From an uncultured Verrucomicrobiota bacterium (GTDB lineage Bacteria > Verrucomicrobiota > Verrucomicrobiia > Limisphaerales > UBA8199): DNA of 49,793 nt. The notes below the pieces were generated by a model. The model made no database searches. It was not told the origin of the DNA and saw only the letters and a program-made list of their open reading frames with translations. Made by a program: the position numbers and the translations under genes. This document shows positions 1-49,793 of this stretch, in pieces (positions within the stretch are counted from its first letter, which is position 1; each line of letters begins with the position of its first letter). Location of the stretch: NCBI GenBank assembly GCA_903873945.1, contig CAIQQM010000250.1, forward strand, positions 1-49,793, given 5' to 3'.

Positions 1-138
1 CGCAACTCTGTCCATCCCTGGCTCCGGTCGGGCTTCGCCCTCCCTCCGCCAAGGATGGACAAAATCAGAACAAAAACATAACATCAACCAAGTGCTCTGA
101 CTAACTCATGGAGTGGTACAAAAAAGTGAACCCGGTCA
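1..138. repeat. Left copy of a 138-bp terminal inverted repeat
   Basis: Bases 1-138 are the exact reverse complement of 49655-49792. The outer part folds: GTCCATCC at 10-17 pairs with GGATGGAC at 53-60, with a small GGGC-TTC-GCCC hairpin inside. The inner part carries the first codons of the ribbon-helix-helix gene seen intact at the right end. Both copies stop within one base of the contig edge, which suggests an assembly break inside a dispersed repeat. A genuine large inverted repeat cannot be excluded. Confidence 0.9.
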
Positions 139-142
139 CTTA
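108..142 (+). pseudogene. Truncated 5' end of the ribbon-helix-helix gene
   Basis: The frame reads MEWYKKVNPVT and then stops. The first ten residues equal the start of the intact gene at 49302-49685 on the other strand. Identity ends at base 138, so this is a severed copy of that gene's beginning carried by the terminal repeat. It may never have been coding here if the true start of the intact gene lies further inside (49640). Confidence 0.4.
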
Positions 143-146
143 ACCA

Positions 147-202
147 TTGATTGACAGGTCAATTTGACCTGATAATGCCATATTGGAGGTGTTTCAGGTC
201 AA
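147..202 (+). promoter_or_regulatory. Putative promoter with palindromic operator upstream of the DUF6941 gene
   Basis: CAGGTCAA (155-162) and TTGACCTG (164-171) form a perfect inverted repeat around one base. A third half-site CAGGTCAA lies at 195-202. A weak promoter TTGATT (147-152), 18-base gap, GATAAT (171-176) overlaps the palindrome. The layout resembles a repressor site, but no regulator gene is adjacent, so the role is inferred. Confidence 0.35.
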
Positions 203-375
203 AAGTGCTGACGGTGTTGTCAGAACCAAACTCATTGGCGCGAGAATGGGCGGTTCGATATGAACGGTCAAGCGCAGACACTTCGTGACCACCCGCGTTA
301 CTGGAGTTGCGAACTGGAAAGGGTCCAAAAGAAGATCGTGCCACTTCTCGATATTTATGGCTACATTGTACGAGG

Positions 376-792
376 ATGAATATTCAAGTTGCAGTTTTGT
401 GCGATGCGGCGACCGATGATAACGGCAAGCTGAACCTGCTCGGCGCGTTCGATACCATTTATACCTCCCAACTCCCGGCCGTGCATCCGCAATGCTCGAT
501 CGCGTTGCGCGTGACCTTTCTGAGCGGCGACGAGGGCAAGCACCGCCTGCGCCTTAACTTCGTGGACGCGGATGGAAAGTCCATCATGGCCAACTTTCCC
601 GAGATTCCTGTGGAAGTGGTGCTGCCGGATGACATGCACTTCGGCACGCGCAATTTCGTCGCCAACCTTCAGCAGTTGAAATTCGAAAACCCCGGCCTTT
701 ACTCCATTGACATTTCAATGGATGGCCAGCCGCAGGCGAGCATTCCCTTGCTGGTAAAACATAATCCCCCGGTGCCAAAAGCTGAGGCGTAG
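376..792 (+). CDS. DUF6941-type conserved hypothetical protein
   Basis: This is a 138-residue soluble protein beginning MNIQVAVLCDAAT. It has the pattern of the DUF6941 family, small proteins opening with 'aaxLCDxAxxxxGKLNLLGAFDxI' and made mainly of beta strands; no function is established. The start at ATG 376 is chosen because CGAGG precedes it and the family motif begins there; an open frame continues upstream to 307 without family similarity. It lies alone between the palindromic region at 147-202 and the DUF423 gene. The family assignment is from recalled pattern, not a search. Confidence 0.7.
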   Translation: MNIQVAVLCDAATDDNGKLNLLGAFDTIYTSQLPAVHPQCSIALRVTFLSGDEGKHRLRLNFVDADGKSIMANFPEIPVEVVLPDDMHFGTRNFVANLQQLKFENPGLYSIDISMDGQPQASIPLLVKHNPPVPKAEA

Positions 793-899
793 TCAGGCCG
801 CATCGTCACTAGAGCGGTTTAATTAAATCTGTAGCCGTCACCTCCAAGAAAATGCCAATGTTATTGCGGATTTTGCGCCTTTTTGCGGCCACGAATCCA

Positions 900-1271
900 A
901 TGAAAAACTCCGTTGCCCTGCGCATCGCCGCCGTATCCGGTTTGCTTGCGGTGACCCTCGGCGCCTTCGGCGCGCATGGACTCAAGGAAGTGCTCGCCCG
1001 AAACGGAACCACTGCAATTTGGGACAAAGCCGTGCTCTACCAGTTCATCCACACGGTGATGCTTTTCATCCTGGGCGGGCGCACCCCATTGCGACTCGGC
1101 CCGTGGTTCTGTTTTTTGATCGGTATCCTTGTTTTTTCCGGCTCGCTCTATCTGCTGGCTCTCACGAATCTCCTCTGGCTGGGTGCCATCACCCCTGTCG
1201 GCGGCATCAGTTTCATCGCCGGCTGGCTGTGGCTGGCGGTTGCGCCTTTGGCAAAAGGTAGTGCTGGATAA
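900..1271 (+). CDS. DUF423 family inner-membrane protein (YgdD-like)
   Basis: This 123-residue protein has about four hydrophobic segments and the DUF423 signature: an N-terminal helix followed by GAFGAHGLK (residues about 21-29), then YQFIHTVML, GSLYLLALTN and a C-terminal TPVGGISFIAGW. The family is widespread in bacterial inner membranes and has no settled function. The start at ATG 900 gives the usual family length and a short charged N-terminus; the open frame extends 16 codons upstream without similarity. It converges on the efflux operon, separated by a MITE-like element. Confidence 0.82.
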   Translation: MKNSVALRIAAVSGLLAVTLGAFGAHGLKEVLARNGTTAIWDKAVLYQFIHTVMLFILGGRTPLRLGPWFCFLIGILVFSGSLYLLALTNLLWLGAITPVGGISFIAGWLWLAVAPLAKGSAG

Positions 1272-1316
1272 GCGGCAGTTCGCTGCGCTCCTCTCGGTGC
1301 TGCGTTGCCGGCGCGT

Positions 1317-1594
1317 AATACCATTTCCAATTCGAAATTGCACCATTATGCCCCAGCGGCAACTCCCCTCTCCTGGGGGAGAGGGCTTGGGGTGAGGGCG
1401 GATCTGTCCATCGAAGAAACATTTGTTCCCTCCGCCTCTGGGGGACTTGAGTCGCTTGGGAAGCGACGAAAGGAATTCGCCGAAGGCGAAGGCCCGTCGA
1501 GGGCCGAGCGAGCGGGCGCGAGCGAGTCATTGGGATTTCAAGGGAGAGGTGGCTGTCCTGAAAAGTGCAGTTCCACGCTGGAATTGGTATAACC
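1317..1594. repeat. MITE-like non-coding element with imperfect terminal inverted repeats
   Basis: The left end ATACCATTTCCA (from 1319) and the reverse complement of the right end ATACCAATTCCA (to 1590) match in 11 of 12 bases, and weaker pairing continues for about 27 bases. Inside are the compact hairpin CCCTCTCC/GGAGAGGG (1366-1385) and several GC-rich inverted repeats. No coding frame is convincing. It fills the convergent space between DUF423 and the RND gene, where a hairpin could also end transcription. Confidence 0.5.
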
Positions 1595-1605
1595 CATTCG
1601 CCGCA

Positions 1606-4600
1606 TCAACGTTTGGCCGCCTGTTGCTCGCTCTCCCATCCTCCCCCCAGCGCCTTGTAAATCGCCACCAGGCTGGTCGCAGTGCGCGTTTCGCTCTGGG
1701 CTAGCTGTGCCTGCACGTCCAGTTGTGTGCGTTCGGCATCGAGTACAGGCAGAAAATCAGCCACGCCGCTGTCGTACCGCTGCCGGGCAAGCCCCATCGC
1801 TTCGGTTGCCGAGCGTTCGGACTGTCTCAGGTAATTACGGCGCACCTGTTCCTTTCCAAAATCCACCAGCGCGTTCTCCGTTTCCTCCAGCGCGGTCAAA
1901 ACGGTCTTTTCGTAGGCGGCCAGTTGGCCGTCTGCGTGAGCGTTCGCGGCCTTGATGCGGGCGAGGACGTGACCAAGATCCAGCGCCGCCCACGTGATGC
2001 TCGGGCCAAAGGAATAGTTGTCGGCGCCGTTCTTAAGGAGACCCGAAAATTGATTGGCTTCCACCCCGATGCTGCCGTTGAACGTGACGCGCGGGAAAAG
2101 GCTGGAGGTCTCCACACCAATCCGCGCCGTGGCGGCGGCAAGCGAGCTTTCGGCCGACCGAATATCCGGACGCCGGCGCAAGAGCTCAGCCGGATTTCCA
2201 ATGCTGACCAGGGGCGGCAGGGCGGGAATGGGCGCCGGAGGTTCAAGCTCCGCTTCCAGCGCGGTCGGTTGCTGGCCGGTAAGGACTCCCAGCCGGTGGA
2301 TGGAATGTTTGACGACCGCTTCCAGCGGCGGGATGAACGCCAGCGTCGATTCGAACTGGGCTCTTGCCCGGGCGGTGTCGAGTTCCGTTGCGCGCCCAGC
2401 CCGCAGCTTTGAAACGGTCAGGTCCAGCGTTTCACGCTGGTTTTCCGCGTTCCGGTGGGCTACCGCCAGTTGGTTTTGCGCCCCCCTGAGTTCGAAGTAA
2501 TTGCGCGCCACTTCCGAAATAAGCGTGACGAGAACGTCCTGCCGGGCGGCGATCGTCGCGGCCACATCCGCCGTATCCGCTTGTATGGACCGGCGCACAT
2601 GCCCGAAGAAATCCAGCTCCCACGTCGCGTCAAAGCCCGCGTTGTAAAGGCTGCTTGTGCGTTGCTGGCGCGTTAGCGGAACGGCTGACGCGTCCTGGCT
2701 GGTCAATGACTTGTTATATCCAGCGTTGGCGTTCGCCACGGGAAACAGATCCGCGGCGGCGCCCATGCGCAGTGCCCGCGCTTCGAGGACGTGAGCGGTG
2801 GCAATGCGCAGATCCTGGTTCGTGGCGGCGGCAAGCTCTACGAGATGGTCGAGTAGCGGATCATTGAACCCGCGCCACCACCGGATTGTGGTCTGGCTCG
2901 GAGTCATGTTGGTTTGGTTCCCGTTGCCGAACGCGGCGCTCACTTCGGTTTTGGGCGGATGGAAATTGGGTCCCACGGCGCAGCCGTTCATGAGAAACGC
3001 CGATGCCAGGCCCATGAGACAAACCAATCCCACAGCTCCCGGCGTACCGTGGGTAGGCGCAGGCTGAGCGCCCGGCGGCTTCTGGCGCTCCAGCAAACGC
3101 CGGATCACCACGTAAAAGACCGGCGTGAGCACGACGCCGAAGAAAGTCACTCCCAGCATGCCGAAAAAGACCGCCGTTCCGATGGACACTCGCATTTCCG
3201 CGCCTGCACCGTGCGAGAGCATCAGCGGGATGACGCCAAACGTGAATGCCAATGATGTCATCAGGATCGGGCGCAACCTCAGGCGTGATGCCTCGATTGC
3301 CGCCTCCATCCGGCTCCGCCCGGCATCCTGTAACTGCCTGGCGAACTCGACGATCAGAATGGCGTTCTTGCACGCCAGACCCATCAAAACGACCAGACCG
3401 ATCTGGGTGAACAGGTTGTCGTCCAGGCCCCGTAGCCACACGCCGAAAATGGCGAATAGCAGGCACATCGGCACGATGAGAATGATCGCCAGCGGTAGCG
3501 ACCAGCTCTCGTATTGCGCTGCCAGCACTAGGAACATCATCAGCACGCACAGCGGGAAAATGTAAATCGCGGTGTTGCCCGCCAGGATCTGCAACAGGTT
3601 CAGCTCCGTCCATTCAATCGCCATGCCGCGCGGCAGCACTTTCCGTGCGAGGTCTTCCATGAGCTTGATGGCTTCGCTGGTGCTCACGCCCGGCCCGGTG
3701 CTGCCGTTGATTTCGGCTGTGGGGTACATGTTGTAATGGCCCACCAGCACCGGCGCGTTGATGTCCTTTACCGTGACCAGTGTGCCCAGCGGTACCATCT
3801 CCCCGTTTGTGTTCCGCGTCTTGAGGTTCTTCACATCCTCGGGTTTGGCCCGGAACGGCGCGTCCGCCTGCGCCGTGACGTGGTACGGCCGCCCGAATAG
3901 CGTGAAGTCGTTGATGTACAGCGAGCCGAGATAAATTGAGAGCGTGTCCCAAACCTCGTCGAGCGGCACATGCATGGACTCGGCCTTGGCGCGGTCCACA
4001 TCCAGGAAAACCTGCGGCACACCGGCCCGGAAGGTCGAGAGCGGTTGCGTGATTTTATTCGTCTGTGCGGCTGCGGCGCCTATCAATTGGAATGTTGCCG
4101 CCTGCAACGCCGCATATCCGGAATTCGCCCGATCTTCCACCTGCAGCTTGAACCCGCCCAGTGTCCCCAGCCCATCCACCGGCGGGGTGCCGAACACGCC
4201 GACAAAGGCTTCTTGGATATTGGCGGCGGCCAGTTTCTTCCGCAGGTTGCCGATGATCACGTCCGCCGTCAGACCCTTCTTCACTCTCTCTTCGAATGGA
4301 CTCAGCCGGATGAACATGCTCGACGCGTTTGCGCTGTTGCCCAGCGACACCAGCGACAGGCCGGCGAACTCCGACACGACCGCGATGCCGGGCGTGTCCT
4401 TGACGAGTTTCATGACTCTCTCGCTCACCACCTCGGTGCGCTGTAGGGACGCGCCGTCCGGGAGTTGCAGGTAGCAGAAAATATTGCCCTTGTCCTGGGA
4501 AGGGATGAAACCCGTCGGCACCTTGTTAAAGCCGAACCACGTCAGCCCGAGCAGGGCGGCATAAAGCACCAGGGTGACGCCGCAATGCCGCAGGACTCGG

Positions 4601-6219
4601 CCGAGTACCCGCACGTAATTGACTCGCCCGCCTTCGAACACCCGGTTGAAGATGTTGAACAGCCACCCCACCGAACCGTGCATCACCCGCCCGATCCTGT
4701 CCTTCGGCGCATGATGCGGCTGGAGCAGGAGCGCGCTCAGCGCCGGGCTCAGCGTCAGCGAGTTGAACGCCGAGATCAGCGTCGAGATCGCGATCGTCAG
4801 CGCGAATTGCTGGTAGAATTTCCCCGTGATCCCGCTGATGAATGCCGTCGGAATAAACACCGCGCTCAACACTAGCGCAATCGCGACCACCGCCCCGCTC
4901 ACCTCGTCCATGGCTTTGTGCGTCGCCGCCGTCGGTGAGAGCCCCTCCGCAATGTGCCGCTCCACGTTCTCCACCACCACAATCGCGTCATCCACCACGA
5001 TCCCGATGGCCAGAACCAGCCCGAACAGCGACAGGTTGTTGATCGAGAACCCGAACACCTTCATCGCCGCAAATGTCCCGATCAGCGACACCGGCACGGA
5101 CACCAGCGGAATCAGCGACGCCCGCCAGTTCTGCAGGAACAGCACCACGACGAATACCACCAGGAGTATCGCCACGATCAACGTCTCGATCACCGCCCGG
5201 ATCGACTCCCGGATGAACGCCGACGTGTCGTAAGCGATCCGGTAATCCAGCCCATCGGGAAAGTCCTTTTTCAACTCCTTCATGGCCGCTTCGATGGCAT
5301 TGGCCGTCTCAATGGCGTTCGAGCCCGGTTGCTGGAAGAGCGCGATCGCCGCCGACGGCCGCCCGTCGAGCCTGCTGTCGATGCTGTAGTCGCTGGCAGC
5401 CAGTTCAATCCGCGCCACGTCCCGTAGTCGCGTGATCTGCCCGCCGGCATCCGCCTTCAATACGATGTCCCCGAATTCTTCCGGCATCACCAGCCGCCCC
5501 TTCGTCCGCACCGCGAGCTGGAACAGGTTGTTCGCGGGCTGTGGCGCCTGCCCGAATAACCCTGCCGCCACTTCGACGTTCTGCCGGCGAATCGCCGCGA
5601 CAACGTCCCCGGCCGTCAGGTTTCGTGCCGACACCTTGTTCGGATCCAGCCAGATGCGCATGCAATAATCGCGCGCGCCGAAGATGATCGAGTCGCCCAC
5701 GCCCGGTAGCCGCGCCAGCACGTCCCGCACGTGCAGATACGCGTAGTTGCTCAAATACACCGGGTCGTACTTGCCCGTCGGCGAAATCAGGCTCACCAGC
5801 ATCGCGATACTCGGCGAGCGCTTGCGCGTGATCACACCCAGCGCGCGCACCTCTTCCGGCATTCGGGGCAGCGCGCCGTCCACCCGGTTTTGCACCAATA
5901 CCTGCGCGATGTTCGGGTTCGTTCCCACCTTGAATACGACCGCCAGCCGCATCTGGCCGTCGCTGCTGCATTGGGCGGACATGTAAAGCATGTTTTCCAC
6001 CCCGTTAATCTGTTCTTCCAGCGGTGTGGCCACCGTGTTGGCCACCGTGTCCGCGCTGGCTCCGGGATACGAGGCGATGACGAAGATCGTCGGCGGCGTG
6101 ATCTCCGGGTACTGGGCTATCGGCAGAGTAAACAGCGCGATCGCTCCCAATAACACGAACATGATGGACAACACCGACGCAAAGATCGGCCGGCGAATGA
6201 AAAAATGAGAGAATTTCAC
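1606..6219 (-). CDS. RND efflux pump fused in frame to a NodT-type outer-membrane factor lipoprotein
   Basis: The frame encodes 1537 residues. Residues 1 to about 1040 are a full AcrB/MexB-type proton-driven pump: N-terminal helix IRRPIFASVLS, proton-relay pair DD in GIVVDDAIVVVENV, and the conserved Lys in GLACKNAILIVEF. With no stop codon the frame continues into a complete outer-membrane factor (residues about 1080-1537; NodT/TolC-like start CAVGPNFHPP, double alpha-helical repeats). Cys1080 (codon 2980-2982) sits in a lipobox, LMNGC, after a hydrophobic stretch. A Shine-Dalgarno-like GGGAGC (3040-3035) lies 7 bases before an in-frame TTG (3027), so the lipoprotein could also be started separately. 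It is the last gene of the tetR efflux operon. Substrate is unknown. Confidence 0.93.
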   Translation of the reverse strand: MKFSHFFIRRPIFASVLSIMFVLLGAIALFTLPIAQYPEITPPTIFVIASYPGASADTVANTVATPLEEQINGVENMLYMSAQCSSDGQMRLAVVFKVGTNPNIAQVLVQNRVDGALPRMPEEVRALGVITRKRSPSIAMLVSLISPTGKYDPVYLSNYAYLHVRDVLARLPGVGDSIIFGARDYCMRIWLDPNKVSARNLTAGDVVAAIRRQNVEVAAGLFGQAPQPANNLFQLAVRTKGRLVMPEEFGDIVLKADAGGQITRLRDVARIELAASDYSIDSRLDGRPSAAIALFQQPGSNAIETANAIEAAMKELKKDFPDGLDYRIAYDTSAFIRESIRAVIETLIVAILLVVFVVVLFLQNWRASLIPLVSVPVSLIGTFAAMKVFGFSINNLSLFGLVLAIGIVVDDAIVVVENVERHIAEGLSPTAATHKAMDEVSGAVVAIALVLSAVFIPTAFISGITGKFYQQFALTIAISTLISAFNSLTLSPALSALLLQPHHAPKDRIGRVMHGSVGWLFNIFNRVFEGGRVNYVRVLGRVLRHCGVTLVLYAALLGLTWFGFNKVPTGFIPSQDKGNIFCYLQLPDGASLQRTEVVSERVMKLVKDTPGIAVVSEFAGLSLVSLGNSANASSMFIRLSPFEERVKKGLTADVIIGNLRKKLAAANIQEAFVGVFGTPPVDGLGTLGGFKLQVEDRANSGYAALQAATFQLIGAAAAQTNKITQPLSTFRAGVPQVFLDVDRAKAESMHVPLDEVWDTLSIYLGSLYINDFTLFGRPYHVTAQADAPFRAKPEDVKNLKTRNTNGEMVPLGTLVTVKDINAPVLVGHYNMYPTAEINGSTGPGVSTSEAIKLMEDLARKVLPRGMAIEWTELNLLQILAGNTAIYIFPLCVLMMFLVLAAQYESWSLPLAIILIVPMCLLFAIFGVWLRGLDDNLFTQIGLVVLMGLACKNAILIVEFARQLQDAGRSRMEAAIEASRLRLRPILMTSLAFTFGVIPLMLSHGAGAEMRVSIGTAVFFGMLGVTFFGVVLTPVFYVVIRRLLERQKPPGAQPAPTHGTPGAVGLVCLMGLASAFLMNGCAVGPNFHPPKTEVSAAFGNGNQTNMTPSQTTIRWWRGFNDPLLDHLVELAAATNQDLRIATAHVLEARALRMGAAADLFPVANANAGYNKSLTSQDASAVPLTRQQRTSSLYNAGFDATWELDFFGHVRRSIQADTADVAATIAARQDVLVTLISEVARNYFELRGAQNQLAVAHRNAENQRETLDLTVSKLRAGRATELDTARARAQFESTLAFIPPLEAVVKHSIHRLGVLTGQQPTALEAELEPPAPIPALPPLVSIGNPAELLRRRPDIRSAESSLAAATARIGVETSSLFPRVTFNGSIGVEANQFSGLLKNGADNYSFGPSITWAALDLGHVLARIKAANAHADGQLAAYEKTVLTALEETENALVDFGKEQVRRNYLRQSERSATEAMGLARQRYDSGVADFLPVLDAERTQLDVQAQLAQSETRTATSLVAIYKALGGGWESEQQAAKR

Positions 6220-6262
6220 AGGTCCTGAAAGTTTCGAAATTGTGGTTTGCGATTTGCCGCGT

Positions 6263-7414
6263 TCAAGAGCCCGCTCGAGCTTTTTCTTTGCCTTGCCTTG
6301 CGTTGTCCGCTGTTTGCGCGTCCACTTTCGCTCCGGGCCGCAGCATCATCAGGCCGTTAATCACTACGCGGTCATCCGGCTTTAAACCCTTGAGCACCGC
6401 CCGCTGCGCGCCATGCGCCCGCCCGGTCTCGATCGAGCGCGTCTGCGCCTTGCCGTCTGGGTCCACCACGAATACGTACTTGTAGCCCTGGTCCGAGCCG
6501 ACGGCCACATCGGGAATCAGCAGTGCATGCTCCGCCGGACCATCCGACACCCGCACGTTGGCAAACATTCCCGGCACCAGCTCGCGCGTTGCATTATCGA
6601 GCACGGCGCGCAGTCGAATCGTTCCCGTCTGCGGATTCACTTGGTTGTCGAAAAAATCCAGTCGGCCCAGGTGCCGGAATCCCTGTTCGTTTACTAGCCC
6701 CAGCTCGCAAACCTCTGTTCCCAGCGCCCCGCCTGCGTTGCCCCGGTACTTCAGGAACGCCCCTTCCGCCACGTCGAAGTAACAATAAACCGGGTCCATC
6801 GAAACGATCGTCGCCAGTACAGTTGATGCCCCGCCGTTGCCTTGCAGTTGAACCAGGTTGCCGGGAGTCACCAGTCGGCGCCCGATTTTCCCGCTGATTG
6901 GCGCTTTGATCTGCGTGTAATCCAGGTTGATCCGGGCGGTCGTTTCGGCCGCTTTCACGGCGGCTACGGCGGCTTCGGCCTCCCGGGCCGCGTTTCTGCG
7001 GCTGTCGTACTCCTCTTCGGAAATCGCCTTCGTGCCGCGCAGGCTTTCGGCGCGATGCAGGTCGTCCTGGGTGAGCTGAAGGTGCAGCTCGGCCTGCTCC
7101 CGCTGGGCCCGGGCGTGTTCCAGGTCCGCTTCGTAAGGCCGGGGATCAATTACGAACAGCAAGTCCCCCGCTTTCACCTCCGCCCCGTCCGTGAAATGGA
7201 TCGAGTCAATGTAGCCGGAAACACGGGGCCGGATTTCCACCATCTCGACCGCCTCTAGATGACCCGGGTATTCGTCCCAGTTGGTCACCGTGGCGGCCTG
7301 CGGTTGGCTCACCGTCACCTTCATGAGTGGCGGCGCGGCCGCTTTGGGCGGTGAACATGCCGTTAAAACTGCGGCACAAATAACTGGAACCAGGAATATT
7401 ACAGGATTTTTCAT
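6263..7414 (-). CDS. Periplasmic adaptor (membrane fusion) lipoprotein of the RND pump
   Basis: The 383-residue protein is an AcrA/MexA-type adaptor that would bridge the inner-membrane pump and the outer-membrane factor. It starts MKNPVIFLVPVICAAV with lipobox LTAC (Cys20), then a lipoyl-like beta segment (VEIRPRVSGYIDSI), a coiled-coil hairpin (about 90-165), a second lipoyl half (IKAPISGKIGRRLVTPG), a beta barrel (FFDNQVNPQTGTIRLRA) and a membrane-proximal domain. Length is typical. It precedes the pump gene by 43 bases and follows the CBM48 gene by 33, so the genes are probably co-transcribed. Confidence 0.93.
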   Translation of the reverse strand: MKNPVIFLVPVICAAVLTACSPPKAAAPPLMKVTVSQPQAATVTNWDEYPGHLEAVEMVEIRPRVSGYIDSIHFTDGAEVKAGDLLFVIDPRPYEADLEHARAQREQAELHLQLTQDDLHRAESLRGTKAISEEEYDSRRNAAREAEAAVAAVKAAETTARINLDYTQIKAPISGKIGRRLVTPGNLVQLQGNGGASTVLATIVSMDPVYCYFDVAEGAFLKYRGNAGGALGTEVCELGLVNEQGFRHLGRLDFFDNQVNPQTGTIRLRAVLDNATRELVPGMFANVRVSDGPAEHALLIPDVAVGSDQGYKYVFVVDPDGKAQTRSIETGRAHGAQRAVLKGLKPDDRVVINGLMMLRPGAKVDAQTADNARQGKEKARAGS

Positions 7415-7447
7415 AGATAGAATATGATTCGGTATTGGACTTGAAGC

Positions 7448-7771
7448 TCAACTGACCGCTACCAGTGACACCGGCTCGTTGCGCTCGTTATACACTTTTC
7501 CGACCGCGTTCGGGTCCAGTGTCGGCTTTCCGTCCACCATGAACAGGTACCGCTGGTGGCCTTGCGGCAATGAGACCCGGACCACCCACCCTCCATCCGG
7601 CATTCTTGTCATCGGGTTCGCTGCCGGGTCCCATTCGTTGAAATCGCAAATCAGGCTCACGCTCTTCGCTTTCGGGGCGCGGCAGAAAAAATCCGTCGCG
7701 TAAAGCGGCTTCTTGGATGAGACCCGTCGCGGCGGACCGCTCGGTTTCGATTCGGAAGGTTTTGCGTTCAT
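7448..7771 (-). CDS. Small CBM48 / AMPK-beta-type glycogen-binding domain protein
   Basis: The 107 residues are one early-set carbohydrate-binding domain (CBM48/AMPK1_CBM) after a basic, proline-rich N-terminus. The signature is VSLICDFNEWDP, GGWVVRVSLPQGHQRYLFMVDG and DPNA, with the aromatic residues that stack on alpha-glucan in related domains. No catalytic domain and no signal peptide are visible, so it is presumably cytoplasmic. Its ATG overlaps the tetR stop by four bases, so it is translated with the regulator. A glucan-binding protein in an efflux operon is unexpected; it may bind glycogen or act as a protein-interaction module. Confidence 0.85.
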   Translation of the reverse strand: MNAKPSESKPSGPPRRVSSKKPLYATDFFCRAPKAKSVSLICDFNEWDPAANPMTRMPDGGWVVRVSLPQGHQRYLFMVDGKPTLDPNAVGKVYNERNEPVSLVAVS

Positions 7772-8445
7772 GTAATGGAAAAATTGGGTTGCGGCTTCCT
7801 GTGGCTCGCGGTGGCGCTAAATCCCGCCGAGAAAAAGTCGATCATCTCGGCCAGCACCTTCCCGGCATCGGCCGGGTTGCAGGCCCCATGTGTTTCCAAT
7901 TCAATCTTGCGGGGATTGCACAGGATGAACGCCAGTGCGCCCCAGACGAATTCGATCCGCCACTGCAGGTCCGCCAGCGGGACTTTGGGCAGACTGGTCT
8001 GCAGGGCCTTGAGAAACGCTGCCCGCACCTCCGAACGCTGGCCTCGCAGGATTTCTTGCGTCTGCTCGTCCGGCTCGGTCAAAATCCGGCCCATCAGCCG
8101 GGTGACGGCCTGCCGTTTCCCCGCCGGAGCCGACGCCAGCCGCAACGGCGGCAGCAGCATGGCTTCCAGTATTTTTTCCACCGGCAGCGGCCGCCCTTTG
8201 GCCTCGCGCTCGAACTGTCGCAAAACGTCGAGATGTTCCTGGCGTAGCGGACCAAACCGTCGTTTCAGCACCGCCTCCATCAAGCCGTTTTTTGAGCCAA
8301 AATAATAATAAACCGTCGCCAGGTTCACTCCCGCCCCTTCCACGATGTCCCGCAGCGAGGCGCCGTTGAATCCGCAATCGGCGAAGGCATTCTCCGCGGC
8401 ATCTAGGATTTTCGTCCGGCGGCACGCTTCAGTTCGTTTGGCCAT
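7768..8445 (-). CDS. TetR/AcrR-family transcriptional repressor of the efflux operon
   Basis: This 225-residue regulator has an N-terminal TetR helix-turn-helix (residues about 8-55: ILDAAENAFADCGFNGAS, VNLATVYYYFGSK) and a C-terminal ligand domain of the CecR/YbiH (DUF1956) kind, with the motif LMGRILTEPDE. A perfect palindrome ends 8 bases before the start codon, consistent with autorepression. It is first in the operon, coupled to the CBM48 gene by ATGA overlap and followed by adaptor and pump. The family commonly controls RND pumps; the inducer cannot be read from sequence. Confidence 0.92.
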   Translation of the reverse strand: MAKRTEACRRTKILDAAENAFADCGFNGASLRDIVEGAGVNLATVYYYFGSKNGLMEAVLKRRFGPLRQEHLDVLRQFEREAKGRPLPVEKILEAMLLPPLRLASAPAGKRQAVTRLMGRILTEPDEQTQEILRGQRSEVRAAFLKALQTSLPKVPLADLQWRIEFVWGALAFILCNPRKIELETHGACNPADAGKVLAEMIDFFSAGFSATASHRKPQPNFSIT

Positions 8446-8452
8446 ATAATTG

Positions 8453-8475
8453 AACGTTCGTTTTAAACGAACGTT
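8453..8475. promoter_or_regulatory. Palindromic operator for the TetR-type repressor
   Basis: The arms AACGTTCGTTT (8453-8463) and AAACGAACGTT (8465-8475) are perfect inverted repeats of 11 bases around one central base. The site lies 8 bases upstream of the tetR start, where binding would block the operon promoter. Its length and symmetry suit a TetR dimer. Confidence 0.75.
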
Positions 8476-8645
8476 AAACTATTGCCCGCCCCGCCCCCGG
8501 CGTCAACTGGAATTTTTCCGCCGGCCACCGCAGCCCGTAGCCGCCAACGTTAGTCGGCGCAAATTCCACTCGGCCTTCCTCGACGAGACAAATGGGGGAA
8601 GCCCGTAGGGCTGGTATCTTTGTAGTAGCATTCTCAAAACGTTTC

Positions 8646-8738
8646 GAGCTCCGTTAGGAGCGACATCTATGTAGAGAGGCGTCTCCAAAACACGCAGAGC
8701 TCCGTTAGGAGCGACATCTTGTAGAGAGAAGCGTTTCC
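8646..8738. repeat. Two tandem copies of a 51-bp hairpin-bearing repeat
   Basis: Copies begin at 8646 and 8697 with GAGCTCCGTTAGGAGCGAC, followed by ATCT and TGTAGAGAG. Each contains the hairpin GCTCC-GTTA-GGAGC. The rest of 8476-9013, apart from the arsR promoter and the repeat below, shows no convincing gene; a 92-residue minus-strand frame across it merely translates this repeat. Confidence 0.7.
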
Positions 8739-8819
8739 GTGGCGAATGAGTAGGCATCCTGCCTGCCGTAGCCGGCGGCATCTTTGCCGCCCGGCCTTCA
8801 GTTCAATTCTCACCAGGAT

Positions 8820-8905
8820 TCCGCCTCTTCGCGCTCTTTGCGTTAAATTCCCGCTCCGGAAATCTGTGTAAATCTGTGCAATCTGTGGCTAAAACCCCCT
8901 TCCAT
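8820..8905 (+). repeat. Degenerate dispersed intergenic repeat (CTTTGCGTTAAA ... AATCTGTGGCTAAAA type)
   Basis: The segment holds TTTGCGTTAAA, then AATCTGTG repeated with small changes, ending AATCTGTGGCTAAAA. The same wording recurs at 14901-15047, before the hox operon. It is non-coding and appears to be a dispersed repeat family of this genome. Confidence 0.55.
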
Positions 8906-8961
8906 CCGGTTCATCCCGCCACCAGTCCGTGGCAATGACCGGCGGTTTCGAAAATCGCCGG

Positions 8962-9009
8962 TTGACAGAAATCAACCGCTCCTGCATATTTCGTTCATTG
9001 GCGAAGTAT
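8962..9009 (+). promoter_or_regulatory. ars operon promoter with overlapping ArsR operator
   Basis: TTGACA (8962-8967), a 17-base spacer and CATATT (8985-8990) form a good sigma70-type promoter. ATATTTCG (8986-8993) and CGAAGTAT (9002-9009) are an inverted repeat with one mismatch that covers the -10 box and the expected start site, as in ArsR/SmtB operators. The ATG at 9014 follows almost at once with no clear ribosome binding site. Confidence 0.7.
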
Positions 9010-9013
9010 AATA

Positions 9014-9379
9014 ATGAAAGATTTCCTGAATATCACCAAGGCCCTAGCCGACGAGAACCGCCTGCGGATGCTCATGGCGCTCCAGGGCGGCGAGCAATGT
9101 GTTTGCCGGATTGCCGAATTGATGGGGCTGGCCATGTCCACGGTTTCGAAGCATCTGTCTATCCTTTACCAGGCCGGCCTCGTCAGCGCGCGGAAGGAAG
9201 GGCGTTGGATGTACTATTCCCTGCCCGGCAAAGACGCGCCCACGGCGGCCCGGGAGGCGGTGGCCCTGGTGCGGCGGTCGCTGGTGGGGAACGAGCGGAT
9301 TGCCGCGGACGCAAAACGGCTGAAGAAGGTGTTGGCGATGGATTTAAGCGAGTTATGCAAACGGCAATGCGGAAATTGA
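9014..9379 (+). CDS. arsR: ArsR/SmtB-family arsenic-responsive repressor
   Basis: This 121-residue winged-helix protein (LADENRLRMLMALQGG; recognition helix MGLAMSTVSKHLSILYQAGLV; wing ARKEGRWMYYSL) carries the arsenite-binding Cys-Val-Cys motif in the first recognition segment (EQCVCRIAEL). A second Cys pair lies at the C-terminus (LCKRQC). In the family, As(III) binding to such cysteines releases the operator. An ArsR-like operator overlaps its own promoter. It leads an operon in which the next gene starts inside its 3' end. Confidence 0.93.
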   Translation: MKDFLNITKALADENRLRMLMALQGGEQCVCRIAELMGLAMSTVSKHLSILYQAGLVSARKEGRWMYYSLPGKDAPTAAREAVALVRRSLVGNERIAADAKRLKKVLAMDLSELCKRQCGN

Positions 9380-9819
9380 AGTTGCTGTTTCTCTGCTCCG
9401 GAAATTCGTGCCGGAGCCAGATGGCCGAAGGCTGGGCGTGTCACCTGAAGGGCGACGTGATCGAGGCTTATTCCGCGGGCATCGAGAAACACGGATTGAA
9501 CCCGCACGCGGTGAAGGTCATGGCCGAAGCCGGCATTGACATCTCGAAGCACTATTCGAAGACGCTCGGCGACATTGGGCCAGTGCAATTTGATTACGTG
9601 GTGACCGTGTGCGGCCATGCCAATGAGAATTGCCCCATCTTTCCCGGCAAGGTCAGGGTCGTGCATGTCGGCTTCGAAGACCCTCCGAAGTTGACCAGGG
9701 ACATGCCTGATGGTGAGGAAAAGTTGGCGGTGTACCGCCGGGTGCGGGATGAAATCCGGCGTTTCGTCGAGACGTTGCCCGGCGCGCTGGACAGCGGACA
9801 GGCAGAGTCGAACGAATGA
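9367..9819 (+). CDS. arsC: Thioredoxin-coupled arsenate reductase ArsC
   Basis: This 150-residue low-molecular-weight phosphatase-fold protein reduces arsenate to arsenite. The P-loop C-x5-R is CSGNSCRS (Cys10, Arg16). The further pair C-x6-C in VCGHANENC and the later acidic FEDPP match the thioredoxin-linked ArsC class (Staphylococcus pI258 type), where the two extra cysteines relay the disulfide. ATG 9367 is preferred because the family begins just before the P-loop; ATG 9355 is also possible. It overlaps arsR by 13 bases. A thioredoxin-like gene in the same operon could be its partner. Confidence 0.92.
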   Translation: MRKLKLLFLCSGNSCRSQMAEGWACHLKGDVIEAYSAGIEKHGLNPHAVKVMAEAGIDISKHYSKTLGDIGPVQFDYVVTVCGHANENCPIFPGKVRVVHVGFEDPPKLTRDMPDGEEKLAVYRRVRDEIRRFVETLPGALDSGQAESNE

Positions 9820-10304
9820 AAGGTATTGCACAGATTATGAAGACAGCGAATGAAGTGGCGACGGAGAAATTCCTGGCCGGTTACAATTGCGCGCAAGCGG
9901 TCTTATACGCCTACAGTCCGGGCCTGGGTCTGGACGGGGAGACGGCGCTGAAGGTGGCTACTGGTCTAGGTGCGGGCATGGCCCGGCGCGGCGAGGTCTG
10001 CGGGGCGGTTACAGGCGGGATTCTGGCCATCGGTCTGAGGTGCGGCCGTGGCGCCCGACAGGACCGATCGGCTACAGAGCAAACGTACCAGAAAACGCTC
10101 GAGTTGATGGCGCGGTTCGAGAAGCGACATGGTTCCTGCCTCTGCCGCGTGCTGCTGAATGGGTGCGACCTGGGGACCGCGGAGGGACAGGCGTATTTCA
10201 AGGAACACGACCTTTTTCACAAGACGTGTGTGGGGTGCGTGCAGAGCGTGGTTGAGATGCTGTCGGACATCATGGATGCGTTGGCAACGAGCAAAAGTGG
10301 ATGA
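9816..10304 (+). CDS. C_GCAxxG_C_C family redox-type protein
   Basis: The 162-residue protein has the spaced-cysteine pattern of the C_GCAxxG_C_C family: YNCAQAVL, the Gly-rich segment ATGLGAGMARRGEVCGAVTGG, then CLCRVLLNGCDL and KTCVGCVQSV. The family is thought to bind metal or do redox chemistry; no reaction is established. ATG 9816 overlaps the arsC stop (ATGA); ATG 9837 is an alternative. Its place between arsC and arsM suggests a role in arsenic or thiol handling, which is inference from context. Confidence 0.85.
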   Translation: MKGIAQIMKTANEVATEKFLAGYNCAQAVLYAYSPGLGLDGETALKVATGLGAGMARRGEVCGAVTGGILAIGLRCGRGARQDRSATEQTYQKTLELMARFEKRHGSCLCRVLLNGCDLGTAEGQAYFKEHDLFHKTCVGCVQSVVEMLSDIMDALATSKSG

Positions 10305-10314
10305 TGAGTTTTAT

Positions 10315-11175
10315 ATGAGCAAAACAGAATTGACGGACGAGGCGGAGGTCGTGCGCACGGCTGTCCGGGAAGGTTACGCGAAAATTGCGGAGAAGGACGG
10401 GTCCTGCTGTTCGGGGGTGAGCTGTTGCGGCTCAAACGTGGAGGACTCGGTCCAGTTGGCCAAATACGTAGGTTACAGCGCCGAAGAATTGGCGGCGTTG
10501 CCCGAGGGCGCAAATATGGGTCTATCCTGCGGCAACCCCAACGCGCTGGCCTCGTTGAAACCGGGAGAAGTGGTTTTGGACCTGGGCAGCGGCGGCGGGT
10601 TTGACGTGTTCATTGCCGCGCGCAATGTGGGCGCGGCCGGCCTGGCCATCGGCGTGGACATGACGCCGGAGATGCTGGCCAAAGCGCGCAAGAACATCGC
10701 CGGCTACCGGAAACGGTCGGGGCTGGACAACGTGGAGTTTCGGCTGGGTGAGATTGAGCATCTGCCCGTGGCTGACAACAGTGTGGACGTGGTGATTTCA
10801 AATTGCGTTATCAATCTGTCGCCGGACAAACCGCAGGTATGGCGGGAAATTGCGCGGGTGCTGAAGCCGGGCGGGCGGGTGGCGGTCTCCGATCTGGCAC
10901 TGCTCAAGCCGTTGCCGGCGGAGGTGTTGAAGATGGTCGAGGCGCTGGTCGGTTGCGTCACCGGCGCGGTGCTCGTGAGCGAGACGGAGCGTATGGCGCG
11001 AGAAGCCCCGCTGGCGGATATCCGGCTGAATCCGAAGCAGGATTATGTGAAGGCCATGACGGATTGGAACGACCCGCTGTATAAGAAGATCATGGAGCAC
11101 CTGCCGGACGGCAGTGGGCCGGGGGATTACATCACGAGCCTCGAGGTGATGGCGAGGAAGGAATCTAAATTATGA
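10315..11175 (+). CDS. arsM: Arsenite S-adenosylmethionine methyltransferase ArsM
   Basis: This 286-residue enzyme would methylate As(III). It has the SAM-binding motif VLDLGSGGGFDVF (residues about 87-99), GVDMTPEMLAKAR, and the three cysteines used by ArsM enzymes: Cys72 (LSCGNP), Cys164 (SNCVINLSPDK) and Cys214 (VGCVTGA). A Cys-rich N-terminal patch CCSGVSCCG (31-39) is also typical. ATG 10315 starts just before this segment; the frame open upstream to 10159 lies over the preceding gene. It overlaps the next gene by four bases. Methylated trivalent arsenic could be exported by the permease downstream. Confidence 0.95.
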   Translation: MSKTELTDEAEVVRTAVREGYAKIAEKDGSCCSGVSCCGSNVEDSVQLAKYVGYSAEELAALPEGANMGLSCGNPNALASLKPGEVVLDLGSGGGFDVFIAARNVGAAGLAIGVDMTPEMLAKARKNIAGYRKRSGLDNVEFRLGEIEHLPVADNSVDVVISNCVINLSPDKPQVWREIARVLKPGGRVAVSDLALLKPLPAEVLKMVEALVGCVTGAVLVSETERMAREAPLADIRLNPKQDYVKAMTDWNDPLYKKIMEHLPDGSGPGDYITSLEVMARKESKL

Positions 11176-11405
11176 AGCAATTGCTAATCCTGGGAACGGG
11201 CTGCGCGAAGTGCGGCAAGCTGTATGAAGTGACGGAACAAGCGGCGAAAGAACTCGGCGTGCCATACGAGATGAACAAGGTCACCGACCTTAAACAGATT
11301 ATGGCCTTGCGAGTGATGGTGACGCCAGCCTTGGTGGTTGACGGCGCGGTTAAGGTTGCGGGCCGGGTGCCATCGGTGGATGAGATCAAGAAGATGCTGG
11401 CGTGA
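11172..11405 (+). CDS. Small thioredoxin-fold protein (redox-active disulfide protein 2 type)
   Basis: The 77-residue protein is one thioredoxin-like domain with the active site CAKC (GTGCAKCGKL, residues about 10-16) and the cis-proline loop VMVTPALVVDG. Small proteins of this type (TIGR00412) often sit beside permeases of the DUF318/ArsP group. It begins by ATGA overlap with arsM, so it is translationally coupled. It may deliver electrons to ArsC or the permease; the partner is inferred. Confidence 0.9.
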   Translation: MKQLLILGTGCAKCGKLYEVTEQAAKELGVPYEMNKVTDLKQIMALRVMVTPALVVDGAVKVAGRVPSVDEIKKMLA

Positions 11406-11451
11406 TGGGGGGAAATGAAGCTGTGAGGCGGAAAACAGACGAAAGCAACTT

Positions 11452-11919
11452 ATGAAATCTATGTCGAAGAGAGGCCTGTGGATTATAGGAGCGTGCGTAG
11501 TGGCAGGGGCCTGGGTGATTACGTCGGGCAAGCGAGAAACGGGAGGAGTGTGCTGCCCGCTAGTGGCTTCGATGAGCGCAATGGCGGGCGAGATAGTTCA
11601 GAGCGGAACGAATGTAGCGGCGAAGGCCAAACTGCCGCGTTTGGTGGACCTTGGGGCCGGCAAATGCATTCCGTGCAAAAAGATGGCGCCCATCCTGGAG
11701 AAGTTGAAGAAGGAGTATGCGGGACGGCTGGAGGTGGAGTTCATCGACGTGTGGAAGGAGCCCGATGCGGGGAAGCGTTACGAGATTAGGCTGATCCCGA
11801 CCCAGATATTCTATGATGCAGCGGGAAAAGAGCTGTTCCGGCACGAGGGATTCTTTTCAGAGGGGGACATTATGGCGAAGTGGAAGGAACTGGGAGTTGC
11901 CTTTAAGCTGGCCAAGTAA
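11452..11919 (+). CDS. Membrane-anchored thioredoxin-like protein
   Basis: The 155-residue protein has an N-terminal hydrophobic helix (about 8-24, GLWIIGACVVAGAWVI) that should anchor or export it, a linker, then a thioredoxin domain with active site CIPC (GKCIPCKKM) and cis-proline IRLIPTQIFYD. With the CcdA-like gene immediately downstream it resembles a periplasmic thiol pathway of the DsbD/CcdA type. The spacing to the next gene is 36 bases. The presumed job is keeping cysteine sites in the arsenic transporters or other exported proteins reduced. Confidence 0.9.
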   Translation: MKSMSKRGLWIIGACVVAGAWVITSGKRETGGVCCPLVASMSAMAGEIVQSGTNVAAKAKLPRLVDLGAGKCIPCKKMAPILEKLKKEYAGRLEVEFIDVWKEPDAGKRYEIRLIPTQIFYDAAGKELFRHEGFFSEGDIMAKWKELGVAFKLAK

Positions 11920-11955
11920 AGTGAGGCACTAGAGTAGGAGGAGTTTCTCAACAGA

Positions 11956-12654
11956 ATGGAGCAACTTTTAAGCAGCCTTTCGCACGCGGTAGAGGGGGCG
12001 CCATTGGTGGCGCTCGGGGCGGCGTGCGTGTGGGGTGTGTTGAGCGTGGTGCTCAGCCCGTGCCATTTGTCGAGCATTCCCCTGATTGTGGGCTTTATCA
12101 GCGGCCAGGGGCGGGTGTCCACGGGGCGGGCGTTTGGAATCGCGTCGCTGTTTGCGGTGGGGATTCTGATCACCATCGCTGCGATCGGCGCGATTACGGC
12201 GGCGGCGGGGCGGATGATGGGGGATGTGGGCCGATGGGGGAACTACCTTGTTGCGGGGATCTTTTTTTTGGTTGGGCTGCATTTGCTGGGATTGATTCCG
12301 ATGCCTTGGTCCGGTCCGGGCCAGGTGAGGATGAAACGCAAGGGACTGCTGGCCGCTTTTCTGCTGGGACTCATCTTTGGGATCGCGCTTGGACCCTGCA
12401 CGTTCGCTTACATGGCGCCGATTCTTGGCGCGGCGCTCAAGGTGGCGAAAACAGCGACGCTATACAGCGCGGCGTTGCTGCTGGCGTATGGGATTGGTCA
12501 TTGCGCTGTGATCGTGCTGGCCGGCACGTCAACAGAACTAGTGCAGCGGTATCTGAACTGGAATGAGCAATCACGCGGGGTTCAACTGGTGAAAGCTGTC
12601 TGCGGTGTGCTGGTCATCGTGGGTGGGGTTTATTTGATTTATGCAGCGAGTTGA
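11956..12654 (+). CDS. CcdA/DsbD-like transmembrane electron carrier
   Basis: The 232-residue protein has about six membrane helices and the conserved elements of the cytochrome c biogenesis (CcdA) region: LSPCHLSSIPLIVGFISG in the first helix and LGPCTFAYMAPILG in the fourth, each with the Pro-Cys pair that carries electrons across the membrane. It would take electrons from cytoplasmic thioredoxin and pass them to the anchored thioredoxin encoded just upstream. Its end overlaps the permease gene by 14 bases. A named orthologue cannot be assigned from sequence alone. Confidence 0.9.
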   Translation: MEQLLSSLSHAVEGAPLVALGAACVWGVLSVVLSPCHLSSIPLIVGFISGQGRVSTGRAFGIASLFAVGILITIAAIGAITAAAGRMMGDVGRWGNYLVAGIFFLVGLHLLGLIPMPWSGPGQVRMKRKGLLAAFLLGLIFGIALGPCTFAYMAPILGAALKVAKTATLYSAALLLAYGIGHCAVIVLAGTSTELVQRYLNWNEQSRGVQLVKAVCGVLVIVGGVYLIYAAS

Positions 12655-13711
12655 ATCGGCAGGGGCGGAGGTCAGCAGTAGGGACGCGAGCCGGGCAGGC
12701 GCATTCCGGTATGTGGCGACCGGCGCTGGCGCTCTCGCGGTGTGGTTAGTTGTCTATCGGATGCTTGGGTCGGCGAGCCGCTGGGTGACGCATAGTCTGC
12801 TGGGGTTGGAGCGGGGAACGCACTTGAGCACGGCGGTGGAGTTTTTCATTTTTGAGGTTCCGAAAGTCCTGCTCCTGCTGACGGTGGTGGTGCTCGGGGT
12901 GGGCATCGTGCGGTCGTTTTTCACGCCTGAACGGACGCGACGGATTCTCTCGGGAAGGCGGGAATCTGTAGGGAACGTGCTGGCGTCGCTGCTGGGGGTG
13001 GTGACGCCGTTCTGTTCGTGCTCGGCGGTGCCGCTGTTCATCGGCTTTATGACTACCGGTGTGCCGTTGGGGGTGACGTTTTCATTTTTGATTTCCGCGC
13101 CGATGGTGAACGAGGTGGCGCTGGTGTTGCTGTTCGGATTGTTTGGCTGGAAGGTAGCCGCGATTTACCTCGGGACGGGCTTGGCCGTTGCACTGGTGTC
13201 GGGGTGGGTCATTGGGCAGCTGGGGATGGAGCGATACGTTGAGAGCTGGGTGTTTGAATCGCAGACCGGGCCGGTCGCGGCGGAAGAAGCTCTTTCGTGG
13301 CCGGACCGGGTCCGGTACGGGCTGGCGGCGGTGCGGGACATCGTGGGGCGGGTGTGGTTGTACGTGATTTTTGGGATTGGGGTCGGGGCGGGGATCCACG
13401 GCTATGTGCCGGAGAATTGCCTCGCCTCGTTCATGGGCAAGGGCGCTTGGTGGTCGGTGCCGGCGGCGGTGCTGATTGGGGTGCCGATGTATTCGAACGT
13501 GGCGGGGATCGTCCCGGTGGTGCAGGCGTTGCTGGGGAAAGGAGCGGCGCTGGGAACGGTGCTGGCGTTTATGATGTCGGTGATCGGCCTGTCGTTGCCC
13601 GAGGCAGTTATCCTGAGAAAGGTGCTCAAGCTGCCGCTGATCTTTACATTTTTTGGGGTGGTAGCGGTGGGGATTATGATTGTCGGGTATTTGTTCAATT
13701 TCATCATGTGA
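12641..13711 (+). CDS. ArsP/SO_0444-type permease (DUF318 family)
   Basis: This 356-residue protein has eight or more membrane helices and the family signature [13 protein letters not shown] with [23 protein letters not shown], repeated in weaker form in the second half ([19 protein letters not shown]). Members include ArsP, which exports trivalent methylated arsenicals, and SO_0444-type metal exporters. Beside arsM, export of methylarsenite is a reasonable inference, but inorganic arsenic or another soft metal is possible. It overlaps the CcdA-like gene and lies 25 bases before acr3. Confidence 0.87.
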
Positions 13712-13736
13712 TGATCGCCATCGAATAGGACTACCT

Positions 13737-14831
13737 ATGTTCACGAAACCATCCCTCAGAATTATGCAGGAACCATTATCTCCTTCGACAGTGCCGGATG
13801 CCGTCGCTAGGAACATGTCCTTCCTGGATCGTTACCTTACGGTCTGGATTTTCGCCGCCATGGGCGTGGGCGTCTTGCTGGGCCATTTCGTAATCAGCAA
13901 CCCAACGGCGTTCTTCGCGCCCATGACCGTCGGCACGACGAACCTGCCCATCGCCGTCGGCCTGATCCTGATGATGTACCCGCCGCTGGCGAAGGTGAAA
14001 TACTCGCAGCTTCCCAGCCTCTTCGCTGACATCCGGATTCTGAGCCTCTCGCTGGTGCAGAACTGGGTCGTCGGGCCGGTGCTGATGTTTCTGCTTGCGG
14101 TGCTGCTGCTGCGGGATCATCCGGACTACATGGTGGGTCTCATTCTGGTGGGCCTTGCGCGCTGCATTGCGATGGTGCTCGTCTGGAACCAGCTGGCCAA
14201 GGGGAGCAACGAATACGCCGCCGGACTCGTCGCCCTCAATAGCATCGCCCAGATCCTCTTCTACAGCTTCTATGCCTGGGTTTTCATTACCGTGCTTCCA
14301 CCTTACTTTGGCCTGAAGGGTGCCGTGGTGCCGGTCCGGATGATCGAGATATTTTGGAGTGTGATGATTTACCTTGGCATCCCCTTCGCCGCGGGTGTCT
14401 TAAGCCGGGTGATCCTTGTGCCGCTCAAGGGAGCGGAGTGGTACGACCGCATTTTCATCCCGCGCATCTCCCCGATCACGCTCACCGCGTTGCTCTTCAC
14501 CATAGTCGTGATGTTCACGTTTAAGGGGGATGCGATTGTGCAACTCCCGCTCGATGTGCTCCGGATCGCGATTCCCCTCCTGCTCTACTTCGCGATTATG
14601 TTTCTGGTAAGCTTCGTGATGGCGAAACGGCTCGGCGCGGACTACCCGCGCTCCGCCACGCTGGCCTTCACCTCGGCTGGCAATAATTTTGAACTCGCGA
14701 TTGCCGTGGCGATCTCGGTCTTCGGTCTCGGTTCGGGTGTGGCTTTCGCCGCCGTCGTCGGGCCTCTGATCGAGGTGCCGGCCCTGATCGGCCTTGTCCA
14801 CGTCGCATTCTGGTTCCGTCGTCGTTTTTGA
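13737..14831 (+). CDS. acr3: ACR3-family arsenite efflux transporter
   Basis: This 364-residue protein has about ten membrane helices and belongs to the ACR3 group of the bile/arsenite/riboflavin superfamily. Key segments are [11 protein letters not shown], the conserved Cys in [21 protein letters not shown], and [18 protein letters not shown], which carry the arsenite-transport residues. ATG 13737 is preceded by AGGA 7 bases away; an in-frame extension to 13680 overlaps the permease gene. It is last in the ars operon and would pump out the arsenite made by ArsC. Codon use is visibly different from the gene before it. Confidence 0.94.
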
Positions 14832-14861
14832 GTCATTGCCCCGCGTAGTAATAAACAAAAA

Positions 14862-14902
14862 GATGCAGCGCCCCCGATCATGGTGGCGCCGGGGTGCTGA
14901 TC
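14862..14902 (+). terminator. Possible terminator of the ars operon
   Basis: CAGCGCCCC at 14865-14873 pairs with GGGGTGCTG at 14891-14899, extended by GAT/ATC, and is followed by a short CTTTG. It lies 30 bases after the acr3 stop. The U-run is weak, so the call is tentative. Confidence 0.4.
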
Positions 14903-15140
14903 TTTGCGCCTTTGCGTTAAACTCATGTTCGAAACTCTGTGGCTGAAGAATCCGTGTTTAATCTTTGGAAGCCGAACTTCGGCTGTTCAATCCGTGGCTG
15001 CCATGGGAAGTCGACCTTCGACTCTGTGCAATCTGTGGCTAAAATCCTATTCCCCGTTTGTGCCATCTGCGGCTTTGCGGGGAATTCCTGTCGGATGTTC
15101 TGTGGCCAAAAATCCGTGCTTCATCCGTGGCTGCCAAGCC
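14901..15140 (+). repeat. Array of degenerate intergenic repeats with small hairpins
   Basis: The stretch repeats phrases such as TTTGCGTTAAA, AATCCGTGGCTG and AATCTGTGGCTAAAA, related to 8820-8905. Two adjacent units of about 39 bases each contain a hairpin: AGCCGAA/TTCGGCT (14970-14984) and AGTCGA/TCGACT (15009-15023). No gene is credible between acr3 and hoxE; frames here are translations of the repeats. Confidence 0.6.
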
Positions 15141-15330
15141 TTTTCCCGAACTTATTGGCAATCACGTGTTTGAATATTCACCTGTCGAATCACAAAAAAA
15201 GTTCATAAATTGCCAATTCTCGCACAGTCGTCCGGGAACGGTCTGCTAACCTTCCAGTTGGGATTTGACGCAGGCTTCCGCATCCGAGTACATGTATGTG
15301 TCGGCTAGCAAGAATTCCTTACAAGCGATT

Positions 15331-15864
15331 ATGATTGCGACGCTTTCAAATAAAAAACCGAATCGACTGCCACAGATTCTGGAGCACGCCAGCGGGGACA
15401 AGCGCTTCAAGATTCTTGAGGCGCACATGAAGAAGTATCAGTTCAAGCAGGATGCCCTCATCGAGGTGCTCCACAAGGCCCAGGAACTCTTTGGCTATCT
15501 TGAGGATGACTTGCTCCTGTTCGTCGCCTATCGTCTCAAGCTCCCCGCCAGCCGTGTTTATGGCGTCGCCACTTTCTATCATTTCTTCACCCTCAAACCC
15601 AAAGGCCTGCACACCTGCGTCGTTTGCATGGGTACCGCCTGCTACGTCCGGGGTGCGGATAAACTCCTCGCTGCTGTCGAACAGCACGCCAAAATCAAGG
15701 CCGGTGAAACCACTCCGGACAATCAGCTCTCGCTGCTTACCGCCCGCTGCATCGGTGCCTGTGGCATCGCCCCGGCCGTTGTTTATGACGGCGCCGTCAC
15801 CCCGCGGCAGACCCCCGAGGCGACTGTTGAACACGTGAAAGGATGGCTGACCCATGGTAATTGA
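15331..15864 (+). CDS. hoxE: HoxE, [2Fe-2S] subunit of bidirectional NiFe hydrogenase
   Basis: The 177-residue protein is a NuoE-like thioredoxin-fold ferredoxin. Cluster ligands are C-x4-C (Cys99, Cys104 in CMGTAC) and C-x3-C (Cys140, Cys144 in CIGAC). The helical N-terminus has [16 protein letters not shown] and ATFYHFF as in NuoE/HoxE. Start choice is uncertain: ATG 15331 gives normal length, ATG 15292 would add 13 residues, and neither has a strong ribosome site. It overlaps hoxF by 11 bases. In group 3d hydrogenases HoxE joins HoxF and HoxU in the diaphorase module. Confidence 0.92.
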
Positions 15865-17563
15865 CGACCTCATCGCGATCGCGGAGCAGGAGCGCGCGGC
15901 GCGGAAAAAATACGTCATCCGTTGCTGTTTGGCGGCCGGGTGCATGTCGTCCAACTCCAAAGGTGTTAAGGAGGCCCTCGATGTAGCCGTCAAAGAGGCC
16001 GGTCTCGAAAACGACGTGGAAGTCCGCGGCGTCGGTTGCATGAAGCTGTGTTGCCAGGGACCGCTCGTTCAGATCGACGGCGATGGCCAGGGCGCGACCG
16101 TCAGGATTGAAGGCAATCCCCAGGGGCCTCTTTACCAGAGGGTCACGCCGGAGGATGCGGCTTCATTGGTTGCTACCCTCAAAGGCGGCAAAACAAACGT
16201 TCAGCGTGGCGACCCGGCGCAGCCGTTTTTCACCAACCAGGTTTCCATCGTGCTCGCCAACAGCGGCATCGTGGATCCCGAACGCATCGAGTCCTATATC
16301 GCCGCGGATGGTTACCAGGCCCTGCACGATGTTCTGCGTGAAATGACGCCCAAGGATGTTGTCGAGGCCATGATCAAGAGCGGGCTTCGGGGACGGGGCG
16401 GCGCCGGGTATCCCACCGGACTCAAGTGGGCTACCGTCGCCAAAACCCCCGGTAACCAGAAATACGTCATTTGCAATGCGGACGAGGGTGACCCGGGCGC
16501 GTTCATGGACCGCAGTGTTTTGGAGAGCGACCCGCACAGCGTGCTTGAGGGCATGGCCATCGGTGCCTATGCCGTCGGCGCCAACCAGGGTTTCATCTAC
16601 GTTCGCGCTGAATACCCGCTTGCCATCAGTCGCCTCCAGAATGCCATCAAGCAGGCCAAACAGAAGGAACTGCTCGGCAGCGGCGTTTTCGAATCCCCCT
16701 TTAACTTCAATATTGACGTGCGTATCGGCGCCGGCGCCTTCGTTTGTGGCGAGGAGACCGCGCTGATGTCCTCAGTTGAGGGCAAACGTGGTAGCCCTCG
16801 CCCTCGCCCGCCTTTCCCGGCTGAGCGCGGTCTGTGGTCTTCGCCTACGTTGATCAATAATGTCGAAACCTTCGCCAATGTGCCCCCCATTTTCCGCAAG
16901 GGCCCGGAGTGGTTCGCCGGCATCGGCACTGAGAAGAGCAAGGGAACTAAAGTCTTCGCTTTGGCGGGCAGGATCACTAATACCGGCCTGCTCGAAGTTC
17001 CCATGGGCACCACCCTTCGCGAGATCGTCGAGAAAATGGGCGGCGGTGCGCCGGACGGCCGCAAAATTAAAGCTGTTCAAACCGGCGGACCTTCCGGCGG
17101 TTGCATTCCTGCCGAGGCCCTCGATACCCCGGTCGATTATGACTCGCTGGTTAAGCTCGGCTCTATCATGGGCTCGGGCGGCATGATCGTCATGGATGAC
17201 ACCAGCCGGATGGTTGATGTCGCCCGGTTCTTCATGGAGTTCTGCATGGACGAGTCTTGCGGTAAGTGTATTCCCTGCCGCGCAGGCACCGTCCAGATGT
17301 ACCATTTGCTCAACAAAATCCTCGAAGGCAAAGCTACGCCGCGCGACCTGGAACAGCTCGAGAGCCTTTGCGATTTGGTCAAGAACACCAGCCTGTGTGG
17401 CCTGGGTCAGACGGCCCCCAACCCTGTCCTTAGCACCCTCCGGTTTTTCCGCAAGGAATACACCGATTTGCTTAAGGAAGATGTTTATGCCGGGCCGAAA
17501 ACTGATGACCCCGGTCAAACCAACGGCGGCCCGAAACCCGAAGCCCTTTTGCCGGTGACCTAG
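15854..17563 (+). CDS. hoxF: HoxF, NAD- and FMN-binding diaphorase subunit
   Basis: The 569-residue subunit has an N-terminal thioredoxin-like [2Fe-2S] domain (CLAAGC...[11 protein letters not shown]), then a NuoF-like core: Gly-rich NADH/FMN motif [29 protein letters not shown], an SLBB segment, and a C-terminal [4Fe-4S] site [11 protein letters not shown] with a distal Cys in SLCGLGQ. It would exchange electrons between NAD(P)H and the iron-sulfur chain leading to the NiFe site. It follows hoxE by overlap and is 27 bases before hoxU. Length fits the family. Confidence 0.96.
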
Positions 17564-17590
17564 CTCAATGTTTACCAATCACTAGCCGCT

Positions 17591-18313
17591 ATGGCTGCAA
17601 AAACATTAATCATTAACGGAAAGCACGTCAGTGCCGAGGAAAATGCTACGATCCTCGAAGCCGCGACTGAGGCCGGCATCTCCATTCCGACGCTTTGCCA
17701 TCTGGACGGAGTTTACGACGCGGGTGCGTGCCGCCTGTGCCTCGTGGAAGTCGCTGGCATCTCTAAATTGCTCCCCGCCTGCACGACCAAAGTCGCTGAA
17801 GGTATGGACGTCTCGACCGACACCGAACGGTTGCGGAAGTACCGGCGGATGACACTCGAGTTGCTTTTCGCCGAGCGCAATCATGTTTGTGCGGTTTGCG
17901 TCTCAAATAATCACTGCGAACTGCAGACGCTTGCCTACAGCCAGGGGATGGAACATGTCCGGTTCGAGTATCGTTTCCCCAAATGGGAGGTGGACAATAC
18001 CCATGCGCTGTTCGGCATGGACCACAACCGCTGTATCCTTTGCACTCGTTGTGTGCGCGTTTGCTGGCATATCGAAGGCGCCGGTACCAAGAACGAGTCC
18101 GGGCGCGGCGCCAAAGAACGCATTATTACCGACCTCAATCAACCGTGGGGTGCGTCCGATACCTGCACCAACTGTGGCAAGTGCGTGATGGCCTGCCCCA
18201 CCGGCGCGCTGTTCTATAAAGGTTCGACAGTGTCGGAAATGGAACGCGACCGCTCAAAACTCGAATTCATCGTCACTGCAAGAGAGAAAAAACAATGGAT
18301 CGCCTCAGAATAG
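17591..18313 (+). CDS. hoxU: HoxU, iron-sulfur electron-transfer subunit
   Basis: The 240-residue subunit resembles the N-terminal part of NuoG. Visible clusters are a plant-type [2Fe-2S] (Cys36, 47, 50, 64), a His/Cys site in [14 protein letters not shown] (Cys100, 103, 109), and two [4Fe-4S] sets [11 protein letters not shown] (148-158) and [12 protein letters not shown] (192-202). It would wire HoxF to the hydrogenase small subunit. It overlaps hoxY by 19 bases. Confidence 0.95.
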
Positions 18314-18843
18314 CAACAATATGGCTGGGCGGCTGTTCCGGCTGCCACATGTCATTTCTCGACCTTGACGAGTTCCTCATCGAACTTGCCGGCAAGGTCG
18401 AGCTTGTCTTCAGCCCGGTCATGGACGTCAAGGAATACCCCGAAAACGTTGACCTCTGCCTCGTCGAAGGTGCCGTTTGCAATGAGGACAACCTCGAGAT
18501 GATTCACAAGGTTCGTCGCCGGACCAAAATCCTTGTCTCTTTCGGCGACTGCGCTGTGACGGCCAACGTTACTGCCATCCGCAACCAACTCGGACTCGGC
18601 AACGCCGAAAGTGTTCTCCAACGTGCCTATGTTGAGGGCGCTCAATCCAACCCCGGCGTGCCTCGCGAGCCGGGCATCGTGCCTCTGCTGCTCCCGCGCG
18701 TTATGCCGGTTCATGAGGTCGTGCGCGTGGATTATTTTCTCCCCGGTTGTCCCCCGCCGGCTGACCGCATCAAGGCGGTTTTGACCCAGGTGTTGAGCGG
18801 CGTGGAACCGAAACTTGAAGGCCTGCAGCTCAAATTTGGATGA
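18295..18843 (+). CDS. hoxY: HoxY, small subunit of NiFe hydrogenase
   Basis: The 182-residue protein is a single-cluster small subunit as in group 3 hydrogenases. The proximal [4Fe-4S] ligands appear in [10 protein letters not shown] (Cys14, Cys17), [10 protein letters not shown] and [10 protein letters not shown]. It lacks a twin-arginine leader and extra clusters, which fits a soluble cytoplasmic enzyme. It begins inside hoxU and is followed after 124 bases by hoxH. Confidence 0.95.
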
Positions 18844-18967
18844 GAAAACGCATGAGATCCGAAGGCTCAAATGACCTGAACCCCGGAACGGTGGGTTTCC
18901 AATTTTGGATTTTACCTGGTTGGAGTTGTTTCGGATTTTCGATTCCCGCTTCCCATTTCCTTTGCCT

Positions 18968-20395
18968 ATGCCCAAACGCATTATCATAGACCCCGTGACC
19001 CGCATTGAGGGCCACGCCAAAATTAGCATTTTTCTCGACGACGAGGGCAATGTCTCCGACGCCGAGTTTCACGTCGTCGAGTTCCGCGGATTCGAAAAAT
19101 TCTGTGAAGACCGGCCTTATGCTGAAATGCCCGGTATTACCGCCCGCATTTGCGGCATCTGCCCGGTCAGCCATCTCCTCGCATCCGCCAAAGCTGGCGA
19201 TGCCATTATGGCGGTCAACATTCCGCCTGCCGCCGACAAACTCCGCCGGTTGATGAATCTCGGCCAGATCATCCAAAGTCATGCCCTGAGCTTTTTCCAC
19301 CTCAGCGCCCCCGATTTCCTGATGGGCTGGAATACCCCTCCTGCGAAACGGAATGTTTTTGGCCTCATTGCCTCTAATGCCGACCTCGCCCGGGCCGGCA
19401 TCCGGCTGCGCCAGTTCGGCCAGGAGATCATCGAAACTCTTGGCGGCAAGAAAATCCATCCCTCATGGGCCGTTCCGGGCGGTGTCCGCAGTCCTTTGAC
19501 TGAGGCTGGCCGGGAGAAATTGCGGGCTTGGCTGCCGGAAGCATATGCCACCAGCAAGATCGCGTTTGACCTGTTTAAAAAGACGCTCGATACCCACAAG
19601 AAAGAGGTCCAGATCTTCGGCAATTTCCCGTCGCTCTTCATGGGCCTCGTGGAGCCGGATGGGACTTGGGAGCATCACGGCGGCAAACTCCGGTTTGTTG
19701 ATAGCAGCGGTAGCACCATTGCCGATCAACTTGATCCTCAGAAATACTACGAATACATCGGCGAAGCGGTGCAGCCCTCTTCCTACCTCAAGTCGCCCTA
19801 TTACACGCCTCTGGGTTTCCCGGACGGCATGTACCGCGTGGGGCCGCTGGCCCGGCTTAATGTCGCTGAGCAGATGGGCACGCCGAAAGCGGATGCCGAA
19901 CTCAAGAAATTCAAGAAGCTCGGCCTTCCGGGCGCGGTGACCTCCTCCTTCCTCTACCATCACGCCCGCCTGATTGAAATCCTGGCGTCCATCGAGCGCG
20001 TTGAAATCTCGCTCGATGACCCTGATCTCCTGAGCAACGACCTGCGGGCCGATGCCGGCATCAACAGCTTGCGGGGCGTTGGCGTCAGCGAAGCCCCGCG
20101 CGGCACGCTCTTCCACGATTATACGGTGGACCGCGACGGTCTCCTGCGGAAGGTCAACCTGATCGTTGCCACCGGACAGAACAACCTCGCCATGAATCGG
20201 ACCGTGGCCCAGATCGCCCGTCATTACGTGCGTGGCAACGATATTCCTGAGCCGATGCTCAATCGCATCGAGCACGGTATTCGCTGCTATGATCCTTGTC
20301 TGAGCTGCTCCACCCACGCGGTGGGCCAGATGGCGCTCGTGGTTCGCCTGATTGCGCCCGACGGCGCCATTGTGCGCCAGATCTCGCGCATTTAA
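18968..20395 (+). CDS. hoxH: HoxH, catalytic large subunit of NiFe hydrogenase
   Basis: The 475-residue catalytic subunit binds Ni-Fe through [10 protein letters not shown] (Cys62, Cys65) and DPCLSCSTH (Cys444, Cys447). About 25 residues follow His450, the C-terminal tail normally removed by a HoxW-type endopeptidase after nickel insertion; neither that peptidase nor hyp genes lie in the window. ATG 18968 begins at the conserved [18 protein letters not shown]. With hoxEFUY it defines a group 3d bidirectional NAD-linked hydrogenase. The 124-base gap before it contains no gene. Confidence 0.96.
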
Positions 20396-20537
20396 AGGAG
20401 CCGCTTGGCTCAGCGAAAATTCATTGCTACCCTGCGCTCATGCAAAATGCGCGGTTTCAGAGGTCCGCACAGCAAAGGCCTCGATTGCTTACCGGACAAA
20501 GGGGCGCTGTCAGGTTGCCAGAACTCTGATTGCCTTT

Positions 20538-21425
20538 ATGGACAAACCTGAACCGCTTCCGAAATTGCGCATGGCACCGCCCGAATCGGCGGAGGAGGTG
20601 GCGCATCGTCATGAACGTGAGCAGCGCGCCGCGAATTTGCAGCGTGAGAGTAATCTTGACCGGTCGCTTGCCCCGTTTCGTGTCGGCTCGGTTCGTTACC
20701 TGAATGCGGTCGGCTTGACGCGCGGGCTGGAGGAGGAAATCGTGTTCGCCACGCCGTCGAAGCTGGCGGAAATGTTGCGGCGGGATGAACTGGACGCCGC
20801 GCTGGTGAGCGTGACGGAGACGCTGTTTCACGACAAGTACGACATCCTGGACGGCATCGCCATCGCCTCGCTGGGTGAGGTAAAGAGTGTTTTTCTGGCG
20901 CATCGGGGCCCGCTGGGTGATGCGCGCGAGATTTTTTGCGACCCGGCCTCGCTAACCAGCGTTAATCTCGTGCGCGTGTTGTTGGCGGAGCGGGGGTTGA
21001 AACCGGAGCTTAAGCCCCTGGCGAGTTACGATTTCGCTGGGATGCCGGATTATGCGCTGCTGATTGGGGACTCGGCGCTCGATTTTTCGCGCTCACAGCA
21101 TGTCCATGAAATCTGGGACCTGGGCGCGGCATGGTACGAGATGACGACCCTGCCATTTGTGTACGCCGTCTGGGCGTTGCGCCGCGGAGTGGAAAATGCC
21201 GCGTTGCGGCGCCAGCTTCGCGAGGCCCGCGATTTCGGCGCGGACACGCTGGATTCCATCATCTGCAACCGCACGGAATACGATTATGATTTCCGGAAGG
21301 ACTACTTGAGCTGGCACATTCACTACCACTTTGGCGCGGATGAAAAGCGGGGGCTGGCAAAGTTCATGGAGCTGTTGCGAAAGCACGGTTTGGGGCCGGT
21401 TTACGAGCCGAGGTTTGTAACGTGA
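20538..21425 (+). CDS. mqnA: Chorismate dehydratase MqnA (futalosine menaquinone pathway)
   Basis: The 295-residue protein is a periplasmic-binding-fold enzyme of the MqnA/MqnD type that makes 3-enolpyruvylbenzoate from chorismate. The family start RVGSVRYLNA lies at residue about 51, followed by TPSKLAEMLRRDELDAALVS, and GDSALDF and WYEMTTLPFVYAVW match the ligand-binding segments. The N-terminal 50 residues are charged and not part of the usual domain; ATG 20538 is the first good start. It follows hoxH by 142 bases without an obvious terminator. It implies menaquinone made through futalosine. Confidence 0.92.
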   Translation: MDKPEPLPKLRMAPPESAEEVAHRHEREQRAANLQRESNLDRSLAPFRVGSVRYLNAVGLTRGLEEEIVFATPSKLAEMLRRDELDAALVSVTETLFHDKYDILDGIAIASLGEVKSVFLAHRGPLGDAREIFCDPASLTSVNLVRVLLAERGLKPELKPLASYDFAGMPDYALLIGDSALDFSRSQHVHEIWDLGAAWYEMTTLPFVYAVWALRRGVENAALRRQLREARDFGADTLDSIICNRTEYDYDFRKDYLSWHIHYHFGADEKRGLAKFMELLRKHGLGPVYEPRFVT

Positions 21426-21517
21426 AAGGCACAGGAATATTGCTCGTGGAAACCTTCGCCGGGGCGCAGTTGATGAGGCGGGCGCTGGGGGCCCGGGAAA
21501 CCGGCCCGCGGGAGATC

Positions 21518-21573
21518 ATTCAAAGGTGTGTGGCAGTTGGTTCAGCGTTAAAATGGAACTCCGACCTTTGAAT
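21518..21573 (+). promoter_or_regulatory. Leader hairpin before the sulfate transporter operon
   Basis: ATTCAAAGGT (21518-21527) and ACCTTTGAAT (21564-21573) are perfect 10-base inverted repeats around a 36-base loop. The stem ends five bases before the sbp start codon, so in mRNA it would mask the initiation region. A weaker GTTC/GAAC pairing exists in the loop. It matches no riboswitch class known to me; an operator is the alternative. Confidence 0.5.
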
Positions 21574-21578
21574 ATCGG

Positions 21579-22580
21579 ATGAAAACGTTTCTTGCAGGAT
21601 TGATGATCGGCGCGGCCTCGCTGGGTTGGGTGGCGGGCAAAGAGCTCACGCTGTTGAATGTTTCTTACGACCCGACGCGGGAGCTCTATCAGGATTTTGA
21701 CGCGGCGTTCACTAAGTACTGGGAGGTTAAAACCGGCGAAATAATTACGATTCAGCAGTCGCACGGCGGTTCTGGCAAACAGGCTCGCATGGTGATTGAC
21801 GGACTGCAGGCTGACGTCGTCACTCTGGCGCTTGCTTACGATATAGATGCGATTGCGGAGAAAGCCGGGTTGCTTCCGCCCGGCTGGCAGCAGCGTCTGC
21901 CGCACAACAGTTGTCCCTACACGTCAACGGTTGTGTTCTTGGTGCGCAAGGGGAACAGCAAGGGCATTCGGGATTGGGATGATCTGATCAAGCCGGGAGT
22001 GTCTGTCATCACGCCGAATCCAAAAACATCCGGCGGTGCCCGTTGGAACTACCTCGCTGCTTGGGGATACGCGTTGAAAAAGTTCGACCGGGATGAGGGC
22101 CGGGCTCGGGATTTCGTCGATCGCCTCTTCAGGAATGTTCCCATCTTCGACACGGGCGCGCGCGGGGCAACGACGACGTTCGTTCAGCGCGGTATCGGGG
22201 ATGTGCTCATTGCCTGGGAAAACGAGGCGCTTTTGTCTGTCAAAGAGTCGGGCAAGGACGAATTCGAGATTGTGACTCCGTCGCTGAGCATTTTGGCGGA
22301 ACCGCCGGTGGCGTGGGTGGACAGCGTGGTGAACAAGCGCGGCACGCGTGAAATGGCGAGGGCTTACCTCGAGTATCTTTACACGCCGGAGGGCCAGGAA
22401 ATCGCGGCCCGGCATTATTATCGGCCCCGGTTGGAATCCGTCGCGCAGAAATATGCCGGCATGTTTCCCAGGGTAAGCTTGTTTACAATCAACGAGGTGT
22501 TCGGAGGCTGGCGGCAGGCACAGAAAGCGCATTTCAGTGACGGAGGGATCTTCGACCAGATCCAGCGGGCCGGTCGCTGA
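21579..22580 (+). CDS. sbp: Periplasmic sulfate/thiosulfate-binding protein
   Basis: The 333-residue protein starts with a Sec signal peptide ([20 protein letters not shown]) and has the sulfate-binding family motifs [64 protein letters not shown] and TRGATTTF-like [25 protein letters not shown]. It captures sulfate and delivers it to CysT/CysW. It opens the transporter operon; cysT follows after 104 bases. Confidence 0.95.
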
Positions 22581-22684
22581 TGAATTGATCCCGGGTCCGG
22601 CGTGGAGTATTCTGCCGGTTGCCATGGGAGCAACTAAACCGGATGGGCAAGCTAAGTGTTCATGACCACTAAGGCTGATGGCTG

Positions 22685-23509
22685 ATGGGACATAAAAGAT
22701 TTAGCGCGCTGCCGGGCTTCGGCCTGACGCTGGGCTTTACGCTCTTCTACTTGAGCGTGATTGTTCTCATTCCTTTCGCGGGGCTGATCGTGCGGGCGTT
22801 GGGGCTTTCCTGGGCTGACTTCTGGCATCTCGCAACGACGGACCGGGCACTGGCGGCCTACCGGCTGACGTTCGGTGCGTCGCTGGTGGCGGCAGTGGCA
22901 AATGCCGTGTTCGGCACACTGCTTGCCTGGGTCCTGACGCGCTATGAATTCCCCGGGCGCCGCCTGCTGGATGCAATGGTGGATTTCCCTTTTGCGCTCC
23001 CGACCGCTGTTGCCGGGTTGACGCTGGCCAATCTTTTCACCGCCAACGGCTGGCTTGGCAGGTACCTCGTGCCGTTAGGTATAAGCGGCGCGTTCACGCC
23101 GCTGGGGGTCGTGATTGCGCTGACCTTTGTGGGCTTGCCCTTTGTCGTGCGCACGTTGCAGCCGGTGCTGCAAAACCTCGAGCGCGAGGTCGAGGAAGCG
23201 GCGGCCACTCTGGGCGCGGGGCGCTTGCGGACGTTCGCGGCCATCATCGCCCCCTCATTGCTCCCGGCGGTGCTTACGGGTTTCGCGCTCGCCTTCGCCC
23301 GCGCGATTGGCGAGTACGGTTCGATCGTGTTTATTTCCGGCAACCTGCCCTTCAAAACTGAAATCGCCCCCTACCTCATCGTCATGCGCCTGGAAGAATA
23401 TGATTACACAGGCGCGATCGCGCTGGCGGTGGTGTTGCTGGTGTCTTCCTTCCTGCTGCTGGCCGCTATCAACTTGCTCGAACAATGGGCAAGCCGGTTC
23501 CAGGATTGA
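22685..23509 (+). CDS. cysT: Sulfate ABC transporter permease CysT
   Basis: This 274-residue inner-membrane protein has about six helices. It has the family features DFPFALPTAVAGLTLANLF and the EAA loop EEAAATLGAGRLRTFAAIIAPSLLPAVLTGFALAFARAIGEYG that docks on the ATPase. It pairs with CysW, which begins one base after its stop. Length and layout match CysT/CysU proteins. Confidence 0.95.
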   Translation: MGHKRFSALPGFGLTLGFTLFYLSVIVLIPFAGLIVRALGLSWADFWHLATTDRALAAYRLTFGASLVAAVANAVFGTLLAWVLTRYEFPGRRLLDAMVDFPFALPTAVAGLTLANLFTANGWLGRYLVPLGISGAFTPLGVVIALTFVGLPFVVRTLQPVLQNLEREVEEAAATLGAGRLRTFAAIIAPSLLPAVLTGFALAFARAIGEYGSIVFISGNLPFKTEIAPYLIVMRLEEYDYTGAIALAVVLLVSSFLLLAAINLLEQWASRFQD

Positions 23510-23510
23510 T

Positions 23511-24405
23511 ATGACCGGGATCATCAAGACATCCTCCGCTGCCTCAGTGAAGCAATCACGTCGGGGCGCGGAAGAATCCCCACTGGCGAAGTGGGCGCTC
23601 ATCGCCGTCGCCCTGGCGTTCAGCCTCGTTTTCCTGCTGTTGCCGCTGGTCAACGTAATGGCCCAGGCTTTCGTTAAGGGCTGGGCCTGTTACTGGAGCT
23701 CCCTGACGCAACCGGATTCCCGGGCGGCGATTCGCCTTACGCTGATTGTGGCGGCGATCAGCGTTCCGCTGAATGTTCTGTTCGGGCTGGCGGCGGCCTG
23801 GGCGATCGCCAAGTTCGAGTTTCGTGGCAAATCCCTGCTCGTTACGCTGATTGACCTGCCATTCTCGGTGTCGCCGGTCGTCGTGGGTCTGATGTTTATC
23901 GTGCTTTTCGGGCTGCAGGGGTTCTTCGGCAAATGGTTGGGCGCGCACGGCATCAAAATCATTTTCGCGGTTCCGGGCATTGTGCTGGCCACGATCTTCA
24001 TCACGTTCCCGTTTGTGGCGCGCGAGCTGATCCCGGTGATGCAGGCGACCGGCACGGAGCAGGAGCAGGCGGCGCTGACGTTGGGAGCCAGCGGCTGGCA
24101 GACCTTCTGGCACGTCACGCTTCCATCGGTAAAATGGGGTTTGATTTACGGCATCATCCTGTGCAACGCCCGCGCTATGGGCGAGTTCGGCGCCGTGTCC
24201 GTCGTTTCGGGCCACATCATCGGCCGGACCGAGACGATGCCGCTGCGGGTGGAGGCGCTCTACCAGGGCGCAACCGGAGCGTCCACGGTGGCGGCCTTTT
24301 GCCGTGGCGAGCTTGCTGGCGCTCCTGGCCTTGTTTACGCTGGCGATCAAGATTTTCCTCGAATGGAAACAGGCGAGAGAATATCGGGAAGTCGATCGCG
24401 GATAG
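23511..24405 (+). CDS. cysW: Sulfate ABC transporter permease CysW, interrupted by a 3' frameshift
   Basis: From ATG 23511 the frame gives a CysW permease with helices, LPFSVSPVVVGLMF and the EAA loop EQEQAALTLGASGWQTFWHVTLPS, up to GASTVAAF. At the four T of 24297-24300 the frame departs: as sequenced it reads a hydrophilic tail to 24416. Dropping one T restores AVASLLALLALFTLAIKIFLEW, the expected last helix, ending at TAG 24403-24405, 7 bases before cysA. The likely causes are a one-base insertion, a sequencing error, or slippage. Without correction the last membrane helix is lost. Confidence 0.9.
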
Positions 24406-24412
24406 TTGACCG

Positions 24413-25516
24413 GTGAGCATCGAGCTAAAGAACGTTAGCAAGAACTTTGGCGGGGTTGCCGCCGTCAATAACGTCACTTTCTCCGTGAAAGAGGGCGAAT
24501 TGATGGCGTTGCTCGGGCCAAGCGGGGGCGGCAAAACGACGGTTTTGCGCATGATCGCCGGGCTGGAAATGCCGACCGCCGGTGACGTGTTCATTCGTGG
24601 ACGGCGCGTCAACGATTTGTCGGTGCAGCAGCGCAACATCGGCTTTGTCTTCCAGAATTACGCGCTGTTCAAGAACATGAACGTGTTTAAGAACATCGCC
24701 TTTGGCTTGCAGATTAAGAAATGGAAACGGGCTGACGTTCGGGAGCGTATCGCGGAGCTGCTGAACTTGTTTGGGCTCGAGGGGCTGGACCGGCGTTATC
24801 CGCATCAGCTTTCCGGCGGTCAGCGGCAGCGCGTTGCGATCGCGCGGGCCCTGGCGTCGAAGCCGAGTGTGCTCCTGCTGGATGAGCCGTTTGGCGCGGT
24901 GGACGCCAGGATCCGTCAGGAGCTGCGCGAGTGGCTCGTCAGGCTGCACCACGAGTTGAATGTTACCACCATATTCGTCACCCATGACCAGGAGGAGGCG
25001 ATGGAAGTTGCGGACCGCATTGTGATCTTTTCGCGCGGCGTCCTCGAACAGGTCGGAACACCCCGGGAGATTTACGACCAGCCGGCCAACGAATTCGTCG
25101 CGCGGTTCATCGGGGTTATGAACGTTCTCGAAACGGAAGTCCGGGATGGCAAGGCGAGAATTGGTGAACTTGAGTTTCCCGCGCATGGCCAAATGGACGG
25201 GCAGAAGCTCCGGATCGGTTTTCGCCCCTACGCGGTGCAGATATCGTCCGATCTCGGGCTGTACCAGTATCAGGCGGTGTTGCGGCATACTTTCTTTCTC
25301 GGCGTGCTGTTGCGGGTGGAGCTGGAGTTGCCGAGTGGGCTGACGGTAAGGGCGCGTATGACGAAAGAGGAATACTCCCACCAGGGTCTTGCGGACGGCA
25401 GGAGAGTGTCCTTCCAAATCCGTCAGTGTCGCGTGCTGGCGCGGGAAGAGGCTGCCCTGCCGGCCGAAACTGACTTGAGTTTCCAGGCGCCGCCGCTGCT
25501 CGGAGAGAACATCTGA
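24413..25516 (+). CDS. cysA: Sulfate ABC transporter ATPase CysA
   Basis: The 367-residue ATPase has Walker A GPSGGGKTT (residues about 35-43), Q-loop FVFQNYALF, signature LSGGQRQRVAIARAL, Walker B LLLDEPFGAVD, H-loop FVTHDQEEAMEVADR, and a C-terminal TOBE-like domain (about 235-350). It starts at GTG 24413 (GTGAGCATCGAG). It energises CysT/CysW import of sulfate or thiosulfate. It converges with the deacetylase-family gene. Confidence 0.95.
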   Translation: MSIELKNVSKNFGGVAAVNNVTFSVKEGELMALLGPSGGGKTTVLRMIAGLEMPTAGDVFIRGRRVNDLSVQQRNIGFVFQNYALFKNMNVFKNIAFGLQIKKWKRADVRERIAELLNLFGLEGLDRRYPHQLSGGQRQRVAIARALASKPSVLLLDEPFGAVDARIRQELREWLVRLHHELNVTTIFVTHDQEEAMEVADRIVIFSRGVLEQVGTPREIYDQPANEFVARFIGVMNVLETEVRDGKARIGELEFPAHGQMDGQKLRIGFRPYAVQISSDLGLYQYQAVLRHTFFLGVLLRVELELPSGLTVRARMTKEEYSHQGLADGRRVSFQIRQCRVLAREEAALPAETDLSFQAPPLLGENI

Positions 25517-25520
25517 TTCG

Positions 25521-25567
25521 AGTGACCCGGTCTGAGCTTGCTCAGTGGGGCTGCGGCTCGGTTCACT
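25521..25567. terminator. Bidirectional hairpin between convergent cysA and deacetylase-family genes
   Basis: CTGAGC/GCTCAG (25532-25545) forms a tight inner hairpin, and AGTGACCCG (25521-25529) pairs with CGGTTCACT (25559-25567) with one mismatch. It overlaps the last codons of the leftward gene. There is no strong U-run, so it is a possible rather than certain terminator. Confidence 0.4.
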
Positions 25568-26426
25568 TGCCCTCCAGGCCTGTCAGGTAGGCTAGGATTA
25601 AGTCTGGCAAGTCGAGGCTATAGCCGCCTTCCAGCAGGCTGAATACGGGCACTCCAAGTTTGTGAAAGGAGAGCCCGAGCCAGTAAAAGTCTTCCATCTC
25701 CAGTTTCTGTTGCGCGAGCGGGTCGCGGGCGCTGGCATCAAACCCGGCGGATACTCCAACCAGGTCGGGTTTGAATGCCTGCAAATGCTCGAACGCGCTT
25801 TCCAGCACGTGACGGTATTCTGTGCGCGGGGTTTGTGGAAGAAGAGGATAATTGAAGCAGTTGTCGCCGACGTTCCTTGTGCCCGTGCCGGGATAGCAGG
25901 GAAACTGGTGGATGGAGAAAAACGCAGCGCCCGGCTTGTTTTGGAGAATCGCTTCCGTCCCGTTTCCATGGTGTACATCAAAATCATAAACCGCGACACG
26001 CTTTGTTCCGTTGGCCAGTGCTTCGAGGGTTGCGATGGCAATGTTGTTCAGGTAGCAGAAACCCATCGCCCGTTGGCGCATGGCGTGATGGCCCGGCGGG
26101 CGCATCAGGCTGAAGACTGTCTCCCCGGAAAGCGCTGCCCGCAACGCCGTGAGGGAGGCGCCAGCCGAGGCCCTGGCATAATCCGAAATTTTTGGAAAGA
26201 ACGGCGTGTCATCGTCGGAATCTCGCGGCTGGGCCAGTCGCGCCACATGTTCAGCCGAGTGAGCTCGCAGGATGGCTGCTTCATCGGCCGGACCCGGTTG
26301 GCTCCAGGAAATGGGCAGTGAAGTTTGATGCCGTAGTTTTTCTAAAGTTGTGCGGATGCGCTCAGGCCGTTCCGGATGGCCTGGATGCGAATAGCCGGGG
26401 CAGTGTTCGTCCGTGATGATTCTCAT
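25563..26426 (-). CDS. Histone deacetylase / acetoin-utilisation family amidohydrolase
   Basis: The 287-residue zinc enzyme has the arginase-deacetylase motifs HPERPERIRTTLEKL, RPPGHHAMRQRAMGFCYLNNIAIA (catalytic His pair), YDFDVHHGNGTEAI (zinc ligands) and GVSAGFDASARDPL. Bacterial members remove acyl groups from lysine side chains, polyamines or small amides; the substrate is unknown. ATG 26426 (MRIITDEHCPGYSHP) is chosen over an in-frame ATG at 26477 because the family begins there. It is a single gene. Confidence 0.92.
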   Translation of the reverse strand: MRIITDEHCPGYSHPGHPERPERIRTTLEKLRHQTSLPISWSQPGPADEAAILRAHSAEHVARLAQPRDSDDDTPFFPKISDYARASAGASLTALRAALSGETVFSLMRPPGHHAMRQRAMGFCYLNNIAIATLEALANGTKRVAVYDFDVHHGNGTEAILQNKPGAAFFSIHQFPCYPGTGTRNVGDNCFNYPLLPQTPRTEYRHVLESAFEHLQAFKPDLVGVSAGFDASARDPLAQQKLEMEDFYWLGLSFHKLGVPVFSLLEGGYSLDLPDLILAYLTGLEGK

Positions 26427-26569
26427 GCGTCGCCGGCGGGAGAGTGCATTTTCACGATTCAGCACCGTCTGGCCCAAAGTGTCAACCCTTTGACGCCCGG
26501 CATATTAAGAATTTGGCTTGTGTTGTTTTCTGGCACGGTACTAAACTGAAATGAACTGTGATATTGCCT

Positions 26570-27610
26570 ATGAAAAAATTCTCCATCTACACTCTCACGC
26601 TCCTTGCGTGCATTCAATTCAACACCCATGTCGCCCTGGCATGGGACTATGAGGGCCATCGGGCCGTCAACGAGTTGGCGCTCGCTTCGCTGCCCACGAA
26701 CTTCCCGGCGTTTTTGCTGGCCCCCGAGGCGGTGGCGCGCGTCGCCTTTCTGGCGGGCGAACCGGACCGCTGGCGCAACACGCCGGACCTGCCCCTCGCC
26801 CATTACAGCTTCCCCGACCATTACATGGATTTCGAACAGTTGGCCGATTACGGGCTCAAGCCGGATATGCTGCCGGTCTTCCGCTATGATTTCATTGCCC
26901 AGCTTGCCCTGATCCGGCAGGCAAATTCGGAAAAGTTTTCGGCGGCCGATCCCGGCAAGGACCACACGCGCGAGCTGGTCGGGCTGCTGCCATGGGCGAT
27001 CACCGAAAACTACTCGAAATTGAAATCCGGTTTCTCATATCTCAAAGCGTTCGAAGAAGCCGGCACACCCGAAGAAATTGCCAACGCTCAGGCTAATATC
27101 ATCTATGTGCTGGGCACGATGGGCCATTACGTCGGGGATGCTTCGCAGCCCCTGCATGTGACCAAACATCATCATGGCTGGGTTGGAGAGAATCCGAACC
27201 AGTACACCACAGACTTCGGATTCCACAGTTGGATTGACGGTGGATTTTTCAACAAGATTGGCGGGGTAAACCTGGCGCAGCTCAAGGGCAAGCTCCGCCC
27301 CGCGCAACTGGTCGCCATCAACGGCCGCCCGGCGAAGCCGGAGGAAATGTTCCAGGTGGCGATGATTTTCATTAAGGAACAAAACAAGCTGGTGGAACCG
27401 CTTTACCAGCTTCAAAAGGACAAGAAGCTTACTGGCGAAGCTGAAGCCGGGCCTGAAGGGCGGGAGTTCTTGGAAAACCAATTGTTGAAATCTGGCCAGT
27501 GGCTTGGCGACATCTGCTACACTGCATGGCAGCAGGCGCCGCCGGATACTTACCTCAAAGGCCAGCTCGCCCGTCGCAAGCATGCGGCGGCTCTTGCGGA
27601 GAAAAAGTAA
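26570..27610 (+). CDS. Secreted S1/P1-type zinc nuclease
   Basis: The 346-residue precursor has a signal peptide (residues 1 to about 25, ending HVALA) and a mature N-terminus beginning W-x3-GH (WDYEGHRAV), whose Trp and His are metal ligands in S1/P1 nucleases. Later ligands appear in HYVGDASQPLHVTKHHHGWVGEN and FHSWID. Enzymes of this family cut single-stranded nucleic acids or remove 3' phosphates using three zinc ions. ATG 26570 is chosen over a GTG at 26558. It would act outside the cytoplasm, perhaps in phosphate or nucleotide scavenging. Confidence 0.9.
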   Translation: MKKFSIYTLTLLACIQFNTHVALAWDYEGHRAVNELALASLPTNFPAFLLAPEAVARVAFLAGEPDRWRNTPDLPLAHYSFPDHYMDFEQLADYGLKPDMLPVFRYDFIAQLALIRQANSEKFSAADPGKDHTRELVGLLPWAITENYSKLKSGFSYLKAFEEAGTPEEIANAQANIIYVLGTMGHYVGDASQPLHVTKHHHGWVGENPNQYTTDFGFHSWIDGGFFNKIGGVNLAQLKGKLRPAQLVAINGRPAKPEEMFQVAMIFIKEQNKLVEPLYQLQKDKKLTGEAEAGPEGREFLENQLLKSGQWLGDICYTAWQQAPPDTYLKGQLARRKHAAALAEKK

Positions 27611-27803
27611 CGGCGGACTGCGTTCGCCTGAAAGTCTGCCGCTCTCCGGATCCGGCAATCGCATCCGTAGCGGGAGTCCCGCGAAGAGCGCGGGAGTTCA
27701 TTTTCCTCGCACGGAAACAACTTGGGCTCGGCCCGGTGTTTCCGGTGGTTTCTCTGCCCAGAAACTGCGTGCGAAGCAGGCGTGAATAAGCTAAGTCAAT
27801 GTT

Positions 27804-28343
27804 GTGACCAGCATGCGTTCAATTCACAACCTTGCGCTTATTGGCTTCATGGGGACCGGCAAATCCAGCATAGGCCGGCTGGCAGCCGACAGCCTGCATT
27901 TCACATTCCTGGATACCGACCAGGTCATCGAAGCGCGTGCTGGAAAATCAGTGGACGAGATCTTTCAACAGGACGGCGAGCCGGCATTTCGCGAATGGGA
28001 GCGGAAAATGGTTGAAGAGCTGGCTCATCGGGAAAAAACCGTGATCGCCACGGGCGGCGGCTTGCCAGCCGACAAGGCCAACCTGGCTAGCCTGAAAACC
28101 CACGCGCTCGTCATTTGTCTTTGGGCTTCGCCGGAGACGATTTGGGAGCGGGTTCGTGGCCACACGCACCGGCCGTTGTTGAACGAACCGGAGCCGATCG
28201 CGAAGATCCGGCATCTTCTCGCTGTTCGCGAACCCTATTATCGCCAGGCCGATGTGCTGGTGAACACCGAACTGCGCTCCGTGCGTGAAATTGCCGTGCA
28301 AGTGGTCCATCAATTTCATCTGGCGTGGTCGGCCCATCAATGA
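27804..28343 (+). CDS. aroK: Shikimate kinase
   Basis: The 179-residue P-loop kinase phosphorylates shikimate in chorismate synthesis. Motifs are Walker A GFMGTGKSSIGR, the shikimate-binding D-x-D (DTDQVIE), FREWE, the GGG of ATGGGLP and the lid segment RVRGHTHRPLL. GTG 27804 and ATG 27813 are both possible starts. Its stop overlaps the queG start (ATGA), so the two are coupled. Confidence 0.93.
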   Translation: MTSMRSIHNLALIGFMGTGKSSIGRLAADSLHFTFLDTDQVIEARAGKSVDEIFQQDGEPAFREWERKMVEELAHREKTVIATGGGLPADKANLASLKTHALVICLWASPETIWERVRGHTHRPLLNEPEPIAKIRHLLAVREPYYRQADVLVNTELRSVREIAVQVVHQFHLAWSAHQ

Positions 28344-29491
28344 ACGAGACTGTCCGGCAGCGGGCGCGGGAACTCGGGTTTGAGGATTGCCGTATCACCA
28401 CCGCAAGTTCGCCGGAGTCCGCCTCACATTTCCTGCAATGGCTCGCCGAAGGGCGGCACGGCGAAATGGCATACCTCGAACGCAACGCGGCCAAACGAGT
28501 TCAGCCCCAACAGATCCTCCCCGGGGCTCGGAGCATCATCATGCTGGCGTCCAGCTATGCGGAAGTTGCTAGCCTGAAGCTGGAAGCGTGTCACCAGGGG
28601 ACGGCTTCCCGGATTCAGAGCTCCGGAATCCAGGGACCGGGGTTTCGAGGGCAAACTTCGCTTCGTGAAGAAGCATCTTCAGCGGCCGGTGGTAACGGGG
28701 CTAGGCGGCTTTTCGGCTTTGTCGCCCGCTACGCGCGGGGCTGTGATTATCATGAAGTGCTTGGCGAACGGCTTAAGGCGCTCACCTTGTTTGTCAACGA
28801 ACTGGGCGGTAAAGGCGCCCATTCTTTGTGGTATGTGGATACTGGTCCGGTGCTCGAACGCGACCTGGCCCAGCGCGCCGGATTGGGATTCATTGGCAAA
28901 CACACGAATCTCATCAGCCGCCGATTCGGCAACTGGATTTTTCTTTCGGAGATTATCACCAATCTTGAGCTGAAACCGGATGCCCCGGAGCGAAACCGCT
29001 GCGGTTCTTGCGTGCGGTGTATCGCGGCCTGTCCGACTGGAGCCATTAAAGCGCCGTTTCAGCTCGATGCCCGGCGGTGTATCTCCTGCCTCACCATCGA
29101 GCTCAAAGGACCAATTCCGGCGGAACTCCGCCCGGCGATTGGAAATCGGATTTTTGGCTGTGACGATTGCTTGGCTGTGTGTCCCTGGAACAGATTTGCG
29201 CGCGAAGGGCAAATAATGAAGACGCGCACAGCTTCGGACCTTGGCGCCCCGAACCTGCTGGAGTTGCTGTCTCTTGACGAAGAGGGCTTCAAGCTCCGTT
29301 TCGCGGGCACGCCGATATTGCGCGCCAGGCGTCGCGGGCTGCTTCGCAACGTCTGCGTTGCTCTCGGGAATGTCGGTGACGAGGTTGCCCTGCCGGCATT
29401 GCAAAGGGCCTCGCGCGAGGCTGAGCCGTTGATTGCCGAGCATGCCAAATGGGCCATCAATCAGATCGGGGGACGACGACGAGAACCGTAG
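28340..29491 (+). CDS. queG: Epoxyqueuosine reductase QueG, with an in-frame insertion
   Basis: The 383-residue cobalamin/iron-sulfur enzyme does the last step of queuosine synthesis in tRNA. Motifs are [34 protein letters not shown] (cobalamin region) and two ferredoxin-like clusters [16 protein letters not shown] and [11 protein letters not shown], then a HEAT-like C-terminus. Between SSYAE and the RYARG motif there are about 50 residues (76-124) where the family usually has far fewer. This insert is rich in Gly, Ser and Ala and holds a DNA palindrome. ATG 28340 overlaps the aroK stop. Confidence 0.93.
28611..28631. repeat. Palindrome inside the queG insertion
   Basis: GGATTC and GAATCC flank the perfect core GAGCTC, making a near-perfect palindrome of 21 bases. 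It sits in the centre of the extra coding segment of queG and resembles a palindromic repeat that has entered a gene in frame. Confidence 0.6.
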
Positions 29492-29498
29492 CCGCGGT

Positions 29499-29696
29499 CA
29501 GCTCGCGCTGATCACCTTCGTCAAGGACCGGCCCGGCCACGACTGCTGGTACGCGATCGATACGGCCAAAATCAAGAAGGAGCTGGGCTGGGTGCCCGCT
29601 CACAAGTTCGAAGAAGGCATCCGGGAAACGGTTTTCTGGTATGTTGATAATCAGGAGTGGGTGAAGCAGGTGCTGGGGAAATCAGCCGGCTTATAG
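29499..29696 (+). pseudogene. rfbB: C-terminal remnant of dTDP-glucose 4,6-dehydratase (rfbB)
   Basis: The frame after the queG stop encodes [43 protein letters not shown] and NQEWV, the characteristic last 65 or so residues of RmlB/RfbB. The first 80 percent of the gene, including the NAD-binding fold, is absent. Similarity begins only about 8 bases after the queG stop codon, so a deletion or recombination joined the two. The remnant has no plausible start and is presumably not functional. Confidence 0.8.
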
Positions 29697-29781
29697 AGAA
29701 GCCGCCTCACCGGGACTGCCTGAACGCCAATTATTCCTTTCCACAAGCAGTCGAGGAATCACCGCCGAGATGCAGCCAGGG

Positions 29782-31149
29782 CTACGACCACACCCCGGCA
29801 ATCTTCGCCCCGCAAAAGCGGCATTTGCCGGCATCGAGGTTAAACGAGGTGACGGAAAAAATGTCCCGTTCGATGATGGGTTTCCGGCAAGCGGGACAAA
29901 ACGTTGTCTCTGCGTTTTCGAGGCCGGGCACGTTGCCGATGTAAACGTAACGGAGGCCCTCGGAACGGGCGATTTCACGCGCCTTCACGAGCGTTTCGAC
30001 CGGCGTGGGAGGGAGCTGGGCGAGCTTATGCTCGGGATGGAAGCGTGAGAAGTGCAGCGGACGATCAGATCCCAACTCCTTAGCGATCCAGCCACACATC
30101 CTGCGGATCATGGAAAGGTCGTCGGTGTAAGTCGGAACAACGAGATTGATGATCTCGAACCAAACGCCAAGTTCTTTGAGCGTCTGAAGCGTATTCAGGA
30201 TCGGCTGGAGTTTCCCGGAGTTAAGCGTCTTATAAGTCTCATCGTCGAAACCCTTGAGGTCAACGTGCGCGGCATCCACGAGCTGATAGAGGTCGCGGGC
30301 TGGGCGCTCCTCAATGGAGCCGCAACTGACGACGATGTTCCTGAGCTTGCGCTCGCGCGCGGCCTTGCAGATGTCGAAAGTGTATTCATAGAAAGCGGTC
30401 GGTTCGGAGTATGTGCAGGCAAGCGATAGGCAACCTAGGGCCTCGGCGACCGCAACGGCGTCCGCCGGGAAAAGGCTCAGTTTCGCTATTTGGTCGAGGG
30501 TCAGGCCCTGAGGCAACGGCGGGCGCAATCGCAGTTCTTCGCCGCGCGGGTCCTTGGTCTCTTCCGGTTTTTTTTGTGAAATCTCCCAATTCTGGCAATT
30601 GAGGCAGCGAAAGACGCAGCCGGAAGTGGCGAGCGAAAAGGTGCGGCTGCCGGGAAGGAAATGGAACAAGGGCTTTTTCTCAACCGGATCGACATGAAAC
30701 GTACAGGGGTTGGCATAGACCAGCGTGTAGAGCGTGCCGTCATCATTGACCTTGTTGCGGCAATGACTGCGGTCGCCGGGGGCCAGCAGGCAGTTGTTGG
30801 GGCAGACCTTGCACTGAACGTTGCGGCCGAGCTTGAAGTAGTGGGAGGCTTCCTTGGCCCAGCCGCGCTTTCGCCAGAGGTCCCAAAGTTCGCCCTTCGG
30901 CGCATCGCCCTTGAAAATGTCGGCAGGCGCTTCGGAATCGCGCCATTTGGCGAAGAAATCGAAGAGCGAAGCGGCGCCGGCGAGACCGGCAACCCCTGCG
31001 GCGCCCAAGCCAATGGCCGCCCGGCGCGAGAGGGGTTTGCCATGCAGGATAGTGGCGCGGCGACGAATCGAGGCGCCGCTATTTGCAACTCTGCCGTTCT
31101 GCGCTTCCGGATTGTTCACGGCTCGTCGCGATGCTTGATCCAGCCCCAT
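29782..31149 (-). CDS. AmmeMemoRadiSam system radical SAM enzyme with twin-arginine leader
   Basis: The 455-residue protein has the radical SAM cluster motif C-x3-C-x2-C (CVFRCLNC, Cys178, 182, 185) in the context FSLATSGCVFRCLNCQNWEISQ that marks this family. A four-Cys region precedes it (Cys113, 116, 120, 130), and a CPAC...CRFC pair ends the protein. The N-terminus has SRRAAIGLG (Arg42-Arg43) before a mild hydrophobic stretch, a twin-arginine export signal by pattern. It is the last gene of the operon and overlaps the small membrane gene. Its reaction is unknown. Export of a SAM-dependent enzyme would be unusual; the leader might instead be a membrane anchor. Confidence 0.9.
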   Translation of the reverse strand: MGLDQASRRAVNNPEAQNGRVANSGASIRRRATILHGKPLSRRAAIGLGAAGVAGLAGAASLFDFFAKWRDSEAPADIFKGDAPKGELWDLWRKRGWAKEASHYFKLGRNVQCKVCPNNCLLAPGDRSHCRNKVNDDGTLYTLVYANPCTFHVDPVEKKPLFHFLPGSRTFSLATSGCVFRCLNCQNWEISQKKPEETKDPRGEELRLRPPLPQGLTLDQIAKLSLFPADAVAVAEALGCLSLACTYSEPTAFYEYTFDICKAARERKLRNIVVSCGSIEERPARDLYQLVDAAHVDLKGFDDETYKTLNSGKLQPILNTLQTLKELGVWFEIINLVVPTYTDDLSMIRRMCGWIAKELGSDRPLHFSRFHPEHKLAQLPPTPVETLVKAREIARSEGLRYVYIGNVPGLENAETTFCPACRKPIIERDIFSVTSFNLDAGKCRFCGAKIAGVWS

Positions 31150-31379
31150 CGCTGAAGAGCAAGATACACCGCCGGCAAGCTATGCGCGAGGACGAGAATG
31201 ATCAGGGGAATATGAAGCATGCGATGAAATGTCAGAGCGGATTTCTCGTCCAGGATTTTGCCAAGCCCGTAACGGCCGTCCATGACGTAGCCGGTAAAAA
31301 GGAACAACAGGAGCAATGGCAGCAAAGGCCACCCGCTCCAGCGTACCGCTTTGAGAAGAATGAAATTGAGTTTGCTCAT
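31116..31379 (-). CDS. Small His-containing membrane protein, possibly heme b-binding
   Basis: The 87-residue protein has two hydrophobic helices (about 14-33 and 52-76). The second holds His52, His56 and His66 (FHRMLHIPLIILVLAHSLP); the 14-residue spacing of His52 and His66 resembles the paired ligands of cytochrome b helices. ATG 31379 is chosen because GGAAAGG precedes it; the frame opens earlier at 31403. It lies 49 bases after the spermidine-synthase-like gene and overlaps the radical SAM gene. Heme binding is an inference; it may be a partner that brings electrons to the other operon products. Confidence 0.75.
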   Translation of the reverse strand: MSKLNFILLKAVRWSGWPLLPLLLLFLFTGYVMDGRYGLGKILDEKSALTFHRMLHIPLIILVLAHSLPAVYLALQRWGWIKHRDEP

Positions 31380-31428
31380 GTTACAGCCTTTCCGGATACA
31401 CATCGCGCCATGCGAGCCAATGGACAGG

Positions 31429-33681
31429 TCATAGGGGCCTCATCATTGCGCCCGCGAGAAGGTTTAAGGCGGCCGCCAGCCAGCAGACGCCCGCTACGCC
31501 GAGCAGCGGAATCAGGAACGTGCAGGCCAGCAAGGCGCCAAGAGACGCCCCAACAAAATCCGCCGCATAAAGTTTGGAAGCGCCCGCGCCAGTGCCATCG
31601 AATTCAACCCGGTTGGCCAGTGGAAACTGCATCCCCACAACAAAAGCGAGGACCAGGGTGAGAACGCTGATGAGCACTTTGAGCGCGAGGAGCGAGGCGT
31701 CGCTGCCACCCATCCGATTCAACCAGGGAAGCAAAAGTGGGAGAAGGATTGCATAAGCAGTGAGCGCGCACGCCAGGAGAGCCAAAATCATTCGGTGGAC
31801 CGGCAATACCCTCTCTGAAACCGGGTCGCGCAGCCCCGTGTTTTCCTGCGTAGAAGGGGAAACCAGGACGGAGCCACCATCTCCGACGGGGTTGAAGAGG
31901 CGGTTGGCTGCCAGTGCCCCGAGAGCCAACCCGATCATAAAGACCGTCACGATGATGCCAACCTGATGATAGACCGATCCGCAAAGGACCTGGAAGGCCA
32001 GGAGGAGGACAACCTCCAAAGCGGAAGCGGCAAAGCCCGAAGCAAACAGGACAAGGGCGCTGCCGCGCAACCGGGCGATGTAGAAACCCAGCAGAAGAAG
32101 CAGCGCCGCTTGCAGCGGCCCGAAGCTGAAATCGAATTGGCTCATCCAGTGGCGGAGGTAATAGTAATAGAGAACCGGGCTGAAGTTCTGGTTGAGCGGC
32201 ACCGGTTGCGCCGCGGCATGGGCCAGGTCTGCCATGCGGTCGGGTGTCATCATCGCGTCGAGGTAATGATGATTGACCAGTCTGGTTTTAATCCCGCGCT
32301 GTTCGATGCGCGCCGCGATGTCGCTGAACAGCGGGCCGTCCGAGGCGAGGAAAAAGATGCGGCTGCCGGGAATTGCCAGGATGTTGCGGAAGGATTGATT
32401 TGATGACAACCGGGCGGAGGACAGTATGCGCGTCATCTCCCGGCTGACATAATTTTCATATCGACCGAGCGAAAAAGACACCACTCCATCACTGACGAGC
32501 GCGCGTTTGACATCCGCCAGGAATTCGACGGTGTAGAACCGGTTGAGCAGGGCAGTGGACGGCGCCGGAACATCGATAATAACCACGTCATACTTATCCA
32601 GGGTCTTCTTGATGAACAAACGTCCATCGCCATTGATGATTCGGATGCGGCTGTCAGCCAGGTTTTCCGGAAGATATTTTCTGCCGAACTCCAAAATCGC
32701 GGGGTCCAGCTCGACATAATCGACGCGGGCGACATTGTATTTGAGGATTTCCCTGGCGGTGCCGGAGATGCCGCCGGAGACGAGCAGTACTTTGCGGGCA
32801 TCAGGCCGTTGCGACATTGCATAATGCACAACCTCCTCAACATGTTGGTCATCGCGTGTCGAAATGGCCGGAAGGCCGTTTTCGAAGAAATCGAATTGGC
32901 CGTCGGACTCGGTGATGACGAGTTTTCCGTAGGGAGAGTTCGCCCGGGCAACAATCCGCTGCCGCGGGTACTGCAAGCCGGTTGAAATGCCGTCAAGGTC
33001 GGCGAAAACCATCAGCGCAAGAAGCCCGGCGCCCAAAACCGAGGCAAGCAGCGAAAGTGAGCGCCGCCCGCAAAGAAAGCCGGTGGCACAGGCGACCCCG
33101 AGGTTCAAGAAAGCGGGCCAGAGTAGGATGGAGCTGTGGTCAAGGAACCGGACAAGCACAAAGCTGAAAACAATTCCTCCGATTATGCTGCCAATGCTGT
33201 CGGCGACGTAGGCGCGCCCAATTCCGGCGGAACCTTCCCGGCGCGCCAGAATCGAACACGACAGCGTCAAAGCGAAGCCGGCCGGGAGACAATAAGGCAG
33301 CAGCAGGAAAGAGACGCCGGCCATGGTTTGACCGGCGCCAACCGCAGCTCCGCGAATAAAGACAAGATTGCGCAAGGCGCGCAAAAGAAAAACCTGGAGC
33401 AAAGGCAGAACGGCAACGAGGATTTGGAGAATTGCCAGGATGGACAACTGGGCGCGGATTCGTTCCGAGACGCGGCCAAGCCAGGTCCCGATGCCCATCA
33501 ACAAGAGCCACAGACCCAGCACTATGCCAAAAACCATTTCGTTTCCGGAGAAAGCGGCCAGCAGTTCGCGCATCAGCGCGAGCTGGGTCATAACACAGGA
33601 GACGCCAAGCGCGCCGACGGCGACAAGCACCAGAATCCGTCCGTTTTGCTGCAGGGGCGCCACCTGTTTGTGGACGGGCAT
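31429..33681 (-). CDS. Multispanning membrane protein with central spermidine-synthase-like domain
   Basis: The 750-residue protein has about six or seven helices (residues 15-225), a Rossmann methyltransferase/aminopropyltransferase-like domain (about 240-470), then about six more helices (about 485-750). The central domain keeps GKLVITESD, the glycine loop in altered form (LLVSGGISGTAREIL, where GGGDG is usual), YVELDPAIL and VVIIDVPAPS. Such membrane SpeE-like proteins are common and functionally unassigned. It follows the Memo-AMMECR1 gene by 27 bases. The altered loop argues against ordinary spermidine synthesis. Confidence 0.87.
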   Translation of the reverse strand: MPVHKQVAPLQQNGRILVLVAVGALGVSCVMTQLALMRELLAAFSGNEMVFGIVLGLWLLLMGIGTWLGRVSERIRAQLSILAILQILVAVLPLLQVFLLRALRNLVFIRGAAVGAGQTMAGVSFLLLPYCLPAGFALTLSCSILARREGSAGIGRAYVADSIGSIIGGIVFSFVLVRFLDHSSILLWPAFLNLGVACATGFLCGRRSLSLLASVLGAGLLALMVFADLDGISTGLQYPRQRIVARANSPYGKLVITESDGQFDFFENGLPAISTRDDQHVEEVVHYAMSQRPDARKVLLVSGGISGTAREILKYNVARVDYVELDPAILEFGRKYLPENLADSRIRIINGDGRLFIKKTLDKYDVVIIDVPAPSTALLNRFYTVEFLADVKRALVSDGVVSFSLGRYENYVSREMTRILSSARLSSNQSFRNILAIPGSRIFFLASDGPLFSDIAARIEQRGIKTRLVNHHYLDAMMTPDRMADLAHAAAQPVPLNQNFSPVLYYYYLRHWMSQFDFSFGPLQAALLLLLGFYIARLRGSALVLFASGFAASALEVVLLLAFQVLCGSVYHQVGIIVTVFMIGLALGALAANRLFNPVGDGGSVLVSPSTQENTGLRDPVSERVLPVHRMILALLACALTAYAILLPLLLPWLNRMGGSDASLLALKVLISVLTLVLAFVVGMQFPLANRVEFDGTGAGASKLYAADFVGASLGALLACTFLIPLLGVAGVCWLAAALNLLAGAMMRPL

Positions 33682-33708
33682 GCCAATTCAAAAGCCGAGT
33701 TTCGGAAC

Positions 33709-35298
33709 TTAGTCCTCCTCGAACGATTCAACGCGGTAGATGGAAACCGAGGTGTCCTTGCCGCGCCAGGCGGAAGGTTCGCAGCCGGCCTTCTGCGAAA
33801 GATGGTTTAGAAATTGGACTTTATCCGGAAGCTGCGCCCAAACCTGGGGCAGAAAGGTTGCCATGCCGGGGCCGACACGCAGCACCACGCCGTCTTCGTA
33901 AGGCCGGAGTTTGCTCAAAAGGTCCTCCGGCGAACTAAACTGTAATGGCTTCGGCTCAGTCAAAACGCTGATTTCGATTTTGATTTTATCCACTTCGTCG
34001 GGGCGGACAGGGAGGAAGCGCGGGTCACGCAACGCGGCACTGCAGGCGTTGTCCATGACGGCTTTATAGAGGGATTCCTGCGGGAGAATATGACCGATGC
34101 AGCCGCGCAACGCGCCATCGGCGGTTAGCGTCACGAAGCAGGCTTTCTTTTCCGCCAGTTTTGCGGCCACGCTCCCGCTCTGGACATCAGGCAAATCGCC
34201 ATTGGTCGCGACGCTTTTGAGTGTCCGGCGAGCCAGTTCGAGCAGAAACCTTCTCTCCTCCGCAGAATAGTTCTGGTTTGCCGGATCGTAAAACGCCACC
34301 GCTGTATAGCCGACAACGCGGTCCTTTTCGCCGGTGACATCGCCGCTGTTGCGGCAGTCCAACAAGCGGGCCTTCCAGCCTTTGAGCCAAGCCAAGCGCA
34401 TCAACGTAAGAATCGGCAATTTACCGCAGGCTTCCTGGGTTTTGACCTGCTCGATGTCAAGGTCGCAAATGGCTTTGACACAGCGGCCATCCAGTTCCTT
34501 TGCGACATCGTACGGGTGATAATGACTCAGGTCCGAGCTGGCGACAATAATTGTTTTGTCGTCTATGACGGCGGTCAGGGCGCGGGCGGCTTCGTCCGGA
34601 CTTGTATCCCCAAACAAGATGGGGAGGATTTTAAAGTCTTTTAAACTTCTTTGGAGAAAAGGAAGCTGGACCTCGACAGAATGCTCCCAGGTCTCAGGCG
34701 TGTCCTGGCCGGGTTCGGGCGCAGGCTTTGGCGACTGTTGCCAAAATGGAGGTCGCTCGACCGGACACCGTGGTTCCAGCACGAAGGGTGAAACTGAACT
34801 CAGCGCTTTGGACTTCTCCGAAACCGGAACCAGCCCAAGCGGGGTTCGGAAGGCGTTGGCGTTGGGAATAGACGCGCCCTGGAAAATGGCATAATGGCTG
34901 GGTCCCATGATTATGACCGTTTGGATGTCCCGCCCGGCCAGCAACTTGTAAGCGGCGGCGGCGGTGCGTCCCGAGTAGGCATAACCCGCGTGAGGACACA
35001 CCAGGCCTTTCAGGCGAGGGATATAATGGCCGGGGGCCCTGTCCAGCAGGCCGTCGACGGCTTTTGAAAGAGCCTGCCCATCGGATGGATAAAATAGCCC
35101 CGCGACAGCAGCCGCCCGAACCCGTTGCGGGTCGGGTGAAGCAACGGCCCGGGTGGTGTGGTTTGTAAGCCGGGGGCTCGTGGCAGGTTCGCCTGAACGC
35201 GCGCCGCACCCGGAACCCGGCAGGAGCAGTGCCAGAAGACTAATCGAAGCTGTTACCCTGCCGTTCCGGGTCCAGGAGAAATGCCTGTTCTTTTTCAT
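33709..35298 (-). CDS. Memo-AMMECR1 fusion protein with signal peptide (AmmeMemoRadiSam B and A)
   Basis: The 529-residue protein joins a Memo domain (about 60-340) to an AMMECR1 domain (about 345-525). Memo metal-site residues are present: His103 (PHAGYAYSG), His135 (GPSHY), His206 (EHSVEVQ) and Cys291 (CGKLPI). AMMECR1 has its hallmark LRGCIGHI (397-404). Residues 1-31 form a basic and hydrophobic export signal ending GSGC, a possible though imperfect lipobox at Cys31. It is first in the operon. Family members are usually thought of as cytoplasmic, so export is noteworthy; the biochemical role is unknown. Confidence 0.92.
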   Translation of the reverse strand: MKKNRHFSWTRNGRVTASISLLALLLPGSGCGARSGEPATSPRLTNHTTRAVASPDPQRVRAAAVAGLFYPSDGQALSKAVDGLLDRAPGHYIPRLKGLVCPHAGYAYSGRTAAAAYKLLAGRDIQTVIIMGPSHYAIFQGASIPNANAFRTPLGLVPVSEKSKALSSVSPFVLEPRCPVERPPFWQQSPKPAPEPGQDTPETWEHSVEVQLPFLQRSLKDFKILPILFGDTSPDEAARALTAVIDDKTIIVASSDLSHYHPYDVAKELDGRCVKAICDLDIEQVKTQEACGKLPILTLMRLAWLKGWKARLLDCRNSGDVTGEKDRVVGYTAVAFYDPANQNYSAEERRFLLELARRTLKSVATNGDLPDVQSGSVAAKLAEKKACFVTLTADGALRGCIGHILPQESLYKAVMDNACSAALRDPRFLPVRPDEVDKIKIEISVLTEPKPLQFSSPEDLLSKLRPYEDGVVLRVGPGMATFLPQVWAQLPDKVQFLNHLSQKAGCEPSAWRGKDTSVSIYRVESFEED

Positions 35299-35497
35299 CC
35301 GGCCACCTGTTTGTAGGAATTAATGCTCGTTCGTACTGAACGCTTTACCCTGGCTCTTAGCCATACTCTCCCCGCTGCATGTGTCAATCCTGTACTGCAT
35401 TCGAAAAGTGTTTTGCGTCCCTCCGCCCTCCACGACGGGTCTCCACCCGCTTGCCCTTGCCTCCAAAAACCAACATCCAGGATCCGGGAGGGATGCC

Positions 35498-38341
35498 TCA
35501 ATGCGCTTCGAGCCAGTTTTCGCCGACGCCCATCTCCACTTCCACGGGCACATCCAGCGGAATGGCGGCCTTCATTTTCTCTTCCACCATCGGCATGACC
35601 TCTTTCTGTTCCAGCCGGTGGAGATCGAACACGAGTTCATCATGGACCTGGAGAAGCATCCGGGTCTTCAGGTTCCGCCGGAGCAGCTCGCGCTGGATGT
35701 TAATCATGGCGATTTTGATCATGTCAGCGGCGGTGCCTTGGATGGGGGCGTTGATGGCGTTGCGTTCGGCGCCGCCCCGCACGGTGTTGTTCAGGGACCG
35801 AATGTCGCGGATATACCGGCGGCGGCCAGTCACGGTTTCCACGTAACCATGCTCCCGCGCGAAGGCAATGGTGTCGTCCATGTACCGGCGGATGCCGGGA
35901 AATTGCTTGAAGTATTCGTTGATGATTTCAACCGCTTCCTTGCGCGGAATAGCCAGGCGCTGAGCCAGACCAAATGCCGAAATGCCGTACGCGATGCCAT
36001 AGTTCACCATCTTAGCCTTGCGCCGCATCTCGGGCGTGACCATGTCGGGGAAAATTCCATAGACCTTCGCGGCGGTGGCGGTATGGACATCGGCGCCGGT
36101 TCTGAAGGCTTCGAGCAGCCCGGCCTCGCGGCTTAGGGCAGCGATGATGCGCAGCTCAATCTGCGAATAATCCGCCGAGAGCAGCAAATACCCGCCGTTG
36201 CGCGGGACGAAGGCTTTGCGGATTTCCTGGCCGCGCTCCGTGCGAATGGGAATATTCTGCAGGTTCGGGTTCTGCGAGCTTAAACGGCCGGTCGTGGTCA
36301 TCATCTGGTTGAAGGTGGTGTGAACGCGGCCGGTTGGGGGCCAAATCGCGAGCGGTAGAGCGTCAGCGTAGGTGGATTTTAACTTGGATGCAGTGCGGTA
36401 TTCGAGCAGCCGCTGGACGATCTCGTGATCGGACGCCAGCATGGCGAGTGTTTGTTCGTCGGTCGCGTACTGTCCTGTCTTGGTTTTCTTCGCGCCCGCG
36501 GAAATCTTTAGGATATCAAACAGGATCTGGCCCAACTGGCGCGGTGAGTTCAGGTTGAAGGTGGTCCCGGCCAGCCGGTAGATGGTCTTCTCCGCCTCCT
36601 TGATCTCCTTCGAGAGCTGGGCGGCAAACTCAGCGAGCGCCGCGGCGTCAACCTTGATGCCCTCGAATTCCATGTTCGCCAGCACGGCGATGAGTGGCGA
36701 CTCGATCTCGTAGAAGACGCGCTCCTGGCCTTTCTCTTTCAGCAACGGCTCCAACGTCGCGCGGAGCTGCCATGTCACATCGGCATCCTCGGCGGAGTAC
36801 TCGGCAACTCTCTCAATCGGCACATCGGCCATGTTCAGTTGCTCCGCCTTCGCATCGCCGATAAGTTTGGTGATCGGCACGGGCGTGTAGCCCAGGTAAA
36901 CCTCGGACAGGTAATCCATCCCATGCCGCATCTCCGGCTCGATGAGGCTGTGGGCAATCATTGTGTCGAAAAGCCTTCCGCGTACTGAAACGCCCTGCCA
37001 CTTGAGCACGCTTAGGTCGAACTTGAGGTTGTGCCCGACTTTTTCGATACGGTCGGATTCAAGCACAGGCCGGAATTCGTCGAGAATCCGTTTCGCTTCC
37101 GCGGTGTCTTGGGGCACCGGGACGTAATAGCCCGTATGTGGGGCAAAGCAGAAAGCTATCCCGACCAGGCGCGCCGCCTTGGGTTCGACGCTGGTGGTTT
37201 CCGTATCGAAACAAAAGGAAGTCTTGCTCTGCAACGTCCTGACCAGCTCCGCGCGTTGCGCGGCCGATGTTACCAGGTGGTATTTGTGTCGGACGTCCGT
37301 GATGGTTTTTAGGTTGGCAACAACGGGCGGCTGTTCTTCAACAACCGGTTCCTCGTCGTCCGCCACGAGCACAAGGTCCTCGACCCCATCGCTTCCGGAA
37401 GCGGATGAGGACTTGGCGGCCCGGGCTGGTGGGGCCGGTGACGGCGAAAACCCGCGCCCGGCTTTAAAATCTTCCCCGAACAAGCGTCGGCCAATGGAGT
37501 TAAACTCGAACTCAATCAGCAGGGCCTTCAGCTTCTCTTCATCGAATGGCTGGACTTTAAGCAGATCGAACTCGACAGGACATGGCGCATCACGGACGAT
37601 CGTTGCCAGGCGTTTTGAGAGCAGTGCCAGCTCCCGGTGCTTTTCGAGCCCTTCCTTGACCCGGCTGGTCAGCTCCCCCGAATGGGCCAGCAAATTGTCC
37701 AGGCTCTGATATTGGGCGATAAGTTTTACCGCGGTTTTCTCCCCGATGCCAGGGACGCCGGGAATGTTGTCGGACGCGTCTCCCATAAGTGCGAGCACAT
37801 CCACGACTTGATTGGGCTGCTGTACCCCCCAGCGCGCCCGGACCTCGGGCAGGCCGATAATCTCCGCCCCCTCACCCATGCGCGGTGGTTTAAAGACAAA
37901 TGTATTTTCCGTGATGAGCTGGCCGAAATCCTTGTCGGATGTGACCATGTAAGACTGGAAGCCTTCTTTTTCCGCGCGCTGCACAAGCGTCCCGATGATG
38001 TCATCAGCCTCGTACCCATCACACTCAAGTCCGGGGATGTTAAACGCCTCAATCATGCGGCGCACATGGGGCAGCGCTTTGCTGAGGTCTTCGGGCATCG
38101 CCTGGCGCGTCGCTTTGTATTCGGCGAATTCGACATGCCGGTGAGTCGGGGCCCGGGTATCGAAGGCCACTGCGATGTGCGTGGGCTGCTGTTTGTTAAG
38201 GATCTCGAGCAGTGTTTGAGTAAACCCGTAAAGTGCGGAAGTGTTGACGCCTTTCGACGTGAGGATTGGCCGGCTGACGAACGCGAAGTGCGCCCGATAA
38301 ACCAAAGCCATGCCATCCAGCAGGAACAACTTCTTAACCAT
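35498..38341 (-). CDS. polA: DNA polymerase I with proofreading domain
   Basis: The 947-residue enzyme has the N-terminal 5'-3' exonuclease (LDGMALVYRAHFAF; VTSDKDFGQLI; GDASDNIPGVPGIGEKTA), a 3'-5' exonuclease with its acidic motifs intact (FDTETTSVE; GHNLKFDLSVLKW; YSAEDADVTW), and the polymerase domain (SADYSQIELRIIAALS; KMVNYGIAYGISAFGLAQRL; VHDELVFD). It replaces RNA primers and repairs DNA. It diverges from the topoisomerase gene across a 197-base gap, and 200 bases separate it from the Memo-AMMECR1 gene. Confidence 0.97.
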   Translation of the reverse strand: MVKKLFLLDGMALVYRAHFAFVSRPILTSKGVNTSALYGFTQTLLEILNKQQPTHIAVAFDTRAPTHRHVEFAEYKATRQAMPEDLSKALPHVRRMIEAFNIPGLECDGYEADDIIGTLVQRAEKEGFQSYMVTSDKDFGQLITENTFVFKPPRMGEGAEIIGLPEVRARWGVQQPNQVVDVLALMGDASDNIPGVPGIGEKTAVKLIAQYQSLDNLLAHSGELTSRVKEGLEKHRELALLSKRLATIVRDAPCPVEFDLLKVQPFDEEKLKALLIEFEFNSIGRRLFGEDFKAGRGFSPSPAPPARAAKSSSASGSDGVEDLVLVADDEEPVVEEQPPVVANLKTITDVRHKYHLVTSAAQRAELVRTLQSKTSFCFDTETTSVEPKAARLVGIAFCFAPHTGYYVPVPQDTAEAKRILDEFRPVLESDRIEKVGHNLKFDLSVLKWQGVSVRGRLFDTMIAHSLIEPEMRHGMDYLSEVYLGYTPVPITKLIGDAKAEQLNMADVPIERVAEYSAEDADVTWQLRATLEPLLKEKGQERVFYEIESPLIAVLANMEFEGIKVDAAALAEFAAQLSKEIKEAEKTIYRLAGTTFNLNSPRQLGQILFDILKISAGAKKTKTGQYATDEQTLAMLASDHEIVQRLLEYRTASKLKSTYADALPLAIWPPTGRVHTTFNQMMTTTGRLSSQNPNLQNIPIRTERGQEIRKAFVPRNGGYLLLSADYSQIELRIIAALSREAGLLEAFRTGADVHTATAAKVYGIFPDMVTPEMRRKAKMVNYGIAYGISAFGLAQRLAIPRKEAVEIINEYFKQFPGIRRYMDDTIAFAREHGYVETVTGRRRYIRDIRSLNNTVRGGAERNAINAPIQGTAADMIKIAMINIQRELLRRNLKTRMLLQVHDELVFDLHRLEQKEVMPMVEEKMKAAIPLDVPVEVEMGVGENWLEAH

Positions 38342-38538
38342 GGCGACAAGTTAGCGGGTCTTCCCCGGGCCTGAAACCTGAAAGAACGCAAATCGTAGAA
38401 GGGGTTGTTGAAGTTTGGTCAAGCACAAGTCGCGCTTTATCATCGCATCAGTGAAAAAACAGTTTGACGCAACGACCCGCAAGGACACCATCACCAATCG
38501 GGCTGGAGATTCATCTTTGATATTTAGCACCTTGAAAT

Positions 38539-40371
38539 ATGGCAGAGAACAAGAAACACGTTTACGACGAAAGCAAGATCAAGACACTTTCCTCCCTGGA
38601 ACATATCCGGTTGCGGACGGGAATGTACATCGGGCGGGTGGGCGACGGTTCGCACTACGATGACGGCTGCTATATCTTGCTTAAGGAGGTCATAGACAAC
38701 GCCATAGACGAGTTCATCATGGGCTATGGCAAGGAGGTCCAGATCGCCATTGATGACAAGGCGGTCACCGTGAGGGATTTCGGGCGCGGCATTCCGCTCG
38801 GCAAGGTTGTGGATTGCGTGTCGAAAATTAACACCGGCGCAAAATACAACGATGACGTGTTTCAGTTCAGCGTCGGGCTGAACGGGGTTGGGACCAAAGC
38901 GGTCAACGCGCTTTCGAAGGAGTTTCTCGTGCGCAGCTTTCGCGAAGGCGAGGTGGTCGAAGCCGCCTTCAGGCAGGGGAAGCTTAAGAACGAGAAAAAG
39001 GCTAAGTCTGAAAAGGAACCGGACGGGACAATGATCCGCTTCGTGCCCGACCCGGATATTTTTAAGGAAATCAAATTCCTTCCTGAGCATGTTGAGAGAC
39101 GGTTGAGGCATTACAGTTACCTGAACAGCGGCCTCAAGCTGGTATTCAACGGCAAGACTTTTCAGTCGCGAAACGGCCTCCTCGATCTGGTCATGGAAGA
39201 TCTGGAGGCGGATGGCAGCGAGCCGATTTACCCGCCGCTTCATTACGCGGAAAAAACACTCGAATTTTGTTTCACGCACAGCAACAGCCGCTACGGGGAA
39301 ACGTTCTACTCATTCGTGAATGGCCAGTACACCGCCGATGGCGGCACTCATCTCAGCGCGTTTCGCGAAGGGTTGCTCAAGGCGGTGAATGAGTACGGCC
39401 ATGAGAAGTTCGACGGCGACGACGTGCGGGAGAGCATGGTCGGCGCGGTCGCGATTCGGCTCAAGGACCCGGTCTTCGAATCCCAGACAAAGAATAAGCT
39501 CGGCAACACGGAAATTCGCGCCGATCTGGTCAACCGGGTCCGCGAAGAGCTGTTGCACTTCTTCAATCGAAACAAGGAAATCGCCGAGAAGATTGTGGCC
39601 AAAGTCCAGGATACTCGGCAGCTCCGCAAAGAGTTGCAGGAAGTGAAAAAACTGGCCCGCGAACGCGCCAAAGCCATCACGATCCGTATCCCGCAGCTAA
39701 AGGATTGCAAAACCCATTTCAACAAGGAAAAAGGCAAGGGCAAGGGTTCGATGATTTTCATCACTGAAGGGCAATCCGCCGCCGGCTCGATCGTGAGTTG
39801 CCGGGACGTGGAAACTCAGGCCATTTTCGTGCTCAAGGGCAAGCCGCTCAACGTGTGGGACCTTAAGCGCGACATCGTCTATAAGAACGATGAGCTGTAC
39901 AACCTCATGCGCGCCCTGGACGTCGAGGATAACCTCGAAGGTCTCCGTTACGAAAAGGTGATTCTCGCCACCGATGCCGACGTGGACGGGTTGCACATCC
40001 GCAATCTGCTCATCACGTATTTCTTTCGCTTCTTCGACCAGCTTGTGCACGATGAACATTTGTTCGTGCTGGAAACACCGCTGTTCCGCGCGCGGAACCG
40101 GGAGCAAACGATTTACTGCTATTCTGAAGCCGAGCGCGACGAGGCCGCGAAGAAACTGGGTAACAGTTGTGAAATCACGCGGTTTAAAGGCCTGGGTGAA
40201 ATCTCTCCCTCGGAGTTCAAACAGTTCATTGGCGAAAGCATGCGCTTGAGCAAGGTGGAGTACGCGCCCAAGCCCGATGCCGCGGGCATTCTTGGCTTCT
40301 ACATGGGCAAAAATACCCCCGAACGCAAAGACTACATCATGGAAAACCTCGTCGTGCCCGTGGAGGATTGA
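38539..40371 (+). CDS. parE: Type IIA topoisomerase B subunit (ParE-like; GyrB possible)
   Basis: The 610-residue ATPase subunit has the GHKL motifs (KEVIDNAIDEF; RDFGRGIPLGKV; VGLNGVGTKAVNALS), the transducer segment, and TOPRIM motifs EGQSAAG and DADVDGLHIRNLL, ending with a short tail. The size and tail look like ParE of Bacteroidetes and Verrucomicrobia rather than the longer GyrB, but the distinction needs a tree. No A subunit follows in the window; the next gene is a broken sigma factor. It would cut and rejoin DNA with an A subunit encoded elsewhere. Confidence 0.9.
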   Translation: MAENKKHVYDESKIKTLSSLEHIRLRTGMYIGRVGDGSHYDDGCYILLKEVIDNAIDEFIMGYGKEVQIAIDDKAVTVRDFGRGIPLGKVVDCVSKINTGAKYNDDVFQFSVGLNGVGTKAVNALSKEFLVRSFREGEVVEAAFRQGKLKNEKKAKSEKEPDGTMIRFVPDPDIFKEIKFLPEHVERRLRHYSYLNSGLKLVFNGKTFQSRNGLLDLVMEDLEADGSEPIYPPLHYAEKTLEFCFTHSNSRYGETFYSFVNGQYTADGGTHLSAFREGLLKAVNEYGHEKFDGDDVRESMVGAVAIRLKDPVFESQTKNKLGNTEIRADLVNRVREELLHFFNRNKEIAEKIVAKVQDTRQLRKELQEVKKLARERAKAITIRIPQLKDCKTHFNKEKGKGKGSMIFITEGQSAAGSIVSCRDVETQAIFVLKGKPLNVWDLKRDIVYKNDELYNLMRALDVEDNLEGLRYEKVILATDADVDGLHIRNLLITYFFRFFDQLVHDEHLFVLETPLFRARNREQTIYCYSEAERDEAAKKLGNSCEITRFKGLGEISPSEFKQFIGESMRLSKVEYAPKPDAAGILGFYMGKNTPERKDYIMENLVVPVED

Positions 40372-40642
40372 GACGGTTCGCCGGTGGGCACCCCAAGGGC
40401 ATGAGTGTCAGCATCCGCGCGCGGTGAGAGCATCCGATAATGGAAACTCAACGACGTGGGGCGCTTCGTGGTTTCTGTTGAGCGCGCAACGATGCGTGCC
40501 GCATTGGCCGCCAAGTGGAGCGCGAACTGATGTTTCGTCGAGCGTTAGCGAGGTGACTTTACCGGTTGATGGGTGAGGGCGTCTCTGCCGTAGGAATATT
40601 TCGTGTCACCTTTCCCTCTCCACTTGCCACTCATGTGCCGAT

Positions 40643-41698
40643 ATGATGGCAACCAGAGTTGTGAGTGCTGAAGTTTCTAGTGACGCCGAATTGGTGAGCG
40701 AGAGCCTGTCGGGAAAGCGCGATGCCTTCGGGCAAATCGTCGCGCGCTATCAATCGCTCGTCTGTTCGCTGGCCTACAGCGCAACCGGCAGCTTGGGCCA
40801 CAGCGAAGACCTTGCGCAGGAAACCTTCGTCACTGCATGGGCGTAGCTCGCCGATCTGCGCGAACCTGAAAAATTGCGAGCGTGGCTTTGCGGCATCGCG
40901 CGGAATCTCATCAACAACTGGCTTCGCAAACAAGGACGCGAGCCGAGTCACAAAGCGGAATCGCTCCAGGGCATCTCCGAGGCGCAATCGCCCGAGCCTT
41001 TGCCCATCGAGCGCGCGATCAGCAACGAAGAGCAGGCGATTTTGTGGCGTTCACTCGAACGAATCCCGGACATTTATCGCGAACCGTTAGTTTTGTTTTA
41101 TCGCGAGCATCAGTCCATTGAAGCCGTCGCGCGAGATTTGGAACTGAGCCAAGACGTCGTGAAGCAACGGCTTTCGCGCGGACGAAAGCTATTGCACCAA
41201 CAAGTCCTCGCGTTTGTCGAAGGTACGTTGGAAAAAACTTCGCCGGGCCAAACATTCACTCTTGGCGTGGTGGCGTCGCTGCCGATTGTCTCGACCTCGG
41301 CCAAAGCGGCGGCTGCGAGAGCCGCGCTTGCAAAAGCAGGCACCGCTACCAAAATCGGAACGCTTTTTGGATCAGTCGTTGGATTCTTGCCGGCGTTGGG
41401 CAGTGTTTTCTTAACGTATAAAAGCTTCCGGCAGCAGCAAATCGAAAACCGCACGTACGCGCAATCCGGGCCGATGACTAGTGAAAAGCGCCAAGAAATC
41501 CTGGCCCTAAAACGCCGACATGGTTCGAAAGCAAGCGTCTATCTGTATTTGGGTATGGCCTGTAACATGGGCGGGTTGCTGTTTATTCAGTTACACCACG
41601 GGTGGGATGGAGCCCGGCAGCATCTTGTGTTTTTGGCGTTTGTATTGGGACTCACTTTGTTTTGCTTCGTTCAAGCTTGGCGCTTGCGTCCACGTTAG
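40643..41698 (+). pseudogene. ECF sigma factor with hydrophobic C-terminal extension, interrupted by an amber codon
   Basis: One frame of 352 codons encodes sigma region 2 (LVSESLSGKRDAFGQIVARY, DLAQETFVTAW), region 4 (IPDIYREPLVLFYREHQSIEAVARDLELSQDVVKQRLSRGRKLLH) and a long C-terminal part with three hydrophobic segments. A TAG at 40844-40846 splits it after residue 67 in ...TAWA-stop-LADLREPEKLRAWLCGIARN. A single CAG-to-TAG change would explain it. The downstream part remains free of stops, so the mutation is recent, is a sequencing error, or is suppressed. Membrane-extended ECF factors are typical of this type of organism. Confidence 0.87.
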
Positions 41699-41729
41699 CG
41701 ATACGGCTGGCTGTTGTTCCAGCCAGCTG

Positions 41730-41963
41730 CTACCCGAGGAGGCAGAGGAGCCAAGGCAGGAAGATGAGAGCGCCGAAAACATACAGGACGCGCAACACGT
41801 AGAACGCTAGACGCACAAGCCACCACCAGGAAAGCCGCCACGGAGCCCAGATGCCCGCACGCAACTGAGCCGGAGCCGGAACGCGCAGAAGCAGATCCGA
41901 ACCAGGGTATATTTGCAGCTCAAATAACCCCGGATCGGTATGAACCGGGTTCTCGGGTAGAGG
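41730..41963 (-). pseudogene. Start-less C-terminal fragment of an unknown membrane protein
   Basis: On the minus strand a frame of 77 codons, without ATG or a good alternative start, reads ENPVHTDPGLFELQIYPGSD, then LRAGIWAPWRLSWWWLVRLA and a strongly hydrophobic end FGALIFLPWLLCLLG before TAG at 41730-41732. The composition is protein-like, with a soluble part and one membrane helix. It is probably the tail of a gene whose front was lost near the tRNA cluster. The rest of 41699-42064 holds nothing recognisable. Confidence 0.4.
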
Positions 41964-42064
41964 TCAACTTCTTGTGGCCATTATTGCAACGTTGACTTTG
42001 GCCTTGTGAGGACGATAGCGTACAGAAACGGCAGTTGGATTGTCGGCAATCCACGAGGAGTTGT

Positions 42065-42141
42065 GCGTCCGTAGCTCAATTGGATAGAGCTTCTGACTTC
42101 GGATCAGAAGGTTGCAGGTTCAAGTCCTGCCGGACGCGCCA
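42065..42141 (+). tRNA. tRNA-Arg (anticodon TCG)
   Basis: The 77-base cloverleaf has acceptor GCGTCCG/CGGACGC with discriminator G and encoded CCA, D-arm TAGCTCAATTGGATAGAGC, anticodon stem TCTGA/TCAGA around loop CTTCGGA, and T-arm GGTTCAAGTCC. The anticodon TCG reads CGA codons, and by wobble others of the CGN box. Confidence 0.96.
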
Positions 42142-42302
42142 TTAAAATCAAGAGGTTTGCGTAAGTGCCTTCCTGACCGAAAAACGAATTAAATCCACGC
42201 CTTTGCTGCCGCAGGGATCCGCGCGAAACCGCACTCTTGACTTTGCCAATGAATATGCAAAATTCCCCCCGCAAACAAAGGCGATAAATGAGCCTTTGTC
42301 AT

Positions 42303-42345
42303 CTTCGGATCCGAGGGTTGCCGGTTCAAAGCCCGGAGAAGAAGC
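42303..42345 (+). other. tRNA-Arg-like 3'-half fragment
   Basis: The sequence from CTTCGGATC through GGTTGC and GGTTCAA to GCA follows the anticodon loop, variable region and T-arm of the tRNA-Arg 160 bases upstream, with scattered changes. There is no matching 5' half. It looks like an old attachment-site duplication or a decayed tRNA. Confidence 0.55.
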
Positions 42346-42360
42346 ATGTTCTTTCAGTCT

Positions 42361-42435
42361 GCGCGGTTAGCTCAGTGGTAGAGCACTTCCTTGACACGGA
42401 AGGGGTCAGAGGTTCAAACCCTCTATCGCGCACCA
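42361..42435 (+). tRNA. tRNA-Val (anticodon GAC)
   Basis: The 75-base cloverleaf has acceptor GCGCGGT/ATCGCGC, discriminator A and encoded CCA, D-arm TAGCTCAGTGGTAGAGC, anticodon stem CTTCC/GGAAG around loop TTGACAC, and T-arm AGAGGTTCAAACCCTCT. Anticodon GAC reads GTC and GTT. Confidence 0.97.
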
Positions 42436-42561
42436 CCCTTTGTTTCCAATGGTTTTCTCACTTTTTACCTCAAAAGTGGCAAGTAACCTGCTGTCATAAA
42501 ACCGAGCCATTGCGGGTTGGAGGGGAAATTGGATTGGTTGGTTTTGGAGAAAGGATCAGAC

Positions 42562-43233
42562 ATGATCGGGATGGAAGAAAAAGAACCGGACCTAAGCGGA
42601 TTGGACTCCGACCAAAGGGAGATCTGCGCTTACTTGGCCTCTTGGGGTGACCAATGGGTGCCTCAGGTGGACATTGCCAAACGCGCCGGTGGCAAAAGGA
42701 GATTTCAGGAAGACCCGGAATGGGCTGTTCGAATGTTTCCCAGTTTGGTCGAAAGTAGATTAGTTGAGTCGAATTCCAATGGCCACTACCGTCTTAGGCG
42801 CAGAGTAAAGCAAGAGACGCTCAAGGAACCGGACAAGACGAAAGAGGAAGTATCACTCGAGAAGTTGACCGGTGCGAGAAAGAAGATCCTGTTTGTGGAC
42901 GATGATCTGGTTTGTCGCAAATTGGTGGGGGCCTATTTGCAAAATTCCGGATACGAGGTCCTGACCGCCCAGGATGCAACGGAGGCCATGGTCATGGCAG
43001 AGGGGGGTAACCTGAGTTTGATCATCTTGGATTTGGATCTGGAAGGTGAAAGCGGCCTCATGCTCATGAAGTTTTTGAAGCGAAATAATAGCGCTGTGCC
43101 GATCATTCTGTACACCGGGCTGAGCCATGACGACAAACATACCCTCGAAATGTTGAAGGAGGGGGCGCATCAATATGTGCAAAAAGGTCCGGTGGCGGAT
43201 TTGGGCAAGGCCGTTAAAAATGTCCTGGTTTAG
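42562..43233 (+). CDS. Response regulator with N-terminal winged-helix-like domain and C-terminal receiver
   Basis: The 223-residue protein has an N-terminal helical region (about 10-80: DQREICAYLASWGDQWVPQVDIAKRA) that looks like a winged helix, a charged linker, then a CheY-like receiver (about 108-223): acidic pair VDDD, phospho-Asp in LIILDLDLEGESG, Thr in ILYTGLS and Lys in YVQKGP. The order, output first and receiver last, is the reverse of the usual regulator. ATG 42562 is chosen because GAGAAAGGA precedes it. No kinase gene is adjacent. It may bind DNA or protein; the output function is unknown. Confidence 0.85.
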   Translation: MIGMEEKEPDLSGLDSDQREICAYLASWGDQWVPQVDIAKRAGGKRRFQEDPEWAVRMFPSLVESRLVESNSNGHYRLRRRVKQETLKEPDKTKEEVSLEKLTGARKKILFVDDDLVCRKLVGAYLQNSGYEVLTAQDATEAMVMAEGGNLSLIILDLDLEGESGLMLMKFLKRNNSAVPIILYTGLSHDDKHTLEMLKEGAHQYVQKGPVADLGKAVKNVLV

Positions 43234-43432
43234 GCTTGGATGAGTGTTGCCGCCCCACGAGTTCTTTTCTGGAATAAGTTTGCCCGCTCCGGTAGTTTTC
43301 GTGAGTCGGGACAAAGCTGATGTGCCATCAGTTTTGCCAATTGGGCCGTGTCAAACCTCTTCGCGTCACGGCTGTATTTCCGGATCGGGATCTCCAATGC
43401 CAGGTTCCGTCTTCCCTGAGGGTTAACGGGGT

Positions 43433-44116
43433 TTATTCAGGTTCCGATCCGGGCTTGTTGAAGATCAGTCGGGCATAGCCGTAAGCCAGCAACTCGCTGA
43501 TGGTTGCTCGTACGCCGGCGCTGGAACGCCACCAGTGAGCAGGGTCATAATCCTTCTCGGGAACAGCCATGACGCCGATGCGGACATCTTTGCCAAAGGC
43601 CTTCTGGAAAAGCAGCCGTGAGCGGCGCGCATGCGGCCCGACACTGACGATGTTCAATTTCTTCGGTGACATTTCATGCTGCCGCAGCCATTTCTTGAGT
43701 GTTGCCGCTGCCGTGTAAGTTCGGTCCTGGCGGACCCAGGCGGCCGGCACGGGTTGGATGGCGTTTGTGTTCAGACCAAGTTTTGCCAGCGTGGTGGCGC
43801 CAAGTTCGGCGTAAGTCTTGTATTCGCACAGAGGGGCGCCTTGGTCTATTACCCCGCCCGTGACAAACACCTTGTCGTAATGATTGCGGTTGAATTCGGC
43901 AATCGCTGCCTCCATCGCATAATCTGCACCCCAACCTTCAACCACAAGCACTCCACCTGGCACGGGGTCCTGAGCCGCCAGGAAAGGGTGTACCTCATGT
44001 GCGGCTAGGATCAACAACGCTGCAAAACTTAAAACCATCAAAAAGCAGCCGCGCCACGTGGGCGCCAGACAATGCCGGCGGCGGAGCAACCCGAAGAAAA
44101 TGGTGTGCTGTTCCAT
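43433..44116 (-). CDS. DUF218 (YdcF/SanA-like) membrane-anchored protein
   Basis: The 227-residue protein has one N-terminal helix (about 25-42) and then a periplasmic DUF218 domain: GGVLVVEGWGADYAMEAAI, VFVTGGVIDQG, YTAAATLKKWL and NIVSVGPHARRSRLLFQKAFG. Relatives include SanA, ElyC and YdcF, linked to envelope integrity, without a firm reaction. Its gene neighbours are a response regulator and a DciA-like gene; neither points to a specific role. Confidence 0.85.
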   Translation of the reverse strand: MEQHTIFFGLLRRRHCLAPTWRGCFLMVLSFAALLILAAHEVHPFLAAQDPVPGGVLVVEGWGADYAMEAAIAEFNRNHYDKVFVTGGVIDQGAPLCEYKTYAELGATTLAKLGLNTNAIQPVPAAWVRQDRTYTAAATLKKWLRQHEMSPKKLNIVSVGPHARRSRLLFQKAFGKDVRIGVMAVPEKDYDPAHWWRSSAGVRATISELLAYGYARLIFNKPGSEPE

Positions 44117-44169
44117 AGTGCTTCTAAATCAAAGCTATGATTTGCCTGAACGGAAAGAACCTGCCGCGT

Positions 44170-44583
44170 TTACCCCACCCGAAACGAGATCTTCATGATA
44201 AGCTCCCGGCCAAAACTGTGCTGGAGACGGTCGAGAATCTCTTTTCGGCGGTAGCGGACGATTTCGCTAAGCCACACATTGCTGTCAACGGTGACAAACA
44301 ATGTGCCCTTGCGCAGCCCCACGGGTTGCGCGTGCGCGACGATGTTCGGATCAATCAGGTTGTTCCACACTTTTACCACTTCGGCTTCCGCGCGGCGGCT
44401 GTCGATGCGCAAATCAGAGAGCACATTAGGCAGGACGGCGCTGACAGGTCTGGCGTGCAAAACCATCGCCTTTTCGAGAGGCGCGAGATCAATGCCCCGC
44501 CATTGGACGATCACGCGTTGGCGGGGGGTCTTGCCGCCATGTCCCAGAGGCGGCGAATAATATCGTGGTGGGGGAAAAGCCAT
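44170..44583 (-). CDS. DciA-like DUF721 protein
   Basis: The 137-residue protein carries the DUF721 core: VVKVWNNLIDPNIVAHAQPVGLRKGTLFVTVDSNVWLSEIVRYRRKEILDRLQ. This is the RNA-helicase-like KH-type module of DciA, the loader of the replicative helicase DnaB in bacteria without DnaC. The extra 40 basic and proline-rich N-terminal residues are common. It lies 53 bases upstream of the DUF218 gene in transcription direction. The specific DciA role is inferred from family. Confidence 0.85.
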   Translation of the reverse strand: MAFPPPRYYSPPLGHGGKTPRQRVIVQWRGIDLAPLEKAMVLHARPVSAVLPNVLSDLRIDSRRAEAEVVKVWNNLIDPNIVAHAQPVGLRKGTLFVTVDSNVWLSEIVRYRRKEILDRLQHSFGRELIMKISFRVG

Positions 44584-44677
44584 TGGAGACTTGAATTACA
44601 AGGTTGCAGGGGTCAGGAAACGCAATTCTACTGCCGGCTCAATCGCACCGGGCAAATTGGTCGCCAGACAAAAGGAA

Positions 44678-46738
44678 TCACGCTTTGGGCGCGGCATGTT
44701 CATCCAGCACCAGCACGCCATGCGGGGGCAGGTCGTAATTGCCGGAAAAAGTATTGCCGGTCAGAAAATCGTGCATCGGCTTGTAAAACTGGATGCGCAC
44801 CGGCGAACCCTGGTGATTCAGCAGAAAATAAATCCGATCGTCGCCTTTCTGGCGCAGACTCACTTCGACGTTTTCCGGAACTTTGAGCAGTGGGTTGATG
44901 TTGCATAGCTGGCGGAGCCACGTCACGAGGTCGTTATAAAAATGCTGGTGGCTTTGCGTGCCGATATAAATGGCCTTCCCGAGCCCGAAGGTGTTGATCG
45001 TCATCGCTGGACGGCCCGCGTAAAAGTCTTTGGAATAGGTCGCGAGTATTTGGCAATCCTTCGGTTCAATAATGTCGCACCACAGCCGGGCGGGATGGAG
45101 ATGGCTGGTCGGAAAAGCGCCTTTGAACGTAAGATGGTTCTCTTCGCCGGGAGGAAGTTGGTCAAATTCCATAACTTCCAAACCGAACAGGTCCGTCATG
45201 TCATGCGGATACCCCGTGTCGGAAGCGAGGTTATGCTCGTCCACTAGGCCGGTGTTGAAAGTGCTAACCAGCGTGCCGCCGTTTTGGACGTAGAGTTTAA
45301 GCCGGTCAGCCTCGCCGCCGGAGAGCAGGGAGAGCGAGGGCGCAAACACGAGCTTGTAGTGTGAGAGGTCTTCGGCCGGTCGGGCGAAATCGACCGAGAT
45401 GTTCCGGTCATGAAGCGCGTTGTAGAAAAGCTGAATGTGCTCGCGTAGGTTGAAAAACTTGTTCAGCTGCATCGGCTGCTGCAGCGCCCATTCATTATCA
45501 TGGCTGTAAAGGATGCACGCGTCTGCCACTACGTGCGTGCCTTTCAGTGAGGGCGCCAGAAGCCGCATCTCATCGCCAAGTTGGGAAACCTCCTTGAATA
45601 TGCGTCCGTCGCTGCGCCCGCTATGAGGCAAAACCGCGCCATGAAACTTTTCCGTGCCGAAACGGGGCTGGCGCCACCGGAAGAAAACAATCGCCGTTGC
45701 GCCGCGCGAGACCAGCTGATAGGTGAACATCCGCAGCACGCTTGGACGTACAAGCGAATTGACGTCCTGCCAGGTGACATTGCCGGCCTTTTGCTCCATC
45801 ACCCAAAAGCCCGTGTCGCCATCGGGCGCGCGCACGTTGGCTTTCTTCAGTGAGCGTAACATGTCAATTTCACAAGCCAGTTCTGACGACCTCGCCTTTA
45901 TCGCCGCCGTGCTTTCGATGGAGACGAAGTCGATTGCCTCGGCGAGATCGAAGTGGTCAAATCGGTGGAGCAGCGGCCGCAAATTGGTCGTCACTGGGCA
46001 TTTCGGCGTTACCTCATGCAACACGTCAGCTTGCATTTTGACGAACTGCACTATGGTGTCGCTGCAGAACCGGTTCCAATCCAGAATCAACGCCGGGTTA
46101 TGGACCGTCGGCGCCGTCATCGGCATTGGCACTTGATTCCAGCTCGACACCACCTGGCCCCAGTGCCGAAGCCCCATAAGTTCATTCAAGCGTCCGATCG
46201 TTTCGTACTTGGCTTCCAGCCAGCCATGCCAGTCACGACGCGTGTCTTCGTTGAAAGATGCCTCCGTAAAATTGCCGCCGAGACTATTGTCGATCTGCCA
46301 CGCGATGAGCTGCGGATGCCGGCCCAGGGCCTTGGCCATCTGTTCCACAATGCGCTTGGAATGGTTCCAATAGACCTCGCTGTTAAGACAAACGGCCCGG
46401 CGTGTGCCCTCATGCTTGGTCAGGCCGTGTTCGTCGATGGGCAGAATTTCCGGGTGCTTTCGCGCCAGCCAAACTGGCGGCGCTGCCGTCGGCGTGGCCA
46501 GAACGATCTTGATGCCGGCCTTTCCGAGAACGTCCATCACTCGCATGAGCCACGCAAAATCGTACTTACCCTCCTCGGGTTCGCAAAGACCCCAGGTAAA
46601 CTCACCAATGCGGGCGACATTAATGCCCGCGCTGGCCATTAGTTCCGCGTCACGTTCCCAGGTTGCTTCTGGATTCTCGGGTGTCCCGCTGTACGGGTAA
46701 ACCCACTGTTCGGGATGATAATCGACACCGAAATACAT
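44678..46738 (-). CDS. GH42-type glycoside hydrolase with a Ser in place of the acid/base Glu
   Basis: The 686-residue protein is a GH42 beta-galactosidase-like enzyme: MYFGVDYHPEQW start, (beta/alpha)8 barrel (1 to about 400), trimerisation domain (about 400-600) and beta domain. The nucleophile motif FWVMEQKAGNVTW is intact (Glu315). The acid/base motif, WQIDNE in the family, reads WQIDNS: Ser152, codon AGT at 46283-46285. ATG 46738 begins the family; the frame runs on to 46999 without similarity. No signal peptide is seen. It may be a weak, altered or non-hydrolytic member. No sugar transporter is nearby. Confidence 0.9.
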   Translation of the reverse strand: MYFGVDYHPEQWVYPYSGTPENPEATWERDAELMASAGINVARIGEFTWGLCEPEEGKYDFAWLMRVMDVLGKAGIKIVLATPTAAPPVWLARKHPEILPIDEHGLTKHEGTRRAVCLNSEVYWNHSKRIVEQMAKALGRHPQLIAWQIDNSLGGNFTEASFNEDTRRDWHGWLEAKYETIGRLNELMGLRHWGQVVSSWNQVPMPMTAPTVHNPALILDWNRFCSDTIVQFVKMQADVLHEVTPKCPVTTNLRPLLHRFDHFDLAEAIDFVSIESTAAIKARSSELACEIDMLRSLKKANVRAPDGDTGFWVMEQKAGNVTWQDVNSLVRPSVLRMFTYQLVSRGATAIVFFRWRQPRFGTEKFHGAVLPHSGRSDGRIFKEVSQLGDEMRLLAPSLKGTHVVADACILYSHDNEWALQQPMQLNKFFNLREHIQLFYNALHDRNISVDFARPAEDLSHYKLVFAPSLSLLSGGEADRLKLYVQNGGTLVSTFNTGLVDEHNLASDTGYPHDMTDLFGLEVMEFDQLPPGEENHLTFKGAFPTSHLHPARLWCDIIEPKDCQILATYSKDFYAGRPAMTINTFGLGKAIYIGTQSHQHFYNDLVTWLRQLCNINPLLKVPENVEVSLRQKGDDRIYFLLNHQGSPVRIQFYKPMHDFLTGNTFSGNYDLPPHGVLVLDEHAAPKA

Positions 46739-47232
46739 AATGCCTGTCCTTTCGCGTGCGGCCTTTTTCCGACTGTAAAAAGATTCAATCCTCTCTGCAA
46801 TCCAAAAGTCATCACTGTTTTCTTCGGTGCGATGAGATCGCCTTCTCGGCTCCGCATAAATTGCACCGCAATTTTCAAAAGATAACCCCGGCGCCGACGT
46901 CCACCTGTATCCTTGCGGCAGATCTGAACTGAAACGTTGCGGATTCCGGCCGCCGGGGGAAGCCCCGTTTTCCCGCCGATGCGTTTGCGGCGCAACCAAG
47001 AGAAAAGGTTGAAATAGGCTAAAAGAGCCTGAAGGAGGCTAAGTGCCAATGACTTACGAGGGATAATCCGGTTTTGTCAGGGAGCGCCCGAAATGAGCCT
47101 TCAGAGTAATGTTTGAAATGGGTAGTGGAACCGCCAAAACCGACCGACCGCATACTGTGTAAAAAACCAGTATCCTTATACCAACCCGGCGGCATTGCAG
47201 CGACGTAGCGGGACGGTTGCAGCGTGGCTGTG
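46739..47232. other. Intergenic stretch without a recognised gene
   Basis: Both strands were read. The frames present (for example 47019-47375 on the minus strand) have no protein-like character. Small inverted repeats such as AGGCT/AGCCT near 47018 and ATACTG/CAGTAT near 47153 are present, and the stretch presumably holds the promoter of the GH42 gene. Confidence 0.6.
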
Positions 47233-47796
47233 CTATTTATCAACATCCGCAACCGGAAAGTTCTTTTTCCTGAGAACAACATCCCGCAGCAAAACTCCAA
47301 AAATGGACATGATGTCTTCAACCAAAAGCCCTTTGGAATATGCCGCAGCTTTGATGGCGTTAATCTCATCAGCATTGAGGAGCGCCATCATTTTAGTTTT
47401 GGCCACAGACATCGAAGCGGTTTGAACGTCGTATGCGTTCTTCGGGCCAGTTTCCTCAACCATGTCGCAAAGTTGCCCGACATATTTCTCCAAAATTTGC
47501 GGTGCGTTTATTTTGGTTGAAATTTCGTAGCCGGACGGTGTGATACTGATCGGGCTTTGCGCCGCGACAAGTCTGTTTGGATTGGTATTTTGATAAATCA
47601 AGTCAACCTTCACTGTTAACTTAATCATCTCTGCGGCCAAACCATCAATCTGATCAATTTTAATTTTGTGATGCGAAAATTGTTCAATCAACCTTGCCAC
47701 GCGGAATACGGCCCAAAAGCTCACCGCAAGCATTCCAAGCAAAACGAAAACGCTGCTGTTTAACTGGTCAATTAGTTTGGTTAGGATTAGGTCCAT
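47233..47796 (-). CDS. Hypothetical protein with one N-terminal membrane helix
   Basis: The 187-residue protein has an N-terminal helix (about 15-33, SVFVLLGMLAVSFWAVFRV), a charged region likely to be helical (IDQIDGLAAEMIKLTVKVDLIYQN), and a soluble C-terminal domain with no family I recognise (ITPSGYEISTKINAPQILEKYV). The DNA is less GC-rich than the rest of the window, which may mean recent acquisition. It is last in a leftward row of small genes. Confidence 0.65.
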   Translation of the reverse strand: MDLILTKLIDQLNSSVFVLLGMLAVSFWAVFRVARLIEQFSHHKIKIDQIDGLAAEMIKLTVKVDLIYQNTNPNRLVAAQSPISITPSGYEISTKINAPQILEKYVGQLCDMVEETGPKNAYDVQTASMSVAKTKMMALLNADEINAIKAAAYSKGLLVEDIMSIFGVLLRDVVLRKKNFPVADVDK

Positions 47797-47926
47797 CGGA
47801 TGCCAAAATGTAGCCGGAATTCACGAAATCACCACAAAAATAAACACATTTTTTGTGGATGATGCTTGCCAAAGCGAAAAACGCCGCTTTTGGGCTTCGG
47901 TATCAGGCCAGCAATTGGATGCCGGG

Positions 47927-48154
47927 TCAGTTTTGGGCCGGGTCGTCATTACAAAAAAAGACGAGGTTGCCACGGTGCTTGATACACCAGGCCAGAGCGG
48001 CTGCGGCAGAGGTGAATTTTTTATTCCGGGAGCGCCGGCGACCATTGACGGTTTCGACCAGGACGCCGACGCGACCAGGCGCCGGCAGGAACAGGGTTTT
48101 GCGTTGTGAAAAGGGTTCAAACGCCGGTATGTTTTGAGGCGGCAGATGGGCCAT
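47927..48154 (-). CDS. Small hypothetical protein with an ALAWC motif
   Basis: The 75-residue protein reads APGRVGVLVETVNGRRRSR, then KFTSAAAALAWCIKHRGNLVFF. The pattern of basic turn, F-x-S-A-x-x-ALAWC and LV-x-F recalls short uncharacterised proteins of this phylum, from memory only. Two other frames cover the same DNA but have poorer composition. The ribosome site before ATG 48154 is weak. Confidence 0.5.
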   Translation of the reverse strand: MAHLPPQNIPAFEPFSQRKTLFLPAPGRVGVLVETVNGRRRSRNKKFTSAAAALAWCIKHRGNLVFFCNDDPAQN

Positions 48155-48185
48155 AAGAGCTTAATCGGTTCATGGTTCGTTTGTC

Positions 48186-48214
48186 AGGGGCCGGTTGCTT
48201 GTACGGCAGCCGGT
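48186..48214. terminator. GC-rich hairpin after the zinc-ribbon gene
   Basis: GGGGCCGGTTGC pairs with GGCAGCCGGTCCC around a short loop, just past the stop of the leftward gene ending at 48231. No U-run follows on the minus strand, so termination is a tentative call. Confidence 0.35.
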
Positions 48215-48230
48215 CCCACTCGGTTTCAAA

Positions 48231-48728
48231 TCAGTAAACGGTGAACTGGGGACTGCCCCACATATCCACCTTCCAAGTCGCCAGATTTCTAGCTGACTGT
48301 TTATCAATCAGGGTGACATTTTCGATCCCAGACTGAGAACGCTCTGCGCAGGCGTCGGCCATTGTGCAGGTGAAGTCTTCTTTTAATTTTGCATTCATTC
48401 CCAACCACAGAGCCGTATCAACGAATACGCGATGCCGGGGTGCGTCGATCTCGATCCAACCCTTGCTTTCCATATTCGTGACCAATTCCCATTGATCAGG
48501 CCGCAGTTTATGAATGACCGCTGGCTTGGCTCGCTGAGAGGGCGGTGGCGTGGATGAAGAACACCCAAAATGAACAACCAGGAAAATTACAATGCAAAAT
48601 ACCACTAACACTAAACACCCAACCGCTGGCGATTGATGCTTAACGGGGCGAATACCAAGAGCACCACAGGCGGGGCAAATCCCGCCATAGAACTCCTTTT
48701 TGCAGTTTGAACAATAGAGTCGCGCCAT
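48231..48728 (-). CDS. Zinc-ribbon membrane protein of unknown function
   Basis: The 165-residue protein starts with a zinc ribbon (YCSNCKKEF...ICPACGALG, Cys6/9 and 18/21 by count), then one membrane helix (about 35-55, VGCLVLVVFCIVIFLVVHFG), a proline-rich linker and an outer domain containing VTNMESKGWIEIDAPRHRVFVD. The layout suggests a single-pass protein with the ribbon inside and the C-terminal domain outside. No family is recognised. Confidence 0.75.
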   Translation of the reverse strand: MARLYCSNCKKEFYGGICPACGALGIRPVKHQSPAVGCLVLVVFCIVIFLVVHFGCSSSTPPPSQRAKPAVIHKLRPDQWELVTNMESKGWIEIDAPRHRVFVDTALWLGMNAKLKEDFTCTMADACAERSQSGIENVTLIDKQSARNLATWKVDMWGSPQFTVY

Positions 48729-48760
48729 TTTCGTGTCAAAAAACGGGGCTCAATTAAAAA

Positions 48761-49177
48761 TCACGGCAAACGTTTGTCGTTCGTAACGGTTGGAAGGTCG
48801 ACCCCACTAGCGGCGTTCGCGCCAGTGCCCATTTCATTTCCCCCACAGGTGCTGGTGATGGCGCTGACAATATTGTTGGTGAAGGTGACCATAACCATTT
48901 CGTTTTGCACATTTGCCCCACCAGCAAACGCTCCGACGACGGGAATGAACGTGGACGCCTTGGGCGTGGCACGCACAAACGCATATTGAAATAGCAGAAC
49001 CCCGTTGCCAGTGCTGGTGATCTGGTCTGGCGATCCGATCAGCTGGAGAACCTGGGCGCGGGTGGTTTCCCCGGTCCTAATCTGCTCAACCTTGGCCTGG
49101 TCGATTTTACGACCATAAGAAACGCAACCGCATAGTAGCGCGGCCAGAATAATGGGAAGGATGATGGTGGTTTTCAT
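48761..49177 (-). CDS. Small BamE/SmpA-like lipoprotein
   Basis: The 138-residue precursor begins MKTTIILPIILAALLCGC with a lipobox at Cys18, so it is probably an outer-membrane lipoprotein. The body KVEQIRTGETTRAQVLQLIGSPDQI has the pattern of the SmpA/OmlA/BamE repeat (I-x-x-G-x-T-x-x-V-x-x-x-x-G-x-P), then beta strands LLFQYAFVRA and MVMVTFTNNIVSAIT. ATG 49177 is chosen because it starts the signal peptide; the frame runs open to 49501. Related domains help build outer-membrane proteins, but a stand-alone role is unknown. Confidence 0.83.
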   Translation of the reverse strand: MKTTIILPIILAALLCGCVSYGRKIDQAKVEQIRTGETTRAQVLQLIGSPDQITSTGNGVLLFQYAFVRATPKASTFIPVVGAFAGGANVQNEMVMVTFTNNIVSAITSTCGGNEMGTGANAASGVDLPTVTNDKRLP

Positions 49178-49301
49178 GGGGATAGCGTCATTTTTGTTTG
49201 AGTGAAAGATTTGGTAAAAATCGCCGAGGAAATGATTGGTGATATGACCGAGGCCGAAGCATTGGCCACCGCAGTGGAATTGGAAACCATTGCAATCATC
49301 A

Positions 49302-49685
49302 TTAGGCGGCGGGCTTGTGCCGACTGCGAACTTTGTCCACGGCAAATTGGCTGGCGGCTCGCACCTTGGCGGAATTAATCGGTTCGTTCCGAGCGAAACC
49401 CAAAGGGGTGCGTGTTGGGTGAACGGTTTTGCGGCGACCACCCTTGCCAGCGCGGCCTGGTGGCAATGTAAATTCCACAGGAACATCCTTGCCCATGGCA
49501 ACTAACTTTTCCCGGATAGCATCACGTATGAATTTGCTTCGGTCAGCATACCCCAACCCCTCCAGCTCTCCGTCAAGGAAGTCGCGAAACACGACTTTCA
49601 TGGGCAAATTCACAAGGGTCTGGCCGGGCGCACGCCGCATAACTAGCAAAGTGTTGACCGGGTTCACTTTTTTGTACCACTCCAT
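49302..49685 (-). CDS. Ribbon-helix-helix (CopG-like) DNA-binding protein
   Basis: The 127-residue protein has a ribbon-helix-helix core: strand TLVNLPMKVVFRDF, helix LDGELEGLGYA, helix DRSKFIRDAIREKLVAMG, and then a basic tail. Such proteins are small dimeric repressors, often partners of toxins, but no toxin gene adjoins it here. ATG 49685 gives the full frame; ATG 49640 is closer to the domain. Its first ten codons lie in the terminal inverted repeat, and their copy at the left end is cut off. Confidence 0.7.
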   Translation of the reverse strand: MEWYKKVNPVNTLLVMRRAPGQTLVNLPMKVVFRDFLDGELEGLGYADRSKFIRDAIREKLVAMGKDVPVEFTLPPGRAGKGGRRKTVHPTRTPLGFARNEPINSAKVRAASQFAVDKVRSRHKPAA

Positions 49686-49792
49686 GAGTTAGTCAGAGCA
49701 CTTGGTTGATGTTATGTTTTTGTTCTGATTTTGTCCATCCTTGGCGGAGGGAGGGCGAAGCCCGACCGGAGCCAGGGATGGACAGAGTTGCG
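49655..49792. repeat. Right copy of the 138-bp terminal inverted repeat
   Basis: This is the exact reverse complement of 1-138. It includes the first codons of the ribbon-helix-helix gene, its upstream DNA and the hairpin with arms GTCCATCC and GGATGGAC. Identity stops at 49655, where the left copy diverges. Confidence 0.9.
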
Positions 49793-49793
49793 C

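Follow-up and report, generated by a model that had tools for sequence, protein, structure and literature searches.

In the tripartite RND efflux systems MexEF-OprN and OqxAB, the pump and the outer-membrane factor (OMF) are encoded by separate genes, and the C-terminus of RND pumps is established to lie in the cytoplasm. The CusA/CzcA-TolC heavy-metal pumps of Bacteroidetes are annotated in databases as an RND pump and an OMF in one chain, and fused RND-OMF chains may thus already be present there. Bacterial polyproteins that are cut by signal peptidases are rare. One of them is encoded by fbcH of Bradyrhizobium, a cytochrome b/c1 polyprotein cut by signal peptidase I, in which an internal signal peptide connects a membrane protein to a second protein that is exported.

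The locus studied here lies in a window (the whole stretch of 49,793 nucleotides that was analysed) that forms one of the 312 contigs of a draft genome of 3.48 Mb. An uninterrupted frame of 1537 codons encodes an RND pump followed by an OMF (Table 1). The first-pass annotation had described this arrangement, with an internal lipobox (LMNGC, Cys1080) between the two parts; both were confirmed, and 50 distinct junctions of such single-frame fusions are now known. The RND part is complete and matches NCBIfam RND_permease_1 (1377 bits against a cut-off of 1250, residues 4-1041), which places it in the HAE1 family, as well as TIGR00915 (1151 against 940, residues 3-1048 of the fused protein); the nearest curated models are RND_permease_1 and OqxB. 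The OMF part is of the NodT type, with a match to TIGR01845 (outer_NodT; 363 bits against 210) that covers residues 1072-1527 and profile positions 2-460 of 460, and with an OprN-like fold. The gene immediately upstream encodes an adaptor (TIGR01730, 284 against 94.9), whose best profile is MexE, but with a score below the equivalog cut-off (364 against 714). An adaptor gene is found in this position in all 36 fused loci in which it could be tested. By its HAE1 permease, adaptor and NodT-type OMF, the system is classed as MexEF-OprN-type, with drug export as a predicted function. A gene for a CBM48/AMPK glycogen-binding-like protein of 107 amino acids (7448-7771, minus strand) is located between those for the adaptor and the TetR-type regulator, and genes for DUF6941 and DUF423 proteins (307-792 and 852-1271, plus strand) flank the other side of the fused gene.

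Table 1. Coordinates of the fused gene, its parts and its upstream neighbours in the window.
Feature	Position	Strand	Remarks
Fused RND pump-OMF gene	1606..6219	-	1537 aa, start GTG
RND permease domain, MexF/OqxB type (HAE1), residues 1-1048	3076..6219	-	RND_permease_1 and TIGR00915
Linker, residues 1049-1065	3025..3075	-	Not conserved among the 23 aligned group A junctions
Hydrophobic stretch, residues 1066-1079, ending L-M-N-G; predicted signal peptide h-/c-region	2983..3024	-	Helix predicted, low confidence
Cysteine of the lipobox (Cys1080), proposed site of lipidation and of cutting by signal peptidase II	2980..2982	-	Cys in 23/23 group A junctions
Mature OMF (predicted), OprN-like, residues 1080-1537	1609..2982	-	TIGR01845; Foldseek matches include OprN 5iuy
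Periplasmic adaptor (MFP), MexE-like, with lipobox-like LTAC	6263..7414	-	43 bp upstream of the fused gene
TetR-family regulator	7768..8445	-	Upstream, same direction as the fused gene

The pump ends in a charged tail, RRLLERQK (residues 1041-1048), directly before the linker; tail and linker together would serve as the n-region of an internal signal peptide. The junction reads ...RRLLERQKPPGAQPAPTHGTPGAVGLVCLMGLASAFLMNG-C1080-AVGP. An AlphaFold2 model of residues 1030-1537, built from 15 sequences, reached a mean pLDDT of 70 and a pTM of 0.64. The OMF helices were modelled with confidence and the linker and signal helix were not (block-mean pLDDT of about 31-45 at the hydrophobic helix), a point that counts against reading the junction as a cleavage site. 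The best Foldseek matches of the modelled OMF include OprN (5iuy, E 8e-26) and OprM (E 4e-19). OMFs such as OprM and CusC carry acylated N-terminal cysteines, according to PMC4486845.

Relatives were collected in several searches. Within the family of the window, the C-terminal 585 residues of the fused protein served as query against 13 genomes. A single-frame fusion was present in four of these, namely the genome of the window, G004, G006 (where it is cut by the contig end) and G007, while a stop codon separates pump and OMF in G001 and G008 (loci L071 and L072); the remaining seven genomes gave remoter matches only, or none. A stop between the two parts in close relatives, which the first-pass annotation had named as an argument against its reading, is thus found in two members of the family, whereas four others carry the fused form. 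In the sister genome G001, pump and OMF genes share an ATGA overlap. This state could have come from splitting of the fused form or could have preceded it, as a small insertion or deletion could yield the fusion from it, or the reverse. In the unfused locus of G008, about 180 bases of odd, repeat-like sequence are found in the OMF frame, after the stop codon of the pump and before the lipobox.

A search at the level of the order matched 87 of 196 genomes, and 60 loci were picked by hand from the better matches of the family and order searches. Including the window, 41 of these 61 loci are fused in one frame, two (L086 and L093) are in one frame across the junction but contain a gap or frameshift at a point further upstream, and in 18 pump and OMF are separate or the stretch contains no OMF. 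Scanning named genomes yielded 80 loci, 15 of them fused, eight of which repeat junctions of the first set. In total, 50 distinct fused junctions were obtained from 58 loci. A class-level search matched 23 of 286 genomes and gave unbroken frames outside the order as well (families f143 and f144); these were left out of the total, as, judging by frame length, at least some of them seem to repeat records from the named-genome scan. The phylum-wide search, for which a type I junction (see below) was used as query, covered 387 genomes; it matched 15 of them at a total of 16 places, which include the window, and revealed no new unbroken fusion: two long frames reaching over the junction (G388 and G385) contain in-frame stops, and another of 1053 codons (L144) has no RND match. 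In a search of at least 5000 plasmid records, two-piece matches were among the 30 matches listed.

Given that the window comes from a draft genome in 312 contigs, its continuous frame might reflect a stop codon lost to sequencing or assembly error, or the gene might be a decaying pseudogene. Both are refuted by the fused relatives, with 50 distinct junctions, one of which (L083 in G107) is located in a single-contig genome of 4.7 Mb; in addition, both domains are complete and score above the family cut-offs. We therefore give an artefact or pseudogene practically no weight.

The junctions themselves fall into two main groups. Group A comprises the 23 window-type fusions, in which the lipobox is strongly conserved: the cysteine and Gly(-1) are present in 23/23, Leu(-3) in 19/23 and Ser, Thr or Asn(-2) in 20/23. 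Positions -14 to -4 are uncharged in 22 of the 23, and the preceding linker varies in both sequence and length. In the window and the 22 other group A fusions, the lipobox cysteine is predicted to form the N-terminus of the mature OMF. The first-pass annotation had suggested a polyprotein with an internal lipobox for signal peptidase II, to be checked by searching relatives for the fusion and for conservation of the cysteine. Both were found, and this comparison strongly supports the suggestion.

What the first-pass annotation could not see is a second fused OMF lineage with a type I signal peptide. This group B contains 26 junctions, and its OMFs and pumps are about 30% and about 57% identical to those of the window, respectively. 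The cysteine is lacking in 23 of the 26, most of which have a signal peptidase I site, A-x-A/G (the slash marks the cut), at nearly the same place. Ala(-3) occurs in 17, Ala(-1) in 19 and Gly(+1) in 18 of these 23, with a variable residue between the two alanines. A simple type I rule fits 21 of the 23; the site in L094 fits nearly and is imperfect, and L086 has no clear site, both of which speak against cleavage at these two junctions. A lipobox is found in the other three group B junctions (L087, L088 and L090), which suggests a change of signal peptidase class inside a mostly type I fused lineage. A further fused locus (L111, in G170), whose pump is only remotely similar (39% identity) and which has a lipobox of its own, may represent a third fusion.

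The 50 junctions thus consist of 27 with a lipobox and 23 of type I, 21 of the latter conforming to the rule, each forming a candidate internal signal peptide behind a membrane protein. Pump tail and linker provide at least three K/R residues before the hydrophobic part in every lipobox row, and at least two in every type I row. In 19/27 lipobox and 19/23 type I rows, the strength of the hydrophobic stretch exceeds that obtained from shuffled linkers (p<0.05). Conservation within the junctions is highest at the cleavage motifs, which is hard to explain without cutting. With a predicted cutting signal of one of two types retained at the joint, the chain is probably cut in two after synthesis.

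Alternatively, the chain could stay uncut and form a single-chain pump spanning two membranes. In favour of such a chain are the unbroken frame and the topology, which a 13th helix would make correct. However, the conservation is concentrated in the cleavage motifs, and it affects just the positions recognised by signal peptidases, while in group B the residue separating the two alanines is free to vary, which is hard to explain for an uncut chain. Its dimensions fit no better. Solved tripartite pumps are 33 nm tall, their OMF and RND components are without mutual contact, and a stoichiometry of 3:6:3 has been suggested (PMC4754349). Only about 30 residues separate Cys1080 from the first OMF helices, and a linker of that length would be far too short to bridge both membranes of a 33 nm assembly. 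From these lengths, rather than by calculation on coordinates, we judge that a few tens of residues could not possibly reach from one membrane to the other, and consider an uncut chain highly improbable.

A third explanation is that ribosomes also, or only, produce the OMF by starting internally within the fused frame, whose continuity would then be an accident of overlap. Separate translation from a GGGAGC-TTG pair had been proposed for the window. GGGAG and an in-frame TTG (codon 1065, 3027-3025) are present there, followed by 15 residues from TTG to the cysteine, without K or R; the pair is absent from the closest relatives (L069, L070 and L073), and this site was rejected as not conserved. 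We searched the lipobox junctions for in-frame ATG, GTG or TTG codons in the region that begins at the pump tail and stops 15 residues short of the cysteine. Such a start is present in 17 of the 27, which is near the 13.1 expected from base-shuffled linkers, and 10 junctions have none before the signal peptide. A start followed by K/R occurs in only 11/27 fused lipobox rows, none of the 11 with a match to the Shine-Dalgarno core, compared with 74/74 unfused OMF frames (ATG in 71), a count that excludes rows identical to another, 5'-open rows and known duplicates. Shine-Dalgarno motifs are rare even at the real pump starts of the same loci (4/21 and 4/17, or 8/38), so that their absence inside the frame says little; having little power, they were dropped as a discriminator. 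In the type I set, all 23 junctions keep an ATG, which is a possible start of a long signal peptide and as such counts in favour of internal initiation in this set. This ATG is usually the Met of an LMK-like pump motif, however, and is a pump residue also found in some unfused pumps (L107, L125, L129 and L131). Taken together, internal initiation appears unlikely.

The OMF tree bears on the origin of the fusions. Groups A and B stand apart in it on long, well-supported branches, and in a larger, quick tree of 73 rows each group includes unfused members. Those alongside group A stem from Verrucomicrobia, Methylococcaceae, Planctomycetota and others, and those alongside group B from the same bacterial class. 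In both lineages, the signal peptides of unfused OMFs are of these same two kinds, each with its own start; among the relatives of group B, these are of type I in L129, L131, L134, L135, L141 and L143, and lipoboxes in L130 and L133. As the OMFs of groups A and B belong to separate lineages that each have unfused members, the trees place the fusion at least two times, with a predicted cleavable signal peptide kept inside the chain each time. The fewest changes between fused and unfused states on the 73-row tree number nine, a soft figure given that many forks are open. In a quick pump tree, L071 and L072, although unfused, branch from within the fused group A clade, an indication that splitting occurred as well as fusion.

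Our main reading is that the fused gene encodes a polyprotein that would be cut by signal peptidase II (or I) to give pump and channel in a 1:1 ratio, to which we assign a probability of close to four in five. From the single frame, the conservation of cleavage motifs in two fused OMF lineages and the presence of both LspA and Lgt genes in the genome of the window, we infer membrane insertion, lipidation, cleavage and a stoichiometric benefit. After translation of the gene into one chain, the pump would insert with its C-terminus in the cytoplasm, and its positively charged tail would act as the n-region of an internal Sec signal peptide. As a 13th helix, this signal peptide would bring the chain back across the membrane and export the OMF. 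Lgt would then lipidate Cys1080 and LspA would cut before it, upon which the OMF would move to the outer membrane, leaving the old signal peptide attached to the pump. In group B, signal peptidase I would make the cut. One transcript and one pass of the ribosome would thereby yield the 1:1 ratio that a 3:6:3 pump needs.

In broader terms, we consider it likely that this is an envelope machine for which one polyprotein supplies the inner-membrane as well as the outer-membrane component, the two being separated by ordinary signal peptidases. It would have arisen at least two times in one bacterial class, with a lipoprotein channel released through Lgt and LspA and with a mostly non-lipidated channel released by signal peptidase I. 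The signal peptide, without a start and n-region of its own, would borrow the pump tail, remain as a 13th pump helix and so fix the 1:1 ratio. If this is true, Lgt and LspA accept internal signal peptides, pump-channel stoichiometry can be hard-wired, and blocking LspA in these bacteria should also disable an efflux pump. Automated annotation may call such genes pump only and miss the channel.

We know of no other polyprotein that signal peptidase II splits into products destined for two membranes. A literature search, by title and the beginning of the abstract, found no natural RND-OMF fusion or signal peptidase II polyprotein, nor did it list a paper on how the fbcH product is processed; no such fusion or polyprotein is described in the available parts of PMC8277102, PMC4827864 and PMC10434189. 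With MexEF-OprN and OqxAB, the locus shares the adaptor, pump and OMF families, the operon order and the OMF fold, OprN being among the best structure matches; it differs in having pump and OMF in one frame with the OMF signal peptide inside. The CusA/CzcA-TolC pumps, likened here by their database annotation, likewise join RND and OMF in a single chain, but belong to a different RND family. The layout also resembles that of fbcH, where an internal signal peptide lies between a membrane protein and a second protein that is exported, and a signal peptidase separates the two. However, fbcH uses signal peptidase I only and its partners stay in one membrane, whereas the fusions described here are predicted to use signal peptidase II and lipidation as well, and to send their products to two membranes. 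While the components are ordinary, the internal lipobox and the repeated evolution with two classes of signal peptidase appear to be new.

Follow-up and report, generated by a model that had tools for sequence, protein, structure and literature searches.

A candidate exported AmmeMemoRadiSam system in a four-gene operon of an uncultured Verrucomicrobiota bacterium

The AmmeMemoRadiSam system is widespread, and conservation of its Memo and AMMECR1 parts reaches as far as humans; to our knowledge, no reaction has been assigned to it. We know of no extracytoplasmic radical SAM system or dedicated bacterial SAM exporter described so far, nor of SAM being available outside the cell membrane. A search of the open literature returned no paper on exported AmmeMemoRadiSam or on periplasmic radical SAM enzymes; Burroughs et al. 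(J Biol Chem 2019) lay outside this search and may hold an earlier mention of secreted Memo. Human MEMO1, a cytosolic protein, has the iron ligands H49, H81 and C244 (PMC11081632). Here we describe a version of AmmeMemoRadiSam that appears to be exported and tied to the membrane; its conservation across a number of bacterial phyla and in certain archaea is supported by sequence comparisons.

The operon and the systems it resembles

The DNA analysed, called the window below, is a stretch of 49,793 nucleotides from an uncultured Verrucomicrobiota bacterium (GCA_903873945.1, CAIQQM010000250.1). A four-gene operon occupies positions 29782-35298 of the minus strand, on which all features given below lie. 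It begins with a Memo-AMMECR1 fusion of 529 aa (33709..35298), followed by a SpeE-like integral membrane protein of 750 aa (31429..33681), a small two-helix membrane protein that appears cytochrome-b-like from the alignment of its homologues (31116..31379) and AmrS, the AmmeMemoRadiSam radical SAM enzyme, with 455 aa (29782..31149). The coordinates of all four genes agree with the preliminary description, and so do their shared strand, the gaps of 27 and 49 nt and the single overlap; family matches and leaders bear out its reading of the operon as a radical SAM enzyme, a SpeE-like protein and a fusion with an export signal. The start of AmrS may instead be a GTG at 31119, which forms a GTGA junction with the TGA stop codon of the small gene; the twin arginines discussed below (R42-R43) are retained with either start. 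The operon is flanked by polA, QueG and shikimate kinase. These flanking genes were rejected as pathway partners, since other neighbours surround the operon of L140, the single relative whose locus was read from end to end.

As in the described AmmeMemoRadiSam system, the three families are co-located and score above their cut-offs, and both the radical SAM cluster and the Memo metal ligands are intact. The fusion reaches 233 bits with TIGR04336 (cut-off 26) and 195 bits with TIGR04335 (cut-off 99), and AmrS 336 bits with TIGR04337 (cut-off 220). Within the fusion, the Memo domain (residues 63-333, 34300..35112, PF01875) contains H103, H135 and C291, all invariant in the exported set, which correspond to H49, H81 and C244 of MEMO1; C291 was matched by motif, and we take it to be the counterpart of C244. 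The Memo domain shares its iron ligands with MEMO1, which is cytosolic (PMC11081632) and carries no AMMECR1 fusion. The AMMECR1 domain (residues 353-526, 33721..34242, PF01871) carries an LRGCIG motif (L397-G402) that is invariant in 40/40 sequences. The CxxxCxxC cluster motif of AmrS (C178, C182 and C185, 30595..30618) is invariant in our AmrS alignment (A3).

The closest solved fold to AmrS is that of pyruvate formate-lyase (PFL) activase (8fo0 and 3cb8, E 1.8e-13 to about 2e-13), with TMt values of 0.73-0.77; the family that comes second trails it in E-value by several orders of magnitude. Fold and CxxxCxxC motif are shared with this activating enzyme, but identity is only 17-18%, and AmrS has extra N- and C-terminal cysteine clusters, a Tat leader and no glycyl radical enzyme in its operon. 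It also scores far under the cut-offs of the activase families, with 50 bits versus 250 for YjjW and 49 versus 232 for PflA.

The operon differs from ordinary AmmeMemoRadiSam loci in the export leaders on Memo-AMMECR1 and AmrS and in the SpeE-like and cytochrome-like genes that it includes. An example of the ordinary type is found in the same genome on another contig (C66, locus L036), where a second AmrS gene overlaps a Memo gene, both products are leaderless and neither of the two extra membrane-protein genes is present. The copy in the window was the only AMMECR1 domain found in this genome, which is 90% complete.

Export leaders of AmrS and of Memo-AMMECR1

The core of the twin-arginine leader of AmrS, SRRAAIGLGAAGVAGLAGAASLFDFF, comprises residues 41-66 (30952..31029). 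It is supported by the conservation of R42, which is at least 90% among 56 exported AmrS homologues, by a Tat-motif test and by the AlphaFold model, in which a helix spans residues 42-73 with the twin arginines as its first residues. For the test, the region before the first cysteine cluster of 157 AmrS loci was scored for a Tat-like motif with a hydrophobic stretch after it. Such a leader was present in 92/157 loci, versus about 2% after shuffling of the same N-terminal residues, and in none of the cytosolic-type AmrS. These counts come from the wider of two classifiers, the stricter one missing leaders such as TRKEFLK. The shuffle test and the conservation across phyla exclude a chance origin, and the leader is, judged from these sequences, beyond chance. 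Among the 65 loci that failed the test, 56 had no SpeE detected alongside. Those with an adjacent SpeE comprised three with RR/KR variants outside the pattern (L130, L150, L170), one with a plain membrane helix (L076), two with damage or a frameshift (L135, L152) and three that are leaderless (L079, L082, L090); in L075, leaderless too, SpeE lies slightly past the distance cut-off.

On the AmrS tree, an export leader is found in 79/79 members of the clade that contains the window's protein (SH-aLRT 99), which comprises Verrucomicrobiota, Desulfobacterota, Bacteroidales, Myxococcota, others and two archaeal lineages. The export label changes only four times over the 155 rows of the tree, with the label assigned by eye for L130, L150, L170 and L076. 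The leader on the radical SAM enzyme, claimed from the window's sequence at the outset, is a constant property of this clade, and the leaderless homologues that were to count against it do exist in sister clades but not in the window's own. Leaders of Desulfobacterota AmrS have the pattern S/T-R-K-x-F-L-K, many of them fit the Tat consensus, and several are followed by AxA sites, for example PAYA|LWPF; the leader of L143 reads NRRKFLMGCGLGVMCASVPAYA|LWPF. Those of Verrucomicrobiota, the window included, have a long n-region and no clear AxA cleavage site. TatC is encoded in the genome (139 bits, cut-off 132.7).

The fusion starts with the signal sequence MKKNRHFSWTRNGRVTASISLLALLLPGSGCG (35203..35298), which is possibly a lipoprotein signal; its relatives have clearer lipoboxes (LLAAGC, LSVSAC) or Sec/TM signals. 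A simple hydrophobic-leader test was passed by 46/59 Memo/AMMECR1 proteins adjoining an exported AmrS, and among the 13 that failed some are truncated at contig ends, some were cut too late by the test and several have signals discernible by eye. Next to a leaderless AmrS the test was passed by 10/29, all ten in one nested clade, and by 0/19 outside that clade. Among the operons found in Desulfobacterota the usual order is AMMECR1-SpeE-AmrS, with no Memo. Where the operon lacks Memo, a Memo with a signal sequence is encoded elsewhere in 14/14 genomes checked, myxococcotes included.

The nested clade just mentioned lies near the exported ones and consists of 17 AmrS that are leaderless and start just before the first cysteine cluster. 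Some of them adjoin SpeE, and ten of the ten Memo or Memo-AMMECR1 proteins sampled are exported. Retention of the module therefore does not require an outside AmrS. Either AmrS has moved back into the cytoplasm in this clade, or the chemistry is cytoplasmic generally and the leader serves something else.

Two membrane proteins as probable partners

The SpeE-like protein scores above the cut-offs of PF01564 (E 4e-26) and NF037959 (51.5 versus a cut-off of 40), and its best Foldseek matches are spermidine synthases (1uir, and 3anx with MTA). The AlphaFold model (pLDDT 91.3) has seven helices, a SpeE-fold domain (32122..33003) and then six or seven helices, for about 14 in all. A bias in K+R favours a cytoplasmic N-terminus in 51/51 homologues (mean 15.2 versus 5.4 K+R), and since seven helices precede it, the SpeE domain is predicted to lie on the outer face of the membrane, as judged from model, charge bias and alignment.

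With spermidine synthase, PRK03612-type aminopropyltransferases and NF037959 this protein shares the fold and the adenosyl-binding acids, E324 being retained in 50/51 and D352 in 51/51 homologues, although its PRK03612 score is 190 against a cut-off of 472. It departs from polyamine aminopropyltransferases in its predicted outer domain and in its active site. There is no GGGDG acid at positions 305-306 in 51/51 aligned homologues, and D370, the catalytic aspartate of DSSDP, is present in the window's protein but in only 34/51 homologues, while E282, Q291, R354, N380 and R381 are invariant. With the GGGDG acid missing from every homologue, the protein is probably not a polyamine synthase, an activity that we considered and disfavour. 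Without an acid close to the aminopropyl group, the pocket might accept SAM with its carboxylate.

The small membrane protein has no family match of its own in the window. Weak matches to cytochrome b561 (PF01292) were obtained with 12/33 of its homologues (best E 4e-4). H52 and H66 are invariant, as are R13, W17 and G30, so that the "His-rich" of the preliminary description overstates two conserved histidines, while "membrane protein" stands. The two histidines lie 14 residues apart, a spacing like that of the heme ligands of b-type cytochromes. The gene was not found in the operons of Desulfobacterota and Bacteroidales and is therefore an accessory; in this respect the co-occurrence of the small protein with the exported enzymes, a point raised in the preliminary description, extends to part of the lineages only.

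The gene arrangement [Memo-AMMECR1]-SpeE-(small gene)-AmrS is shared by Verrucomicrobiota, Desulfobacterota, Myxococcota, Planctomycetes and Acidobacteria, as well as by Bacteroidales, where Memo-AMMECR1 is divergent; in a woesearchaeote SpeE lies near AmrS. In 41 related genomes, SpeE scores above 450 bits in exactly the six with an exported-type AmrS, one of which (G021) was counted on the basis of an incomplete AmrS at the end of a contig, and at most 70 bits in each of the other 35. Some Tat-AmrS of Desulfobacterota have no SpeE within about 1.3 kb, their loci being short. When AmrS lacks a close SpeE, a high-scoring one is encoded elsewhere in 15/15 genomes (386-951 bits), and two of the nearest relatives (G003, G012) retain AmrS and SpeE on separate contigs. 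In phylogenetically independent pairs contrasting SpeE adjacency with the leader, the leader hardly varies. We rejected the idea of SpeE as a bystander, since this subtype accompanies exported AmrS also in genomes where the two genes lie apart.

Location and possible mechanism

The leaders in 79/79 AmrS, the exported Memo/AMMECR1 and the SpeE retained even where unlinked, together with the predicted outer SpeE domain, uphold the earlier proposal that the system works at or outside the membrane. An extracytoplasmic location of this AmmeMemoRadiSam variant is well supported by the sequence comparisons, and all catalytic domains are very probably outside. To our best explanation as a whole, this location together with the mechanism proposed below, we give an even chance.

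In such a variant, we infer the reaction and the supply of SAM and electrons as follows. Memo-AMMECR1 would be secreted as a lipoprotein or a membrane-anchored protein, while AmrS would be folded and loaded with its [4Fe-4S] clusters in the cytoplasm before export by Tat. The adenosyl-binding domain of the SpeE-like protein would lie on the outer side as well. There AmrS might act like a glycyl-radical-enzyme activase on a partner, most likely Memo-AMMECR1, with one SAM spent per activated partner; Memo-AMMECR1 would be the partner or a co-enzyme of AmrS. Activases spend one SAM for each hydrogen that they remove from a partner protein, which would ease the limited supply of SAM outside. Such an action on Memo-AMMECR1, drawn from the likeness in fold, is conceivable, and we propose it with reserve. 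The SpeE-like protein may bring SAM to the outer face or clear the nucleoside product, and that it handles SAM or its products at all is a tentative suggestion by analogy, somewhat short of an even chance. Much the same holds for the cytochrome-b-like protein, which might donate electrons from the membrane in some lineages. The preliminary description had both proteins as partners that could supply substrate or electrons; the partnership of SpeE is borne out by co-retention, while what either would supply is our conjecture. SAM transport and partner activation are read from fold analogy and conserved residues, and a conserved radical SAM system outside the cytoplasm, with its own membrane protein moving SAM or products across, appears to us possible rather than probable. 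A point against it is that any periplasmic radical SAM enzyme needs a low-potential reductant.

The same genes might instead form an extracytoplasmic biosynthetic or tailoring pathway, in which the SpeE-like protein, AmrS and Memo act in turn on a substrate in the membrane, for example a quinone, a polyprenyl or another lipid, and SpeE is an adenosyl-dependent transferase and not a supplier of SAM. The retained residues of the adenosyl pocket and the invariant N380, R381 and R354 would suit a transferase, the module sits at the membrane and includes a cytochrome-like accessory, and in 2019 Burroughs and colleagues reportedly linked Memo to nucleotide-base and isoprenoid modification. However, the operon at L140 is surrounded by unrelated neighbours and no pathway genes, and the transferase would itself need SAM outside, so that we consider a pathway of this kind rather unlikely. 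The supply of SAM would be accounted for if the chemistry of AmrS were cytoplasmic, the partner (Memo-AMMECR1 or another) being modified before translocation and the Tat leader serving co-export of the completed complex or docking at the membrane. This arrangement agrees with the nested clade, in which AmrS is leaderless and Memo-AMMECR1 exported, and Tat does carry folded, cofactor-loaded proteins. The signals of Memo-AMMECR1, however, resemble the Sec or lipoprotein type, which carry unfolded proteins, and a conserved outward-facing adenosyl-binding partner would be left unexplained; we judge cytoplasmic chemistry to be unlikely.

It could also be argued from the long n-region and the missing cleavage site of the Verrucomicrobiota leaders that the RR-hydrophobic segment is an extension that stays in the cytoplasm or has no function, and that AmrS is an ordinary cytosolic enzyme. 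Conservation of the motif across phyla and archaea, the canonical cleavage sites in several Desulfobacterota, the rarity of changes in the export label on the tree and the co-occurring leaders of Memo/AMMECR1 make this very improbable.

For the AmmeMemoRadiSam family, a membrane-tied version with fixed extra partners narrows the hunt for its function. Should the radical chemistry indeed take place outside, the view of SAM enzymes as cytoplasmic would no longer hold, and a route for SAM across the membrane would be predicted.

The window and its genome

At window positions 28325-29491 lies a gene for QueG, and an apparent insert within its reading frame (31 protein letters, not shown) explains why the family match is split into two stretches. 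A signal-bearing protein is encoded at 26558-27610, with a sub-threshold match to S1/P1 nuclease (E 1e-4). Elsewhere in the same genome, contig C66 carries a second AmrS gene which overlaps a Memo gene (locus L036), both products being devoid of a leader. Despite this second pair, the genome, which is 90% complete, yielded no second copy of the AMMECR1 domain.

SpeE-like genes in the vicinity of AmrS

At the compared loci L075, L079, L082 and L090 a SpeE-like ORF lies close to an AmrS gene without leader. This ORF is very large in L079, L082 and L090 (~1,260-1,450 aa), the AmrS start in L075 and L082 is just upstream of the first cysteine cluster, and a lipoprotein-like Memo-AMMECR1 is also present in L075 and L090. 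The Desulfobacterota contain a second lineage of AmrS with a twin-arginine leader (L220, L221, L224, L227, L231, L232 and L234); no SpeE was found near these AmrS genes within the short loci available, with flanks of at most ~1.3-1.5 kb.

Memo proteins in other lineages

A third type of Memo protein, of ~400 aa, occurs in Desulfobacterota loci L190, L191 and L193 and has an N-terminal extension and no leader. In the Bacteroidales loci L150, L162, L164 and L167, Memo-AMMECR1 is encoded divergently from SpeE-AmrS and lies outside their operon.
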